A DNA stretch of 64,000 nucleotides. It comes from Bacteroidota bacterium. Lineage in GTDB: Bacteria; Bacteroidota; Bacteroidia; B-17B0; Aurantibacillaceae. The DNA lies in NCBI GenBank assembly GCA_025362395.1, contig JANYGK010000009.1:1-64000 (forward strand), given 5' to 3'. Below the pieces are notes generated by a model. The model saw nothing but the letters and a program-made list of their open reading frames with translations. It was not told the DNA's origin and made no database searches. A program made the position numbers and the translations under genes. Below are positions 1 through 64,000 of the stretch, piece after piece (positions within the stretch are counted from its first letter, which is position 1; every line of letters begins with the position of its first letter).

Positions 1-659
1 GATTTTTGCCAACCGCCTGTAATTCTGTCTAAGGCCGTAAAACCCGACGGCACACCTAATAAACCGTCTGTTTGTTGCGATGCGGTTTCAATTTCAGTAA
101 TAGCTTGCGCGATTAAAGAGGTCATGCCCGCGTGTTGCTTACGGACGTTCGAATCTAAAATTTCAAAAATATGTTGTGTGGTTGCATCCAATAACTCAAA
201 CACATCCGTACTGTCTTCGTAGGCAGACTTAATGGTTTCTGTACTGATACGGATTAACTCGCGCTGTAAATATTTTTGCGCTACAATACGGGCGTGATAC
301 TCTATGTTAGCTGAAGATGCAATACGGTTAGTTAAAGAGGATACATAAAAAGATCCCCCTACCATTTCCAGCTCACCTGTTCTTTTTAATTCCTGGGTTA
401 CCGTTAAAATATCAACGGGCTCTGAACGGTTAAATAAGGTATACACAGCTTTAAAAATAATGCCGTTTTGTTCTTTGTAAAAACTTTCGGGAGACAGTAC
501 ATCAATAACGGTGCTTAACGCGTCTTTTTCGAGCAGCATAGCACCAAGCACGGCTTCTTCAAGCTCTATGGCCTGCGGCTGAAGCTTCCCAATTTCATTG
601 GGATTTGCGGGTGCATATAGTTTTTTTCGGGTTTTATTTTGGTTATCGAAGCTCTGCAT
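1..659 (-). CDS. dnaB: Replicative DNA helicase DnaB, N-terminal part (3' end outside window)
   Basis: The minus-strand reading frame opens with ATG at 657-659 and stays open to the left edge, giving the first 219 residues. The residues LEEAVLGAMLLEKDALSTVI and the following helical stretch are the DnaB N-terminal domain. The segment ending in GFTALDRITGGWQK is the linker entering the RecA-like ATPase domain, whose Walker motifs lie outside the window. DnaB is the hexameric helicase that unwinds the replication fork, working with primase. The gene is divergent from the histidine kinase at 917, with about 257 bases between them. Family assignment is firm; only the C-terminal half is missing. 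Confidence 0.93.
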   Translation of the reverse strand, partial: MQSFDNQNKTRKKLYAPANPNEIGKLQPQAIELEEAVLGAMLLEKDALSTVIDVLSPESFYKEQNGIIFKAVYTLFNRSEPVDILTVTQELKRTGELEMVGGSFYVSSLTNRIASSANIEYHARIVAQKYLQRELIRISTETIKSAYEDSTDVFELLDATTQHIFEILDSNVRKQHAGMTSLIAQAITEIETASQQTDGLLGVPSGFTALDRITGGWQK

Positions 660-916
660 AAATATAGTACGGGAGGGTAAAAGTGCTTAATACTTTTCAA
701 TACTTGAAGGTACGATTTTTTAAAAGGGTAAAGGATGTTAACATGTGTTTAACACTCCTTTTTAATAATCTGATTATCAACATATATTTTGTTAGTAACC
801 TTATTAACAGCGTAATTTTAGTTAAGAAGTAGACTTGTAAACTTTTAAACAATGCATAAGTTAATATATTCTCATAAATGGTATTAAAATTATTTGTAAT
901 ATCTTTATATTAATTA
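660..916. other. Divergent intergenic region between dnaB and histidine kinase
   Basis: This AT-rich stretch of 257 bases must carry the promoters of both divergent genes. I saw no exact TAnnTTTG box with a well-spaced upstream element, and no RNA gene or strong hairpin. Confidence 0.4.
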
Positions 917-2896
917 ATGCAAAAAAACTTTAATATACTAAACCGTTTTTGCTCTCCCTTATTCTTCCTTTTGTCGCTCAATACCATGTGGGCGCAGACT
1001 GAGTATGAATTGGAGTATATAAAGTTTTTCAATAAACAAAGCCTTGCCGGGAAAGTAAATTCGTTTGATACATTAAGAACAACCTTAAAACCTACCTGTT
1101 ATCCATTAATTAAAAATGAATTGGAGTCTATTAAACTACACGCTTTACAAGATAATAAAACGAATATACTAAACAGGCTTCAAAAAATAGACGGTGAAAT
1201 GTATTTTCTGAATCGGAACTATTCAAAGGCTATTCCGATTTTTACGGATATGTTAATCAGGAATAAAATTGCTACCGCCAATGACAGTGCTGAAATCCTT
1301 TACTTTTTAAAAAATTCTTATATTAATATTCATTCTTTAAAAAAGGCAATTGATATTCATAAGATACTTGTTAGGCTAAAACAAAAAAACCCGGAAATTG
1401 ACGGTTGGCTTTTACATCCTAAACTAAGTCTTCTTTATTATGAGATGAAATTATATAAAGAAAGTTTAAATCAACAGCTTTTAGAATTTGATGAAATGAA
1501 AATAAGTAACGACTTATTATTAGGCTATTATAATAACAGGGGCTTGTTTTGGAGTAAATACGGAAATCAAGACAGTGCTTTAGAGTGTTTTAATAAGGCA
1601 AGAGCAGTGTTTTACAGAATGCATCGCGGCAAAAAATTATCTGTTAATGATGAGTTTACAATTGGTTTGATTGAAGGAAATATTGGACAGTCTTATATTG
1701 AGCTTAAAGATTATTATATGGCAATTCCATTGCTGAAAAAAGATGTAATATATAGTGTAAGGTCCCTGAACTACCATAACGCGGCTGTTAGTGAAATAGA
1801 GTTGGCAAAATGTTATATATACCTTGATCAAAATGAACTCGGAAAAAAATATTTAGACAGCGCTTATGTAAGACTATACGGTATTGACGACTATAAAACA
1901 CAACTTAACATTTTAAAACAATATGCCCTGTATTATGAAAAAATAGGCCATAATAAACTCTGTATAGAATATTATAAAAAGTATAATTACTTTAAAGACA
2001 GTACAGAAACTCAGGAAAGTTTAAAAGAATTAGTCTCTGCCCAGATGACAAATCAAATGCAGGAAAAAGAAAACATGATCATTGAGAATCAAAAAAAAAT
2101 AAAGGAAAGAACCATTGAGTTGAGCAATCAAAAAGCAATACAGAACGTTTTGTTTTTCGGGGGTGTTATTTTAGTGGTCATTATTATTATGATATTAACA
2201 CAACTGAAGAAAACAAACTCACAAAAATTATTGCTTGAATTAAAAAATAAACAAATAGAAACGAGAAATGAGATCATCAATAAATCTTTATTGGAAAAAG
2301 ACCTGTTAATTAAAGAAGTGCATCACCGTGTAAAAAATAACCTGCAGATCATTTCAAGCTTATTAAAATTGCAAGCGGGTAAAACTCAAAACCCTGAGAT
2401 ACTAAATTCTTTAAAAGAGGCACAAGACCGCATCAATTCTATGGCATTGCTTCATCAGCTGCTTTACAGGAATAATGAAGTAACACGTTTGTTGTTCAAT
2501 GAATATCTTTCCGGTTTAATTGCCCAAATATCAAGCAGCTTTTCTTTAACTAATACTAAAATCAGCATCGAATCGAAACTTACCGAACTGGAACTCGACC
2601 TGGACACAGCAATACCACTCGGATTAATTACCAACGAATTAATTTCAAACGCTTACAAACATGCCTTTAATTCGGCTACCGGAAAAATTACGGTGGAACT
2701 TTCAAAGGTTTTTAAAAATACCTATATGTTAAAGATCAGCGATAACGGCATAGGCCTTCCTAAAAACTTTGATATAACTAATTTACATTCTTTGGGCTTG
2801 GATATAGTATCTATTTTAGCGGATCAGATCTCCGGCGAACTCAAAATTTATAATGATAGCGGTGCCCACTTCGAGATCCATTTTGTTAAGAAGTAA
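917..2896 (+). CDS. TPR-containing sensor histidine kinase (HisKA_2 family)
   Basis: The 659-residue protein has a signal peptide (residues 1-27, ending MWAQ), a helical TPR-like periplasmic region (about 90-365), a coiled segment, one membrane helix (411-430) and a cytoplasmic kinase core. The phosphoacceptor motif EVHHRVKNN (467-475) is the HisKA_2 type, followed by an HATPase_c domain with N box ITNELISNAYKHAF (571-584), DNGIGLP (609-615) and SLGLDIV (625-631). It should autophosphorylate on His469 or His470 in response to an envelope or internal cue sensed through the TPR region. No response regulator is adjacent, so it is an orphan kinase here. The architecture is common in Bacteroidota. 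The signal sensed is unknown. Confidence 0.9.
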   Translation: MQKNFNILNRFCSPLFFLLSLNTMWAQTEYELEYIKFFNKQSLAGKVNSFDTLRTTLKPTCYPLIKNELESIKLHALQDNKTNILNRLQKIDGEMYFLNRNYSKAIPIFTDMLIRNKIATANDSAEILYFLKNSYINIHSLKKAIDIHKILVRLKQKNPEIDGWLLHPKLSLLYYEMKLYKESLNQQLLEFDEMKISNDLLLGYYNNRGLFWSKYGNQDSALECFNKARAVFYRMHRGKKLSVNDEFTIGLIEGNIGQSYIELKDYYMAIPLLKKDVIYSVRSLNYHNAAVSEIELAKCYIYLDQNELGKKYLDSAYVRLYGIDDYKTQLNILKQYALYYEKIGHNKLCIEYYKKYNYFKDSTETQESLKELVSAQMTNQMQEKENMIIENQKKIKERTIELSNQKAIQNVLFFGGVILVVIIIMILTQLKKTNSQKLLLELKNKQIETRNEIINKSLLEKDLLIKEVHHRVKNNLQIISSLLKLQAGKTQNPEILNSLKEAQDRINSMALLHQLLYRNNEVTRLLFNEYLSGLIAQISSSFSLTNTKISIESKLTELELDLDTAIPLGLITNELISNAYKHAFNSATGKITVELSKVFKNTYMLKISDNGIGLPKNFDITNLHSLGLDIVSILADQISGELKIYNDSGAHFEIHFVKK

Positions 2897-2902
2897 AAGA
2901 AT

Positions 2903-3060
2903 GTCCCGCAAATAGCGCTGATTCCAATGATGTGTAAGTTACCTTCTAACATCTTAAGAAATAAAATAACGTCCCGCAGATAGCGCAGGTCCCAATGATG
3001 TGTATGTCACCTTCTAACATCTTACGAAATAAAATAGCGTCCCGCAAATAGTGTAAGTTT
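2903..3060. repeat. 68-base tandem repeat, about 2.3 copies
   Basis: The word GTCCCGC recurs at 2903, 2971 and 3039, exactly 68 bases apart. Copies one and two differ at only a few positions over the full unit, and the third stops after about 22 bases. Each unit begins with a CCGCA-ATAGCGC type core. The array fills the gap between the histidine kinase and the convergent formimidoylglutamase-like gene. No reading frame of note is present. Similar CCGCAGAT..CGCAG words are common intergenic repeats in Bacteroidota. Confidence 0.85.
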
Positions 3061-3093
3061 TTCGAATATAACTAATAATCCAAAACTAAAAAC

Positions 3094-4131
3094 TCATAAT
3101 TTATCTTCCACTCCTTTAATAAAATCAGTCATTAAATAAGCAATTAATTTACCGGTTTTATTATCCGCTTTAATATGCGATAAAATAGGGGCACCCTCTG
3201 CAATATGGAAATACAAGCATTGCAGTTGTTTTCCGCATTGGTAAGCGTATTGCCTGGCCTGCACTGGTGAAATACCGCTGCTTGTTTTAGCGCTAGAAGG
3301 AACGTTGGTAATCGCATCCAAATCTATTTCTACACCGCAGGCATTGTTTTTTACGAAACCGATGTTTTCATGTAAAGCATTGGTAAGTGTTTTAGTTTCT
3401 CTTATAAATACATCTTCATAGGTTGTGTAAAACAGTTTTGAATTTTGAGAGGTAAAGTCGGCTAACACCTGCTTTGTATTATATTGTTCATGCAGGCAAA
3501 ATACCGAATACTTATTTAAATAATTTTCTTTATAGGCATAGCTGAACCCGTTACCGCTGTGCCGGCCTTCCAACGGCCTGAAATCGGAATGAGGATCACA
3601 ATTGATCACATTAATTTTTGAAGACAGTGCTTTAGCGCTTCCTTTAATAATAGGATAAGCGTTGTTATGCCCGCCGCCAATAATGATCGGTATTTTTTGT
3701 GACAAGATAATTTTTTCAATAACATCCGACACCCTTTCGTCAAGCTCACTTACCAGTTTCCGCAGCCCGTCAATATCATGACGTGTTTTTCCGTTAAGGT
3801 GATTTGATGTTTCCATCAGATCATCTACATAAATATGTCCCAATACAAAAATAGCATTACCGGACATGTATGAATTGCTTTGCTGGTTCAAAAAACTTTC
3901 CAGTGCAGGCTTCCATGCTGTATGCGCCCCACCGCGGCCATAATTGGCCTTTACGCCAATGTCTTCCGGTATCCCCAATAATACAAATTTACAATCTGAG
4001 TTTTTTAACTCCTTTTCCCAATCATCACTATGTATCACATAACTTATCTCTTCACCGATCTTAGTTTCGTTTTTTCGGGTTCTGAGCAGTTGGTCTATCT
4101 GTTTTTTAGAATATATGTCTAGGTATTTCAT
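3094..4131 (-). CDS. Arginase/agmatinase/formimidoylglutamase family hydrolase
   Basis: The 345-residue protein is a ureohydrolase-fold enzyme. Metal-site motifs are visible: GGGHNNAYP (152-160), DPHSDFR (179-185) and EIDLDAI (268-274), which supply the His and Asp ligands of a binuclear manganese centre. The loop HSGNGFSYA (191-199) is typical of the formimidoylglutamase branch common in Bacteroidota. The family hydrolyses guanidino or formimino groups to urea or formamide. No other histidine- or arginine-degradation gene is adjacent, so the substrate cannot be settled and I give no hutG symbol. A terminator lies between it and the upstream minus-strand gene, suggesting separate transcription. 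Confidence 0.85.
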   Translation of the reverse strand: MKYLDIYSKKQIDQLLRTRKNETKIGEEISYVIHSDDWEKELKNSDCKFVLLGIPEDIGVKANYGRGGAHTAWKPALESFLNQQSNSYMSGNAIFVLGHIYVDDLMETSNHLNGKTRHDIDGLRKLVSELDERVSDVIEKIILSQKIPIIIGGGHNNAYPIIKGSAKALSSKINVINCDPHSDFRPLEGRHSGNGFSYAYKENYLNKYSVFCLHEQYNTKQVLADFTSQNSKLFYTTYEDVFIRETKTLTNALHENIGFVKNNACGVEIDLDAITNVPSSAKTSSGISPVQARQYAYQCGKQLQCLYFHIAEGAPILSHIKADNKTGKLIAYLMTDFIKGVEDKL

Positions 4132-4151
4132 TTACCGGTTTTAGTTATTAA

Positions 4152-4187
4152 AAAAAATCCCTCTGCCGGTTGGCGGAAGGATTTTTT
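4152..4187 (-). terminator. Rho-independent terminator of the DUF4468-like gene
   Basis: An imperfect inverted repeat pairs AAAAAATCC with GGATTTTTT around a GC-rich inner stem and a GGTT loop. Read on the minus strand it sits about 18 bases after the stop at 4206 and ends in a T run. The sequence is near-symmetrical, so it could also act on plus-strand transcripts. Confidence 0.75.
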
Positions 4188-4205
4188 ACATTTATAAAGT
4201 TAAAC

Positions 4206-4820
4206 TTACCATTCGTCGGGGTTAATAGGATCTGTGCTTGGCTTTTTCATAAACGCCTTTAAATCGGAGCTAATAGTAGCTGCATCTTTTAAAGCTTCGC
4301 TGCGCAGGTGTTTCCAAAGGTCTCCGGGTAATTTCATACTGCCGCATTTAGGCACTTCACTATAAATATCTCCTCCTGTAAAATCCGGGTTCTTTGCAAT
4401 GTGTGTCATTTTTGAAATCGTGTAACGGTATTTTCCTTCTTTAGCTTCCACACTTACATGCATTGTAAAAGTACCTTGTACATCTGCTTCGGGGTTTAAT
4501 TCTTTAGGCTTGTAAATAAAAGAAGCAGTAAATTCTGCTTTGCTGCCTGTAGTTACGCCGTTTGCTTTAGTATATTTCGGAGTTTCAACTTTAACGAAAT
4601 TAACAGCGCGTTTTAATATTTCAGAAACCGAAGCCGGAGGCGCCGGTAACGTATCGGCTATTTCATTTCCGTCAGCATCTTTCTTTGCTACTTTTGCTTC
4701 AGCTTCAACCGTTACGATCTCTTGTATTTTTTTTTCATCTTTTTTCGGTTCATCTTGGGCAAAGCCTGTAGAGGCAGTCATTAAAAGATATAAGGCGAAA
4801 ATATATTTAAAAAATTTCAT
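4206..4820 (-). CDS. Secreted protein, DUF4468-like
   Basis: The 204-residue protein starts with a signal peptide (about residues 1-21, ending STGFAQ), then a charged, Lys/Glu-rich linker (23-60). The C-terminal domain (about 70-190) has alternating beta strands, including a stretch resembling GKYRYTISKMTHI. That pattern resembles the DUF4468 (TBP-like fold) domain of secreted Bacteroidota proteins. No catalytic motif is visible. It is probably periplasmic. It lies downstream of the E1 gene on the same strand with a 47-base gap and has its own terminator. The domain assignment is from pattern recall only. Confidence 0.65.
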   Translation of the reverse strand: MKFFKYIFALYLLMTASTGFAQDEPKKDEKKIQEIVTVEAEAKVAKKDADGNEIADTLPAPPASVSEILKRAVNFVKVETPKYTKANGVTTGSKAEFTASFIYKPKELNPEADVQGTFTMHVSVEAKEGKYRYTISKMTHIAKNPDFTGGDIYSEVPKCGSMKLPGDLWKHLRSEALKDAATISSDLKAFMKKPSTDPINPDEW

Positions 4821-4867
4821 TTTACAGAGTTATGTGTTTTTTTATAAGAACTGAATTTTATGCGAAA

Positions 4868-7285
4868 TTAATATATTTTGCTGAACTTATCCGGATTTAC
4901 TTCCAACATTAAATTGTAAATCACATCAAAAACATCATCAACGCTCGGCTTCGAAAAATAATCTCCGTCCGACCCATAAGCAGGCCTGTGAGCCTTAGCA
5001 GAAAGTGTTACCGGTTTAGAATCCAAGTACTTGTAACCTCCTTGTTCCTCTAAAACTTGTTGCATCATAAATGCAGTAGCGCCACCGGGCACATCCTCAT
5101 CAAAAAATACCACGCGGCTTGTTTTTTTCAACGATTCCACAATACTGCTATTCACATCAAAAGGCAATAAGGTTTGCACATCAATGAGTTCAACGCTAAT
5201 ACCATGGTCGTTCAGCATTTTTATGGCTTCCGCTGCAATTCTTACAGAAGAGCCGTAAGTAACCAACGTTACATCGGTGCCATGTTCTATTGTTTCAGGA
5301 ATTCCTAACGCAATTTTATACTCACCGATATTTGACGGTAAGTTTTCTTTTAATCTATACCCGTTTAATGGTTCAATTACTAAAGAAGGCTCATCGGCTT
5401 CCAGTAATAAATTATAAAAACCGGCTGCCTGTGTCATATTCCTTGGTACACAAATATTAATTCCTCTGCAGGAGTTTATGATCATGCCCATGGGTGAACC
5501 GCTGTGCCAAACGCCTTCTAACCGGTGGCCGCGTGTACGGATAATAACCGGCGCTTTTTGCATACCCTTTGTTCGCCATTGCAACGTCGCTAAATCATCA
5601 CTCATAATTTGCACGGCATACAACAAATAATCGAGGTATTGAATTTCAGCAATGGGCCGTAAACCCCGCATTGCTAAACCAATGGCCTGACCCATAATAG
5701 TGGCTTCGCGAATGCCGGTATCAAACACGCGGTGTTCGCCATACTTAGTTTGTAAGCCTTCTAATCCCTGGTTAACACCGCCAATTTTACCGGAGTCTTC
5801 ACCAAAAATAAGTACCTCGGGATATTTTGATAAAATGTAATCAAAATTTTCTCTTAGCAATTCTCTGCCGTCAACCTGTTTTTGCTCGCTGTACGCAGCA
5901 GCTACAGGAGTGATATTAGCAGCCTTTTGGGCAGATTGTGACATTAAATGCGAGCTGTAACGATCCACATTTTCAATAGTTGATACACGTAGCCAGTCCG
6001 TTAATTTGGAGCGTGAGGCTAAGTTTTCCGTTTTAGTTAAACGCAACACTTTTTTAATTGCTGTATGCAGATCCCTTCTAATAGGCTCTTTAACGGCATT
6101 TAATTCGGTTTTAATACTCTCTATTTGAGAAGCGCTGCTACTGTTGTTTAATGCATCAAATAATGCGGATACTTCCGCCACTTCCGTTTTAATGGGCGAT
6201 AAATAGGCAGCCCATGATCCTTTTTGTGCGGTTCTTACAGCATTTTTTGCGTCTTCTTCAATAGTATTTAAAGTCGCTTCATCCGCTAAGGCATTTTCAA
6301 CGATCCAGTCGCGCATTTTCTTTACACAGTCAAAATCAATTTCCCATTGCAAACGTTCTTTCGATTTGTAGCGCTCGTGCGATCCTGATGTACTGTGGCC
6401 CTGCGGCTGTGTTACTTCTTCCACATGCACTAAGCAAGGAATGTGCTGTTCGCGGCAAACCTTCGCCGCTTTTTCATAAGTTTCGCAAAGGTGCGCGTAA
6501 TCCCAGCCTTTGGTTTTAAAAATTTCGTAGCCTTTGCCGTCGTTTTCTCTTTGAAAGCCTTTTAAAATTTCAGAGATGCTTTCCTTAGTAGTTTGGTATT
6601 TTTTAGGAACAGAAATGCCGTGCCCGTCGTCCCAAACGCTCATTAGCATGGGTACCTGTAGCACGCCGGCCGCGTTAATGGTTTCCCAAAATAATCCCTC
6701 CGAAGTAGAGGCATCACCAATGGTACCAAAAGCAATTTCATTTCCTTTGTTACTGTAATTTAAAAATTTGCCTTTTTGTAATTCTTCATTCACTTTATAA
6801 AAGTGCGATGCGTAAGCCAAACCCAATAACCGTGGCATCTGTCCGGCAGTGGGTGAAATATCGGCAGAAGAATTTTTTTGATTGATCAGTTCTTTAAAAG
6901 TACCGTCAGTATTTAAGCTCTGTGTACCAAAATGCCCGCCCATTTGCCGGCCTCCGCTCATTGGCTCTTGCTCAAGATCAGTATGTCCGTATAAACCGGC
7001 AAAGTATTGTTGTAAGGTCAGTTGGCCAATGGCCATCATAAACGTTTGGTCACGGTAATAGCCGCTTCTAAAATCTCCGTTTTTAAAAACCTTTGCCATT
7101 GCAATTTGTGCCAGCTCTTTTCCGTCGCCGAAAATACCAAACTTGGCCTTGCCGGTAAGCACTTCTTTTCTTCCCAATAAACTGGTTTGACGACTTTCAT
7201 TTAAAATACGAAAATCTTCTAAGACTATTTTTTTGAAATCTTCAAAACTTAATCCTTTTGCTGTTGATAATACACCTTCTTGCAT
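4868..7285 (-). CDS. Fused alpha/beta 2-oxoacid dehydrogenase E1 component
   Basis: The 805-residue protein joins both subunits of a thiamine-diphosphate E1. The alpha-like half carries the cofactor motif starting GDAST (190-194) and ending WDDGHG (218-223). The beta-like half begins near residue 470 with VLIFGEDSGKIGGVNQGL and contains the transketolase pyrimidine and C-terminal domains. E1 decarboxylates a 2-oxoacid and transfers the acyl group to lipoyl-E2. No E2 or E3 gene is nearby, so pyruvate cannot be told from branched-chain oxoacids. The usual Asn near the end of the ThDP motif is replaced by Asp-Asp. Fused E1 proteins of this length are common in Bacteroidota. Confidence 0.9.
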   Translation of the reverse strand: MQEGVLSTAKGLSFEDFKKIVLEDFRILNESRQTSLLGRKEVLTGKAKFGIFGDGKELAQIAMAKVFKNGDFRSGYYRDQTFMMAIGQLTLQQYFAGLYGHTDLEQEPMSGGRQMGGHFGTQSLNTDGTFKELINQKNSSADISPTAGQMPRLLGLAYASHFYKVNEELQKGKFLNYSNKGNEIAFGTIGDASTSEGLFWETINAAGVLQVPMLMSVWDDGHGISVPKKYQTTKESISEILKGFQRENDGKGYEIFKTKGWDYAHLCETYEKAAKVCREQHIPCLVHVEEVTQPQGHSTSGSHERYKSKERLQWEIDFDCVKKMRDWIVENALADEATLNTIEEDAKNAVRTAQKGSWAAYLSPIKTEVAEVSALFDALNNSSSASQIESIKTELNAVKEPIRRDLHTAIKKVLRLTKTENLASRSKLTDWLRVSTIENVDRYSSHLMSQSAQKAANITPVAAAYSEQKQVDGRELLRENFDYILSKYPEVLIFGEDSGKIGGVNQGLEGLQTKYGEHRVFDTGIREATIMGQAIGLAMRGLRPIAEIQYLDYLLYAVQIMSDDLATLQWRTKGMQKAPVIIRTRGHRLEGVWHSGSPMGMIINSCRGINICVPRNMTQAAGFYNLLLEADEPSLVIEPLNGYRLKENLPSNIGEYKIALGIPETIEHGTDVTLVTYGSSVRIAAEAIKMLNDHGISVELIDVQTLLPFDVNSSIVESLKKTSRVVFFDEDVPGGATAFMMQQVLEEQGGYKYLDSKPVTLSAKAHRPAYGSDGDYFSKPSVDDVFDVIYNLMLEVNPDKFSKIY

Positions 7286-7544
7286 AGTAGTTCCTTATCT
7301 TACAAATATAAAATTTTGAGAGGAAAAACAAAAGATTTTAAGCTTATTTTTAGATGAAATCGAGGCGGAGTTTCTTAACGTTAACGATGTCCGTAATTAG
7401 CAAAAATAAATCTCAAAAGCCCGAAATGTAAATGTGGGAAGTAATTATCTCACTACCGGCCGCTTCACCGGTTATTTTCACGTGGTAAGACAGTTTATAT
7501 AAGCGAGCCATGAAGAATAACAATACAATCATAATTTCATTGCA

Positions 7545-8081
7545 CTACTTCATTTTATCCTTAAACAATTTCTCAAACTTATCTACTTTAGGCCTTACAA
7601 CGTATTGGCAATAAGATTCTTCGCCGTGTTGATTAAAGTAATTTTGATGGTAGTCTTCTGCCGGGTAAAAATTAGTGAACGGTGTTATTTCAGTCACCAC
7701 CGGGTGGTTAAAGGTTTTACTTTTATTAAGCTCGTCTTTGTATTGTTCTGCTATCTGCTTTTGTTCTTCGCTATGGTAAAACACGGCAGACCTGTACTGT
7801 GTGCCTACATCATTACCTTGCCGGTTAAGGGTTGTAGGATCATGCGTTTGCCAAAACACCTGCAAAATTTCTGCTACGGAAATAACCGAAGGGTCAAACT
7901 TTAATTGTATAACTTCCGCATGGCCTGTAACGCCGTTACATACTTCGCGGTAAGCCGGGTTTTTAATATGTCCGCCGGCATAGCCGCTCACTACGCTTTC
8001 AACTCCTTTTAAATTTTGGAACACCGCTTCCACACACCAAAAGCAGCCGGCACCAAGCGTTATTGTTTCTAATTCTTTCAT
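7545..8081 (-). CDS. msrA: Peptide-methionine (S)-S-oxide reductase MsrA
   Basis: The 178-residue protein has the MsrA catalytic signature GCFWC (12-16) with nucleophile Cys13, followed by GVESVVSGYAGG and later DPTTLNRQGNDVGTQYRS, all diagnostic. A C-terminal Cys in EESYCQYVV may act as resolving residue. MsrA reduces methionine-S-sulfoxide in proteins using thioredoxin. There is no fused MsrB domain. It has a probable monocistronic setting: an upstream terminator at 8102-8134 separates it from the preceding minus-strand gene. Confidence 0.97.
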   Translation of the reverse strand: MKELETITLGAGCFWCVEAVFQNLKGVESVVSGYAGGHIKNPAYREVCNGVTGHAEVIQLKFDPSVISVAEILQVFWQTHDPTTLNRQGNDVGTQYRSAVFYHSEEQKQIAEQYKDELNKSKTFNHPVVTEITPFTNFYPAEDYHQNYFNQHGEESYCQYVVRPKVDKFEKLFKDKMK

Positions 8082-8101
8082 TATTATACTAGTTACGTTA
8101 A

Positions 8102-8134
8102 ATAAAAATAGCTGTAATGTATATTACAGCTATC
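8102..8134 (-). terminator. Terminator downstream of the 8158-8622 gene
   Basis: A perfect 11-base inverted repeat (ATAGCTGTAAT, GTAT loop, ATTACAGCTAT) is followed on the minus strand by TTTTTATTT. It lies about 24 bases after the stop codon of the minus-strand gene ending at 8158 and just upstream of the msrA start. Confidence 0.75.
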
Positions 8135-8157
8135 TTTAATGATTGTTTAGATCTTAA

Positions 8158-8622
8158 TTATTTTTTACCCTTTTTAGCTTTTTCTTTACCGGTAAATTCA
8201 AACTTCTTTTTTAATTTGTCCTTCTTGGTAATTTTTATTTCACCTTGTATGTTGTAATCTTCTACGGTGCAAGTCATTAATAAGGTTTGATCCTTATCAT
8301 CGGTCGTAGAGATTTCACCTTCTACCCAATGCACTTCATTTTGCTCTTCATCGGTAAAAGTAGAATCTTTTTTTATTTCATATTTTATCCATTTATACTC
8401 TAGTTTATCAAATAAATAAGTGCTGAACATTTTGCCGCCCTTAAATTCAATTTCATCTTCAACTCCTTTTTTAGGAGCGGCATTTTCTTTTACCTCTGTC
8501 ATTATTACGTTAAACGTACGTTTATCAAGGCCGTCTTTCGGCTCACCTTTATAAATCGCATTTATACTTAACAAACCTGCCGTAAGGACTGTTGCGGATA
8601 TTAAAATGTGTTTTAAGTTCAT
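8158..8622 (-). CDS. Hypothetical secreted protein
   Basis: I do not recognise the family. The frame extends to 8682, but the first good signal peptide begins MNLKHILISATVLTAG, so I place the start at 8622 (8628 is an equally possible MTM start). About 154 residues: signal or anchor segment, an acidic central region with strands such as MFSTYLFDKLEYKWIKYEIK, and a Lys-rich tail (EKAKKGKK). It is probably periplasmic or surface. It has its own terminator. Function unknown. Confidence 0.6.
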   Translation of the reverse strand: MNLKHILISATVLTAGLLSINAIYKGEPKDGLDKRTFNVIMTEVKENAAPKKGVEDEIEFKGGKMFSTYLFDKLEYKWIKYEIKKDSTFTDEEQNEVHWVEGEISTTDDKDQTLLMTCTVEDYNIQGEIKITKKDKLKKKFEFTGKEKAKKGKK

Positions 8623-8766
8623 GGTCATTTTTTTAGTGTGGTAAATGTAATAAAAATTATTCTCTGCATCAATTGTCCCCAAATAAAACCTTAACTTTTT
8701 TTAAACTAAATAGCAGGCTATATATGTTGAGAAACTGTTAATTGATTGTATTTTTATAGTCGCAAA

Positions 8767-10041
8767 ATGGAACCTTTAGCAGAACGTGTACGCCCTCACA
8801 AATTGGACAATTATATTGGACAGGAACATATTATTGGAAAAAACTCGGCTCTCCGCAAATCCATTGAACAAAACTTATTGCCTTCACTCATTTTATGGGG
8901 CCCGCCCGGAGTAGGCAAAACAACACTCGCCCAAATTATTTCGCATGAATTGAAACGCCCGTTCTATGCTTTAAGCGCTATTAATTCGGGCGTAAAAGAT
9001 GTTAGGGAAGTGATTGAAAAAGCATCGCAGGACGGTGGTTTTTTTAAGCAGGAAAAACCGGTGCTGTTCATTGATGAGATTCACCGGTTCAGCAAATCAC
9101 AACAGGATTCTTTATTAAATGCCGTTGAAAAAGGGATAGTAACTTTAGTGGGGGCCACTACAGAAAATCCTTCTTTTGAAGTGATACCGGCTTTGTTATC
9201 GCGCTGCCAGGTATTTGTATTAAAGCATTTAACAAAAGATAATTTGATAGACCTTTTAAATAACGCGGTAAAAGACGATGTTATTTTAAAAACAAAACCT
9301 ATTGAGATTAAAGAATACGAAGCTTTGTTAAGAATTTCGGGCGGCGACGGACGTAAATTGTTAAACGCGCTCGAAATAGTGGTGAACTGTATTAACGGGC
9401 CCAAAATAATTATTACAGATGCCTTGGTTAAACAATACATACAGCAAAACTTAGCCCTTTACGATAAATCGGGCGAGCAGCATTATGATATTATTTCCGC
9501 TTTTATAAAATCAATACGCGGCTCAGATCCCAATGGGGCGGTGTATTGGCTTGCCCGTATGATTGATGGGGGAGAGGATCCTTCTTTTATTGCACGAAGG
9601 TTGCTCATTTTAGCATCGGAAGATATTGGGAATGCAAATCCTACGGCTTTGGTAATTGCCAATAATTGTTTTCAGGCTGTAAACGTAATAGGTTATCCTG
9701 AAAGCCGAATTATACTGGCACAAACAACCACCTACCTTGCCTGCTCATCAAAAAGTAACAGTAGTTATACAGCTATTAATGAGGCGCAGCAAGCCGTTAA
9801 GCAACACGGCGATTTGCCGGTGCCCCTGCATTTAAGAAATGCACCTACTAAATTAATGAAAGAATTAGGGTATGGCGATGAGTATAAGTATGCTCATGAC
9901 TATGCCAATAATTTTGCGGAGCAGGAGTTTTTACCTAACGAGCTTATTGGAACCGCTTTTTATAAGCCGTCAGAATATTCGCGCGAAAGAGATTTGAAAG
10001 AGTTTTTAAAGCAGCGTTGGGGAAAGAAATACAATTACTGA
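8767..10041 (+). CDS. rarA: Replication-associated recombination protein A (RarA/MgsA), AAA+ ATPase
   Basis: Start chosen at ATG 8767, giving MEPLAERVRPHKLDNYIGQE, the usual RarA N-terminus; the open frame begins 21 bases earlier. Walker A is GPPGVGKT (45-52) and Walker B FIDEIHRF (101-108), with sensor-type GATTENPSF downstream. The C-terminal half carries the RarA clamp-loader-like and tetramerisation regions (SGDGRKLLNALE, GADPNGAVYWLARM-like stretch). RarA acts at stalled replication forks with SSB. Its final bases overlap the end of the convergent gene at 10035. Confidence 0.95.
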   Translation: MEPLAERVRPHKLDNYIGQEHIIGKNSALRKSIEQNLLPSLILWGPPGVGKTTLAQIISHELKRPFYALSAINSGVKDVREVIEKASQDGGFFKQEKPVLFIDEIHRFSKSQQDSLLNAVEKGIVTLVGATTENPSFEVIPALLSRCQVFVLKHLTKDNLIDLLNNAVKDDVILKTKPIEIKEYEALLRISGGDGRKLLNALEIVVNCINGPKIIITDALVKQYIQQNLALYDKSGEQHYDIISAFIKSIRGSDPNGAVYWLARMIDGGEDPSFIARRLLILASEDIGNANPTALVIANNCFQAVNVIGYPESRIILAQTTTYLACSSKSNSSYTAINEAQQAVKQHGDLPVPLHLRNAPTKLMKELGYGDEYKYAHDYANNFAEQEFLPNELIGTAFYKPSEYSRERDLKEFLKQRWGKKYNY

Positions 10042-10481
10042 AGTCGTTTCACAAATATTTCTTCGGGTTGCGGTTCAAAAATTAACTTTTTACCTAACGC
10101 AATAATCAGCCCACCCATAACTTGTTCTACCACCTGCCAGGCGCAGTCGGCCATTAAATACTTTAAAGATACATGTTTTGTAAACGATACTCCAAGTACC
10201 GTAATAAAAGCAAATAGAATAAATCCTACCAATATGCCGCAAATAATACCTCTTAAAAAAGGAGCCGAAATATATTTTGAAAGAATTTTGGTTTCAAAAG
10301 ACCTGTATAAAACATAAGAAATAACCGGGTAAACCAATGCCGCTAAAACTAAAAATAAAGGTTTTGAAAAGGTAATGCGGCTCAGGTCACTTAAAAATAT
10401 ACCGTGCCACCAGTAAAATGCAATATACATTACTACGGATGAAAGTATCCAACTAATAAAAAACCTGACGGAATATTGCAT
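10035..10481 (-). CDS. Hypothetical integral membrane protein
   Basis: I do not recognise the family. The frame opens at 10529, but the Met at 10481 (MQYSVRFFISWILSS) begins directly with a membrane helix and is preferred. About 148 residues with four hydrophobic segments and a short charged C-terminal tail (FVKRLQ). The stop overlaps the end of rarA by seven bases, tail to tail. No conserved motif is visible. Confidence 0.6.
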   Translation of the reverse strand: MQYSVRFFISWILSSVVMYIAFYWWHGIFLSDLSRITFSKPLFLVLAALVYPVISYVLYRSFETKILSKYISAPFLRGIICGILVGFILFAFITVLGVSFTKHVSLKYLMADCAWQVVEQVMGGLIIALGKKLIFEPQPEEIFVKRLQ

Positions 10482-10572
10482 TAACCCTGTTATTTTTTTC
10501 CGAGTACAAGTATACAAAAACTTTGCCAAACAAGCCGTTGGAAATGAATTGTAAATATATTAAGTTTGCAAG

Positions 10573-12186
10573 ATGCGTATTTTGTTAAAGCTGCTGCTTT
10601 TTGCCGGTTTATTTTTATCTGTTTTCTCCTGCAAAAAAGGGGCAAATTGGGATGTGGACGCGGCTTTTCCCTTAGCAACAAGCCACCTTAATATCAGTAA
10701 TTTTTTTGGAGATACCATATTCAAGGCCGATCCCACGGGTTTGCTCCACATCGCTTTTAGCAAAGATATTATTAACTTTACGATGGATAGCCTGGTTAAA
10801 TTGCCCGATACTACTGTTATTTTAGGCTTTACATCCCCGTTTGTATCACAGCTGAACCCGGGCGTTGTACTTTTTTCAAATAACCTTTCTACCGACAGGG
10901 AAATAACCTTTAATGTAACCAATGGGGTAGAGCTTAACAGGGCTATTGTAAGAAAAGGCTTTTTAAAAGTAGAATATTCAAACTCGTACGCACAGCCTTT
11001 AAACTTTAATTACACCATTAATTCCGCTAACCTGTGGGGGGTGGTTTTAAACATTAACCAAACCATTGGCGGTGGATCCGTTTCAAGCCCTGCAACATTA
11101 ACAAAACTGTATGCTTTAGATGAATATGCCATTAACCTTACGGGCCTGTCAAACACTAAGGTAAATACATTGGTGCAAAGCTATACCATCAGCACCGATC
11201 CGTCGGGCTCCGCAGACCAGCTGCAGGTAGGGCAGGGGCTTAATGTAAAATTATCGTTTGTACATATAGTGCCGCAATATGTTCAGGGCTATTTCGGGCA
11301 GCAGGACCTTTCCTTCGGTCCCGATTCATCATTGATAGGCTTATTGGAAAATTTCAGGCCGAGTAATTTTGCACTTACACAATCCGCTATTAATTTCAGA
11401 ATTATTAATGAATTTGGCATAGAGCTAAGCAGCTCCATAAACTCACTTCGCTCTATAAAAACAGCACCGCCAAATACAATATCACTTAATGCCGGTAACT
11501 TACTTCAGGCTATAAATATTAACCGGGCGGGGAAAACAAATAATGGATCCAATCCTGTTTTTCCTTGGGTTAAACAAATTGATGTGAATTCATCAAACTC
11601 AAACCTTAATGCCTTTTTAGGGAATTTGCCTAACTATTTAGGCTACAGCGTTACGGCAAAATTAAACCCCTTGGGCAACGTGTCGGCCGGTAACGATTTT
11701 GCTTATTACGGCCACGGCCTTAAAGTAATTGCCGATATTGATATTCCTTTTGCTGTTTCGGCAAACTATTTTAATTTAATAAACTATGCCAAAGTAAACC
11801 TTACGGGCATCCGTCAATTAAACAATGTAAATAATTGCAATATCATATTGCAGGCGCGCAACAACTATCCCTTTAGCGTTCAAATACAAGGCTATATGCT
11901 CAATGATCAAAACCAAACAGTTGATTCTTTATTTGATTGGAACAATAATAAAATCGCCTCGGCCCTTACCGATAATGTAAATACCGTATTAAATTTTACG
12001 GATACAAAGCTCGTTGCATCCATTACTAAAGTAAAAATAGAACACTTAATGCAGTGCAGGCAAATTAAATTTGTAACGTACTTATATCTTCCAAATCAGC
12101 CTACACCCATAAAAATTAAGGATAGCAGTTACCTTGATTTGGTGATAAGCGCGGATGTAAACTATAACGTAAAAACAAAACAATGA
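10573..12186 (+). CDS. Large lipoprotein of unknown function
   Basis: The 537-residue protein begins with a lipoprotein signal peptide, MRILLKLLLFAGLFLSVFSC, with the lipobox Cys at residue 20 followed by KKG. The rest is beta-rich with many Asn/Ser/Thr residues and no catalytic motif. It overlaps the next gene by four bases (ATGA), so the two are translationally coupled. The partner is a predicted outer-membrane barrel, suggesting a surface lipoprotein/barrel pair. Residue composition is typical of secreted Bacteroidota proteins. I cannot name a family. Confidence 0.8.
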   Translation: MRILLKLLLFAGLFLSVFSCKKGANWDVDAAFPLATSHLNISNFFGDTIFKADPTGLLHIAFSKDIINFTMDSLVKLPDTTVILGFTSPFVSQLNPGVVLFSNNLSTDREITFNVTNGVELNRAIVRKGFLKVEYSNSYAQPLNFNYTINSANLWGVVLNINQTIGGGSVSSPATLTKLYALDEYAINLTGLSNTKVNTLVQSYTISTDPSGSADQLQVGQGLNVKLSFVHIVPQYVQGYFGQQDLSFGPDSSLIGLLENFRPSNFALTQSAINFRIINEFGIELSSSINSLRSIKTAPPNTISLNAGNLLQAININRAGKTNNGSNPVFPWVKQIDVNSSNSNLNAFLGNLPNYLGYSVTAKLNPLGNVSAGNDFAYYGHGLKVIADIDIPFAVSANYFNLINYAKVNLTGIRQLNNVNNCNIILQARNNYPFSVQIQGYMLNDQNQTVDSLFDWNNNKIASALTDNVNTVLNFTDTKLVASITKVKIEHLMQCRQIKFVTYLYLPNQPTPIKIKDSSYLDLVISADVNYNVKTKQ

Positions 12187-13430
12187 GGGGGAGGTTTTGC
12201 GTTATTTTATTCCTTTGTTCAGTGTCTGCCTTTGCGCAATACAATTCCGAATTTTTAAATTTTGAACAAACAGGTCGCAGCATTTCTATTAACGGCGAAT
12301 ACGAATTAGGATCTAACGGCCTCTATAACTCATTTTTTAATAAATTTATACTGGGCGGTTACATCGATAAAAATTTAAAGGATAAACAAGTTGCACACAT
12401 GAAAGAGCTTAACGTACTAGGTGCAAATGCCAATTATGATATAACCGCTTTCTTTGGTAAAAACACTAAGTTTTCTTATTTAATAGGCATTAAAGATCAG
12501 CAAATCTTTAATGCCTCCTATACAAAAGATTTTTACCAGCTGGCATTTTACGGTAACAAACCTTACTTGGGTGAAACAAAAAACTTTAGTGGTTCAAGCA
12601 TAAACTCTTTACGTTTCCAGGAATTAAAAGTGGGATTTATCTGGCATAAAATAGATACCACGGCAAAAATAGGGGCTTCTGTTTCTATTTTAAAAGGACA
12701 GCAATTGTTTTATATTAAGGCCAACCAGGGCTCGTCATTATACACCAATGCCACGGGTACCGAATTAATTTTTAATTCTAATTTTACGATGGCTGTAAGT
12801 GATAACAGTAAAAAAATAAGCCCGCTCATATACCAAGGCATCGGTGCCAGCGCCAATATATTTTTTGAAACCCCTTATCAAAGCAAGTTAGGGAAGGGGA
12901 GTGTGCTTACCGTAAACGCAAACAATATAGGGTTTCTTCATTGGTTCGATAACAGTGTACAATACAGCAGCGATTCAAGCTTTACTTTTTCAGGTTATCA
13001 TGTCGATAATTTGTTGGCACTGAAAGATTCTACCTTATCGGCCATTAATAAGGACACCATTATTAAAAACACTACCAATGCTCACAAACAGTCCTTTAAC
13101 GTCAACATCCCTACCAATTTACTCATTATTAATAAAATACTGTTTACCGATAAATTTGCGTTCAGTACGGGGTTCAGGTATTTATTTAACTCAAACTTTA
13201 AACCCTACTTTTTTATGCAGGGCGAATATAAATTCACCAAACATTTTTCAACCGCTTTGCTTGTGGGCTATGGCGGCTACGCAAAGTTGGGAGTAGGGCT
13301 GACACTGGTATATAATACACCCGCGTTTTATGTAAAATTAGGCAGCAACAGCTTACAAGGCTATATATCCCCTAAAAACACTTACGGACAGGGTGCCTTT
13401 ATAAGCATCGCTAAAAAATTTAAAGGCTAA
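12183..13430 (+). CDS. Outer-membrane beta-barrel protein, DUF5723-like
   Basis: The 415-residue protein has a signal peptide (about 1-18, ending SAFAQ) and alternating amphipathic strands through to a C-terminus GAFISIAKKFKG, as in outer-membrane barrels. Stretches such as NIGFLHWFDNSVQYSSDSSF resemble the DUF5723 family of Bacteroidota porin-like proteins. It is coupled by a four-base overlap to the lipoprotein upstream, implying joint assembly at the outer membrane. The cargo or role is unknown. Confidence 0.75.
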   Translation: MRGRFCVILFLCSVSAFAQYNSEFLNFEQTGRSISINGEYELGSNGLYNSFFNKFILGGYIDKNLKDKQVAHMKELNVLGANANYDITAFFGKNTKFSYLIGIKDQQIFNASYTKDFYQLAFYGNKPYLGETKNFSGSSINSLRFQELKVGFIWHKIDTTAKIGASVSILKGQQLFYIKANQGSSLYTNATGTELIFNSNFTMAVSDNSKKISPLIYQGIGASANIFFETPYQSKLGKGSVLTVNANNIGFLHWFDNSVQYSSDSSFTFSGYHVDNLLALKDSTLSAINKDTIIKNTTNAHKQSFNVNIPTNLLIINKILFTDKFAFSTGFRYLFNSNFKPYFFMQGEYKFTKHFSTALLVGYGGYAKLGVGLTLVYNTPAFYVKLGSNSLQGYISPKNTYGQGAFISIAKKFKG

Positions 13431-13460
13431 TTACTATGAATATGATTAACTTAACATAGG

Positions 13461-13498
13461 CATCGTCATGCTGAACTCGATTCAGCATCTCAAACAAA
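13461..13498. repeat. REP-like palindrome, copy 1
   Basis: A perfect 8-base inverted repeat, ATGCTGAA (13468-13475), CTCGA loop, TTCAGCAT (13481-13488), with flanking CGTC and CTCAAACAAA. It ends about 11 bases before the GIY-YIG start codon, so it would form a hairpin in the leader. It shares its core with copies at 13807, 13876 and 42915. Confidence 0.85.
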
Positions 13499-13499
13499 T

Positions 13500-13793
13500 A
13501 TGAAACTTACTAATGCCTTTATATATATCATATCAAATAAAAATTTAACTACATTTTATGTAGGCGTAACAAATGATTTAGAAAGAAGAGTGAAAGAACA
13601 TAAAGCCGGTATTGGATCAGAATTTACCTCTAAATATAATTTAACCTATTTAGTTTATTATGAAGTAATCAGCGATATTAAAACAGCTATAAAAAGAGAA
13701 AAACAATTAAAAAACTGGCATAAGAAATGGAAAACGGATTTGATAAAGGAATTAAATCCTCAAATGGCTGACCTTGCTTCTGATTGGATTTAA
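13500..13793 (+). CDS. GIY-YIG nuclease family protein
   Basis: The 97-residue protein is a stand-alone GIY-YIG domain: IYI (8-10) and YVG (20-22) are the name motifs, Arg29/Arg30 lie on the first helix, and Glu55 is a candidate metal ligand. The KREKQLKNWHKKWK segment (65-78) is typical of the short YhbQ-like proteins abundant in Bacteroidota. The fold cuts DNA with one divalent metal. No additional DNA-binding domain is present. The gene is enclosed by REP-like palindromes: one 11 bases upstream, one inverted 16 bases downstream and a third further on. This suggests a selfish or repeat-linked role rather than repair. Function not demonstrated. Confidence 0.9.
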   Translation: MKLTNAFIYIISNKNLTTFYVGVTNDLERRVKEHKAGIGSEFTSKYNLTYLVYYEVISDIKTAIKREKQLKNWHKKWKTDLIKELNPQMADLASDWI

Positions 13794-13803
13794 AACTAAA
13801 TTT

Positions 13804-13838
13804 ATAGAGATGCTGAATCAAGTTCAGCATGACGAAAC
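13804..13838. repeat. REP-like palindrome, copy 2 (inverted orientation)
   Basis: ATGCTGAA (13810-13817), TCAAG, TTCAGCAT (13823-13830), flanked by GAG on the left and GACG on the right. This is the reverse complement arrangement of copy 1, so copies 1 and 2 bracket the GIY-YIG gene as inverted repeats. Confidence 0.85.
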
Positions 13839-13873
13839 ATTTAATAATAATAAAGATAAAAATTTATATAACC

Positions 13874-13910
13874 CGGTCATGCTGAACTCGATTCAGCATC
13901 TCAAACAAAA
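13874..13910. repeat. REP-like palindrome, copy 3
   Basis: ATGCTGAA (13879-13886), CTCGA, TTCAGCAT (13892-13899), followed by CTCAAACAAAA. Same orientation and same loop as copy 1. It lies about 63 bases before the T9SS type A gene start. Confidence 0.85.
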
Positions 13911-13961
13911 AATAAAAACCCTATGCACCTATGTGGTTAAAAACAAATTAAACCTAAAACA

Positions 13962-15422
13962 ATGAAAACACTATTTCTTTTTTTGTTTATACTGCTTGGC
14001 CAAACGATCCTCTTTGGCCAAGCGCCCCGCAAATTTTACCTGCGCTTTGGCGGCAACGGCTACGATGTTGGGTATGATGTAAAGCAAACCCTCGATAATG
14101 GGTACATCATTACAGGCTCCACAAGCAGCTATGGGCAAGGAAATACTGACATGTACCTTGTTAAGCTGGACAGTATGGGGAATAAAAAATTTGAAACCAC
14201 CTTTGGTAATTATAATAACGATATTGGCAAAAGTGTGATTCAGTTAGCCGATTCAAGCTTTGTAATGGTTGGTTACACTAACTCCACGGGCTTTGGCGGC
14301 TATGATATTTTTTTGGTAAAAGCCGATAAAAACGGGAACTTACTATGGCAAAAAACCATTGGCGGCAGCGATTGGGACTTTGCGTACAGCCTGCAGCAAA
14401 CTTTAGACGGCGGCTTTATAATTGGAGGAACCACCTACAGCTTTGGCCATGGCAATGCCGACGGCTACTTGGTTAAAACAGACATAAACGGTAACGTTAA
14501 CTGGACAAAAACGTTTGGCGGCGCCAACGACGACGAATTTAAATCAGTGATCCAAACAGCCGACGGAGGCTATGCTATGACAGGCTATACTAAAAGTTAT
14601 AATGATATAGATTCAGGCGATGTGTGGGTATATAAGCTCGATGCCTTAGGCGACTCAACCTGGTGCATATTTTATGGGGGAGGGAAGGAAGATTTTGCGA
14701 ATTCTATTACTCAACTACAGAATTTGGACTTAATAATAGCTGGTGGAACAAGAAGTTTTTCATCAGGAGGAAATTTAGAAACTGTATTTTCTGTATTTAA
14801 TCTATTAACAGGAAATCTCACTCACACTTATGTAGATTTAAGTAGTGTTGATGAATACTACAATGATATTGAACAAGGCATTAACGGATTTATAGTTGGC
14901 TGTGGCTCTACTCATAGTATTTTATATAGTTTTGATGGAGTAGTTGATATATATACGTCAGGATATAATTACTTTAATGCATATTCAGCAGGGGCTATTC
15001 TTCCAGATGAATTATTTGCAGTAAATAAAACTAAGGATAAAGGATATGTTTTGTTAGGTAAAACCAATAATTTTGGTGCTACCTTAGATGATGTTTATTT
15101 TATAAAAACAGATAGTTTGGGTAATTATGGGAATTATATAAACACAGGATATAAAGATGAAATAATAAATAATAACGTTAGTTTAAGTATTTACCCTAAT
15201 CCAACTTCAGATATTGTTAACATTGGCTTTTCAGATAAATCAAATACTATCAATTTAAAATTGAAAGTTGTTGATTTAGCAGGTAAGGAAATAGAATATT
15301 ATATTATTAATAAATACAATAATTTAATAAAAATATCTAATTTAGAGTCAGGTTTTTATATTTTACAGATATACGATGCTAACATGTTAATTAAATCAGC
15401 AAAAATTTCTGTTATTAAGTAA
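13962..15422 (+). CDS. T9SS type A sorting domain protein with repeated beta modules
   Basis: The 486-residue protein has a signal peptide (about 1-19, ending ILFGQ), then about six 50-residue modules built on a pattern like DGGYIITGSTSSYG followed by DMYLVKLD, probably a beta-propeller. The C-terminal domain (from about 407) begins SIYPNPTSDIVNIGF and ends GFYILQIYDANMLIKSAKIS, a type A T9SS signal. It is thus predicted to be secreted or surface bound. The first half has ordinary composition; from about 14690 the gene becomes strikingly AT-rich and its modules degenerate, as if the 3' part came from another source. Confidence 0.85.
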   Translation: MKTLFLFLFILLGQTILFGQAPRKFYLRFGGNGYDVGYDVKQTLDNGYIITGSTSSYGQGNTDMYLVKLDSMGNKKFETTFGNYNNDIGKSVIQLADSSFVMVGYTNSTGFGGYDIFLVKADKNGNLLWQKTIGGSDWDFAYSLQQTLDGGFIIGGTTYSFGHGNADGYLVKTDINGNVNWTKTFGGANDDEFKSVIQTADGGYAMTGYTKSYNDIDSGDVWVYKLDALGDSTWCIFYGGGKEDFANSITQLQNLDLIIAGGTRSFSSGGNLETVFSVFNLLTGNLTHTYVDLSSVDEYYNDIEQGINGFIVGCGSTHSILYSFDGVVDIYTSGYNYFNAYSAGAILPDELFAVNKTKDKGYVLLGKTNNFGATLDDVYFIKTDSLGNYGNYINTGYKDEIINNNVSLSIYPNPTSDIVNIGFSDKSNTINLKLKVVDLAGKEIEYYIINKYNNLIKISNLESGFYILQIYDANMLIKSAKISVIK

Positions 15423-15426
15423 CACA

Positions 15427-15948
15427 ATGTTTAATGTTTTCCCCTTAGATAATAGCCAAAAAATTACTAAAGGTTTATTCATTTACTTTATAGTGATATT
15501 CTCACTTAATTTCTTTTTGAAAATAGTTCAATTAAATTATTCTTCGTTCTGGTATGATGAAATTATAAGTGTACAATCTGCATCACTTAATTTTGGACAT
15601 ATTAAACATGTTTCAGAATGGGATAAAAATCCTCCATTTTACTATTATTGTTTATATATATGGATTAATTTATTAAATAATTCTGAATTCAATGTGAGAT
15701 TATTAAGTGTAGTTTTTAGTTCACTAAGCGCAGTTTTTCTATTTTCATTTTCAAATAAATATTTTAATAAAACTACAGCTATTATAAGCAGTATGTTTTA
15801 TCTTTCAAGTAATATATTATTTTATTATTCACATGAAGCAAGAGCCTATTCTCTAGTTGTTTTATTGTGTTTAATTTCTTCGATATTATATTTTAAAGCT
15901 TTGGAAGAAAAAAAAAATATTAAATTTTATATTTCTTGGGTTGGTTAA
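15427..15948 (+). CDS. GT39-type glycosyltransferase, N-terminal part (frameshifted)
   Basis: This is the first of two reading frames that together make one membrane glycosyltransferase. Its 173 residues include the first helix, the acidic loop motif SSFWYDEIISVQ and HEARAYSLVVLL, both typical of the GT39/ArnT superfamily (dolichyl- or undecaprenyl-phosphate-sugar dependent). It starts four bases after the previous stop. The frame ends just past an A10 run at 15908-15917. With nine A residues, reading would continue as EKKILNFIFLGLVNFLLIYT into the next frame. The region is very AT-rich. Confidence 0.75.
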   Translation: MFNVFPLDNSQKITKGLFIYFIVIFSLNFFLKIVQLNYSSFWYDEIISVQSASLNFGHIKHVSEWDKNPPFYYYCLYIWINLLNNSEFNVRLLSVVFSSLSAVFLFSFSNKYFNKTTAIISSMFYLSSNILFYYSHEARAYSLVVLLCLISSILYFKALEEKKNIKFYISWVG

Positions 15949-16873
15949 TTTTTTATTAATTTATACTCATTACATTTCAGGACTAGTGTTATTCTTTCAA
16001 ACAGTTTCTGTATTTGTTTTTTTTAATAATAAAAATATAATTTTAAAATATTTTTCGGGGTTACTATTAGTTTTTCTGCTAATATTTTTAAGATTTACAA
16101 AAAAACAATTTCTAGTAATATTTGATTTTAATAAATCCAATAATTCGTTTTGGTTAGGTAAATCAAATATTCATTATTTAAAAGAGTCGATGTTCTCATT
16201 CTTTATAAATGAGTATATTTTTATTGCTTGTTTTCTTATCGTTTTAATAGTTATTTTCTTTACTATAAAAGAAAAGAATAAAGACAATAAATTTCATATT
16301 ACATACCTTCTATTAATTGGATTCGGCTCTATTTTTATATTGTTTCTTATAGGGAAAGTAACACCTATTTTTTTAGACAGATATGTGTTGTTTTCATTAC
16401 CAATCATTTTTATTATAATTGGATATGGATTTTCATTATTAAAAAATAAATTATTATCCTATGGAGTCACCTTAGTTTTTACATTTATTGGATTAATTAA
16501 TATTGATTTTAAAACGGATAAAAAAATGGATTGTAGAAATGCATTGAATTTTATAAAATTCGAAAAATCCGATAAAGACTTGATTATTGTTAAAACAAAA
16601 GATATTAAACCATTATTCTGTTATTATTATGATCAATACTTTTTCAATAAACAAAAAAATGATTTAGATAAAAGTAATGAAATTTTATTTTGTAATTCTT
16701 GGCAAGATATAAATATCAATATCGAAAAATATAAAAGAATTATAGTATTTGATATTTTTAAAGAATATAATTTAATAAATGAAAATGAATTTGTAGAAAA
16801 GTTATCGCAAATTAAACGAAACTATTATACAACAAAGTATTATAAAGGAATTACGATAGCATTTTATAAATAG
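15941..16873 (+). CDS. GT39-type glycosyltransferase, C-terminal part (frameshifted)
   Basis: This is the second frame of the same gene, 310 residues from a TTG codon at 15941, overlapping the first frame by eight bases. It supplies the remaining membrane helices, beginning NFLLIYTHYISGLVLFF, a stretch that normally sits inside GT39-like enzymes, not at a start. It also has the C-terminal soluble region with FLDRYVLFSLP, a common motif of these proteins. It is unlikely to be translated on its own; I read it as the tail of a single 15427-16873 gene broken or switched at the A10 tract. Confidence 0.7.
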   Translation: MVNFLLIYTHYISGLVLFFQTVSVFVFFNNKNIILKYFSGLLLVFLLIFLRFTKKQFLVIFDFNKSNNSFWLGKSNIHYLKESMFSFFINEYIFIACFLIVLIVIFFTIKEKNKDNKFHITYLLLIGFGSIFILFLIGKVTPIFLDRYVLFSLPIIFIIIGYGFSLLKNKLLSYGVTLVFTFIGLINIDFKTDKKMDCRNALNFIKFEKSDKDLIIVKTKDIKPLFCYYYDQYFFNKQKNDLDKSNEILFCNSWQDININIEKYKRIIVFDIFKEYNLINENEFVEKLSQIKRNYYTTKYYKGITIAFYK

Positions 16874-16874
16874 A

Positions 16875-17942
16875 TTATTTAATGTTTTTCTTCAATTTCA
16901 AAAAAGGCTTTTCAATCAAATACCATGAAATAGAAGCCAATAAGAGCGTAAGTGCTATCCAATAAAAAATCCTTACTCCTTGGTCAGAGGTTGGCGGAAG
17001 TTTTCTTGCGAAGAAATTAAAAAAGAGTGCTTTAACGAAATTATGGATGATGTAAATACCGTAACTTATTTTGCCAATATATAAGGCAACTTTATTCTCT
17101 AACATATATTTTATTACACCGGTAAATTTATTTTGTGCAGCAAGTCCAACTACAAAGAAATAGATTAAAGAGGTGAAAAAATTATTAAATAATGAGTTCG
17201 TTTGTTGGTTAGAGAAATTCGGGAACACAAACACTGCTAAGTAGCATAAAACTAAAATAATTAAGAACTTTTTATTAATAATGCTTTCAAAAAAGGATAC
17301 ATTATAAAGTTGCAAATATGCTAAAAGTGCCCCAAAACCTAATGAATCAAAACAACAAAACAAAAAAGCGTTTACACCAATTGGGAAGTTTGAATTAAAG
17401 AAATAACACTTACTAACCAAGGATAAAACAGGCATAAATAAAATGATGGAAAAGAGATACTTCCTTTTAATGAAAAATATTATGAACGGCCATATTAAAT
17501 AAAATTGCTCTTCAACCGCTAATGACCATAAATGAGTTTTATTATCTATATATCCATTATGAAAAGTGATGTACATATTTGTCGTATAAGTAATAAGGTA
17601 TATAGCATAGTCTTTAATTTCATTATAGTTGAAAAAAAATAGCAATGCAATAACCATGTAATACAGAGGGAAAATCCGTAAGGTTCGTTTCAAAAAAAAA
17701 TTCTTAAGCTCCTTTAGTACGGAAGTAGTTTTATCTTCTATTTCTTTTTTTTTGTTCAGTAATATATAAGTTATTAAATAGCCGCTAATTACAAAAAACA
17801 AGTTTACACCGGTACCAAAAGGTATTCTCTTTAGTATCTCATTGTCAAACTCAACAATTATATAATGTGATATAAAAACTCCTATAACAGCAAAGCAACG
17901 CAATCCGTCAATTTGAATAATATATTTTAATTTATTCGGCAT
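16875..17942 (-). CDS. Acyltransferase 3 family membrane protein (OafA/YrhL type)
   Basis: The 355-residue protein has about ten membrane helices and the family motifs: GLRCFAVIGVFISHYI (13-28) with the conserved His, VNLFFVISGYLITYIL, and LWSLAVEEQFYLIWP. These enzymes O-acetylate cell-surface polysaccharides or lipids. The C-terminus ends in WYLIEKPFLKLKK, the usual closing motif. It is convergent with the frameshifted GT39 gene (one base between stops) and shares its low GC, so the two probably form one surface-sugar modification patch. Confidence 0.92.
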   Translation of the reverse strand: MPNKLKYIIQIDGLRCFAVIGVFISHYIIVEFDNEILKRIPFGTGVNLFFVISGYLITYILLNKKKEIEDKTTSVLKELKNFFLKRTLRIFPLYYMVIALLFFFNYNEIKDYAIYLITYTTNMYITFHNGYIDNKTHLWSLAVEEQFYLIWPFIIFFIKRKYLFSIILFMPVLSLVSKCYFFNSNFPIGVNAFLFCCFDSLGFGALLAYLQLYNVSFFESIINKKFLIILVLCYLAVFVFPNFSNQQTNSLFNNFFTSLIYFFVVGLAAQNKFTGVIKYMLENKVALYIGKISYGIYIIHNFVKALFFNFFARKLPPTSDQGVRIFYWIALTLLLASISWYLIEKPFLKLKKNIK

Positions 17943-18160
17943 AATTTAAGTGCAATCTAAAGCAAAGATTGCACTTTTAATAGTTTTTATAAAAGAAATT
18001 AGTTTTGAGAAAATTTACTCTTATTTATGTTTAAAGGTATTTGTTTAATAAATAGTTATTCAATAGCTCCCGCATCCACATTCCTGTTCGAGCATCCACA
18101 TGAATCAACAGTTTGCCTGCTTTGTATTTTTAACGGTTAAAAAATACAATAACCCAATAA

Positions 18161-18190
18161 AAAAGCCGGTCACTATCAGCAACCGGCTTT
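18161..18190 (-). terminator. Terminator of queA
   Basis: A 9-base stem AAAGCCGGT (18162-18170) and ACCGGCTTT (18182-18190) with an 11-base loop. On the minus strand it follows the queA stop at 18210 by about 20 bases and ends in a T run (the A run at 18158-18164). Confidence 0.85.
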
Positions 18191-18209
18191 AACTTAATTA
18201 AGCCAAAAA

Positions 18210-19259
18210 TTATATAATTAACACGGCATCGCCATACGAGTAAAATTTATATTTTTCTTTAATGGCTTCCTTGTAAGCTTTCATAACCAGGTCGTAACCG
18301 CCAAACGCTGCTACCTGCATTAATAAAGTAGACTCCGGCATGTGGAAGTTAGTGATCATACAATTAGCTACGGAAAAATCGTAAGGCGGGAAAATAAATT
18401 TATTGGTCCAGCCAACATAAGGGTTTACGTGCCCTGTTGTAGAAACCGACGATTCCACAGCGCGCATAACAGTTGTACCAACCGCACACACTCTTTTCTT
18501 TTTATCCTTTCCGGCATTAATAATTTTACAGGCTTCTTCTGTTATAATAGCTTCCTCGCTATCCATTTTATGCTTGGTCAAGTCTTCCACTTCCACCATC
18601 CTAAAAGTACCCAAACCAATATGTAAGGTTAAACGCGCAAAATCAACGCCTTTAATCTCAAGGCGTTTTAATAGTTCACGGCTAAAATGTAAACCCGCAG
18701 TAGGCGCGGCAACCGCTCCTTCGTTTTGGGCAAACACGGTTTGGTAACGGTCAATATCGCTTTCCTCAACAGCGCGTTTAATGTATTTGGGTAAGGGGGT
18801 TTCCCCTAAATCGTATAATGCTTTTCTGAATTCTTCATAAGGCCCGTCAAATAAAAACCGTAAAGTTCTTCCGCGCGATGTGGTATTGTCAATTACCTCG
18901 GCTACCACGTTATCGTTTTCACCAAAATAAAGCTTGTTCCCGATACGGATCTTACGGGCAGGGTCTACCAACACATCCCATAAACGGCTTTCAGCGTTTA
19001 ATTCGCGTAATAAAAAAACTTCGATCTTTGCGCCGGTTTTTTCTTTATTCCCATACATACGTGCGGGAAAAACCTTTGTATCATTTAAGATCATCACATC
19101 ACCTTCATCAAAGTAATTAATAATATCTTTAAATTTTTTGTGAGCGATTTTTCCGGTAGCACGGTCAAGGACCATTAACCTGCTTTCGTCACGGTTTTTT
19201 GAAGGATGCTCTGCCAACAATTCTTTTGGCAGATTAAATTTGAACATGGATAATTTCAT
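18210..19259 (-). CDS. queA: S-adenosylmethionine:tRNA ribosyltransferase-isomerase QueA
   Basis: The 349-residue protein matches QueA along its full length: [20 protein letters not shown] at the start, then [44 protein letters not shown] and [15 protein letters not shown]. QueA transfers the ribosyl part of SAM onto 7-aminomethyl-7-deazaguanine in tRNA, giving epoxyqueuosine. It acts in the cytoplasm. A terminator lies 20 bases downstream. No other queuosine gene is adjacent. Confidence 0.97.
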
Positions 19260-19516
19260 CTGTTATAGTTTAGTATAAGCCGGAACGAAACAAGTCCCAA
19301 GGGAGCAGGTTCATAATCTTACGGGATTAATAATTAAGTGTGCGAAATTACTATCGTAAATCCTGTTTTCGACAAACAGACCGTATTTGTAAGCTATTGT
19401 AAATCAGTTTTCTACTATATAATAATAAATTATAATTAACATTATGTTAAATAAAGACGGAATATGTGCTCTCTCTATTAATAATTAAGACGAGCATCAT
19501 AGTATTTAATATATTT

Positions 19517-19524
19517 TATATTTG
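19517..19524 (+). promoter_or_regulatory. Possible -7 promoter box
   Basis: TATATTTG matches the Bacteroidota consensus TAnnTTTG exactly and lies 26 bases before the ATG of the small frame at 19551. No clear -33 element was found at the usual distance, so confidence is low. Confidence 0.3.
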
Positions 19525-19550
19525 ATGATAACTCTAAACCGCTATAACTT

Positions 19551-19715
19551 ATGAATTCATTTTTGATTCATCCATTTGAACAAATTGGTAAACTTCACAA
19601 AGAAGGTTTAGACTATGTTGCTGAAAAATTAAATCCAAAATCCACCCCAAAAATTGACGAAATAAACCAACTTTCAGCAGAATTTGCATGTCGACAATGG
19701 CGTGCTGATAAATAA
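19551..19715 (+). CDS. Possible small protein (54 residues) or gene remnant
   Basis: The frame starts ATG and encodes a 54-residue hydrophilic peptide beginning MNSFLIHPFEQIGKLHKEGL and ending CRQWRADK. It has no signal peptide or membrane segment. A TAnnTTTG box upstream is the only support for expression. Broken coding-like sequence follows the stop, so it could be the 5' part of a decayed gene. I recognise no family. Confidence 0.35.
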   Translation: MNSFLIHPFEQIGKLHKEGLDYVAEKLNPKSTPKIDEINQLSAEFACRQWRADK

Positions 19716-20011
19716 ATAAAAAGAACTGCTATTAATTTCATTGGCAATTTATAAATAAAAAACTCGCTTTAATAATTGATAATAAAGTGGAAAGATTTTG
19801 TACCGAAAAGTTGGAAAATTATTGATGGGTATTATAAAATAGAAGAAATAACTGAGTAAAACTTCACCCCGAAGCCTTTATACGCCCCTCATTTATTGCT
19901 AAACTATTTTTAACTTACTCCCATTCATCTCTTGCTATCATAAAAGGAACCCGGTCTGTCAGCTTACATGTGATTGCTGTTATGGGCTGTACCGGATACA
20001 GACCTAAAGTG

Positions 20012-21283
20012 TTAACTGTTCGCAAACTGCATGTAAATCATAACTATTGCCGCTGCCGTCATTAAAATTAACGTTGCAAAACCGAGGATGTTAGATCGTT
20101 TACTATTAACGTATTCTCCCATAACTTTTTTATTGTTGGCAATATGAAGAATAATGGCAATTAAAACGGGAGCTGTCATACCATAGAGAATTGCAGAATA
20201 TATCAGTGCTTTAATCGGTGAAATACCAATGTAATTCATTAATAACCCTAATGTAAGTGAAATTGCAATAACAATGTAAAACGCTTTAGCCTCATGAAAT
20301 TTTTTGTCAAGGCCTTGCTCCCATCCAAACGTTTCAGTAATAATATATGAAAGAGAACCACTTAAAACCGGAATAGCTAATAATCCGGTGCCAATTACGC
20401 CCACAGCAAAAAGTAAGTAGGCAAAATTACCTGCCAAAGGTTTTAAAGCTTGCGCCGCTTGTTCAACGGTATCAATTTGATGAATACCGCCGTTAAACAA
20501 AACGGTTCCTGTAGTGAGAATAATAAAAAACATGATAAGGTTTGAAAAAAGCATCCCAAAATTCACATCTTGTTTCATGTTGCTCATTATTTTCTTATCA
20601 AGAACCAGTAATTTAACGTTATGCTTTCTGTCTTCTACTTCCATAGTCGCTTGCCAAAAGAAAAGATAGGGAGAAATTGTAGTACCAAGTATGGCAACAA
20701 GAATACTGATGAAATTTTTATCAAATGTTACCGATGGAATAAATGTTCCTTTTAAAACAGCTACCCAATCTTGTTTATATAAAAAAGGAACAACTAAGTA
20801 AACTAATAACACAATACAGAGGTACTTAAGAATAAAGGCGATTTTTTGATAAGGCAAATAAATAATTATCACTAAAAGGATTATGGTGAAAGTAATGCTG
20901 AAAACAATGGGATGAACGGCAGGAAACAAAAGATTACCTACGGCACCCATGCCTGCTATGTCTGCACCTATGTTCATTACAATTGCAGGAAAACTAAATA
21001 CCACCATTAAATATAAAATGGGTTTAGAATAATGTGTTTTTAACGTGCCGGTTAAACCCTGCGAAGTAACTAACCCAATTCTTGCACACATTTCCTGTAT
21101 GGCAGCCATGAGAGGAAACGTAATAAGCGCGGTCCAAAGAGTTGAAAGTCCGTATTGAGCCCCGGCCTGCGAATAGGTTGCAATACCGGAGGGGTCATCG
21201 TCGCTTGCCCCTGTAACAAGGCCCGGGCCAAGAAGTTTCCAAAAGCGTTGAAGCTTTGTAGAATTATTTTTTTTCGCGTTCAT
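20012..21283 (-). CDS. Nramp-related divalent metal transporter
   Basis: The 423-residue protein has about eleven membrane helices of the LeuT-like Nramp fold. Helix 1 carries GASDDDPSGIATYSQAGAQ (25-43), where canonical Nramp has DPGN; helix 6 carries TTISPYLFFWQAT (201-213), where canonical Nramp has a Met-Pro-His motif. The Asn and Met metal ligands of true Mn/Fe transporters therefore seem to be replaced, while the Asp is kept. That places it in the Nramp-related branch, some members of which carry other ions such as Mg. It is preceded by about 160 bases without genes and no MntR-type site was recognised. Confidence 0.88.
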   Translation of the reverse strand: MNAKKNNSTKLQRFWKLLGPGLVTGASDDDPSGIATYSQAGAQYGLSTLWTALITFPLMAAIQEMCARIGLVTSQGLTGTLKTHYSKPILYLMVVFSFPAIVMNIGADIAGMGAVGNLLFPAVHPIVFSITFTIILLVIIIYLPYQKIAFILKYLCIVLLVYLVVPFLYKQDWVAVLKGTFIPSVTFDKNFISILVAILGTTISPYLFFWQATMEVEDRKHNVKLLVLDKKIMSNMKQDVNFGMLFSNLIMFFIILTTGTVLFNGGIHQIDTVEQAAQALKPLAGNFAYLLFAVGVIGTGLLAIPVLSGSLSYIITETFGWEQGLDKKFHEAKAFYIVIAISLTLGLLMNYIGISPIKALIYSAILYGMTAPVLIAIILHIANNKKVMGEYVNSKRSNILGFATLILMTAAAIVMIYMQFANS

Positions 21284-21444
21284 TTCTAAGTTTTTTTTGA
21301 ATAGCGGGAAGTAAACGCACTAATAAAGGATTAAAACACCCGTATTTTAACAAAACATTTCAATAGGGACGAATGTAATAATAAATGGGTTAGAAGCCGG
21401 TATATAGTGTTGATTGTGTCGGGGTAATTATTAACCTTACTGAT

Positions 21445-22578
21445 TTACTCTAATTCATCTGCCGCTAATTTCCCAACCAACGATCCAATAGCTATTCCCA
21501 TACCTCCCATTCTTACTGCACAAACGATGTTGCCTGATATTTTTTTTATAATAGGTTTCTTTTCAGAGCCAATTCCCATAATACCCGACCAACGCTGCTC
21601 CACTTCAAAGTTGGTATCAGGCAAAATAGTATGTTTTAATAATTGATCTAACCGCAATTGAATGGTAGCATTTAGTTTAAGTTTTGTAGTGGTTTCGGTT
21701 TCAGTATCTAAATTACGGCCGCCGCCAAACAATACCCGGTCACCAATATTTCTGAAATAATAATACCCTTCATCAAAATGGAATGTTCCTTTGAGCTTTA
21801 ATCCTTTAATAGGCTTTGTTATTAAAACCTGCGCCCTGGCAGGTTTTACATCTTTCAATGCTAATAGCTCATTTGCAAAACCATTAGTGGCCACAATCAC
21901 TTTCAGGGCTTTAAAGTCTCCTGCCGACGTGAGTACAGTTACCTCTTTTCCCGAATCGTTTATGCCCTTTACGCTTACTGCATTTAACAGCTCAATGCCT
22001 TTAGTGTGTGCCAGTTTAATTAAATTTTTCATCATTAAACCGGTATCGATCTGCCCTTCCTTTTTATTATAAATTAACCCTTTAACACCTTTAAACTTAA
22101 AAGCATTAATTTGTTTAGTTTCGATACTATATACCTGTTTAACCTTAGTAATAGGTTTAATTTGTTTATTGAGGTAAGCAATTGATTCTGCACATGCATC
22201 AAATAACGCGTGGTCATCAAACAATTCATACCCGCCATACTCTTTATAATTTATATGCTTATCGCCCAAGCGCTTTCTTAAAAGCGCCAAACCTTTAACC
22301 CGCATTTCAACAGTTTGCCAAACAAGGGCTTCATTAGTGTTTTTAATATCCGATAACAGTTCACTAACACTCCCAAAACAAGCAAACCCTGCGTTTTTTG
22401 TACTGGCTCCTGACGGTAAGATGCCGCGTTCCAATACTATTACTTTTGCTTTTTTATGCTTTTCTTTATAAGAAATTGCCGCGTTAAGCCCTACTATTCC
22501 GCTTCCAATAACGATAAGGTCAGTATTTTTAAAATACGTTTGAGTTTCCCAAAAACTGTAATTACCCGTTATATCCAT
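21445..22578 (-). CDS. FAD-dependent oxidoreductase (DAO family)
   Basis: The 377-residue protein has an N-terminal Rossmann dinucleotide motif, LIVIGSGIVGLNAA (21-34), with Glu50 at the end of strand 2, then GASTKNAGFACFGS typical of the D-amino-acid oxidase/glycine oxidase-like family. The C-terminal half has RWSGIMGIGSEKKPII and GGMGIAIGSLVGKLAADEL. It should oxidise a C-N bond of an amino acid or similar substrate; which one is not clear. Cytoplasmic, no signal peptide. It stands alone. Confidence 0.9.
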   Translation of the reverse strand: MDITGNYSFWETQTYFKNTDLIVIGSGIVGLNAAISYKEKHKKAKVIVLERGILPSGASTKNAGFACFGSVSELLSDIKNTNEALVWQTVEMRVKGLALLRKRLGDKHINYKEYGGYELFDDHALFDACAESIAYLNKQIKPITKVKQVYSIETKQINAFKFKGVKGLIYNKKEGQIDTGLMMKNLIKLAHTKGIELLNAVSVKGINDSGKEVTVLTSAGDFKALKVIVATNGFANELLALKDVKPARAQVLITKPIKGLKLKGTFHFDEGYYYFRNIGDRVLFGGGRNLDTETETTTKLKLNATIQLRLDQLLKHTILPDTNFEVEQRWSGIMGIGSEKKPIIKKISGNIVCAVRMGGMGIAIGSLVGKLAADELE

Positions 22579-22761
22579 TACTCGTTTATGAGTTTAATTA
22601 GAATGACAAATATACTTTTTTCCGCATTTAAACGATCTTTTCAAAAATACCCGTGCAATTGTAAGGAGTATAGTTTAAAATGATTGTGAATATTTTAACC
22701 TCTTTAGTTATGGAAAATTATGTAAATTTAATCCCTAATACAAAACTATGGCTTGTAACAC

Positions 22762-24996
22762 ATGAAGTATTCATTTACATTAACTTTATTTTTACTTTTC
22801 AGCTTTCATGTTTCTTTTTCGCAGGATTGGACACTCCCTTTTTCGAGCCGTATTGAAAAAAACGGTAAAAAGCTCCAAGGTGCCATGGTTACCCTAATGC
22901 AGGGCGGTAAACAAGTACAGCAAACCATGACGGGCGACGACGGCGCTTTTAAATTTGAGATTCCCCCTAACGGCGATTATACCATTATTGTTACCAAGAC
23001 AGGACATTGCACTAAAAAATTTCAAGTGTCTACACGAGGCGTTCCCGCCGATAAAACAAAAGATGCCTTTAAAGGCTTTAATATTGAAGCGATCAGTTTA
23101 TTTGAACCTTTACCCGGAATAGACTATTCTGTTTTAAATCAACCACTTGTGAAGGTTAATTATAATACGACTACCGATAATTTTGATTATGACGAAGCAT
23201 ACAGTAATCAAATGCTGAATGCCTTGGACAGGCTACGTCAGCTTGAAAAAGATGCCCAAAATAAACAAAAGGAATTAGAATTTAATTATCAAACGGCTAT
23301 TAAAACAGCAGATAAAGCATTTCAAAAAAAAGACTGGGTAACTGCTAAAGCGTCTTATGGCCAAGCTATACAATTAAAGCCTACTGAAAATTATCCAAAA
23401 GATCAATTAGCTCAAATTGATGTTATAATTAAGGATCAGGAAGCTTTAAATAAAAAAGCGGAATCAGACAAAGCAGCGACCAATAAAGCCGCGGCAGACA
23501 AAGCAGCAGCAGACAAGGCAGCGGCAGACAAGGCAGCGGCAGACAAAGCAGCGGCAGATAAATTAGCATTAGAAAAAGCCAACTTAGCAAAAGCAGCAGC
23601 GGATAAGCTAGCAGCAGATAAAGCAGCAGCCGATAAAGCGGCGGCAGATAAGATGGCAGCGGATAAGCTAGCAGCAGACAAAGCAGCAGCAGATAAATTA
23701 GCATTAGAAAAAGCCAACGCAGCAAAAGCAGCCGCAGATAAAGCAGCGGCAGACAAAGCAGCAGCAGATAAAGCAGCGGCAGATAAGGTGGCAGCAGATA
23801 AATTAGCAGCGGATAAGCTAGCAGCAGATAAAGCAGCTGCAGATAAATTAGCACTAGAAAAAGCAAACGCAGCAAAAGCAGCAGCAGATAAATTAGCAGC
23901 AGACAAAGCGGCGGCAGATAAGTTAGCATTAGAAAAAGCCAACGCAGCAAAAGCAGCTGCAGATAAGGTGGCAGCAGACAAAGTAGTGGCTGATAAATTA
24001 GCATTAGAAAAAGCCAACGCAGCAAAAGCAGCCGCAGATAAGGTGGCAGCAGAGAAAGCAGCAGCAGACAAAGCAGCGGCAGATAAATTAGCATTAGAAA
24101 AAGCCAACTCAGCAAAAGCAGCTGCCGATAAAGCAGCGGCAGATAAGGCGGCAGCAGATAAGGCGGCAGCAGATAAGGTGGCAGCCGATAAAGCCGCAGC
24201 AGATAAAGCATCAGCAGATAAGTTAGTATTAGAAAAAGCCAACGCAGCAAAAGCAGCAGCCGATAAAGCAGCGGCAGATAAGGCGGCAGCAGATAAGGTG
24301 GCATTAGAAAAAGCAACAGCAGACAAAACAGCAGCAGACAAAGCAGCGGCAGATAAGGCGGCAGCAGATAAGGTGGCAGCAGATAAAATAACAGCGGATA
24401 AAGCAGCAGCCGATAAAGCAGCGGGTGCAAAAGCAGCAGCTGATAAATTAGCCCTCGAAAAAACAAACGCACAAAAATCGGCAGCGGATAAAGCTGCTGC
24501 CGAAAAAGCAGAGGCAGATAGATTAACCGCAGAAAAGTCTGCAGCCGATAAAGCCGCCGCTGAAAAAGCGAAACATTCTATACCTCCGGCATTAGGTGTT
24601 GACAGATACAAAGAAGCCATTACAAAAGCAGACGGCTTATTTAAAATGAAACGGTATAAAGAAGCAAAAACATCGTATGAAGAGGCGCTTATTGTAAAAG
24701 CAAGCGACCCGTATGCAAAAGGGAAATTAGTGGAAATTGAAAAGCTGTTAAATTCAGATACAGCTACGGCAGCCGATGTAGATGCTAAAACCAAAGCGTT
24801 ATTAGCAAAATATCCTCCCGGGGTTACAGAAGAAACAATTAACGGTACAGGAGTGGTTATTATTCAACGCGTGGTAGTAAAAGAAACCGCTGCTTATGTA
24901 TACCAAAAGAAAATTTTTAGCTGGGGTGGTATTTCTTATTTCAGAGACCTGACACCCGTAACCGAATCTACTTTTGAACAAGAAACAAAACCATAA
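22762..24996 (+). CDS. Secreted protein with long alanine/lysine pentapeptide-repeat helix
   Basis: The 744-residue protein has a signal peptide (about 1-20, ending VSFSQ), a carboxypeptidase-regulatory-like beta domain (about 25-95: GKKLQGAMVTLMQGGK, GAFKFEIPPNGDYTIIVTKT), and a TPR-like unit (about 175-215). Residues 231-604 are about 75 pentads of the form KxAxD (KAAAD, KLALE, KANAA), then comes a second TPR-like unit (614-660) and a beta-rich C-terminus. The pentad region resembles TolA domain II and should form a long rigid helix in the periplasm. It lies three bases before a methyltransferase gene. Family role unknown; repeat number may vary between strains. Confidence 0.88.
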   Translation: MKYSFTLTLFLLFSFHVSFSQDWTLPFSSRIEKNGKKLQGAMVTLMQGGKQVQQTMTGDDGAFKFEIPPNGDYTIIVTKTGHCTKKFQVSTRGVPADKTKDAFKGFNIEAISLFEPLPGIDYSVLNQPLVKVNYNTTTDNFDYDEAYSNQMLNALDRLRQLEKDAQNKQKELEFNYQTAIKTADKAFQKKDWVTAKASYGQAIQLKPTENYPKDQLAQIDVIIKDQEALNKKAESDKAATNKAAADKAAADKAAADKAAADKAAADKLALEKANLAKAAADKLAADKAAADKAAADKMAADKLAADKAAADKLALEKANAAKAAADKAAADKAAADKAAADKVAADKLAADKLAADKAAADKLALEKANAAKAAADKLAADKAAADKLALEKANAAKAAADKVAADKVVADKLALEKANAAKAAADKVAAEKAAADKAAADKLALEKANSAKAAADKAAADKAAADKAAADKVAADKAAADKASADKLVLEKANAAKAAADKAAADKAAADKVALEKATADKTAADKAAADKAAADKVAADKITADKAAADKAAGAKAAADKLALEKTNAQKSAADKAAAEKAEADRLTAEKSAADKAAAEKAKHSIPPALGVDRYKEAITKADGLFKMKRYKEAKTSYEEALIVKASDPYAKGKLVEIEKLLNSDTATAADVDAKTKALLAKYPPGVTEETINGTGVVIIQRVVVKETAAYVYQKKIFSWGGISYFRDLTPVTESTFEQETKP
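23452..24573 (+). repeat. 15-base coding repeat (pentapeptide KAAAD) tract
   Basis: About 75 near-identical 15-base units encode the pentads of the 22762 protein. Larger units of three pentads (KLALE-KANAA-KAAAD) recur at least seven times, showing expansion by duplication of higher-order blocks. The lack of stop codons in several other frames is a consequence of this tract. Confidence 0.9.
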
Positions 24997-24998
24997 TT

Positions 24999-25952
24999 AT
25001 GCCTGATATTTTTGAAGATATCCGTTGCTGCGTTTGCGGTAACACAGACCCCTCTCAATTTAAAATCAAATACAAAAAAGAATTATTTTCGGTAGCAGAA
25101 TGTAACTCCTGCTCCTTTGAATTTATTCCTTATTATTTCCGGAAAAACATCAGCTACGGAAATTATAAAGACGAAAATGTAGCCAATGCCGTAAGGGCCG
25201 GAAATAATTGGGTAAAGATTGAAAGACATAAGCTTCGTTACGACCTGATCAAAAAGTATAAAGCTTCCGGTTCGTTATTTGACCTTGGCGCCGGTTGGGG
25301 CCATTTTATGCTCACAGGTCAAATGCTGGGCTACGATGTTTACGGAATAGAAATTTCGGAACAACCCTACCTCTACTCTAAAAACGATTTGAAATTACCG
25401 GTTGATCATATTGATTTTTTTGCCATGAGCGAAGAAAAAAAGTTTGACATCGTAACCATGTGGGATGTGCTTGAACATATTGACAAAGCCGACGATTGCG
25501 TAAAAAAATGCGCTGCCATTACCGCTCTTAACGGTTACTTGGTATTACAGGTTCCGCAAATAGATTCCTACTTTGCTAAAAAATATAAGGACAACTGGAA
25601 GATGATGGGCTTAGATCATGTGAATTATTTCGGCAAAAAAACCATAACGCAATTGTTGGAAAAATACGGTTACAAAGTAGAAACGATAAAATCTTCTTTT
25701 GAGATAAAATTGTTTATCATGTACACTATCCTGCCAATGATTAAACGCTTTAAAAAGAAGAAACAAGGCACTCACAGTCAAGTCAATAAAACAATTAATT
25801 CGGCGGAAAGACAAACCTATTTCAACACCTTTACGGAAAAGCCCATATGGAAATTAAAACTGTATATGTGGGTGCATAACGTGATTTACAAAACACTTTC
25901 CGCACTTAACATTGGCGAAGAAATGATCGTAGTAGCGAAGAAAATAAGGTAA
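24999..25952 (+). CDS. SAM-dependent methyltransferase with N-terminal zinc-ribbon-like motif
   Basis: The 317-residue protein opens with paired cysteines (CCVCGNTD at 10-17; CNSC near 35), a zinc-binding N-terminus common in sugar or lipid methyltransferases of Bacteria. The class I methyltransferase motif I is LFDLGAGWGHFMLTGQMLG (about 93-111), then GIEIS and MWDVLEHI. The C-terminal part resembles the Methyltransf_23 family. The substrate is not known; related proteins act on polyisoprenyl intermediates or sugars. It follows the pentapeptide-repeat gene by two bases and is probably cotranscribed. Confidence 0.88.
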   Translation: MPDIFEDIRCCVCGNTDPSQFKIKYKKELFSVAECNSCSFEFIPYYFRKNISYGNYKDENVANAVRAGNNWVKIERHKLRYDLIKKYKASGSLFDLGAGWGHFMLTGQMLGYDVYGIEISEQPYLYSKNDLKLPVDHIDFFAMSEEKKFDIVTMWDVLEHIDKADDCVKKCAAITALNGYLVLQVPQIDSYFAKKYKDNWKMMGLDHVNYFGKKTITQLLEKYGYKVETIKSSFEIKLFIMYTILPMIKRFKKKKQGTHSQVNKTINSAERQTYFNTFTEKPIWKLKLYMWVHNVIYKTLSALNIGEEMIVVAKKIR

Positions 25953-25997
25953 AATTGTGATAAGTTCGGGCCGGAGATGAAGGTGTTATTATTAAAA

Positions 25998-26131
25998 CAT
26001 CCTCCGTCCTGCGGACACCTCCTTCAAAGAAGGAATTAATTATACTGTATGCTAATATTTAATTTACTTTTTTGAATTTCAGGAATTCCCTCTTTGAAGA
26101 GGGTGCCTGAAAGGCGGGAGATGTAATTGTG
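25998..26131. repeat. MITE-like inverted repeat element
   Basis: Two arms of about 41 bases face each other: the left arm (25998-26038) begins ACATCCTCCG and ends GAAGGAATT; the reverse complement of the right arm (about 26090-26131) begins ACATCTCCCG and ends GAGGGAATT. By eye about three quarters of positions match. Each arm also holds a small hairpin around CTTCAAAG. It lies between the methyltransferase and the GNAT gene and has no reading frame. This type of GGGAATT-ended element is widespread in Bacteroidota intergenic DNA. Confidence 0.75.
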
Positions 26132-26216
26132 TGATAGTGTCCGGAGCCGACTTCTTAAGTCTTCATGAAATACCGAAACAAGTCGGTATGATGACTACAG
26201 CGATTTAATGTAAAGC

Positions 26217-26741
26217 TCACCGGATCAGCTGGTACATTAACTCATCTTCAAAAGCATTGACAGCGACCTTATTCCATTGTTTTTTGACGCCCGATTTTTC
26301 GAAGCCCGCTTTTTCAAACAGGTTTATACTTTCTGAATTAGAGCTGCTGATGTTGCAAAACAACTGGTTTACCAATAAAATATTAAACACATACTGTTTT
26401 AAGCAATTCAATGCTTCCAAAGCAAAGCCCTTATGTCTGAACTGTTCAAAAACAAGAATCCCCACTCCTATCCTGGCATGCGCCGGGTCAAACTCAAACA
26501 GGTCAATAGTGCCTACACACTCATTTGAATAATTAAGGCAAATCATTAACCTTAATTGCTTATTGGTGTAAATATCCCGGTGCGAAGATTCTAAATACTG
26601 TTCTAAAACATATTTACTAAAAGGGGTTTGCGTATTACTTATTTTCCAAACGCCCGTATTATTTTCGCATTCATAAAGCGTTTCAAGATCCTGCTTTTCA
26701 ACAGCGCGCAAAAAAATATGTTCAGCATTAATAAACATCAA
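26217..26741 (-). CDS. GNAT family N-acetyltransferase (RimJ/RimL type)
   Basis: The 174-residue protein has the GNAT core: strands with LRLMICLNYSNECVGTIDLF, the acetyl-CoA loop ARIGVGILVFEQFRHKGFAL (about 91-110) and the closing segment SINLFEKAGFEKSG. It transfers acetyl from acetyl-CoA, probably to a peptide or small-molecule amine. The start overlaps the upstream gene by four bases (Met1 or Met2 at 26741/26738), so it is the last gene of a minus-strand cluster. Confidence 0.92.
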   Translation of the reverse strand: MMFINAEHIFLRAVEKQDLETLYECENNTGVWKISNTQTPFSKYVLEQYLESSHRDIYTNKQLRLMICLNYSNECVGTIDLFEFDPAHARIGVGILVFEQFRHKGFALEALNCLKQYVFNILLVNQLFCNISSSNSESINLFEKAGFEKSGVKKQWNKVAVNAFEDELMYQLIR

Positions 26742-27295
26742 CTTGTATACCGGGTCTTTTCTTTATCAATTACGTCTTGTAATTGTTTAGGAGTATACAT
26801 CGGTAAAGAAAATTCAATTTCGGGTTTATCACTCACATTAAATCCAATAGTATTATAAATATAACCATTTTGTTTTAAGTGCTCGGTAATTTCAAATAAC
26901 AACTCCTGTTGATGATACGCTATGGCATAAAATTCCTGCAAAAATAATTTAACAGGGCTCAGGCAGGTGGCTTCATCCACTCCTACCCGTGCATACCGGT
27001 TAATATAATATTCAAATACTTCCTTCTGATATTCTAAACTAAACACCGGTTGCTTTACCAAGTGTATGGCAAGTGTTTCAATTTTTTTTTGAGAAATGGT
27101 TTTTAATAATACCTCCGCATGTATATTCAGTTCATGCCCTTTAATGGTAAGCGAGCTGTAGCTTCCGTTAATCATAATACCTATATGGGGCGGTACACGC
27201 GAGGCATGCAGTATAATGATCCAACAATTTTTTAAAAGTATGCTTGGGTCAAACTTAGTGGAAACCGTTAATGTATAAGGGTTTTTGGCAATCAT
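26738..27295 (-). CDS. Conserved hypothetical protein
   Basis: I do not recognise the family. The 185-residue protein has no signal peptide or membrane helix. It starts MIAKNPYTLTVSTKF and has an amphipathic central region (about 60-110) with the conserved-looking RVPPHIGIMINGSYSS (53-68). It overlaps the GNAT gene and follows ppx by about 29 bases on the same strand, suggesting one transcript. It is probably cytoplasmic. No function can be inferred. Confidence 0.7.
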   Translation of the reverse strand: MIAKNPYTLTVSTKFDPSILLKNCWIIILHASRVPPHIGIMINGSYSSLTIKGHELNIHAEVLLKTISQKKIETLAIHLVKQPVFSLEYQKEVFEYYINRYARVGVDEATCLSPVKLFLQEFYAIAYHQQELLFEITEHLKQNGYIYNTIGFNVSDKPEIEFSLPMYTPKQLQDVIDKEKTRYTS

Positions 27296-27324
27296 TGGTT
27301 CAAAGATACGGAAAAAGAAAAAAC

Positions 27325-28260
27325 TTAACGAAGCGCTAATCCTAATTTTTTACTGATCACTCCTTCTTTCAATGAAAATGTAGACGTTTTAAAAACGTTT
27401 AACTTAATTTCCTTTAATACATAGTCAATTAATAACGTAGAAATCACCATCATATCTGCCCGCATGTGAATGAGGTAAGGCATTTGGTATCTTTCCTGTA
27501 AAGTAGATGCTATTATTTTTTTACTGATTACCTTGTATTTCTCCAAAGAAATGTAATACTCTGTTTGCTCCTCACTTACAACACTTCCGTTAAACTCACC
27601 TCCTATTAAATCAACCACCGAATCAAAGGCACCTGAAGAGCCTATCAATTCAAGAGGAATATGTTTTTTTACAGCTTCATGCAGAGGCTGTAGTTCCATT
27701 TTTAAATACGCGTTAAACGCTTTTATTTCTTCTTCTGTAATAGGATCGCTCGGCTTAAATTTATCCAGTAACCTTGCAGCGCCCAACTGAAAACTTTTTT
27801 TCCAAAATACAGTTGTATCATTCGCTAAAATAAATTCGGTACTACCACCGCCAATATCCATGATCAACGAAATTTTATCCGTCATGTTCACGGCCATCCT
27901 GTTTCCGTAATATACAAGGTCCGCTTCCTCATCCCCGTCAATAATAGTAATGGCGATTTTCGCTTTTATTCTCGCTTCCTCTACAAACTCAGGCCCGTTT
28001 GATGCGGAGCGGATGGCGGAAGTGGCAAAGGCATATTCCTTCTCTACATTATAATCTAAAATATATTGCTGGTATTGCTTTAATGCGCTGATGCCTCTTT
28101 GAAACGGAGCATCGGCAATGTAACCGGCATTAATGGTTCCCTCGCCCAGCTTAACGGCTATTTTAGTATTAAATAATTTTTTATACTTATTGTTTGGAAG
28201 CGTCTCGCCAATTAACAGGTTAAACGTATTAGTGCCCAAATCTATAATAGCAAATACCAT
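27325..28260 (-). CDS. Ppx/GppA phosphatase family protein
   Basis: The 311-residue protein has the ASKHA fold: the phosphate-binding motif AIIDLGTNTFNLLIGE (4-19), then MDIGGGSTEFI (134-144) and the Ser/Gly stretch LIGSSGAFDSV. The family hydrolyses polyphosphate or pppGpp. It is shorter than the classical 500-residue E. coli enzymes and lacks the C-terminal HD-like region, as in other Bacteroidota. It lies between the PorP/SprF gene and the unknown gene at 26738 in a minus-strand cluster. Confidence 0.92.
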   Translation of the reverse strand: MVFAIIDLGTNTFNLLIGETLPNNKYKKLFNTKIAVKLGEGTINAGYIADAPFQRGISALKQYQQYILDYNVEKEYAFATSAIRSASNGPEFVEEARIKAKIAITIIDGDEEADLVYYGNRMAVNMTDKISLIMDIGGGSTEFILANDTTVFWKKSFQLGAARLLDKFKPSDPITEEEIKAFNAYLKMELQPLHEAVKKHIPLELIGSSGAFDSVVDLIGGEFNGSVVSEEQTEYYISLEKYKVISKKIIASTLQERYQMPYLIHMRADMMVISTLLIDYVLKEIKLNVFKTSTFSLKEGVISKKLGLALR

Positions 28261-28278
28261 ATTTACAAATACCTTATT

Positions 28279-29241
28279 TTATTGCAGGAGGTATTGAAAT
28301 CTTTGTCGTAAAAATCTCCCGTTAAACCCTCTTTTCTTTTTATCAGTTCCCATATTCGATGAAAAAATGATCATGATCTCGTGAGAACCCATTTGATAAG
28401 TTCTTAAAGGGGAGGTAACAAAATCGTAGGAATAAGAAATTTGAAGGTTATCGCGTATCGTATAACCCAACTGTAAGGCAATGGCATCATTGAACCTGAA
28501 ATCCAAGCCGGCCATTAACTGCTTTTTCATGTGAAAGCGTAAATTATATTCGAAGGAAACAGGTACAGAAGGCACAAATACAGCTAACACGGTGTTTTCA
28601 AAAACATAATTAATATCGTCAGCCCAGTTATAACCTGCCGAAATATTATAGTGGGCCGCGTTTGTAAATTTGCCAACTTTAGCATTGTCTTTTTTGTAAT
28701 ATTCGAACCCGGCACCCGTTACGTTATTGGCGCCGGCGCCTAAATGAAATCGATCATTATAATAAACGATACCAAAGCTTCCGTCAAAATTTGATGCCTT
28801 ATCGGCTGTGTATTGATTAATGGCTTTATCCTGTTGATTGCGAATGGTAACATCCGTGCCGTCGAAACGGCGGCTCATGTAATTTCCCTGTACACCGAAT
28901 GATAATTCTGAATCGGGAAATTTTAAATGATAGGCGGCCGTTAAGTTACCGGCAAAATTTTTAAAAGGCCCAATATCATCTTTAAAGATAAAACCGCCCA
29001 CGCCTACTTTACCTTTTAAAATGCGGGAGTTTAATGACAGGGCGTATGTTTTCGGGGCACCGTCATACCCTGTCCATTGGTTACGGTAATTTAAGCGGAT
29101 ATCCACTAACCGCTTGGTTCCGCAAAAACCCGGGTTCAATAATGTTTGAGCGCTTCTAAACTGTGTCCACCAAGGGTATTGCTGAGAATAAGAAGTTAAA
29201 CACACTAAAAAAAAGACGGATATGAAGCAGTGTTTAATCAA
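28279..29241 (-). CDS. Type IX secretion system membrane protein, PorP/SprF family
   Basis: The 320-residue protein has a signal peptide (1-20, ending LTSYSQ) and the PorP/SprF hallmarks: NPGFCGTKRLVDIRLNYRNQW, GVGGFIFKDDIGPF and repeated beta strands of a 14-strand-like barrel. These proteins work with T9SS and are paired with large type B adhesins. Here the adhesin at 30905 lies on the other strand just beyond the SPOR gene, so this is its likely partner. It starts about 29 bases after the SPOR gene. Confidence 0.92.
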   Translation of the reverse strand: MIKHCFISVFFLVCLTSYSQQYPWWTQFRSAQTLLNPGFCGTKRLVDIRLNYRNQWTGYDGAPKTYALSLNSRILKGKVGVGGFIFKDDIGPFKNFAGNLTAAYHLKFPDSELSFGVQGNYMSRRFDGTDVTIRNQQDKAINQYTADKASNFDGSFGIVYYNDRFHLGAGANNVTGAGFEYYKKDNAKVGKFTNAAHYNISAGYNWADDINYVFENTVLAVFVPSVPVSFEYNLRFHMKKQLMAGLDFRFNDAIALQLGYTIRDNLQISYSYDFVTSPLRTYQMGSHEIMIIFSSNMGTDKKKRGFNGRFLRQRFQYLLQ

Positions 29242-29270
29242 GGAAAATGAACAGGCGGTAAAATTAAATA

Positions 29271-30116
29271 TTAGTTGATACGTTGTCCGTTTTGGTATTT
29301 TACGATAAACCCGTTAAATCCCTTTCCCGTTAATTCATCACGGTATTTAATAGCGTCTTCCTTAGTCTTAAAACTTCCGGCAGTTACTTTATAATAACCT
29401 CCTACTTGGTCGATGCTTACATTACTTACGCCGTTAAATTTACTTTTATTGGGTTGTGTTGAATAGGCACCTAACTGTACTTTAAATGTCATACCGGCTT
29501 CCGACGTTGTTTTAGCAGTGTTTGTCGGTGTTTTTGTTTCCACTGGCTTTACAGTTGCAACGGGTTTTACCGTTTCAACGGGCTTAGTTTCGGTTGGAGT
29601 AGATGCTACTGTTTCAACAGCAACCGTTTTAGTTTCGGCAGGAGTAACGGCTGTTACCGTTTCAACCGGTTTTGTTTCTGTTGGTGTTAATGCTACAGCG
29701 CTTCCTCCGCCAATGGTTACTATTGTAGTATTACCTTCTACTTCTTTTTTCTCATTATTTTCTAAATAATAAAATTTTTGAGTAAAAGCGCCGGGATTCG
29801 CGGCATCACTGTTTGCCTGTACTTTTAATTTAATGGTAAACTCCGCTTCGCTTGGCACAGAAACCCACACAATCTTAGCTCTTTGATTTTCAAAGGTAAA
29901 ATTACCTCCTTTTACATCTATAGCTGATACCATATATCCCGGAGGAACATCCATTTGGTACTTTGCAAAATTCCCTACCGCTCCTTTATTGATCTTAACT
30001 TCTGTTTCTACAGAGGATGCCGAGGCCATGCCTGAAGGTAAATTAGATGAAACAGTGATTTGAGAAAAGGAACCTGCAGAAAAGGCAAGCGCTAAAATTG
30101 TAAGTATTTTTTTCAT
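29271..30116 (-). CDS. SPOR-domain envelope protein
   Basis: The 281-residue protein has a signal peptide (about 1-18), an N-terminal beta domain (20-125), a Thr/Val/Glu linker with repeated PVETV words (about 140-205), and a C-terminal SPOR domain (about 210-281: KVQLGAYSTQ, GGYYKVTAGSFKTKEDAIKY). SPOR domains bind septal, denuded peptidoglycan. It leads a minus-strand cluster with PorP/SprF, ppx, an unknown gene and a GNAT gene. The pairing with PorP suggests a periplasmic anchoring role. Confidence 0.9.
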   Translation of the reverse strand: MKKILTILALAFSAGSFSQITVSSNLPSGMASASSVETEVKINKGAVGNFAKYQMDVPPGYMVSAIDVKGGNFTFENQRAKIVWVSVPSEAEFTIKLKVQANSDAANPGAFTQKFYYLENNEKKEVEGNTTIVTIGGGSAVALTPTETKPVETVTAVTPAETKTVAVETVASTPTETKPVETVKPVATVKPVETKTPTNTAKTTSEAGMTFKVQLGAYSTQPNKSKFNGVSNVSIDQVGGYYKVTAGSFKTKEDAIKYRDELTGKGFNGFIVKYQNGQRIN

Positions 30117-30510
30117 AAAGTATATGGTGTTTTTGTTTCTGTAATAATGGTTAAATTTTTAGTTTACTAAAACTAGTAAATTGTTCATAATGTGTTAAGA
30201 AGGTTAACAAACAAATATAAACAAATAAATTTATCCGCAAACTTTTAAACCATTACATTCCGGATGATTTTTGGAGATATAAGACCGTTGTTTATGAGTT
30301 AAGTTTTTGTATTGTAAATGTTATTTAAAAACTGTGCCATCATCTATTTACTCAATCATTTTATTATTTCACAGCCATTAGCCCTTATCTAAACAGATTT
30401 AAAGGTTTTTTCACTAAGATTTAACATTACCGGTATGATTTCTGTCAAATAATTGATATATTTTTGTGTTAATAGTTCTTAAAAAATCAGATAAATTTCT
30501 AATCCATCCT
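30117..30510. other. Divergent intergenic region upstream of the adhesin cluster
   Basis: The 394 bases separate the SPOR gene (minus) from the short secreted protein gene (plus). They are AT-rich. The only feature I can support is the -7 box at 30459. No RNA gene or large hairpin was seen. Confidence 0.4.
30459..30466 (+). promoter_or_regulatory. Predicted -7 promoter box for the 30511 gene
   Basis: TATTTTTG is an exact TAnnTTTG match. Transcription would start near 30473, about 38 bases before the ATG at 30511, so the longer frame that opens at 30466 would not be transcribed. TTTCTG at about 30440 is a weak -33 candidate. Confidence 0.5.
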
Positions 30511-30885
30511 ATGCGTTTTATAAAAGTATTCTTTACTCTCACACTTCTTTCAGTTTGCAGCAGTATGTCTTCTCAAAACCCGGACTTTAAATTAACCGCG
30601 GCAAATCAGATCACTAAAATTCATTATTACACCTTTACGGGGCGGGTATCTTCCGATCAGCTTGAATTTCTGCAACAGGAGCTAAAGAACGGTGAGTTTG
30701 TAAGCGAAGTGAAAATAGAATATAAAGCAGAAAAAGGCGCGGGTCAAATTCGTCTTATTTCTAAAGAAAAAGGAATCGTAAGCGAAGGGGATAAACAATT
30801 TAAACCTACCGGTATTAAAAAAGCACTTCTCAATAAGGGCCTTACCCCGGGCGAATACCGCAGTGAAACCATCAGTACTCAATAA
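30511..30885 (+). CDS. Short secreted protein next to the giant adhesin
   Basis: I place the start at 30511 (MRFIKVFFTLTLLSVCSSM), which gives a signal peptide ending near MSSQ and a mature part of about 100 residues. Residues after the signal are charged with a beta-alpha pattern (SSDQLEFLQQELKNGEF). No cysteines or catalytic motif. It precedes the adhesin gene by 19 bases on the same strand, so they are probably one transcript. I do not recognise the family. Confidence 0.65.
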   Translation: MRFIKVFFTLTLLSVCSSMSSQNPDFKLTAANQITKIHYYTFTGRVSSDQLEFLQQELKNGEFVSEVKIEYKAEKGAGQIRLISKEKGIVSEGDKQFKPTGIKKALLNKGLTPGEYRSETISTQ

Positions 30886-30904
30886 GCTTATTTAAAACTA
30901 TACC

Positions 30905-33900
30905 ATGAAGAAAATTTACATTATTCTTTTCTGTCTTTTCGCGTTTAATTATATGCAGTCGCAATCCGATAACTGTTCCGGTGCTGTTGCCCTTACCATT
31001 GGCGGTTGCGTTACCGGAAATCCCGGCGCTACTCAAAACCTGCCCGGTTGCGTAGGGAATGCCGATGATGATGCCTGGTATAAATTTACGGCAACCAATA
31101 CGTCTCATTTAATTACCGTTACCGGGTCATCTGGCTATGATGCGGTTATACAGCTCATGTCGGGCGTCTGCACAAGCTTATCGTCTTTAAACTGTGTTGA
31201 TAATACTTTAACAGGGCAGGCAGAAACTATTAATGCTACAGGCTTAACAGTGGGAGTTACCTACTATTTACGAATTTATGATTACTATACCGGAACAAGC
31301 GCGGGTACCTTTACCACCTGTGTTACCTTACCGCCCCCGGCTCCCGGAAATGATAATTGCGCAGGTGCGAAAGTATTAACCGTAAACTCATCTTGTGTTA
31401 ATACTTCTACCACCTCTTACGGTGCCACACAGTCAACAATAGCGGGTTGTTCAGGTACCGCCGATGATGATGTGTGGTTTATGTTTACCGCTAATAACTA
31501 TACACAAACCATTCAGGTTGCAGGTTCTTCAGGTATGGATGCGGTAGTTGAATTATTTTCGGGAACTTGCGGATCGTTATCTTCTATTACCTGTGAGGAT
31601 GCGACGTTTACAGGCGGCACCGAAACCATTAATGCAACCGGTTTAGCACCCGGTACCACATATTATGTAAGGGTATATGATTATTATTCAACCGGTGGAT
31701 ATCCCTTTACTGTCTGTATTACCGGTGCTTCTATTATAGCAGGCACTCAACCAAATGATGAGCCTTGTAATGCGGTGCAGTTTCCGGCTGTAACGGCTGA
31801 TTGTAATTACCTTACTTTTTCAAATGTGGGCGCTACGCAAACTACCTCTGCCCCTACTCCAACCAATTGCTTAGGCGGAACAGGCGGCTTTACGGCAAGC
31901 TCAAAAGATGTATGGTTTAAAATAACAGTGCCCGCGAGCGGAAATTTGTGTATAACGCCTCAGCCTAATTTAACAGGTGCTGTTATTACAGACGGCGCCA
32001 TGGCACTTTACAGCGGGGCTTGCGGAAGCCTTTCGGAAATAGCCTGTTCGGATGACGGTGACGGTACAGGCGGAGCTTACGATTACCCGGGCTCCGCAAA
32101 TGATTTTCTTCCTTATATTAACCAAACGGGCTTAACACCCGGTTCAACCGTATACCTGCGGTATTGGGGATGGGGAAGCGCGAGCGGCTCTTTCGGCTTA
32201 TGCGTTCAGGCTCCCACAAACGATGCCTGCGCTAATGCTCTTTACATATGTGACCTCAACGGCTATTCTGCTTCTACAAGTCCCGCTTACACTCCCGACA
32301 GACCGGGTACAGGTGCGGGACAAATGTACGCGAACAATGAAACTCCCGCAGGCGTTAATCAACCCGACGGTACCAATACAGGCGGGCCTTTCGGCTATTA
32401 CCCACCCACCAATATTGCAGGGCCTTATTCTTCGCCGGTTATTAATGTTAATATTGAAAACAATTCATGGATCCGTTTTACGGCGGGCAGTGTTACGGCC
32501 AATTTAAGAGTGACAGTTGGTAACTGCTGGGTGGGCGGTTATCCGAGCGGAGGTATCCAGATGCAGATCTTTTCGGGAAGTAACTGTAATAACTTTGTAC
32601 CCGTATCAAGCTTTAAAGAAGGATCAAATACGTTTACCGTAACGGCCGGCGGCTTAACGGTTGGTAATGATTATTATTTAATGGTTGACGGTTACGCAAA
32701 GGATATTTGTAATTATACGATACAGGTATTGGACGGTGTAGCGCTTCCTGAAATTACTGCCGTTCCGGACAGTGTTTGCCCGGGCCAATATTCTTTATTA
32801 ACCGCGCCTTTAGGCGCAACAGGTTATACCTGGTATCCAAGCGGCGCTGTACCGGTTACGACACGTACTATTTCAGTCAGCCCCGGTGCAACACAAACTT
32901 ATACCTGTATAGCAGCAGGCGTTTGCGGACAAAGACAAACGCTTACGAAAACCGTTTATGTTAAAACGGTTCCTACTGTAGCTATTAATTCGGGTGCTGC
33001 TATTACTAACTGCGGTACTCAAACGATTACACTTACGGGCAGCGGCGCAAGTACCTATACCTGGAGCACGGGCAATACAACAGGCTCTTTTACAACGGCA
33101 CCCGTCACCAGCTCTACCTATTCGGTAATTGGTAAAGCCGCCAATGGTTGCACCAATACTGCCGTTACCAACGTTACGGTTAACCCTATCCCCAACATAA
33201 CCATTGCGGGAACCAATACCATTTGTTCGGGACAAGCTACTGCATTAACGGCAAGCGGAGGCGTAAGCTACACCTGGACTCCCGGTGGTACCGTAGCCTC
33301 AAGCATCACCGTTAATCCTACAACCACTACGATTTACAATGTTACAGGCAGCAATGCTTTCGGTTGCACAAAAACGGTTTCGGTACAGGTAGTGGTTAAC
33401 GCTTTACCTACTGTTACTTCAAGCAGTACTACTATATGCCTTGGCAACACCGGTGTTATTACAGCCGGCGGCGCATCCACTTATACGTGGAATACAACTG
33501 CAACTACGGCAAGTATTTCCGTAAGTCCTGCGGTTACTACAACCTATACGGTTACGGGAACCAATACTAATGGTTGCACCAATACAGCCGTGGGACAAGT
33601 TTCTGTTAATGCTTTACCGGTTATTCAAATAAATTCAGGAAATCCCGTAGCTATTTGTAATACACAAACCGTTACGTTAACGGGAAGCGGTGGTATTACT
33701 TATACGTGGAGCACAAGCTCTAATTCAGGAAACATAAACGTATCCCCTACTTCCAACACAACTTATACTTTAACGGGTACAGCAGCAACAGGCTGTATCA
33801 ATACAGCGGTAACAACCGTTACGGTAAATGCTTTACCCGCTATTACGATTACGGGCGCAGGCTCTGTTTGTAACGGAAAAAGCATTGTGCTTACAGGCAA

Positions 33901-36900
33901 CGGCGGTACTACATATACATGGGTGCCGGGGGGCGCTGCTACAAGCATTACCGTAAGCCCCGCTACAAATACTGCTTATACTGTAACAGGCACGGGCTCT
34001 AACGGTTGCAGCTCAAACGCTGTAACTACTATAACGGTTAATGCACTTCCTGCCATTTCAGTTAACAATGCAAATATTTGTAACGGAAGCACGGCCGTAC
34101 TAACGGCAAGCGGTGCATCCACCTCTTATTTATGGAACACGGGGGCAAGCGGTAATACTATTTCCCCAAATCCCGCCTCCAACACTAACTACACAGTAAC
34201 AGGTACTGCGGTTAACGGCTGTACCAATGTCGCTGTAGCACAGGTTACGGTTACGGCATTACCTGTTATTACGGTTCCTTCGGCAACTATATGTCAAAAT
34301 TCTACTCAGGTATTAACGGCAAGCGGCGCTAATACTTATACTTGGTCTACCACACAAAACGGTACCTCTATTTCGGTTACACCAACAGTTACCGCTACAT
34401 ATACAGTAATAGGAACAGCGGTAAGCACCTGTACCAATAGTGCAACGGCAATGGTAACGGTTAACGCCTTACCGCAGCTTATTTCTACACCGAGCGTATC
34501 ACCGAGTAACTGTAGCGCTGCAACAGGTTCTATTACCAATGTAAGCTTAAGCGGAACCCCTGCCCTAACTTACACATGGACTAACGGCGCAAGTGTTAAT
34601 GTGGGCTCATCGCCAAATTTATTAAATCAACCCGCGGGCACTTATAACTTGCAGGTAAAAGACGGAAACGGCTGTTCTAATAACTTTGGGCCTTACAGCA
34701 TTAGTAACCCGGGTGCGCCCGCGGCACCAACGGCAAGCGCTACGGCCGCTTCCATTTGTACGGGACAAACCATCAGTTTGCATGCAAGCAGCCCTTCAGG
34801 AGGAGCATATAGCTGGTCGGGGCCGAATAGTTTTACTGCCACTGCTCAAAATCCTACTTTAGCCGGGGCAACACCGGCTATGGGTGGCGTATATTCCGTA
34901 TTTATGACAGCCGCGGGATGCAGCGGGCCCGCAACCAATGTAACCGTTACTGTTAATGCGTTACCGATACCCGGCGCGTCCTCTTCACAAACAGTTTATT
35001 GCGCGGGAAACCTCATTAATTTATTTGCTTCATCAGCTACAACCTATACTTGGAGCGGGCCCGGAAGTTTCGCTTCTAACAACCAGAACCCAAGCATTAC
35101 AAGTGCTTCGGTAGCATCGGCCGGTGTTTATACCTTACAGGTTACTAATGCGAGCGGTTGTTCAGGTGTTACAACAGTAAGCATAGGCATAAACGCAAAC
35201 CCCGCAGCCACTGCCACGGCAAATCCCGGTGCTATTTGCGCGGGACAAATCATTAACTTAAATGCGGGCGGCGGCACAGGTTACAGTTGGACAGGCCCTA
35301 ACGGGTATTCAAATTCCACTCAATCTCCAAATATTACCAATGCGGGTACTGTAACCGCCGGCAGCTATACAGTGGTAGTTACGGGAGCAAATACCTGCAC
35401 GGCATCAGCCATTACAACAGTAAGCATTAATGCACTTCCTACATTTACATCAACCGTTAACGCTGCTAATATTTGTAACGGTGCTACAATTCAATTCAGC
35501 GCGGGTTCAGCGGCTAATACGTATTCATGGACGGGCCCTGCAACCTTTAGCGTTAATACTAATGCCGCGCCGTTTATTAACGGTGCAGGTGTTACAAACT
35601 CCGGAACCTATACTGTTAACGCTTCTAACGGTTCGTGTATTGCTTCTCAAACTGTTGCGGTTAACGTATACAGCCCCGTTACTTTAACAGCTACGGCCAC
35701 TAATACTGCTATATGCCTTGGTACTTCATTACAGTTATTGGGTAATGGAGGCGGAACCTATCAATGGACCGGCCCGGGAGGTTTTTCTTCCATAAGCCAA
35801 AGCCCGCAGATAAACAATACCGCTTTAACGGCTTCGGGAACATATACTTTATCTATTATGGATGGTAATAATTGCCCGGGTACTACTACGCTGGCTATTT
35901 TAATACATGCTAACCCTACGGCTACCGCCGGCGCAAGCCCAAATGTTATTTGCGTAGGCAATACCATTAATTTAAACGCGAGTGGTGGCACAACCTACAG
36001 TTGGTCGGGGCCTAACGGCTTTTCGAGCAGCACGCAAAACCCTTCGGTAACGAATGCAGGCTCTACTAATGTGGGTGATTATACGGTTACGGTAACCGAC
36101 GGTAATTTATGTTCGAGCACTGCCATTGCTTCAGTAAGCGTGGTAACACTTCCTACTTTTACCATGAGCACTAATGCTGCTGATATTTGTTTTGGCGGTA
36201 CCATTCAATTTAATGCAGGCCCTAATCCTTACACCTATTCATGGGCAGGTCCTAATTCGTATACAGTTGCCAACGACCCGAACCCAAGCATTCCTAACAG
36301 TACACCGCTTAATTCGGGAACATACACAGTAACCTCAGCGGCAGGTTCCTGTTCATATTCACAAACACTAAGTGTAAATGTATATCCTCAAATTTTAGTA
36401 AATGCTTCGGCGGCGAGTTATGTATTATGTTCAGGCACCACTGCTAACTTAACCGGTACAGGCGGCGGATTGTATGCGTGGGCAGGTCCGAATAATTTTT
36501 CGAATACGACTCAAAACCCACAAATAACAAACGTGCAAACTCTTGCATCCGGTATTTACACCCTAACGGTTACTGACCCTACTACCAATTGTTTGGCAAG
36601 TGATACCGTTGTGTTAACAGTAAGTCCTGCTCCTACCCTGTTATCCACTACAGGCGATTCTACCTGCTACGGCCAACAGTTAAAACTCAATGCTAACTTT
36701 GGCAGCGGTGTTACCGTAAACTGGTACAGTGACGCGGCTTTAACACAATTGGTTCAGGCTAATTCGGGCACTTACCAAACCACACCACCGGCTAACGGTA
36801 CGTATACTTACTATGTACAAGGTTCTATAGGTAGTTGTAAAAGTGCAGCATCTGCCGTTACGGGGCAGTTTTATAATATACACGCTATTGCTTCCGCCGA

Positions 36901-37408
36901 CGTGTATTCAGGAGCTGTGCCGCTGGTTGTTAACTTTACAGGCAGCAACAGCACAGGAGTTACGGCAACCGATAATTTTAACTGGGCCTTTGGCGATAAT
37001 ACAGGTTCAACTGTTATAAACCCTAATCATATTTTTAATACAGAAGCTACCTATACAGTTATTTTAACGGTAACGGATGCTGAAAGCGGCTGTATGGATA
37101 CTGCTGCCGTTATTATTAAAGTTGAGGATGACCTTACCGTTATTGTGCCCAATGTATTTACGCCTAACGGTGATGGTGTAAATGACCAGTTCCATATAAA
37201 CATAAAAGGCGCTAAAACCGCGGAAGGATTTATTTACAACCGTTGGGGACAATTGTTGTTTAGCTGGGATGCCCTTAACGCCTCATGGGACGGCATTGCG
37301 GCCGACGGAAATAAATGCCCCGATGCTACTTACTTTTATTTAATTAAGGTAGTGGATAAAAAAGACAAGGAACACGTATTCCCCGGATATGCGCTTATTA
37401 TAAGGTAG
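30905..37408 (+). CDS. Giant T9SS type B adhesin with Ig-like repeats, PKD domain and gliding-type C-terminus
   Basis: The 2167-residue protein has a signal peptide (1-20, ending MQSQ). Three N-terminal beta domains (about 20-145, 145-275, 280-440) share DDAWYKFTA-like and TYYLRIYDYY-like segments. About sixteen 70-90-residue Ig-like repeats follow, with junction words like TVNALP and core segments like TYTWSTG. A PKD domain (about 1985-2075) holds FNWAFGDNTGSTV. The C-terminal domain VFTPNGDGVNDQFHI to CPDATYFYLIKV is the CHU_C gliding-motility-associated type B signal. It should be exported by T9SS and held at the surface by a PorP/SprF protein. Possible role in adhesion or gliding. No enzyme domain seen. 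Confidence 0.95.
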   Translation: MKKIYIILFCLFAFNYMQSQSDNCSGAVALTIGGCVTGNPGATQNLPGCVGNADDDAWYKFTATNTSHLITVTGSSGYDAVIQLMSGVCTSLSSLNCVDNTLTGQAETINATGLTVGVTYYLRIYDYYTGTSAGTFTTCVTLPPPAPGNDNCAGAKVLTVNSSCVNTSTTSYGATQSTIAGCSGTADDDVWFMFTANNYTQTIQVAGSSGMDAVVELFSGTCGSLSSITCEDATFTGGTETINATGLAPGTTYYVRVYDYYSTGGYPFTVCITGASIIAGTQPNDEPCNAVQFPAVTADCNYLTFSNVGATQTTSAPTPTNCLGGTGGFTASSKDVWFKITVPASGNLCITPQPNLTGAVITDGAMALYSGACGSLSEIACSDDGDGTGGAYDYPGSANDFLPYINQTGLTPGSTVYLRYWGWGSASGSFGLCVQAPTNDACANALYICDLNGYSASTSPAYTPDRPGTGAGQMYANNETPAGVNQPDGTNTGGPFGYYPPTNIAGPYSSPVINVNIENNSWIRFTAGSVTANLRVTVGNCWVGGYPSGGIQMQIFSGSNCNNFVPVSSFKEGSNTFTVTAGGLTVGNDYYLMVDGYAKDICNYTIQVLDGVALPEITAVPDSVCPGQYSLLTAPLGATGYTWYPSGAVPVTTRTISVSPGATQTYTCIAAGVCGQRQTLTKTVYVKTVPTVAINSGAAITNCGTQTITLTGSGASTYTWSTGNTTGSFTTAPVTSSTYSVIGKAANGCTNTAVTNVTVNPIPNITIAGTNTICSGQATALTASGGVSYTWTPGGTVASSITVNPTTTTIYNVTGSNAFGCTKTVSVQVVVNALPTVTSSSTTICLGNTGVITAGGASTYTWNTTATTASISVSPAVTTTYTVTGTNTNGCTNTAVGQVSVNALPVIQINSGNPVAICNTQTVTLTGSGGITYTWSTSSNSGNINVSPTSNTTYTLTGTAATGCINTAVTTVTVNALPAITITGAGSVCNGKSIVLTGNGGTTYTWVPGGAATSITVSPATNTAYTVTGTGSNGCSSNAVTTITVNALPAISVNNANICNGSTAVLTASGASTSYLWNTGASGNTISPNPASNTNYTVTGTAVNGCTNVAVAQVTVTALPVITVPSATICQNSTQVLTASGANTYTWSTTQNGTSISVTPTVTATYTVIGTAVSTCTNSATAMVTVNALPQLISTPSVSPSNCSAATGSITNVSLSGTPALTYTWTNGASVNVGSSPNLLNQPAGTYNLQVKDGNGCSNNFGPYSISNPGAPAAPTASATAASICTGQTISLHASSPSGGAYSWSGPNSFTATAQNPTLAGATPAMGGVYSVFMTAAGCSGPATNVTVTVNALPIPGASSSQTVYCAGNLINLFASSATTYTWSGPGSFASNNQNPSITSASVASAGVYTLQVTNASGCSGVTTVSIGINANPAATATANPGAICAGQIINLNAGGGTGYSWTGPNGYSNSTQSPNITNAGTVTAGSYTVVVTGANTCTASAITTVSINALPTFTSTVNAANICNGATIQFSAGSAANTYSWTGPATFSVNTNAAPFINGAGVTNSGTYTVNASNGSCIASQTVAVNVYSPVTLTATATNTAICLGTSLQLLGNGGGTYQWTGPGGFSSISQSPQINNTALTASGTYTLSIMDGNNCPGTTTLAILIHANPTATAGASPNVICVGNTINLNASGGTTYSWSGPNGFSSSTQNPSVTNAGSTNVGDYTVTVTDGNLCSSTAIASVSVVTLPTFTMSTNAADICFGGTIQFNAGPNPYTYSWAGPNSYTVANDPNPSIPNSTPLNSGTYTVTSAAGSCSYSQTLSVNVYPQILVNASAASYVLCSGTTANLTGTGGGLYAWAGPNNFSNTTQNPQITNVQTLASGIYTLTVTDPTTNCLASDTVVLTVSPAPTLLSTTGDSTCYGQQLKLNANFGSGVTVNWYSDAALTQLVQANSGTYQTTPPANGTYTYYVQGSIGSCKSAASAVTGQFYNIHAIASADVYSGAVPLVVNFTGSNSTGVTATDNFNWAFGDNTGSTVINPNHIFNTEATYTVILTVTDAESGCMDTAAVIIKVEDDLTVIVPNVFTPNGDGVNDQFHINIKGAKTAEGFIYNRWGQLLFSWDALNASWDGIAADGNKCPDATYFYLIKVVDKKDKEHVFPGYALIIR

Positions 37409-37496
37409 ATAAACAGAGACAGGAGAAACAAGGGAAAGAAGGAATTCGAGGCAATAAGACGTTCACAAAGTTGCTTACAGGAAAATTTTAAGGAAT

Positions 37497-37937
37497 AAGG
37501 CGCGCATTAAGTGAATTAATACGGCTACTCCGGCTTGGAGCGGGTCCATTAAACGGTAAAATGTGGGTACCGGGTGACTTAGTGCGAGCGTTGAGTCATT
37601 TCGTGCGCCCGTTGAACCGGTGAGTGCGAGCGCTGAGTCATTTCGTGCGGCCGTTAGCCGGCAGAGTGCGAGCGTTGGAACATTCCGTGCGCCCGTTGAA
37701 CCGGTGAGTGTGAGCGCTGAGTCATTTCGTGCGGCCGTTAGCCGGCAGAGTGCGAGCGTTGGAGCATTTCGTGTACGCGCTGAACCGGTAAGTGCAAGCG
37801 TTGGGAAATTCCGTGCGACTATTGGCTGCTATAATGCGACCGTTAGCCGGCAGAGTGTGCGCACTGAGTAATTCCGTGCGACCATTCCGGGATATAATGC
37901 GCGCATTAACCGGCAGAGTGCGGGTATTAAATGAATT
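37497..37937. repeat. Array of twenty-one 21-base tandem repeats
   Basis: Counting in steps of 21 bases from 37497 to 37937 gives exactly 21 units. Most contain a core of GTGCG, two variable bases, then CG and T/C, T; e.g. GTGCGAGCGTTGAG. Two unit types alternate for much of the array (one with a TCATTT tail, one with a CCGG tail), giving a 42-base higher order. Outer units are more diverged. The array is GC-richer than its surroundings and lies between the adhesin and the convergent pyrF. Period 21 equals two turns of B-DNA. No spacers, so not CRISPR. Confidence 0.9.
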
Positions 37938-37965
37938 TGAATGAAACCGGTAAGAGAAAAAACTC

Positions 37966-38775
37966 TTAAAAATATACGCTCATCTCCCCCGCAACCTTCT
38001 CTGCTTCAATACCTGCAGCATAAGCAAAGTTATCGGTATTGGAAGCGTAAATGATAGCGCGTGATGAGTTGATAAGCAACCCGACATCTTTCGTTAAGCC
38101 GTATTTACAAACTTCTGCTAAACTGCCGCCCTGAGCTCCAACGCCCGGCACCAGTAAAAAGTGATTGGGTACAATACTCCTGATATCCCTAAACATAGCA
38201 GCTTTTGTGGCCCCTACCACAAACATTAAATTTTCTTCGGTTCCCCAGGAAGCTACTTTCTCTAACACTTCTTTATACAATTGATGTCCGTTTGTTTCAA
38301 GCAACTGGAAATCGGATGAGCCTTCATTAGAGGTCAATGCCAATACAATGGCCCATTTCTTTTCAAACTGTAAAAACGGTAATACCGAATCTTTACCCAT
38401 ATAGGGCGCTACGGTAATGGCATCGGCATGCAGGCGTTTAAAAAACGCTTTGGCATACATGCTCGAGGTGTTGCCGATATCGCCGCGCTTGGCATCCGCA
38501 ATTAAAAAATGATCAGGGTAATTTTGTTTAATGTATTTTATGGTTCTTTCTAAACTGGTAATGCCGCTTAAGCCGTAAGCTTCAAAAAAAGCGGTATTTG
38601 GTTTAAAAGATACACAATGATCGGCTGTAGCATCTACTATTTGCCGGCAGAATTCAAAAATAGGATCATCTTCGCTCAATAAAAATTTAGGAATCTTCTC
38701 CACGTCAGGATCTAAGCCTACACATAAAAAAGATTTTTTAGTTTTAATTTGATGTATAAGTTCTGCGCGGGTCAT
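37966..38775 (-). CDS. pyrF: Orotidine-5'-phosphate decarboxylase
   Basis: The 269-residue protein is the longer (type 2) Pyr[18 protein letters not shown] near the N-terminus, [13 protein letters not shown], and the catalytic motif [11 protein letters not shown] (94-104) with Lys96. It makes UMP from OMP in pyrimidine synthesis, in the cytoplasm. It is followed at its 3' side by the 21-base repeat array and preceded by prfA with 158 bases between. It is convergent with the adhesin. Confidence 0.96.
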
Positions 38776-38933
38776 TATATTATACTGTAAATTTTAATGT
38801 TGTCTTAGTTGTCTATGTTGCTTGTTTTTTGTATGTAAGACTGTGTAGTTAGCTGTTTATTATTGTGATACCTAAACTGCTCACTGCCTACTCTTTACTC
38901 TTACTCTCTTCAATCTCTTTTGTCTTTCAGTCC

Positions 38934-40007
38934 CTAAGAAAGGCCTCCCTCTTTCAGCCTCTCAGCGTTTTCAGCAAATTGTAAAGCGTCTATCATTTGT
39001 TGTATGTGTCCGCTCATAAAGTCTGTTAAGTTATAAAGTGTCATATTAATACGGTGATCGGTAATCCGGTTTTGAGGATAATTATAAGTACGGATCTTTT
39101 CTGACCTGTCGCCCGTGCTTACCATACTTTTACGACGGCCGGTAGTATCTGCCAATCGTTTCTGAAACTCTAAATCATATAATTTAGAACGCAGCATTTC
39201 CATTGCTTTTTCGCGGTTACCTAATTGGTTTCGTTGGGTTTGGCAGGTTACCACAATACCCGACGGCTTATGCGTTAATATCACTTTCGATTCTACTTTA
39301 TTTACGTTCTGCCCTCCTGCCCCACCGCTTCGCGCCGTTGCCATTTCAACATCCGCCGGTTTAATTTCAATATCCCACTCTTCCGCCTCGGGCAGTACTA
39401 CCACCGTTGCAGCCGATGTATGCACACGGCCCGCAGCTTCCGTAGAAGGAACACGTTGTACACGGTGTACGCCGCTTTCAAACTTCATAGTGCCAAAGGC
39501 GTTATCGCCTTTTACGTTAAATGTAATTTCTTTATAGCCTCCCATCGATCCCTGACTTTCATCTACTACCTCTAACTGATAGCCTTTTATTTCGCAATAG
39601 CGTCGGTACATTTCAAACAGGTCGCCTGCAAAAAGCGCTGCTTCATCGCCACCTGTCCCACCGCGTAATTCCATGGTGCAGTTTTTAGCATCTTCCGGGT
39701 CTTTAGGTATTAAAAGCATCCTGATCTCATCCGCTAATTTTTCTTCTGCTATTCTGTTCTCTTCCAGTTCAGCTTTAGCCATGTCTAAAAAGTCTTTATC
39801 TTTTTCGGTAGCCAGTACTTCTTTAGCGCCGTTAATATTATCGGTAATCTGCTTGTATTTGTAATACGCTTCTACGATAGGCTCCAGGCTTCGGTATTCA
39901 ATATTTAATTTTTTAAAAAGACGCATGTCACCAATTACGGTAGGGTCTCCCAACTTTGCTTCCACATCCGTATAACGTCTCTTTATCTCTTCTAATTTCT
40001 CTAACAT
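38934..40007 (-). CDS. prfA: Peptide chain release factor 1
   Basis: The 357-residue protein has the RF1 tripeptide region [14 protein letters not shown] (PxT at 187-189) and the universal GGQ motif (231-233) in [16 protein letters not shown]1 reads UAA and UAG at the ribosome and hydrolyses peptidyl-tRNA. Length is normal. The PxT triplet, not SPF, distinguishes it from RF2. No frameshift signal. Gene order with pyrF downstream is conserved-looking but a 158-base gap separates them. Confidence 0.97.
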
Positions 40008-40356
40008 AATAGTTTTCTAACAGTTGGCGAAGATACTAATTCTATCCCTATGTTGGTTTTACATTGTTAAAATTATTTGAAGGAATGGAAAGAGATGAAC
40101 GCAGATGATTATGATGAAAAATGATTAGAACATAATCAGACAAAAATGAAACAGGTTATTGAACCATATAAGACATAAAAGATATGTAAGGTTTAGTAAC
40201 AGCTCTTTTATGAACTTATATGCCTTATATAGTTTAAACCTTAACGGCAAAACACCTGTACTTTTCGACAATATAGATTTAAAAGCGATTTAACACCTCA
40301 TTTTATCCGATATTAAATAGTTTATCTTATTTTTGAAGCCTATCAATTATTATCTT
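40008..40356. other. Intergenic region upstream of the OmpA/TSP3 gene
   Basis: About 349 bases between prfA (minus) and the OmpA-like gene (plus). It has a degraded GAACGCAGATGAT repeat word near 40090-40110, related to the common Bacteroidota intergenic CGCAGAT repeats, and a -7 box at 40328. No gene was seen. Confidence 0.5.
40328..40335 (+). promoter_or_regulatory. Predicted -7 promoter box for the OmpA/TSP3 gene
   Basis: TATTTTTG is an exact match to TAnnTTTG. It places the transcript start near 40342, about 15 bases before the ATG at 40357, so the longer open frame from 40333 cannot be used. The -33 element is not clear (TTTT at 40301 is too far). Confidence 0.55.
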
Positions 40357-42840
40357 ATGAAGAAACTTTTACTTTTTATTATATTATTATTTTTCTATCA
40401 AATTAAATCACAGGATTTTACAGGCTTTAACCAAAGTAATTATGCAGGCGTAACAGGTGTGTACCAACAACCTGCCAGTATTGTTGACAGCCGTATGGTG
40501 TTTGATATGAATTTAGTTGGGCTTAACATTGGTGCTTATAATAATTATATTGGCGTTAAACATGACGCTTTTAAAAAAGCAGGTCCCTGGTCAAATCCCA
40601 CATTCCCTGCTTTTGATGATCCTGATTTTCAAAAAAACTATCTTACGGCAAAAGATAATGGAAAGGATAAAAACTTCGCCTTAAACAACCGCATTGCATT
40701 GCCTTCTTTTATGGTTAGCATAAACCATAAAAATGCCATTGCTTTTACATGGAATGTGAGAAACTACGCGAATATTGACGGTGTGTCGCAGGACCTTGCA
40801 ACTCTTGCCTATAATCAGTTTCAATACCCGAATTTATTTGTAACCAATTTACAAAACAAGAACCTGAGCGTGCAGGAAATGAGTTGGGCCGAATACGGCT
40901 TAACCTTTGCCCACGTGTTTAAAGAAGATAACGAGCATTATTTTAAAGCGGGAGCTACCGTTAAATTATTACGCGGTATACAATCGGCTTATATGTTTGT
41001 GAAAGACCTTAATTATAATTTACAAACCAAAGATACCTTATCCCTTTTTCAATCGACTGTAAATTACGGGCACTCCGATAATTTTAATTTTGATAAGGTA
41101 TCTGTTAACGGGGGCAAGTCTGCCTACTCATTCGATTACTCTCAATCGTACCCCGGTTTTAGTTTTGACATAGGCGCTGTATACGAATGGAGGCCTCACT
41201 ATAACTCTTACGAATACGGAAAAGAGAATGAGCGCAAAAGCTGGTTGGAAGATAAAAGCAAAAACAAATACAAATTAAAAATAGGTATTTCCGCCACCGA
41301 TATCGGCTCTATTAAATTTAAAAAAGGTACTACAAGCAACGACTTTAATGCTAACGTAGGTTATTGGAATTTAAAACCTATTAACCCTAAAAATGTAGGT
41401 GAGTTGGATGATACATTAAGAGGACGTTTCGGAAGCTTAAATAACAACAGCACTTATAGAATGAATTTGCCTACAGCTTTCAGTGTGCAAATAGATTACA
41501 ACATCTGGAAAAACTTTTATGTAAACCTGACCCCTTACATTGCCATGCAGTTTAAAAAGAACGATACCAAAGTGCATGACTGGTCTTCAGTTACATTAAC
41601 CCCGCGTTGGGACCATAAATGGTTCGGAGCCTTTGTACCTATCCAATACAATTTTTTAACCGGCCCAAGGGTTGGTTTTGCAGCCAGGATAGGGCCTTTG
41701 GTAGTTGGTACTACAAACCTATCGCCATTGGTAACCAAGCGTAGCGTATACGGAGGCGATGTTTATGTAATGCTGAAAGTTCCTATTCCTTATGGTAAAG
41801 TAAAAGACAGGGATAAAGACGGTATCGTTAATAAAAAAGATAAATGCCCTGATGTACCGGGCGTTTTAGAGTTTAACGGTTGCCCGGATAAAGACGGGGA
41901 TCATATACAGGACAGTGAAGATAAGTGCCCTGATATTCCGGGACTGGCTTCTGCACACGGTTGCCCTGACCGTGATAATGACAGCATTTCGGATATGGAT
42001 GATAAATGCCCCGATGATAAAGGACCGGCTAAATACAACGGTTGTCCTGATAGGGACGGAGATACAGTCATTGACAAAGATGATATTTGTCCGGATGTGC
42101 CGGGCTTGGTAGCATTAGCGGGTTGCCCTGACCGGGACGGTGACGGCATTGCGGATATTGATGATGAGTGCCCTGATTTAGCAGGCCCTAAAGACTTTAT
42201 GGGTTGCCCTGATACGGACGGTGATTTAACACCCGATAAATACGACTTATGTCCGGATGTACCGGGACCAAAATCGGCAAAAGGTTGCCCTGATAAAGAC
42301 GGCGACAGTGTGTTGGATAAGGATGATAATTGCCCTGATGTACCGGGAGCTGTTGATAATAAGGGATGTCCTTGGCCTGATATGGATAAAGACGGCGTAG
42401 CAGACAGAGAAGACGATTGCCCTACTACACCCGGCTTAAAAGAGCTGAGAGGCTGCCCTCCTGCTCCTGTATTAAAAATAGAAGAGCAAAAAATATTAGA
42501 GCAGGCTTTCTCAAGCTTAGAATTTGCGACAGGAAAAGATATTATTAAGAAAACATCTTTTGCATCGTTAAATAACTTAGCAGGCTTAATGAAACAGCAT
42601 CCTACCGACTGGTTATTAAAATTATCGGGCCATACTGATAACCAGGGTAATGCAGCTAAAAACTTAATACTTTCACAAAAACGTGCCAACGCGGTTAAAA
42701 AATACCTTGTCACTAAAGGCGTAAAAGCGGATAAAGTTAAAGCCGAATGGTTCGGACAAACTGTGCCTATTGCAGATAATGCAACAGAAGCCGGCCGTCA
42801 GAAAAACCGCAGGGTTGAAATGAAAGTATTGTTTAAATAA
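40357..42840 (+). CDS. Outer-membrane protein: DUF5723-like barrel, TSP type-3 repeats and OmpA domain
   Basis: Start placed at ATG 40357 (MKKLLLFIILLFF), giving 827 residues with a signal peptide ending IKSQ. The N-terminal 450 or so residues are a barrel-like DUF5723-type region (TGFNQSNYAGVTGVYQQPAS). Eight calcium-binding thrombospondin type-3 repeats follow (pattern DxDGDxxxDxxDxCPDxPG..GCP). The C-terminal OmpA domain (about 705-827) has LSGHTDNQGNAAKNLILSQK, RANAVKKYL and GRQKNRRVEM, which bind peptidoglycan. It thus ties an outer-membrane barrel to the cell wall by a rigid calcium-dependent stalk. A strong terminator follows. Confidence 0.93.
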   Translation: MKKLLLFIILLFFYQIKSQDFTGFNQSNYAGVTGVYQQPASIVDSRMVFDMNLVGLNIGAYNNYIGVKHDAFKKAGPWSNPTFPAFDDPDFQKNYLTAKDNGKDKNFALNNRIALPSFMVSINHKNAIAFTWNVRNYANIDGVSQDLATLAYNQFQYPNLFVTNLQNKNLSVQEMSWAEYGLTFAHVFKEDNEHYFKAGATVKLLRGIQSAYMFVKDLNYNLQTKDTLSLFQSTVNYGHSDNFNFDKVSVNGGKSAYSFDYSQSYPGFSFDIGAVYEWRPHYNSYEYGKENERKSWLEDKSKNKYKLKIGISATDIGSIKFKKGTTSNDFNANVGYWNLKPINPKNVGELDDTLRGRFGSLNNNSTYRMNLPTAFSVQIDYNIWKNFYVNLTPYIAMQFKKNDTKVHDWSSVTLTPRWDHKWFGAFVPIQYNFLTGPRVGFAARIGPLVVGTTNLSPLVTKRSVYGGDVYVMLKVPIPYGKVKDRDKDGIVNKKDKCPDVPGVLEFNGCPDKDGDHIQDSEDKCPDIPGLASAHGCPDRDNDSISDMDDKCPDDKGPAKYNGCPDRDGDTVIDKDDICPDVPGLVALAGCPDRDGDGIADIDDECPDLAGPKDFMGCPDTDGDLTPDKYDLCPDVPGPKSAKGCPDKDGDSVLDKDDNCPDVPGAVDNKGCPWPDMDKDGVADREDDCPTTPGLKELRGCPPAPVLKIEEQKILEQAFSSLEFATGKDIIKKTSFASLNNLAGLMKQHPTDWLLKLSGHTDNQGNAAKNLILSQKRANAVKKYLVTKGVKADKVKAEWFGQTVPIADNATEAGRQKNRRVEMKVLFK

Positions 42841-42853
42841 ACTCTTATAAATT

Positions 42854-42885
42854 AAAAACCCGCTGAATGATCGGCGGGTTTTTTT
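42854..42885 (+). terminator. Terminator of the OmpA/TSP3 gene
   Basis: AACCCGC (42857-42863) pairs with GCGGGTT (42874-42880) across a ten-base loop and is followed by a T run. It starts about 14 bases after the stop. Confidence 0.9.
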
Positions 42886-42912
42886 GTTTAGAGTAGAATT
42901 AATAAATCCGTT

Positions 42913-42943
42913 TTGTCATGCTGAACTTGTTTCAACATCTGTT
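42913..42943. repeat. REP-like palindrome, degenerate copy 4
   Basis: GTCATGCTGAA then CTTGT and TTCAACATCT: the same core as the copies around the GIY-YIG gene at 13.5 kb, with one mismatch in the right arm. It lies just after the OmpA/TSP3 terminator, far from any GIY-YIG gene in this window. Confidence 0.75.
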
Positions 42944-43086
42944 TGAGTCTTATAGTAATTCTTTATAATGTATTGTTTTTGCTCATATTTGGCAGAAAAA
43001 CAGATGTTTTTATTTACGATATACTTTTATTCAAATCAGGTTTATTGAAGGATGGTTTGTAGTCAATTGCAGGTATATAAAATAAT

Positions 43087-44004
43087 TTATTGAGTTTCAT
43101 TGATAGAATTTAATTGAGTGTAAATATTGTCTTTAACGTAAGGCATGTATTGTATTATACCTTTGTATTCAAGGCTATTTTGTTTATTAATCAATAGGAA
43201 TTCGGGAAATTTGTAAACTCCGAGTTTCTTAAATTCTTCCGGGTTTATATAATAATAATCTATATCATAAGGAAACTCATCCTTTATATAAGTTAAGAAC
43301 CAATCAAACGTTTGGTTCGGCTTCTTTGGGCAAAATAAAGAAATAATCTTAAAGTCGGGATTGTTTTTATAATGTTTATTTAATTTCTCAAAATCAGGCA
43401 TAGATTGTATGCAACCGCCGCAAGAACTTGACCACATATCAATACAAACAGTTTTCCCGGAAAAATCGGAAGTTTTAAAAACTTCGCCTTTTCTGTTTTT
43501 AAAACTCATATCAAATTTGCCTAGAGTGCGGGTCTTATTTGTAGAGCCTTTAAGAAATTTAAATTCCAGATTTTTATAAATAATAGGATAAATAAAAAAT
43601 AAAGTAACACAAAATACTAATAAAGCATATTTACCTGATATAAAATTGGGCTTTGGTTTAAATTCTGTAAATATTAAATACAATCCAATCGTCATATAAA
43701 ACAGATCCGGCATTCTTGGAATATTAAAAGAGGTTAACGTTAAAACAACCATCATTAAATAATAAGGGGCGGCAAGGCAAGAGATAACGATAACGTTTTT
43801 AATCTTGGATCTACTATAAAATAGATAAGTGAGATATAAAAAAACAATAGTTACAAGCGCCATTAAAAAGGGCTTGTATATATCCATATAAGAATTTAAA
43901 AGCTCGCTAGTATTAAAATATATTAACTCTGTGGAAAAAAAGAATAAAATTACCCCAAACATAATTATGAAACCGAATAAAAAATGTTTGAGGTAATTTT
44001 TCAT
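43087..44004 (-). CDS. Membrane-anchored thioredoxin-like (TlpA-type) protein
   Basis: The 305-residue protein has about five N-terminal membrane helices (roughly 11-27, 45-63, 70-92, 103-113, 125-143) then a periplasmic redoxin domain with the active site SSSCGGCIQSMPDF (192-205; CxxC at 195-198). TlpA-like domains reduce disulfides or mature cytochromes in the envelope. The fusion of a multi-helix membrane part to the redoxin is less usual than a single anchor. The gene is AT-rich and stands alone. Substrate unknown. Confidence 0.85.
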   Translation of the reverse strand: MKNYLKHFLFGFIIMFGVILFFFSTELIYFNTSELLNSYMDIYKPFLMALVTIVFLYLTYLFYSRSKIKNVIVISCLAAPYYLMMVVLTLTSFNIPRMPDLFYMTIGLYLIFTEFKPKPNFISGKYALLVFCVTLFFIYPIIYKNLEFKFLKGSTNKTRTLGKFDMSFKNRKGEVFKTSDFSGKTVCIDMWSSSCGGCIQSMPDFEKLNKHYKNNPDFKIISLFCPKKPNQTFDWFLTYIKDEFPYDIDYYYINPEEFKKLGVYKFPEFLLINKQNSLEYKGIIQYMPYVKDNIYTQLNSINETQ

Positions 44005-44216
44005 ATTGGATTAATTGTTAAAATATAGCGGCAATTCTACAATCATCTGCTCACTCTTCCTAAAAGTATTTCAGTCTTTAACATACTTTATTAATGGTAA
44101 AGAGTTAAGAGAATACTATATATATTAATTGTCAATAACTCTTACTATTTTATAAAGTTTTTTTTTAACATATTAATGAAAAATCTCTTAAGTTTACAGG
44201 CTTATTTTTTTTAACG

Positions 44217-45722
44217 TTGGAAACCGAAGATAATATCATTACGCGCCAGTTATATCCTTACCAGGAAGAGGCCGTTAATACTATTTTTAATAAGCTGAAA
44301 AACGCTAAGCCTAATGAAAATATATTGTTTCAATTGCCTACGGGCGGTGGTAAAACAATTATTTTTTCAGAAATAGCCAAGCGTTACATTACGCACTTTA
44401 ACCGCAAAGTATTAATACTAACGCATCGTATTGAGTTGAGCAAGCAAACATCGGCAGTGCTTGCCAGCATTGGTATTAAAAACAAAGTGATTAATTCAGA
44501 AGTAAAAGATTTGCCTCAGCAAAGCGATTTTCAAAGCTTTACTGCATTGGTGGAAACACTGAATAACCGTTTGCAGGAAGATGATCAGTTTTTGGAAGAT
44601 ATTGGTTTGGTGATCGTGGATGAAGCCCATTATAACTCGTTCCGTAAAATTTTTCATTACTTCGAAAATGTAAATATCCTAGGCGTTACCGCAACGCCTT
44701 TAAGCAGCAATAAAAAACTACCGCTTTACCAAACGTATAAAGAAATAATTGTGGGTGAAAGTATTCCCGCATTAATTGAACAAGGTTATCTTGCCGAAGG
44801 CGTTACGCACTCGAACGATGTAAACCTAAGCGGCTTAAGAATAGGTAATAACGGTGAATTCACAACAGGCTCCCACGAAATGCTTTATACCCAGGCATTA
44901 ATGCAGGGTAAGTTATTGGATGCTTATGAAGAGATCGGTAAAGGAACAAAGACCCTTATTTTTAACGCGGGTATTTTAACCAGCATTGCTGTTTATAATA
45001 TGTTTAAGGCAAAAGGTTATCCGGCAAAATATTTAGACAGTACCTTCAGTGAACGCGACAGGGCTGAAACGTTAGACTGGTTTAAAAATACAAAAGACGC
45101 TATTTTGAGTTCCGTAAGTATTTTAACCACGGGTTTTGATGAGCCGGAGGTAGAAACCATTATTTTAAACAGGGCCACTAAATCATTAACGCTGTACCAT
45201 CAAATGATTGGGCGCGGCTCGAGGATACTGCCAAATAAGAAAAAATTTAATATTGTTGACCTTGGTAATAACTCACGCCGTTTTAATTTATGGCAGTTCC
45301 CTATTGATTGGAAACATGTATTTGTAGCACCGCATTTATATTTAGAGCAGCGTTATAAAGATGAATGGGACTATGAATTAGAGAACGATTATGAACTGCC
45401 GGAAGACATTAAGGCGCGTTTTTTAAATTCTTCCGCGGAAGCATTTATTGTAAGAGAACGGTATTTACAATGCCTGCGAAAAGGCTTAAAACCTCAAATT
45501 GTTTTAGACCAGTCACTGGACGATCATTTTGGCCGTATAAAAGATAATGCCGCCGATTTTGATGAAGCGTTTGAGCTGTTTGAATTGCTGAGCGAGGAGG
45601 TAAGGTATAGGGTTAAACAGTTTGCTAAGTGTATTAACGCCACAAATAATTACACCGATTACCAAACCCAAACTTACAGCAGCAAATTAAGGCGCCGGCT
45701 TATCGGTTGGTTTGTTGAATAG
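44217..45722 (+). CDS. DEAD/DEAH-box helicase (superfamily 2)
   Basis: The 501-residue protein starts from TTG at 44217; upstream in frame there is no ATG before a stop at 44166, and the conserved YPYQ segment (13-16) follows the TTG closely. Motifs: FQLPTGGGKT (38-47, Walker A), VIVDEAH (132-138, DEAH), GVTATP (156-161), and the C-terminal helicase part with LYHQMIGRGSRI. It resembles SSL2-type DNA helicases that act in repair. C-terminal tail (about 370-501) is family-specific and I do not recognise it. Confidence 0.92.
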   Translation: METEDNIITRQLYPYQEEAVNTIFNKLKNAKPNENILFQLPTGGGKTIIFSEIAKRYITHFNRKVLILTHRIELSKQTSAVLASIGIKNKVINSEVKDLPQQSDFQSFTALVETLNNRLQEDDQFLEDIGLVIVDEAHYNSFRKIFHYFENVNILGVTATPLSSNKKLPLYQTYKEIIVGESIPALIEQGYLAEGVTHSNDVNLSGLRIGNNGEFTTGSHEMLYTQALMQGKLLDAYEEIGKGTKTLIFNAGILTSIAVYNMFKAKGYPAKYLDSTFSERDRAETLDWFKNTKDAILSSVSILTTGFDEPEVETIILNRATKSLTLYHQMIGRGSRILPNKKKFNIVDLGNNSRRFNLWQFPIDWKHVFVAPHLYLEQRYKDEWDYELENDYELPEDIKARFLNSSAEAFIVRERYLQCLRKGLKPQIVLDQSLDDHFGRIKDNAADFDEAFELFELLSEEVRYRVKQFAKCINATNNYTDYQTQTYSSKLRRRLIGWFVE

Positions 45723-45769
45723 TTTGTTTTTAAACTCTTAATTTTATACATTTACGTAAAAACTTTTAG

Positions 45770-46555
45770 ATGCGTTTTTCAGGGATTTTAATCATAATTT
45801 TCAGCGTTTTCTTTTCTTGCAAAAAAACTACCGTTAACCCTCCTGAAGCCATGCTTCCCATGCCACCGCCGGCAAATACAGGTACTTCATTACAACTTAA
45901 TATTAATAATGTGGCTAATGGAAAATCTTTGATATTAGGGGCTGCGGGAAGCTACACAACAGCAAACAGCGATACATTTTATGTAAACCTGTTAAAATAT
46001 TATATCAGTAATGTAAGCCTAACCAATAGTGCAGGCCAAACGTTTACTGTTCCCGAATCTTATTTTTTAATTGACCAGTCTGATTCAACCAGTGGATTTA
46101 CAACCATACAAAACATTCCCGCAGACGATTATTCTTCCATTTCGTTTATGGTGGGGGTAGATGCCGCAAGAAACACATCAGGTGCTCAAACAGGCGCATT
46201 AGATCCCTTATATGGTATGTTTTGGGGTTGGAATACGGGTTATATTATGGCAAAAATGGAAGGTTACTCAAGGCGATCAGCAGCAGGTAATAAAACCCTG
46301 TTTTTTCATATAGGAGGATATACCGGCAAGTTTACGGGTGTAAGAACAGTAACACTTAATTTACCGATAAACGTTCATATTCAGGAGCAGCATCTGCCAA
46401 AAATTTCTATAGCGGCCGATCTTGCCAAATGGTTTTCCGGAACCCATGCGCTTCCATTCAGCTCCGTTTATAATGTTACATCTCTTTCACAAAAATCGCA
46501 GGATATAGCCGATAATTACGCTAATATGTTTACTGTAACAGCTGTAGTTAATTAA
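45770..46555 (+). CDS. MbnP-like copper-binding lipoprotein
   Basis: The 261-residue protein has a lipobox signal (MRFSGILIIIFSVFFSC, Cys17) and a Pro-rich linker, then the MbnP fold: FYVNLLKYYISNVSL, then FWGWNTGYIMAKMEG (151-165) with Trp152 and Trp154. In the MbnP/MbnH pair of methanobactin systems, a Trp of MbnP is oxidised by the dihaem partner, and the product binds copper. The next gene, starting at the last base of this stop codon, is exactly such a dihaem enzyme. The Trp modification here is inference. Confidence 0.85.
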   Translation: MRFSGILIIIFSVFFSCKKTTVNPPEAMLPMPPPANTGTSLQLNINNVANGKSLILGAAGSYTTANSDTFYVNLLKYYISNVSLTNSAGQTFTVPESYFLIDQSDSTSGFTTIQNIPADDYSSISFMVGVDAARNTSGAQTGALDPLYGMFWGWNTGYIMAKMEGYSRRSAAGNKTLFFHIGGYTGKFTGVRTVTLNLPINVHIQEQHLPKISIAADLAKWFSGTHALPFSSVYNVTSLSQKSQDIADNYANMFTVTAVVN

Positions 46556-47589
46556 TGAAAAAGGCCTTTTGTATACTTTTTCTGGCTATAGCGGCCACAT
46601 CCTGTTCAGTCGATCCTGAAATAAAACCGATTGTTGCGGCCGACGGCATTAAAGAAATTATTCCCGAAGGCTGGCCGCAACCCTTTTATCGCTTTACCGA
46701 CAATCCCATTACTACCGATAAATTTATATTGGGTCGGGCATTATTTTACGAACCCCTGTTTTCTTTAGATAATACGACCTCCTGCAGTTCCTGCCATCAA
46801 CAGTTTGCCGCTTTTTCTCAAAACGGACACCAGTTTAGCCACGGTATAAACGGGCTGCTTGGTAAGCGCAATGCGCCGGCGCTGCAAAACCTTACATGGA
46901 ATACAAGCTTGATGCATGACGGGGGCGTTAATAATATGGAGGTCTTCCCGCCTGCACCCATGACGAACCCTGTAGAAATGGGTGAAACGTTGGATCATGT
47001 GGTACAAAAAATAACAGCGAGCTATAAATATAAAGACCTTTTTAGGAGAGCATACGGGGATGATACAGTTACCACTCAGCGTATGTTTAAGGCTATAGCG
47101 CAGTTTATGGGCACTATGTATTCCTATAACAGCAAATATGATAAAGTAAAACAAGGGTCGGAAAGCTTTACCGCTTCAGAACAAAACGGTTATTCTGTTT
47201 TTGTTCAAAAATGTGTTTCCTGTCACAAGGAGCCGTTGTTTACCGACTATCAATTCAGAAATAACGGTTTAGCAGTTAATACTAACCTTAACGACAGCGG
47301 CAGGGCTCATATTACACAAAACCCGGCTGACCTGTATAAATTTAAAACGCCTTCTTTAAGAAATATTGAAGTATCGGGGCCCTACATGCACGACGGCCGT
47401 TACATGACTTTGAACAACTGCCTTGATCATTATACCTCAAGCGTCGTTTCGGGGCCTACACTCGACCCTTTGTTAAATGCCGGGATTTCTTTAGATGCTC
47501 AGGAAAAAAGTGATATAATTGCATTTTTAAAAACATTAACCGATCATCAATTTTTATCTGACAAGCGGTATTCGGAAAGTAATCAGTAA
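46555..47589 (+). CDS. MauG/MbnH-like dihaem cytochrome c peroxidase family protein
   Basis: The 344-residue protein has a lipoprotein-like signal (ends AATSC, Cys17) and two CxxCH haem sites: CSSCH (77-81) and CVSCH (220-224). Family stretches GRALFYEPLFSLDNTTSCSS, KRNAPALQNLTWN and FKTPSLRNIEVSGPYMHDGR are clear. Such enzymes reduce peroxide or, in MauG/MbnH, oxidise Trp residues of a partner protein. The one-base overlap with the MbnP-like gene suggests the latter. It acts in the periplasm. Cotranscribed with the small lipoprotein downstream. Confidence 0.92.
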   Translation: MKKAFCILFLAIAATSCSVDPEIKPIVAADGIKEIIPEGWPQPFYRFTDNPITTDKFILGRALFYEPLFSLDNTTSCSSCHQQFAAFSQNGHQFSHGINGLLGKRNAPALQNLTWNTSLMHDGGVNNMEVFPPAPMTNPVEMGETLDHVVQKITASYKYKDLFRRAYGDDTVTTQRMFKAIAQFMGTMYSYNSKYDKVKQGSESFTASEQNGYSVFVQKCVSCHKEPLFTDYQFRNNGLAVNTNLNDSGRAHITQNPADLYKFKTPSLRNIEVSGPYMHDGRYMTLNNCLDHYTSSVVSGPTLDPLLNAGISLDAQEKSDIIAFLKTLTDHQFLSDKRYSESNQ

Positions 47590-47601
47590 ACTAGATATAA
47601 C

Positions 47602-47976
47602 ATGAAAACACTTCTTAAATTATCATTTATTATTGTCTTAGCAATGGGGCTTACACATTGCAAAAAAAATCAAACAGGTGGCAAAGCATCTGTATCAGGT
47701 ACTGTAGCCCATCATGGTAAAGTAATTTCGGGAGCTTTTGTATATATAAAATTTAATGCAGTTGATTTCCCGGGCGATGATTATAAGCTGTATGACACTT
47801 ATGTAAAAGCCGACGTTAACGGTTACTACAAATTCCCTGTATATAAAGGGAATTACTATTTATACGCCACAGGTTATGACAATGCTATTCCATACCCTTA
47901 TGTTGTAAAAGGAGGATTGTCTTTCTCGATAAGAAATAAAGAGAATTTAACTAAAGATATAGCGGTAACGGAATAG
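47602..47976 (+). CDS. Small lipoprotein with carboxypeptidase-regulatory-like domain
   Basis: The 124-residue protein has a lipoprotein signal (MKTLLKLSFIIVLAMGLTHC; Cys20) and one beta-sandwich domain: GKASVSGTVAHHGKVISGAF, then DVNGYYKFPVYKGNYYLYATG, the pattern of a Cna-B/regulatory-like domain. Two His residues (THC, AHH) are near the N-terminus. It starts 12 bases after the dihaem gene and so is the third gene of that operon, possibly an accessory surface protein. No known symbol. Confidence 0.82.
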   Translation: MKTLLKLSFIIVLAMGLTHCKKNQTGGKASVSGTVAHHGKVISGAFVYIKFNAVDFPGDDYKLYDTYVKADVNGYYKFPVYKGNYYLYATGYDNAIPYPYVVKGGLSFSIRNKENLTKDIAVTE

Positions 47977-48031
47977 TAGTTTTAAACAATTATCCGTGAG
48001 TTTATATTTTTTAATAACAAGAAATTTTATT

Positions 48032-48039
48032 TATCTTCG
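48032..48039 (+). promoter_or_regulatory. Predicted -7 promoter box
   Basis: TATCTTCG is a one-mismatch match to TAnnTTTG, 24 bases before the ATG at 48063. It suggests that the TPR gene is transcribed on its own rather than from the upstream lipoprotein operon. Confidence 0.4.
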
Positions 48040-48062
48040 CAACTCAAAAATTTAAATTAACC

Positions 48063-48821
48063 ATGTCAGAAGAAACATTACAAAAAGAACAAGACGAAAT
48101 TATTGAAACCGCTGCAGAAAAAAAATCAAAAAAATCTTCGGGTAATAATTTAGATCTAGCAGGTGTAGAGTTCTTCTATGAAAAAAACAAAAAAGTAATT
48201 ACCTATGGCGGTGGTGCTTTATTGGCTATAGTTGCCCTATTTTCATTTTATAAATTCTATTGGCTTCCGGGTCAGGAAAAAGAGGCTTCAAACGAATTAT
48301 TTATTGCTCAATCCTTTTTTGAAAAAGACAGCTTTAATGTTGCTTTAAACGGTGGTGCAATTGTTCAAACTGCTAACGGCCCAAAAACAATGACGGGGTT
48401 TAAAGACTTGGCTGATAACTATTCTGCAACTAAAGTGGGCAGCTTATCTAACTATTATGCCGGTATTTGTTTATTAAGAACAGGTAAATACACGGAAGCC
48501 ATTGAATACCTTGAAAAATTTGACGGTAATGATGAAATGCTTGCTCCTGTTGCTATTGGCGCTATCGGGGATGCTAATATGGAATTAAATAATGTAGACG
48601 AAGCGGTTAAATTTTATTTAAAAGCAGCCGAAAAATCGACCAATGCATTTACGACGCCTATTTATTTAAAAAAAGCGGCTTTTGCGTATGAACAAAAAGC
48701 AAATTATACAGAAGCTTTAGCAACCTATGAGCGCTTAAAAAATGAGTATGCTAAAAGTACCGAAGCACGTGATGTTGATAAATACATAGCAAGAGTTAAA
48801 GTATTGGGAAACATACAATAA
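48063..48821 (+). CDS. Tetratricopeptide-repeat membrane protein
   Basis: The 252-residue protein has a charged cytoplasmic N-terminus, one membrane helix (about 45-63, GGGALLAIVALFSFYKFYW), then TPR-like helices (about 75-245: YYAGICLLRTGKYTEAIEYL, AYEQKANYTEALATYERLKN). It resembles the YfgM-like or BamD-adjacent TPR proteins of Bacteroidota, with the repeats facing the periplasm. Function in envelope protein folding is plausible but unproven. A terminator follows at 48841, and ribH is next. Confidence 0.88.
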   Translation: MSEETLQKEQDEIIETAAEKKSKKSSGNNLDLAGVEFFYEKNKKVITYGGGALLAIVALFSFYKFYWLPGQEKEASNELFIAQSFFEKDSFNVALNGGAIVQTANGPKTMTGFKDLADNYSATKVGSLSNYYAGICLLRTGKYTEAIEYLEKFDGNDEMLAPVAIGAIGDANMELNNVDEAVKFYLKAAEKSTNAFTTPIYLKKAAFAYEQKANYTEALATYERLKNEYAKSTEARDVDKYIARVKVLGNIQ

Positions 48822-48840
48822 ACTATTATAACAATAATTT

Positions 48841-48868
48841 AAAAGGTGATATTAAGTCACCTTTTTTT
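48841..48868 (+). terminator. Terminator of the TPR gene
   Basis: AAAAGGTGA (48841-48849) pairs with TCACCTTTT (48857-48865) across a seven-base loop and runs into a T tract. It ends 25 bases before the ribH start. Confidence 0.9.
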
Positions 48869-48892
48869 ATTTAAAAACATAACTAAATTAGT

Positions 48893-49408
48893 ATGGCCAG
48901 TGAGTTAAAAAACCTTTCAACATTTGAGGGAACAGAGATCCCTGACGCATCCGCCATGAAGTTTGGGATTGTATGGGCCGAATGGAACCATAAGATTACA
49001 CACACCTTAATGCAGGGCGCTTATGATACGTTGATTAAACATGGGGCTAACCCGGAATTTATTACCGTTAAAACTGTTCCCGGGGCTTTTGAGTTGACTT
49101 TAGGTGCCCAGTATTTAGCGGAATTTAGTAATGTTGACGCCGTTATTTGTATTGGCTGTGTGATACAGGGCGATACAAAACATTTTGATTTTATATGCGA
49201 TGCCGTTGCCAAAGGCATTACCAATTTAAATATTAAACATAACCTTCCGTTCATATTTGGTGTTTTAACACCTAATACACAGGAACAAGCTGAAGACAGA
49301 GCCGGTGGGAAGCATGGTAATAAAGGAGATGAAGCAGCAATAACAGCCATTAAAATGCTGGGCTTAAAAAATAGTTTTACGGCAAGTAAAGGTAAAATAG
49401 GATTTTAA
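48893..49408 (+). CDS. ribH: 6,7-dimethyl-8-ribityllumazine synthase
   Basis: The 171-residue protein matches Rib[21 protein letters not shown], the substrate-loop [18 protein letters not shown], and [20 protein letters not shown], then [20 protein letters not shown]. It joins the uracil amine and butanone phosphate to make the lumazine precursor of riboflavin. The usual catalytic His lies in DTKHFDFI. It is separated from the TPR gene by a terminator. No other riboflavin genes nearby. Confidence 0.97.
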
Positions 49409-49518
49409 TATCCTAACGCCCTACGTACATCTTCTAAAATCAAGCTCGGAACAGGCTCTTCAATGAGGATTAATTAAATTTCCGGAACGTTAATACGTCT
49501 TTTATATTTTGATAATCC

Positions 49519-50358
49519 CTAAAACATTATGCCCATTGTCATAGTAAGTTGGCCCGTAAAAAAGTGCTGATGAGCTTTACCCCCGCCCGCTCCCAGCAAC
49601 AATACATGGTTATAATTGGCAAAGGAGCCCTTACTCATAAATTCAAACACTCCGTACTTTAAAAATTCAACTCTAAAACCCGTTTCAACACCCACTATCC
49701 ATCCTGAAATATGCCAGTTATTATTTAAACGGGTGCCCATTACCGTAACATCCGTGCGCGGGTATACAATTCCACCCCCCGGTTTAACCACTGCCCCTAT
49801 GTTAAAGCGTTTCGAAGGGTTCCATAATTTCCAACGTTTTACAAAATTTACCATCCAAAAATTAGCGCCGTCGGTATGCTCATAATGTAAAAAGTTTCTT
49901 GGGTCTAACGTAGTGTCTTTATCAACATAATTGCCATTAAAAGTCCCTTTAACATGTACTCTTTGGTAATCATCCACTACATATTTGGCATGGTCGTAAT
50001 TAATTTCTATTCCAAAATCTTTTTTATTATTAAAATAATATCCTCCTCTTACTACAAACTGCGGAATGGTAATATTTACAACATCGGGTATTTTGTTAAA
50101 GTCAGGCCTGTCATGTGCTGTAGCCTTATAAATAGTAAAATCATAATCATGATACCTTCCTGTTTCCGGATAATATTTATTGGAGTGGTCGGCTAAATGA
50201 ATATCGCTTTTACTGTAAGTGCAGCGTGTGTAGCCAAACATGGCATAAAACTTTCCTTTTCGTTTTGAAGAAGATACGGTTGCCGTAGGGGATACAGATT
50301 GAGCCATGCCAAGAACGTGACAAAAAACAATAGATAAAATGATAAGTACGCGCATCAT
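49519..50358 (-). CDS. Predicted outer-membrane beta-barrel protein
   Basis: The 279-residue protein starts MMRVLIILSIVFCHVLGMAQ, a signal peptide. The mature part shows strands such as PQFVVRGGYYFNNKKDFGIE, HISGWIVGVETGFRVEFLKY and a final FFTGQLTMTMGIMF ending in Phe, the usual barrel C-terminus. It overlaps the end of tsaE by four bases and is the last gene of a minus-strand cluster. I recognise no named family. Confidence 0.78.
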   Translation of the reverse strand: MMRVLIILSIVFCHVLGMAQSVSPTATVSSSKRKGKFYAMFGYTRCTYSKSDIHLADHSNKYYPETGRYHDYDFTIYKATAHDRPDFNKIPDVVNITIPQFVVRGGYYFNNKKDFGIEINYDHAKYVVDDYQRVHVKGTFNGNYVDKDTTLDPRNFLHYEHTDGANFWMVNFVKRWKLWNPSKRFNIGAVVKPGGGIVYPRTDVTVMGTRLNNNWHISGWIVGVETGFRVEFLKYGVFEFMSKGSFANYNHVLLLGAGGGKAHQHFFTGQLTMTMGIMF

Positions 50359-50795
50359 AATTCAGTAATAATTTCGGCGCAAAGGTAACGAATATTTTTA
50401 TTCACTTCTATAGTAACTTTTATATACGAATCCATAAACGGAAATGCCAATTCGGGCCATTCTATAAACACATAAGCATTAGCGGCAATGTATTCTTCAA
50501 AGCCAAGCTCTAAAAGCTCAAGCGAAGACTTAAGCCTGTACAAGTCGAAATGAAAGATTTTTTGGCCGGTATTAGTTACATATTCGTTAACAATTGAATA
50601 CGTGGGGCTGCTCATAGAGCCTGTTACGCTTAATTGGCGACAAAGTTCTTTAATAAAAGTGGTTTTTCCCGCTCCCATAGGTGCTTCAAAAACAATAATG
50701 CGCTGTTTGCCTATAAAATGTAGCAATGCCCCGGCAGCCTGTGGGTGTAATAGACTATCGGATATATCAAGCCTTAACGACATTTTAGTTGGCAA
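50355..50795 (-). CDS. tsaE: tRNA threonylcarbamoyladenosine synthesis ATPase TsaE
   Basis: The 146-residue protein has the P-loop APMGAGKTTFIK (38-49) and the typical SSPTYSIVNEY and FDLYRL and EWPELAF (near 112-118) segments of TsaE. It powers the TsaB/TsaD/TsaE complex making t6A in tRNAs. The frame starts at 50795; Met5 at 50783 is an alternative that removes an 11-base overlap with the WG gene stop. It is translationally coupled to the barrel gene downstream. Confidence 0.95.
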   Translation of the reverse strand: MPTKMSLRLDISDSLLHPQAAGALLHFIGKQRIIVFEAPMGAGKTTFIKELCRQLSVTGSMSSPTYSIVNEYVTNTGQKIFHFDLYRLKSSLELLELGFEEYIAANAYVFIEWPELAFPFMDSYIKVTIEVNKNIRYLCAEIITEL

Positions 50796-51717
50796 TAGTG
50801 TTAATGGTACTGAGGTAAAAGTCTTTATTGACCTTTTGCTTTTTACCGGTCTGTAAATTTACCAATATCCAAATCTCCTTATTTACAATTAAAGCTTTGC
50901 TATGGTCTAAATAATAAAAACCTTCCCCTTCAATACCAAACTCATCTTTTTTAAGGTCATCCGAAATCATGTATATTTCTTTTGGGTCATAAAGCTTATA
51001 AACATGTATATGTTTTGATGAAAACTCAATATGGTTCTTATTTGTATAAATCACATTTCCGCTGTAATCATACACTTCATCACTCACATTTCTGTTAAAA
51101 ACAGCGCTGCAGCAGTATATTACACTGTCTTCTTGGTTAATAACCACATGTTTGTTCTCACATTTTATAATTGTTTTTCCTGTTGTATCTATTAAGCCTT
51201 TCGATCTTAAAATTTCCGAGGATAATTCAGTATATAATTCTGTCACATAAAAATTATCCAAATCACTCTTAAAAATATTATCAAAACCGGATGAAAGTTG
51301 CCTTCCGCTTTTATTGAATAAATAGACTTTATTATTAAACAGGATCTTAAACTCATGTTCATCATTTAAATAATTCAAACTCAATTCTTGCTGATTGGGA
51401 AAAACAAGAACGCTGTCTTGAAATTGAGTGTCTTTTAATTTCAGTTTTATATTTTTCGCGGTAATAAAATAATAATCTATAACGCCGGTTTCCTCTCCTG
51501 TTAAAGGATTAATAAGGGTTTTAAACTCGTTTCGTAAACCTGCCATTGCAATCCGATCATTCTTATCAAAAGAAAAAACGGTATCATATTGCGGTTGTAT
51601 AACCACTGAATTATTTTTATAACCCCATTTATTGCCGGCTTTGTAAGGAATTAATGTTTGTGTTACAGCAGAAAAAAAAGCTGAACATAAAATAATTATA
51701 TACGAAATGTCTTTAAT
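50785..51717 (-). CDS. WG-repeat-like secreted protein without a standard start codon
   Basis: The frame is open from 51726 down to 50785. A GTG at 51606 is the first conventional start, but upstream in frame the residues IKDISYIIILCSAFFSAVTQ form a good signal peptide and GNKWGYKNNSVVIQPQYD is a WG-repeat unit. I therefore start at ATT (51717), giving 310 residues. No ATG, GTG or TTG exists between 51726 and 51606. The body is made of degenerate beta modules (NKVYLFNKSGRQLSSGFDNI). It lies between a DUF1573 gene and tsaE on the same strand. Function unknown. Confidence 0.7.
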   Translation of the reverse strand: MKDISYIIILCSAFFSAVTQTLIPYKAGNKWGYKNNSVVIQPQYDTVFSFDKNDRIAMAGLRNEFKTLINPLTGEETGVIDYYFITAKNIKLKLKDTQFQDSVLVFPNQQELSLNYLNDEHEFKILFNNKVYLFNKSGRQLSSGFDNIFKSDLDNFYVTELYTELSSEILRSKGLIDTTGKTIIKCENKHVVINQEDSVIYCCSAVFNRNVSDEVYDYSGNVIYTNKNHIEFSSKHIHVYKLYDPKEIYMISDDLKKDEFGIEGEGFYYLDHSKALIVNKEIWILVNLQTGKKQKVNKDFYLSTINTIAN

Positions 51718-51752
51718 GAGTTTGGTTTACTAAACTTTAAAATTAGTAATTT

Positions 51753-52163
51753 TTATTGCAGCACCACGCCTTTAAACCTTATTTTTTGTTTCGGAGTTTT
51801 AGCATTCGTAATAATTTCAATAAGTCTGTCCTGCCTGTCGTAAACCGATTTCGTATCAAAATAAACCGTAATGGTATCGGTTTCGTTTGGTTTAACAGGA
51901 TACTTAGGAAAGTCAACCGTTGTGCAGGAACACTCAGCTTTAGCGTCATAAATTTCTAAAGGCTCGTTCCCTGTATTAATAAAAGGGTACTCCACTTTTA
52001 CTATCACTCCTTTTTTCACAAAGCCAAATGATTTTTTAGGGTCATTAAATTTTAGCCGGGGCTGTGCATGAGTATAGGTGCTGAACAACATACATATACC
52101 AAAACAAAAAACCCTTCCTGTAGGGGAAGGGTTTTTAACTATACTATAAATTTTATTTCGCAT
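51753..52163 (-). CDS. DUF1573 domain protein (third of three)
   Basis: The 136-residue protein has the DUF1573 immunoglobulin-like domain: PFINTGNEPLEIYDAKAECS with the CSCT motif (ECSCTTV), then PNETDTITVYFDTKS and IRFKGVV. Start: the frame begins MRNKIYSIVKNPSPTGR, and the codons for KNPSPTGR and VFC lie inside a terminator hairpin (52106-52136). The signal peptide hydrophobic core VFCFGICMLF follows. It overlaps the previous DUF1573 gene by 11 bases. A start at Met25 (52091) would leave a truncated signal peptide. Confidence 0.8.
   Translation of the reverse strand: MRNKIYSIVKNPSPTGRVFCFGICMLFSTYTHAQPRLKFNDPKKSFGFVKKGVIVKVEYPFINTGNEPLEIYDAKAECSCTTVDFPKYPVKPNETDTITVYFDTKSVYDRQDRLIEIITNAKTPKQKIRFKGVVLQ
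52106..52136 (-). terminator. Terminator of the second DUF1573 gene, inside the third
   Basis: AAAAACCCTTCC (52107-52118) pairs with GGAAGGGTTTTT (52125-52136) over a six-base loop. On the minus strand it follows the stop at 52153 by 16 bases and ends in a T run. It overlaps the first codons of the next DUF1573 gene. Confidence 0.85.
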
Positions 52164-52617
52164 CCGGTGCGGGAGTAACAGGGGCTACCGGAGCTGCTTC
52201 TACAACACCTTTTATTTTAACCACTTTGCTCGGCTCTTTTGAATTTGATGTAACTGTTACGTTTTTCTCAAATGGGCCCGGACGTTTTGTATCGTATTTA
52301 ACCCTTATCACAGCTGATTTTCCCGGTAAGATCGGTTCTTGCGGCCAACCCGGTTTTCCGTCGATTGTAGTAGACGTGCAACCACACTGCCCCTGAACAT
52401 TGGATACGGTTAAAGGAGATTTACCGGTGTTTTTAATTTTAAATTCTCTTACACCGTTTGCATCAAATTTTACGGTTCCGAAATCCAATACTTCATTATC
52501 AAATTGCATGATTGGCGCATTCGGGTCAATGCTTGGAACTACTGAACCGCCTTCTTGTGCGTTTGCCGCAAATCCTACAGTCAGGAAAAGTGCTACCGCT
52601 GCTAATACTTTTTTCAT
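52153..52617 (-). CDS. DUF1573 domain protein (second of three)
   Basis: The 154-residue protein has a signal peptide (MKKVLAAVALFLTVGFAANA) and a DUF1573 Ig-like domain: FDNEVLDFGTVKFDANGVRE, VQGQCGCTSTTIDGKPGWP, PGKSAVIRVKYDTKRPGPF, NVTVTSNSKEPSKVVKIKG. It ends with an Ala/Pro-rich tail (APVAPVTPAPDAK). It is probably periplasmic and binds an unknown partner. It is flanked by related copies on each side, evidently a tandem duplication. Confidence 0.92.
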   Translation of the reverse strand: MKKVLAAVALFLTVGFAANAQEGGSVVPSIDPNAPIMQFDNEVLDFGTVKFDANGVREFKIKNTGKSPLTVSNVQGQCGCTSTTIDGKPGWPQEPILPGKSAVIRVKYDTKRPGPFEKNVTVTSNSKEPSKVVKIKGVVEAAPVAPVTPAPDAK

Positions 52618-52653
52618 ATTATTAATTTTTAATGAGTTAATGCGTGGGTTGGA

Positions 52654-53136
52654 TTATTTTTTCTCTAAAGGAGCTCCTTGTGAAGGCGCATTTGTAGGAA
52701 ACGCTTCTTCTACAGGTTTAGCGGCAATGTTGCCTTTAATTTGTATAGTTTGTACACCCGATTTTGCATTAGACTGCACAGTAACTGATTTACTGATAGG
52801 TCCTACACGGTTTGAATCATACTTTACTTTTATTTCTCCCATTTTACCCGGTAAAATAGGATCTTTAGGACATTGAGGAACTGTACAACCGCAAGAACCC
52901 TGGCACATAGTAATAATAAGAGGTTCCTTACCTGTATTTTTAAATTTAAATACACACTCACCATTATCACCTTGCATCATGTTTCCGTAATCATGCACCA
53001 TTTTGTCAAATTTAATATCCGCAGTGCTTACAGGCGCTGTAGGAGTTACTACTGAAACTGCACTATGGCCATCCTGTGCAATTGATAAAGTGCTTAATGA
53101 TGCTAAAAATCCGAGGGTAAAAATTAGTTTTTTCAT
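52654..53136 (-). CDS. DUF1573 domain protein (first of three)
   Basis: The frame extends to 53205, but MKKLIFTLGFLASLSTLSIAQ beginning at 53136 is a proper signal peptide and is taken as the start (160 residues). The DUF1573 domain has FKNTGKEPLIITMCQGSCGC, PILPGKMGEIKVKYDSNRV and VTVQSNAKSGVQTIQIKGN. It has a short C-terminal extension (EAFPTNAPSQGAPLEKK). It leads the minus-strand cluster and is divergent from valS. Confidence 0.9.
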   Translation of the reverse strand: MKKLIFTLGFLASLSTLSIAQDGHSAVSVVTPTAPVSTADIKFDKMVHDYGNMMQGDNGECVFKFKNTGKEPLIITMCQGSCGCTVPQCPKDPILPGKMGEIKVKYDSNRVGPISKSVTVQSNAKSGVQTIQIKGNIAAKPVEEAFPTNAPSQGAPLEKK

Positions 53137-53224
53137 TTTTTTGATTTGCGTTTTTATTTTATTGTGTTTAAAATTATTTCTAATATCGTGCCATAAAGAT
53201 AGCATACGCCTAGTTTACTTTGTG

Positions 53225-53232
53225 TATTTTTG
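53225..53232 (+). promoter_or_regulatory. Predicted -7 promoter box of valS
   Basis: TATTTTTG is an exact TAnnTTTG match, 32 bases before the valS ATG at 53264. No clear -33 TTTG was seen. Confidence 0.5.
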
Positions 53233-53263
53233 CGAAATTTAACAAAATTACTCATACCATAAG

Positions 53264-55882
53264 ATGGAAATCGAAAAAACATATAATTCAGCCAAAGCCG
53301 AAAAAACCTGGTACCAATATTGGCTTGATAAAAAATTCTTTAAATCTACCCCCGATCATCGCATCCCCTATACCATAGTTATTCCACCGCCCAATGTTAC
53401 AGGTGTGCTGCACATGGGGCACATGCTAAACAATACTATACAGGATGTACTGATTCGTCGTGCCCGCATGCTTGGCTTTAACGCCTGCTGGGTTCCCGGT
53501 ACCGACCATGCCAGTATTGCCACAGAAGCCAAAGTTGTTGCTTTATTAAAGGAAAAAGGCATTAACAAAACAGACCTGAGCCGCGAAGATTTTTTGAAAC
53601 ATGCTTGGGATTGGAAAGAAAAATATGGCGGCATTATATTGGAGCAGCTTAAAAAGCTTGGAGCAAGCTGCGACTGGGACAGAACAAAATTTACCATGCA
53701 GGAAGACATGAGTAAATCGGTAATTGAGGTGTTTATTGACCTGTACAATAAAGGGCAAATTTACCGCGGGGTTCGTATGGTAAACTGGGATCCGCAAGGG
53801 TTAACAGCCGTGAGCGATGAAGAAGTCATTCATAAAGAAGCAACCGGGAAATTGGTTTACGTAAAATATAAAATTGAAAATAGTACAGAGTTTATTACCG
53901 TAGCCACTACCCGTCCCGAAACCATTATGGGTGATACAGCAGTATGTGTTAATCCTAATGATGAGCGTTATATGCACTTAAAAGGAAAGTATGTTATTGT
54001 ACCGGTAGTGAATCGTACAGTACCTATTATTTTTGATGAGTATGTAGATGCAGCCTTTGGTACCGGAGCTTTAAAGGTAACGCCGGCGCATGACATCAAT
54101 GATTTTAACTTAGGCCAAAAACATAAATTGCCGACTATTGATGCCTTAACGCAGGATGGAAAAATAAGTGAGGCTGCGGGTGCATATGTAGGCATGGATC
54201 GCTTTGCCTGCCGCAAACAAATTATTATTGACTTAACAGAACAAGGCTTAGTTGAAAAAGTAGAAGAAATTAAAAATAAGGTAGGCTACAGCGAACGCAC
54301 CAATGCCGTAATAGAACCTCGTTTAAGCATGCAGTGGTTCCTGAAAATGGATACTATAAGTAAGCCGGCTTTGGATGCTGTTGTAAACGGTGAGGTAAAA
54401 CTGATCCCGGAAAAGTTTATTAATACCTATAAGCATTGGATGGAAAATGTGCACGATTGGTGCATTAGCCGCCAGTTGTGGTGGGGACAACGAATTCCCG
54501 CATGGTATGATGGTAAAGGAAATACAGTGGTTGCCAAAACAAAAGAAGAAGCTGTTAAATTATTAAACACTAACGATGTTAAGCAGGATGAAGACGTGCT
54601 GGATACGTGGTTTTCATCATGGCTGTGGCCTTTAACGGTATTTGATCCTAAAATTGTACAAAACGGTTGGGATAAAGCCAACGAAGATCTTAAATATTAT
54701 TACCCGACTAACGACTTGGTAACTGCCCCTGAAATTTTATTTTTTTGGGTTGCGCGTATGATTATAGCAGGTAAGGAATATACAGGCCAAAAACCATTTA
54801 GTAATGTATATTTAACGGGTATTGTGCGTGATAAGCAAGGTCGTAAAATGAGCAAAAGTCTTGGTAATTCACCTGATCCGCTGGAACTGATAGAAAAATA
54901 CGGGGCAGACGGCGTACGCGTGGGGATGTTATTATGTTCACCTGCAGGTAACGATTTAATGTTTGATGAAAGTTACTGTGAACAAGGGCGCAACTTTGCC
55001 AATAAAGTTTGGAATGCGTTCCGTTTAATTAAAGGCTTTGAAGTTGGTAACGTAGAACAGCCTCAATCATCGAAGGCAGCCGGTACTTGGTTCGAAAATA
55101 AATTATCGGAGCAGCTTGAAATTATTAACGAACACTACTCAAAATACAGAATGAGCGATGCCTTAATGGCTACTTATAAATTAGTGTGGGATGATTTTTG
55201 CGCTTGGTATCTAGAAGCCATTAAGCCTGATTTTATTGACGGTAAAGCGCAGCCCATCGATAAAATAACTTACGAAGCAACCTTAGGATATTTAGAATCT
55301 TTATTAAAAATTATGCATCCGTGGATGCCTTTTATCACAGAAGAGATCTGGCATTTAATTAAAGAACGCGGCGAAAAAGAATGTGTTATTGTTGCCGAAT
55401 GGCCTAAACAAGAACAGGAGTTAGACATTAAACAGCTGGCTGAGTTTGAAGTAAGTAAAGAGCTGGTAGCGATGGTAAGGAACGTTCGTGCGCAAAAACA
55501 AATTTCTCCTAAAGAAAAATTAGAGGTCATTGAAAAATCGGAAGCAACCCGTTCATACTTTGATGCTGCCATTATCAAACTTGCTAATTTATCGGCCTTT
55601 AATTATACGAAAGATCAAGTTGAAGGCGCCTTTTCATTCCAAATAAAAACAACCGAATTTTATATTCCTTTAGCTCAAAGCTTAAATAAGGAAGAAGAGA
55701 TAGTTCGTTTAACTAAAGAGTTGGACTATAATAAAGGTTTTTTAAAATCGGTGGAGATAAAATTATCCAATGAAAAATTTGTTTCCAATGCCAAGCCGGA
55801 AGTGATTGAGGCAGAGCGGAAAAAACAAAGTGATACCTTATCAAAAATTAAAACGGTGGAAGAGCAATTAAAAGCTCTTTAA
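53264..55882 (+). CDS. valS: Valine-tRNA ligase
   Basis: The 872-residue protein has the class I signature [15 protein letters not shown] (HMGH at 50-53), the editing domain with [20 protein letters not shown], and the KMSKS loop (528-532) in [14 protein letters not shown]. The anticodon-binding region has [14 protein letters not shown], and a C-terminal coiled arm (about 800-872) follows. It charges tRNA-Val in the cytoplasm. Length and motif spacing are normal. It is divergent from the DUF1573 cluster. Confidence 0.98.
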
Positions 55883-56072
55883 TACGTTTACTCGTTATAA
55901 TTTACTTTTCACTCATTCGCAGCTTTTAGTTTATGGCCTTATTAGGAGTAATTGGTTATTAATTATTCTCATTAACTAAAATACTCATTTGTCGTATTTG
56001 TTAAAATTGGAATAATACCTAAATTTACAACTTGTTAACGTAAACTTAATCCCTCGAAATACATAAATCTAA

Positions 56073-57413
56073 ATGAAGTATTTATTGTCTTTAAATTTAT
56101 TAGGGGAGTTAATCATCATTACCTTAAGTCTTTTATTTATCGGTGAGCTTTTCGCTCAACCCGATATTATCATTTTTTGTACTGCATTATGGTTAATCGG
56201 TACATTTATTACTGAAAATTATTACATTAACCGCTTACCCGGGGTTCTTATCAACATTATTAATTTAGCCAAGTTCTTTGCGATCTATTATTTGATCCTG
56301 TTTTTATATGCTAAGTTATTTCACGAAGCTGATTTTTCGAATTACGGATTGATCCATTTTTCGGTACTCTTGTTTATTTTTCTAATCTCGTGGCGTATAC
56401 TGGTATTTTTTCTTATTAAAAGAGCGTTTAAAAATCCTAAAAATAACCAACAAATTATTATTGTAGGCGTAAGCGTTAACAGTGTTCATTTAAAGGAGTT
56501 TATTGATACCAGGCCCCAATACGGCTTAAGTATACTCGGGTTCTTTTCCGAAAAAGTAAATGATAAAGTAACTATATTAGGAAATTACAGTGAGGTTTTT
56601 AAATATTGCCAAGAAAATAATGTTTCGGAAATTATCTGTTCGATGGATAAAGTAAGTAAGGAATATTTATCGAGTTTAATTGTTTTCGCGGAAAACCACC
56701 TGATAACAATCCGCATCATTCCTGATTCTTCGGGTGTATTTGGGCGCAATTTTGTTACTACCTTTTTAGAATACATTCCTTTACTTGCTTTACGTAAAAA
56801 TCCTTTCGAGGAAGTATCGAATAAATTTATTAAAAGGGCGTTTGATATTGTCTTCTCTTTGTGTGTCATATTTTTTATTTTATCATGGCTGTTCCCTATT
56901 ATTGCCTTACTGATTTTGATCGATTCAAAAGGGCCGATTCTTTTTTCACAGGAACGTACGGGCTTATTAAACAAATCATTTAGGTGTTTAAAGTTTAGAA
57001 CAATGGTTGTTAATACAGGGGCAAATGTTGTGCAGGCTCAAAAAAATGACTCGAGAATAACTAAAGTAGGTGCATTTTTACGAAAGACCAGCCTTGATGA
57101 ATTGCCTCAATTTCTTAATGTATTATGGGGAACGATGTCTGTTGTGGGTCCTCGCCCGCACATGGTTAAGCATACTGAAGAATATTCGCAGCTTGTAGAT
57201 AAATACATGTTGAGGCATTTAATAAAACCGGGAATCACAGGTCTGTCGCAGGTTATGGGATACCGCGGTGAAACGCAGCATGATTTGTATTTAATGAAAA
57301 TGAGGGTTAGAATGGATCGCTTTTACATTGAGAACTGGTCATTTTATTTAGATCTGAAAGTAGTTTATGAAACTATTATTTCTATGTTTAAGAAAAATGA
57401 ACAGGTCTATTAA
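56073..57413 (+). CDS. Polyprenyl glycosylphosphotransferase (initiating sugar transferase)
   Basis: The 446-residue protein has four N-terminal membrane helices, a NAD-binding-like middle (IIIVGVSVNSVHLKEFIDTR), a fifth helix (about 265-285) and the bacterial sugar transferase domain: FKRAFDIVF, KFRTMV, LRKTSLDELPQFLNVLWGTM, GPRPHMV and KPGITGLSQVMGYRGE. It loads the first sugar phosphate onto undecaprenyl phosphate, starting a polysaccharide repeat. It heads the polysaccharide locus that extends to the right edge. Sugar specificity (glucose or galactose-type) is not clear. Confidence 0.93.
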   Translation: MKYLLSLNLLGELIIITLSLLFIGELFAQPDIIIFCTALWLIGTFITENYYINRLPGVLINIINLAKFFAIYYLILFLYAKLFHEADFSNYGLIHFSVLLFIFLISWRILVFFLIKRAFKNPKNNQQIIIVGVSVNSVHLKEFIDTRPQYGLSILGFFSEKVNDKVTILGNYSEVFKYCQENNVSEIICSMDKVSKEYLSSLIVFAENHLITIRIIPDSSGVFGRNFVTTFLEYIPLLALRKNPFEEVSNKFIKRAFDIVFSLCVIFFILSWLFPIIALLILIDSKGPILFSQERTGLLNKSFRCLKFRTMVVNTGANVVQAQKNDSRITKVGAFLRKTSLDELPQFLNVLWGTMSVVGPRPHMVKHTEEYSQLVDKYMLRHLIKPGITGLSQVMGYRGETQHDLYLMKMRVRMDRFYIENWSFYLDLKVVYETIISMFKKNEQVY

Positions 57414-57553
57414 TTTCTTCCTTGCCAAGTTTAAAACTTCACTACAATTACCGGATATTACCATAAAAATAATATCTTAGAGGCTTGAATAATTGACTAT
57501 TGCTAATAGATCTTTATAAATATTGTATTTTTAGGAAAAACGTTAAAATTTAA

Positions 57554-58444
57554 ATGATGAATAATCTTAATAATGAACATAATGCAAGCCCAAATGACTT
57601 TTTAGAATTATTACGCACCGGTTTTGCATTAATGAGTAAACTTTTTAATTTCCTGAAACAAGCTTTACTAAAAAAATCGCTTATTATTATATTTTTTACT
57701 GTTACCGGATTAGTTTTGGGTTACTTGAAGCAATATGTAAGCAAACCTGTTTACAAGGGTTCAATGCAGGTAACGCAAAATGATGTATCAAAAGAGATTT
57801 TCATAAAAAAAATACAAACCATAGGTAATTTACTTGAAACAAAGTCATACAATGTTGTTGCACGAAAATTATTTATCCCGCAAGAAGTTGCATCCAATCT
57901 TTGTAATATTTCTGTTATATCTTTAGATCATGATACGGCTAATGTAGGTTCATTTTTGATCATGATCGAGTCTACTGATAACCAAAATGGTGACGCTTTA
58001 CAGGCAGGAATCCTTAATTATTTAAATAGTTTTGAATACGTTAATACGTTAAAAAAAATACAACGTGAACTGTATCGTGAAAAAATTATTTTTATAGATA
58101 AACAACTGGCTCAATTAGATTCTTTTAAAGTTATTTATGCTAAATCCATGTCACATGTTAATGTAGGGGGCGTAAACTTAATGATGAATCAAAATAATAT
58201 GTCGGACCTTTTTAAGCAGTCAGCTGATTTAATTAAAGAAAAGCAACAGCTCACTGAAAATTTAAATGGACATGAAAATATCGTATATGTAATGGACGAT
58301 TTATCTATTTCGGAAAAACCGAATAGAGGATCTATTGCATCTAACATTCTAAAGTTTGTGGCTTTCAGTTTTTTAATAGGATATGTAATTGCGATGCTTA
58401 GCCTTTTAAATGATAAACTTCGCGTTAACACACCCGCGAACTAA
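57554..58444 (+). CDS. Wzz-like chain-length/co-polymerase membrane protein
   Basis: The 296-residue protein has two membrane helices (about 38-56, SLIIIFFTVTGLVLGYLKQY; and 258-278, NILKFVAFSFLIGYVIAMLS) around a large periplasmic helical domain. That is the Wzz-type topology. No Walker motif or tyrosine kinase domain is present. It sits after the initiating transferase and before a Wzy-like protein. It probably regulates chain length. The start is at ATG 57554, or 57557 if the second Met is used. Confidence 0.8.
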   Translation: MMNNLNNEHNASPNDFLELLRTGFALMSKLFNFLKQALLKKSLIIIFFTVTGLVLGYLKQYVSKPVYKGSMQVTQNDVSKEIFIKKIQTIGNLLETKSYNVVARKLFIPQEVASNLCNISVISLDHDTANVGSFLIMIESTDNQNGDALQAGILNYLNSFEYVNTLKKIQRELYREKIIFIDKQLAQLDSFKVIYAKSMSHVNVGGVNLMMNQNNMSDLFKQSADLIKEKQQLTENLNGHENIVYVMDDLSISEKPNRGSIASNILKFVAFSFLIGYVIAMLSLLNDKLRVNTPAN

Positions 58445-58461
58445 AACAGCCGAACTATTTT

Positions 58462-59718
58462 ATGTCTGTTCCAATAAATACTACGTATCATAAATACTTG
58501 ACGGAATTATTTATATGCGTCATTTATTTTTTTTTAAATACCGTATTTTTACCGGAAGGTTTATCGTATACTACACTTTTAAGCCCCCTGTTTTTAATGT
58601 ACCTTATAAGGAGGGGTCAGGTAAAATCGTTGATCCTGTTTATCTTATTCTCCTTCGTCTTATTTTTCATTCATTATTCCAACGGAATTCATTTACGCTA
58701 TTACGCTGTTTCTTGGCTGTTGTCTTTTGTCTGTCTTATATTTATTTTAACGGCTTATTATTTTATAAATACAACCGGTTATCTTGAAAAAATATTTTCA
58801 AGGCTTTTATATATTAACGCCGTTTTAGTAGTTATTGCGCTTATTGCTTTTTTCATACCACCTTTATTTGATACGTTTTGGTTTGTGAACGCCTTTACTA
58901 ATGGGGTAAGTAATTTTGGGCGATTAAAAATGTTTACTTATGAAGCTTCCATCTATTCTGTAACCTTTACACCTTTATTTCTGTTTTATTTTTTAAAAGC
59001 TTTTCAATCATCTACAAAACATAAGTTCTTTTTATTGTTCTTATCTGTTATCCCTTTATTACTATCGTTTTCGTTTGGTGTTTTAATTACACTTTTCCTG
59101 GCATTTATAATTGTTGCATTAATTGAATCAGATAAATTACCAAGACATAGAAACCTGTTCAAGTACGTATTAATCATTAGCGTTATTGTTTTATTCCTGC
59201 TCTTCATATTTGCTTTATTAATGCCGGAGCACCCGATTATAGTAAGAATTAAAAACATTTTCAATAATCAGGATTCTTCTTTTAGAGGAAGAACAACCGA
59301 CTCGTTTATATTAGCTTACGAAATTGCCAAAATGAAAAGCTTGTTTTTTGGTGTAGGCCCGGGTCAAATAAAAGTGTTGGGAGTTGAGCTGTATTATAGA
59401 TTCTATAATCAAACCATTAATACGGAACATGCCATCAGGATCCCTAATACTGTAGCTGAAACGCTTGCCTTATATGGCTTATTAGGAATCATTGTTCGCA
59501 TTGGGATCTTAATTTATTTTTATTTTAAAACTAAAGTCTTCAATAATTATTACAGGCAAACATTATTTATTTTTATGTTTATCTACCAGTTTACGGGCAG
59601 TTATTTTGTGAACTTAAATGAATTTGTTATTTGGATATTGGCTTTCTCAACAACTCAATTTACATGTTTTGATAAACGTGAATTATTGCAAACCAATTTA
59701 ACACCGATCAACTCATGA
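58462..59718 (+). CDS. O-antigen ligase/polymerase (Wzy-like) membrane protein
   Basis: The 418-residue protein has about eleven hydrophobic segments and a large periplasmic loop (about 265-325) with SFRGRTTDSFILAYEIAKM and FFGVGPGQIK. The loop pattern RGR...GVGPG is the Wzy_C signature. It would polymerise or ligate undecaprenyl-linked glycans at the outer face. It overlaps the next gene by four bases. A second protein of this type lies at 61885. Confidence 0.82.
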   Translation: MSVPINTTYHKYLTELFICVIYFFLNTVFLPEGLSYTTLLSPLFLMYLIRRGQVKSLILFILFSFVLFFIHYSNGIHLRYYAVSWLLSFVCLIFILTAYYFINTTGYLEKIFSRLLYINAVLVVIALIAFFIPPLFDTFWFVNAFTNGVSNFGRLKMFTYEASIYSVTFTPLFLFYFLKAFQSSTKHKFFLLFLSVIPLLLSFSFGVLITLFLAFIIVALIESDKLPRHRNLFKYVLIISVIVLFLLFIFALLMPEHPIIVRIKNIFNNQDSSFRGRTTDSFILAYEIAKMKSLFFGVGPGQIKVLGVELYYRFYNQTINTEHAIRIPNTVAETLALYGLLGIIVRIGILIYFYFKTKVFNNYYRQTLFIFMFIYQFTGSYFVNLNEFVIWILAFSTTQFTCFDKRELLQTNLTPINS

Positions 59719-60791
59719 ATGTAGCATTTGTATCGAGAAGTACGTTATATAGCGGTAAAGGAGGAGACACTATCCAGATATTAAGGACAGCAGATTACCT
59801 TCGGGAAAGAGGGATTAATGTCGATATTTTTTTATCTTCTGACGCTATTGATTATGATAAGTATGATATAATGCACGGGTTTAATGTTATAAGACCGGCT
59901 GATCTTATAAAACATTTTAACCGGTTTAAAAAACATAAAGTACTCTCTACCATTTATGTTGATTATTCGGATTATGAAAAAAATGCGCGGAAAGGTTTTG
60001 TAGGAAAAGTGTTCAACCTGATAGGCGCTGATATGACAGAGTATTTAAAAACCTGTTTGCGTTGGGTGAAGAACGGAGAAAAAAATTTCAGCTTTCAATA
60101 TCTTTTTGGCGGTCACGGAAATGCGGTAAGATCTTTAATTAAAGCTTCTAATATTTTACTGCCTAACTCTAACAGTGAATATAACCGCTTATTAAAAAGT
60201 TATGGCATTGCTAAACGGTATGCGGTTATACCAAACGGAATAGACCATAAGCTGTTTAAAGAAAGTTACGACATTACCAAAAAACAAAAAAACCTCGTAA
60301 TTTGTGTAGCAAGAATTGACGGAAGAAAAAATCAGTTAAACCTTATCAGGGCATTAAACGATACTGAATTTGAATTATTAATCATTGGTAAGTCTGCACC
60401 AAATCATATAGACTATTATAATCAATGCAGAGCTGAAGCAAAAAGTAATGTAAACTTTATTACAGAGGTTGAACAGGAAGAATTAATTCAATATTATTTA
60501 AAAGCAAAAGTACATGCTATGCCAAGTTGGTTCGAAACAACAGGGCTTAGCTCCCTGGAAGCCATTGCTATGGGATGTAATATTGTTATTGCGCCTAATG
60601 GCGACACGCCTGAATATTTTGGAGATAAGGCTTATTATAGCGCTCCCGATAGTGTAGAAGGCATTTATAATGCCGTAAAAAAAGCAGCCGACGCCAATTT
60701 CGATCTGTCTTACCGTGCTCTTGTATATTCAAACTATACCTGGGAGAAAACCGCTGATGAAACATTAAATGCTTATAAATCTTTAACGTAA
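59715..60791 (+). CDS. Glycosyltransferase family 4 protein
   Basis: The 358-residue protein has a GT-B fold: N-terminal GGDTIQILRTADYLRERGIN, then the nucleotide-sugar region YAVIPNGIDHKLF, ICVARIDGRKNQLNLIRALN and MPSWFETTGLSSLEAIAMGC (the EX7E motif lies in FETTGLSSLE). It adds a sugar to the growing repeat unit using an NDP-sugar, at the cytoplasmic face. It overlaps the Wzy-like gene and lies six bases before the next glycosyltransferase. Confidence 0.92.
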   Translation: MNVAFVSRSTLYSGKGGDTIQILRTADYLRERGINVDIFLSSDAIDYDKYDIMHGFNVIRPADLIKHFNRFKKHKVLSTIYVDYSDYEKNARKGFVGKVFNLIGADMTEYLKTCLRWVKNGEKNFSFQYLFGGHGNAVRSLIKASNILLPNSNSEYNRLLKSYGIAKRYAVIPNGIDHKLFKESYDITKKQKNLVICVARIDGRKNQLNLIRALNDTEFELLIIGKSAPNHIDYYNQCRAEAKSNVNFITEVEQEELIQYYLKAKVHAMPSWFETTGLSSLEAIAMGCNIVIAPNGDTPEYFGDKAYYSAPDSVEGIYNAVKKAADANFDLSYRALVYSNYTWEKTADETLNAYKSLT

Positions 60792-60797
60792 CTCATT

Positions 60798-61892
60798 TTG
60801 AAAATCGCTATTATAGGTACCCGCGGAATCCCAAATAATTATGGAGGCTTTGAGCAATTTGCAGAAAAAGTATCGGTGTTATTAATTAATATGGGTTATG
60901 AGATAACTGTTTATAATTCATCGCTTCACCCCTATGTAAAAGATGAGTGGAATGGCGTAAAGATTGTCCGGAAAAATGATCCTGAAAATAAAATAGGAAC
61001 AGCCGGCCAATTCTTATATGACCTTAATTGTATTTTACATACACGCTCCCGTAAGTATGATATTATACTTCAGCTGGGCTACACCAGCAGCAGTGTGTGG
61101 AATTTCCTATTCAGAAAAAAGGATATTATCATTACCAACATGGATGGTATAGAATGGAAAAGATCGAAGTACAGTTCTAAAATACAATCTTTTTTAAAGT
61201 ATGCCGAAAAGCTGGCGGTAAAAAAAAGTGATTACTTAATTGCCGATTCAAAGGGAATACAATCGTATCTAAAAAACAAATATAAGGTTGATTCATCTTA
61301 CATAGCTTACGGGGCAGATATTATTGATGCTCCGAATAAAACTCTTTTAGATACTTATAAATTACAGGTAAACAATTACAATTTACTGATAGCACGCTTT
61401 GAGCCTGAAAATAATATTGAAGAAATCATTAAAGGGCATATCCCCTACCCCGATAAAAAATTAATACTGGTTGGTAATCCCAAAAATGATTTCGGAACCT
61501 ATTTAACATCAACCTATAAGCAGGAAAACATTATTTTTTTAGGAGCTATTTATGATGAAAAAATAATTAACGCTCTGCGGTATTATTGCGCTTTATATTT
61601 TCACGGCCATTCTGTAGGCGGAACTAATCCTTCACTTATAGAAGCAATGGCCTGCGGATGTTTAATAGTAGCAAACCAAAACGAATTTAACGAAGGCGTT
61701 TTAGGGAATAACGCTTTTTATTTTAAACAAGCATCCGATATTCATAAATTAATGGAGCAATCTTTAAAAAAAGAGAATTACTTAAATTACATTCAACATA
61801 ATTACGATATTATTAAAGCCGAATTTAATTGGCAGCATATATCCCATCAGTTGGATGAACTATTTAAGAGAGCAAAAGCAAACCATGGATAA
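60798..61892 (+). CDS. Glycosyltransferase with DUF1972 N-terminal domain
   Basis: The 364-residue protein begins from TTG at 60798 with KIAIIGTRGIPNNYGGFEQF, the diagnostic N-terminus of DUF1972 glycosyltransferases (rhamnosyl-transferase-like, GT4). The C-terminal half has LLIARFEPENNIEEIIKG and HGHSVGGTNPSLIEAMACGC. No ATG occurs close upstream. It lies six bases after the GT4 gene. The 3' end overlaps the start of the next gene (61885). Confidence 0.92.
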   Translation: MKIAIIGTRGIPNNYGGFEQFAEKVSVLLINMGYEITVYNSSLHPYVKDEWNGVKIVRKNDPENKIGTAGQFLYDLNCILHTRSRKYDIILQLGYTSSSVWNFLFRKKDIIITNMDGIEWKRSKYSSKIQSFLKYAEKLAVKKSDYLIADSKGIQSYLKNKYKVDSSYIAYGADIIDAPNKTLLDTYKLQVNNYNLLIARFEPENNIEEIIKGHIPYPDKKLILVGNPKNDFGTYLTSTYKQENIIFLGAIYDEKIINALRYYCALYFHGHSVGGTNPSLIEAMACGCLIVANQNEFNEGVLGNNAFYFKQASDIHKLMEQSLKKENYLNYIQHNYDIIKAEFNWQHISHQLDELFKRAKANHG

Positions 61893-63144
61893 GCAAACCA
61901 TACATCATAAAATATATGAGTACGGCATCCCCTTACTTCTTTTTTTAGTGCCTTTTAATTTTGTAGTCACTAACGTGTTTGTACTTATAGTTTCGGCGAA
62001 TTGGTTAATTGAAATGGACTTTAAAAACAAGTGTATAAGGGCTGCGAAATCGCCTTATATTTTATGTGCATTAGCATTATTTGCTTTAATATGCATTGAA
62101 TTAATGTTTACGCATAACCATAAAGCAGGACTATTTTCTATTGAAAAAAAGCTGTCTCTTTTGTGCTTTCCTTTGATTATAGGCACTTCCAAGTTTTTTG
62201 AAGAAAAAGATATAAAGCATCAGTGCTATCGTTTTTTCTATTTAGGAACATTAGCAGCTGCCGTTATATTAATAAGCATGGCTTGTTATAATTATATAAA
62301 TACACACGATAAAGCTTATTTTTTTTACCATCCTTTGGTAACTCCTTTTAAACAGCATGCCGTTTATTTTAGTGTGTATATCTATATAAGTATGGTGTTT
62401 CTTTACTACGATTACTATCTTTTAAATAAATTAAAAACGTACCACGTTGCCGGCATCCTGTTCTTATCGGTATTTTTAATATTACTTTCTTCAAAGCTTA
62501 TTATTGTGTTGTTTTTAATTCATGCCGGTATTTTAATTTTAAAAAAGTTGGCGACACACGAAAAAAAATTATATACTTATTTAGGATTATCTGTAATTAT
62601 AATTGCAGGTTCTCTTCTTTTTTTAACTAAAAATCCTGTGAGAGAACGGTTTAAGGACCTTGGCGCAGGTAATATAGAATTGTTAAGCCAATCAAAATTT
62701 AATACAGCTGATTACTTTAATGCCTGGCAGCTGAGAATTTTGTTATGGAAATTTTCAGTTGAAATAGTATCAGAGCAACACAAATGGCTTACCGGTGTAA
62801 CACCGGGGGATTCGCAAGACCTGCTAAACGCAAAAGTAAAACAATACGGTATGTACATTGGTGAAAAGCAAAGAGGCGACTATGGCTACCTGCACCATAA
62901 CTGCCATAACCAGTATGTAGAAACGCTTTTCCAAACCGGTATTTTAGGATTGTTATTACTGATAAGTATTTTAGTAATATCATTTAAAAAAGTGTGGGAG
63001 CAAAAAGACAGGATCAGTTTTTTTATGATCTTTGCCTTTTCTTATTTTTTTCTAACAGAATCCCCTATAGAAAGGATGATGGGAATAGTACCTTTATTTA
63101 TATTGTTATCTCTTATAAATGTAAAAATGCAGCCAAAAGAGTAA
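61885..63144 (+). CDS. O-antigen ligase family membrane protein
   Basis: I start at ATG 61885 (MDKQTIHHKIYEYGIPLLLF), which overlaps the preceding gene by eight bases; an upstream ATG at 61855 is possible. About 419 residues with about ten hydrophobic segments, and a long periplasmic loop (residues about 240-345) with RERFKDLGAG and HHNCHNQYVETLFQTGILGL, the Wzy_C-like signature with the conserved His-Asn. It is a second candidate polymerase or ligase in the locus. Confidence 0.85.
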   Translation: MDKQTIHHKIYEYGIPLLLFLVPFNFVVTNVFVLIVSANWLIEMDFKNKCIRAAKSPYILCALALFALICIELMFTHNHKAGLFSIEKKLSLLCFPLIIGTSKFFEEKDIKHQCYRFFYLGTLAAAVILISMACYNYINTHDKAYFFYHPLVTPFKQHAVYFSVYIYISMVFLYYDYYLLNKLKTYHVAGILFLSVFLILLSSKLIIVLFLIHAGILILKKLATHEKKLYTYLGLSVIIIAGSLLFLTKNPVRERFKDLGAGNIELLSQSKFNTADYFNAWQLRILLWKFSVEIVSEQHKWLTGVTPGDSQDLLNAKVKQYGMYIGEKQRGDYGYLHHNCHNQYVETLFQTGILGLLLLISILVISFKKVWEQKDRISFFMIFAFSYFFLTESPIERMMGIVPLFILLSLINVKMQPKE

Positions 63145-63241
63145 GCCATTGTTTTACTGAAGTTTTGTATTTGCATCTGCTCATTTATTGGTTAAAGGCC
63201 TTTAATTATTAGTATATTTGCTTTAAAGAAGCTAATATTAA

Positions 63242-64000
63242 ATGACCCTACCCTCAGTTAAACATAATTTTTTATTTAACTTAACCAATACTTCTTTAAA
63301 AATCTTATTTCCCTTAATTTTACTTCCTTATGTTTCCAGGGTATTGTTACCGGAAGGAATAGGTCGTGTAAATTACGCGGAAGCTATTATTAATTATTTT
63401 ATTTTATTTTCTTCTCTTGGTATTCCGTTATACGGGATCAGGGAGATCGCAAAACATCGCGAAGAACCCGCTAAGTTGTTTCAAAAATTAGCCGGAATAT
63501 TTTCTGTTAATTTTTGTTTGGTCATTTTTTCTTACGTTATCTTACTGATCTGCCTGTCTTTTTCATTCATTGAAAAAGAATTCACATTGGTATTAATAAA
63601 CAGCTCTCTCATCTTTTTTTCTTTAATTGAAGTAGAGTGGTTTTTCCAGGGGACAGAAAACTACAGGTATATTACTATCAGGAATATGATCATTAAAAGC
63701 ATTTCGCTTATTTTGGTTTTCACCTGTGTTAAGACAAAAGACGACACTATTTTATATGCTATGATCCTTGTATTTGGCATAGGCGGTAATGCCCTGTTCA
63801 ATTTTTTTTATATCATGAAAACACACGGCAAAGAAATACTTCCTTATTTTAAGCTCAGTTTTTTTAAGCAGGCATTTAAAGAACATATTAAAGCCATTGT
63901 TATCACATCAGCTATGGCTTTGGCCGCAAGCATTTATTTAAATCTTGATGTTATTATGCTCGGTTATTTTTCAACGAATGTAGAGGTGGGTTATTATACT
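63242..64000 (+). CDS. Polysaccharide flippase (Wzx-type), N-terminal part
   Basis: The frame starts ATG at 63242 with MTLPSVKHNFLFNLTNTSLK and is open to the right edge (253 residues seen). It has repeated membrane helices and the MATE/MVF-like flippase pattern LLPEGIGRVNYAEAIINYFI and FSSLGIPLYGIREIAKHREE. It would move undecaprenyl-linked repeat units across the inner membrane. It completes the Wzx/Wzy set. The C-terminal part is outside the window. Confidence 0.9.
   Translation, partial: MTLPSVKHNFLFNLTNTSLKILFPLILLPYVSRVLLPEGIGRVNYAEAIINYFILFSSLGIPLYGIREIAKHREEPAKLFQKLAGIFSVNFCLVIFSYVILLICLSFSFIEKEFTLVLINSSLIFFSLIEVEWFFQGTENYRYITIRNMIIKSISLILVFTCVKTKDDTILYAMILVFGIGGNALFNFFYIMKTHGKEILPYFKLSFFKQAFKEHIKAIVITSAMALAASIYLNLDVIMLGYFSTNVEVGYYT

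Follow-up and report, generated by a model that had tools for sequence, protein, structure and literature searches.

The 21-base repeat array at positions 37497-37937 of the window, by which we mean the whole 64,000-nucleotide stretch of contig C25 that was analysed, is probably a non-coding, species-specific minisatellite that is dispersed among intergenic sites and has expanded through unequal crossing-over or slippage during replication. It consists of head-to-tail units outside genes, with a unit length inside the range of about 10 to 60 bases that defines an intergenic minisatellite. The same repeat was found at 2 further contig ends in the source genome, which is a draft assembly of 4.08 Mb in 118 contigs and can be assigned, presumptively, to the Bacteroidia on account of its T9SS proteins.

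The array is 441 bases long and is divided into 21 in-register rows of 21 bases, with no internal indel. The units were obvious in 17 rows (37581-37937), whereas the 4 rows on the left were weak. A weight matrix built from the 17 clear units was scored over the positions of the window, and the left rows, which start at 37497, 37518, 37539, and 37560, were in phase and scored higher than 99.2% to 100% of the window positions. The rows flanking the array (37476 and 37938) had background scores, which gives the array sharp edges and supports the coordinates and the unit number in the initial annotation. The 441-base sequence matched itself at frequencies of 0.46, 0.56, and 0.64 at lags of 21, 42, and 84 bases, whereas dinucleotide-shuffled versions gave 0.26 (z = 9, 14, and 17), and the periods reported by TRF were 21, 42, 84, and 126 bases.

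Three segments could be distinguished within the array, all described on the plus strand. The left edge (37497..37580) contains 4 degenerate units in exact 21-base register, with in-phase scores of 12.6, -2.4, 6.4, and 9.3 that fall within the top 0% to 0.8% of the window positions. This is followed by a homogenized core of 11 units (37581..37811), in which units of type A (AGTGCGAGCGTTGGAACATTC-like) alternate with units of type B (CGTGCGCGCGTTGAACCGGTG-like). The alternation and its 42-base higher order had been recognized previously, and here an 84-base order was also observed. The right edge (37812..37937) contains 6 increasingly diverged units that are still in register (lag-21 identity 0.48, z 5.3), one of which holds the previously noted palindrome AATGCGCGCATT at 37896-37907. 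As a dispersed site, AATGCGCGCATT(AA) was not enriched, with 59 matches versus 52 for the reversed controls. It was also noted that the first and last units have nearly identical spacers, ATTAAGTGAATT (37506..37517) and ATTAAATGAATT (37926-37937), which are offset from each other by 420 bases, corresponding to 20 units. The elevated GC content remarked upon in the initial annotation was likewise seen, with a value of 0.586 in 37580-37871, whereas the non-coding DNA that adjoins the array had 0.36 and the neighboring genes had 0.41 to 0.44.

The array is flanked by 2 convergent genes, both identified with Pfam, whose 3' ends face it from either side of the intergenic region. On the left is a plus-strand gene (30905..37408) for an adhesin-like protein of 2,167 amino acids with Ig_7, PKD, and CHU_C type IX secretion domains, and on the right is pyrF (37966..38775, minus strand), which encodes orotidine 5'-phosphate decarboxylase. 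Beyond pyrF are prfA and a gene for an OmpA-like protein. The pyrF and prfA genes are neighbors in most congeners for which the region has been assembled, usually together with the OmpA-like gene, and no comparable array was present in the pyrF and mutL neighborhoods of the congeners. A scan of the region yielded no promoter-like sites, and the sole terminator-like site was located inside the adhesin gene and scored at the level of shuffled sequences. Its intergenic location, here between two gene 3' ends, may be what has allowed the array to be tolerated. Elsewhere in the window, a separate long coding repeat with units of 15, 30, and 75 bases (KAAAD-type) was observed at 23465-24525, in a protein of 744 amino acids with a match to the HC2 histone-like family.

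An open frame of 97 codons on the plus strand (37578..37871) crosses the array, part of which had been called as an ORF for 83 amino acids (37620-37871), and it reads as heptads such as SASVESF-RAPVEPV. The copy of the array on contig C76 is open in the same frame, although that GC-rich copy is free of stop codons in several frames on both strands. Among the single-base codon differences at homologous positions in the open frame, 17 were silent and 73 changed the amino acid. The copy on contig C9 contains an in-frame TGA codon, the window copy ends with TAA at 37869, and the 83-amino-acid ORF had no Pfam match. A protein-coding heptad repeat was ruled out by the ratio of silent to replacement differences and by the stop codon in the sister array, and it is very improbable that the array encodes a small heptad-repeat protein or represents the remnant of one. 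The suggestion that the heptads are a by-product of the repeat was thus borne out. A structured RNA was also rejected, since the predicted folds of the 2 strands were no better than those of shuffled sequences (MFE z +0.8 and +0.2) and an Rfam search of the array gave no match. The array does not resemble a CRISPR-like repeat, in that its spacers are themselves repeated rather than unique.

The distribution of the repeat was studied with a pattern of 2 adjacent cores in which up to 3 mismatches were allowed. The pattern had 27 matches in the whole genome, all but one of them inside 3 arrays, and the reversed control had none. One sister array is located at C76:1-232, after the 3' end of a gene of the T9SS type, and the other at C9:15435-15560, where it precedes a gene for a hypothetical protein of 232 amino acids. 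Both run into contig ends, and their lengths as assembled differ. They have 59 identical bases in common across the array edge, and this edge differs from the upstream edge of the window array. The 2 sister arrays represent either separate loci or alleles at a single locus; the genes on C9 were not found beside those on C76 in the congeners. Isolated cores outside the arrays occurred at the control level in this genome (14 versus 13 for the reversed controls). The initial annotation had proposed a search for the core at 21-base spacing in related genomes. The search recovered the 3 arrays in the source genome and none in 60 relatives, of which 19 are congeners, or in 394 other Bacteroidia genomes. 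The idea that the array is repeat-born was supported, and the repeat is not restricted to a single site in the genome. In a congener of a different species (G007), we observed an intergenic array with 22-base units and GTGTACAC-type palindromes (L188:261-620).

Within the window array, 84-base blocks had an identity of 0.90-0.98 in the middle, and toward the right edge the identity dropped to about 0.5, which is the picture expected of slippage or unequal crossing-over. Growth by either process may have occurred in blocks of 2 to 4 units (42 or 84 bases), and recent duplications of 42 or 84 bases would have homogenized the inner block between the degenerate edges. The spread among loci may have taken place by recombination or as the cargo of a dispersed element. 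It is nevertheless somewhat surprising for a neutral minisatellite that none of the 21 units contains an indel, not even those that are strongly diverged. The core columns were also more conserved than the spacer columns (1.9 versus 5.0 parsimony steps per column), and the column variability in the window array agreed with that in the sister arrays (rho 0.76), which would not be predicted under purely neutral drift. However, the core had been delimited in view of the conservation, and the sister arrays are of common descent. The steps per column were only mildly heterogeneous, and a permutation test of core versus spacer (p = 0.0002) was not relied on because the core had been chosen post hoc. 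The GTGCGnnCG(T/C)T core may be under weak constraint, perhaps as a putative binding site, but this would be of secondary importance.

An alternative explanation is that a protein reads the GTGCGnnCG(T/C)T core at intervals of 2 helical turns, with all sites facing the same side of the DNA, for which a nucleoid, silencing, insulator, or partition function might be envisaged. Such a multi-site binding array would account for the lower number of changes in the core, for the agreement among arrays, and for the exact register of the degenerate edge units. The statement in the initial annotation that most units contain the core was too strong, since the exact core is present in 8 of the 21 window units and GTGCG in 11, but T3, G4, and T12 were invariant in all 33 clear units when the 3 arrays were pooled, which counts in favor of binding. 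Against binding stand the post hoc choice of the core and the mild heterogeneity among columns, the absence of the array from all congeners, the control-level number of isolated cores, and the presence of only 3 arrays, which adjoin pyrF, a gene of the T9SS type, and a gene for a hypothetical protein, respectively. The window array has no neighboring gene with a partition or nucleoid function. On balance, we consider a protein-binding array to be unlikely.

The other tandem repeats of the source genome also bear on the question of helical phasing. In the stretches that were covered, which total about 1.34 Mb and make up 33% of the genome, we identified at least 4 further intergenic families with units of 20 to 21 bases that are unrelated in sequence, of which 2 are dispersed. 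The first of the dispersed families has 20-base TTCATA units (AATAAACTGCTGAATTCATA and AAACTACCGTTGCATTCATA) and was found at L308:12926-13366 (C25:116926-117366), C35:1414-1984, C36:39908-40144, and C2:1-85, with a leader common to C35 and C36 and a tail common to C25 and C35. The second, the CGAACCAAAG family, has units of about 20 bases (TATTTCGAACGAAAGAATTT) as well as a longer repeat unit of roughly 100 bases, and was found at L323:8827-9280 (C43:28827-29280) and C109:84503-85005. In addition, a 21-base intergenic array of unrelated sequence (AAAACATTCCCGCAGTAGCTC) at L357:11150-11430 on C95 ends just before a hairpin with a T-run, and a 20-base intergenic array is located on C66 (L371). 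The period was 20 or 21 bases in 9 of the 16 intergenic TRF arrays with at least 3 copies in the 1.34 Mb, a count that is biased in that several stretches had been chosen for the arrays they contain and in that L358, one of the rows, is possibly coding. The convergence of several unrelated families on periods of about 2 turns could be taken to favor a binding array. However, a 20-base unit is rotated by about one base relative to the helix with each repetition, and strict helical phasing is therefore not a general rule in this genome. Hence, the earlier observation that the units are in phase with the helix is arithmetically true for 21 bases, but it is not evidence of function, because 20-base units make up other dispersed arrays of this genome. 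The two-turn period, which is the main argument for a binding array, is weakened accordingly.

Three families, including that of the window array through its C9 copy, adjoin a common 30-base double box, TACCGGTTATGCGCTAAAAnCAACCGGTTA, of the form TACCGGTTATGCG..AAA..ACCGGTTA, in which the boxes are 21 bases apart. Within the 1.34 Mb, the double box had just 5 occurrences (L308:13398-13427, L328:1958-1987, L323:8649-8678, L013:4176-4205, and L316:6774-6803), with scores of 38 to 46, and the next best score was about 20. Four of the 5 adjoin arrays, namely the copy of the window repeat on C9, the 20-base TTCATA arrays on C25 and C35, and the array on C43, while the fifth (L316) is located approximately 190 bases upstream of an ExbB/MotA-type gene. 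Single ACCGGTTA boxes were more frequent than the reversed form (67 versus 14), but the enrichment was removed by a Markov expectation (64 observed versus 49 expected), so that only the paired box is special. In 3 of the 4 array-side cases, an intact small ORF starts 200 to 260 bases past the double box. The proteins encoded after the box on C25 and C43 are homologous (E 3e-14), and a truncated remnant of the same gene is present on C35. They belong to a family of small fn3-like proteins of about 200 amino acids (L308:13679-14269, L323:7808-8407, and L326:11910-12512), 2 members of which are encoded downstream of an array and a double box. The double box is possibly a regulatory site or the end of an element.

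The window array belongs to one of at least 5 intergenic families with units of about 20 to 21 bases in this genome. Since 3 families adjoin the common double box, a single type of dispersed element may include them as modules, in which the units would serve as interchangeable 'bricks'. Another reading overlaps with the minisatellite explanation, according to which the array is the minisatellite module of a MITE-like element with a leader, bricks, and a tail, similar to BrickBuilt, that is mobilized in trans. The array edge common to C9 and C76, the shared leader and tail of the 20-base family, and the tail double box that also adjoins the C43 family and the copy on C9 all point in this direction, and a precedent exists in P. 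gingivalis (PMC4596501). However, no terminal inverted repeats or target-site duplication were found around the window array, where the only inverted pairs came from the array itself, as palindromic units or AT-rich matches, and no transposase was recognized nearby. The window copy also lacks the double box, and its edge differs from that on C9 and C76, so that membership in one 'element' is more doubtful for the window copy. We view the MITE-like module as a tentative possibility.

A scan of 85,000 genomes with a two-unit core yielded genuine period-21 arrays chiefly in Bacteroidales MAGs (Tannerella, Prevotellaceae, and Dysgonamonadaceae), as well as in some cyanobacteria and others. The sample codes suggest that these Bacteroidales MAGs originate from termite guts. 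The Bacteroidales arrays are those at L046, L061, L070, L081, L104, and L109 (Tannerella Im510_bin93), in G426, and at L087, L102, L105, and L108, and in G425 the two-core pattern had 79 matches versus 1 for the control. Like the window array, they have a period of 21 bases, the GTGCGnnCGTT core in the same register, an intergenic location, several arrays per genome, and a variable spacer. They differ from it in having a perfect CGTGCGCACG palindrome, about 9 to 10 units, and other spacers and flanks. There are many arrays per genome, and 2 loci have a common 100-base leader with 94% identity. The arrays, which apparently have not been named so far, hold their palindromic core while the spacer varies, which can be counted in favor of a binding array. 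They were found by searching for the core of the window array, and the recurrence of this core supports a claim of no more than chance convergence among period-21 arrays, with homology not implied. Combined with the unrelated families that converge on one period in the source genome, several of which have the double box upstream of small fn3-like genes, they raise the idea that some Bacteroidota maintain intergenic arrays for their period of 20 to 21 bases, or about 2 turns, rather than for their sequence, as architectural or regulatory modules with exchangeable sequence. We consider this idea to be speculative and rather improbable.

The minisatellite explanation was finally compared with known repeat systems. 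Direct repeats of 21 bases are typical of iterons, and the window array resembles iterons and parS-like centromere arrays in having in-register direct repeats near this length. In contrast to these systems, the array is located in a chromosomal intergenic region in a housekeeping setting (pyrF and prfA), with no replication gene and no Rep or ParB partner gene nearby. Searches of 72,556 plasmids and 50,697 phages gave no match to the repeat, and the viral contigs gave 7 matches versus 9 for the reversed pattern, which is the level expected by chance. A plasmid iteron array was rejected in that no replication initiator adjoins the array and the repeat is not in the plasmid records searched, and an origin as a plasmid- or phage-derived iteron array is hardly credible.

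As a bacterial minisatellite, the array is mainly a clear-cut case, and it illustrates that a 21-base period alone is no proof of helical phasing for a protein. The wider interest lies in the presence of several unrelated families with units of about 20 to 21 bases in one genome, some of which have a common double box, and in the multi-array Bacteroidales of termite guts. This broader pattern makes it possible to test neutral slippage products against BrickBuilt-like cargo and against DNA-architecture elements that are selected for their period and not for their sequence. Among the closest known systems is BrickBuilt in Porphyromonas gingivalis, a minisatellite-in-MITE with 23-base bricks between a leader and a tail, which is present in 19 copies with terminal inverted repeats (Klein et al. 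2015, PMC4596501). The units described here are 21 (and 20) bases long, the repeat is present in 3 copies, no terminal inverted repeats were found, and the window copy lacks a common leader or tail, whereas the C9 and C76 copies share one edge and the C9 copy has the double-box tail. Because the window copy has neither the box nor bounding inverted repeats, it was not classified as BrickBuilt. The 2 systems nevertheless resemble each other in that both consist of tandem repeats of about 20 bases at several intergenic loci in one Bacteroidota genome (here 3 arrays) with a narrow host range, and copies of other families in the source genome have a common leader or tail, as in BrickBuilt.
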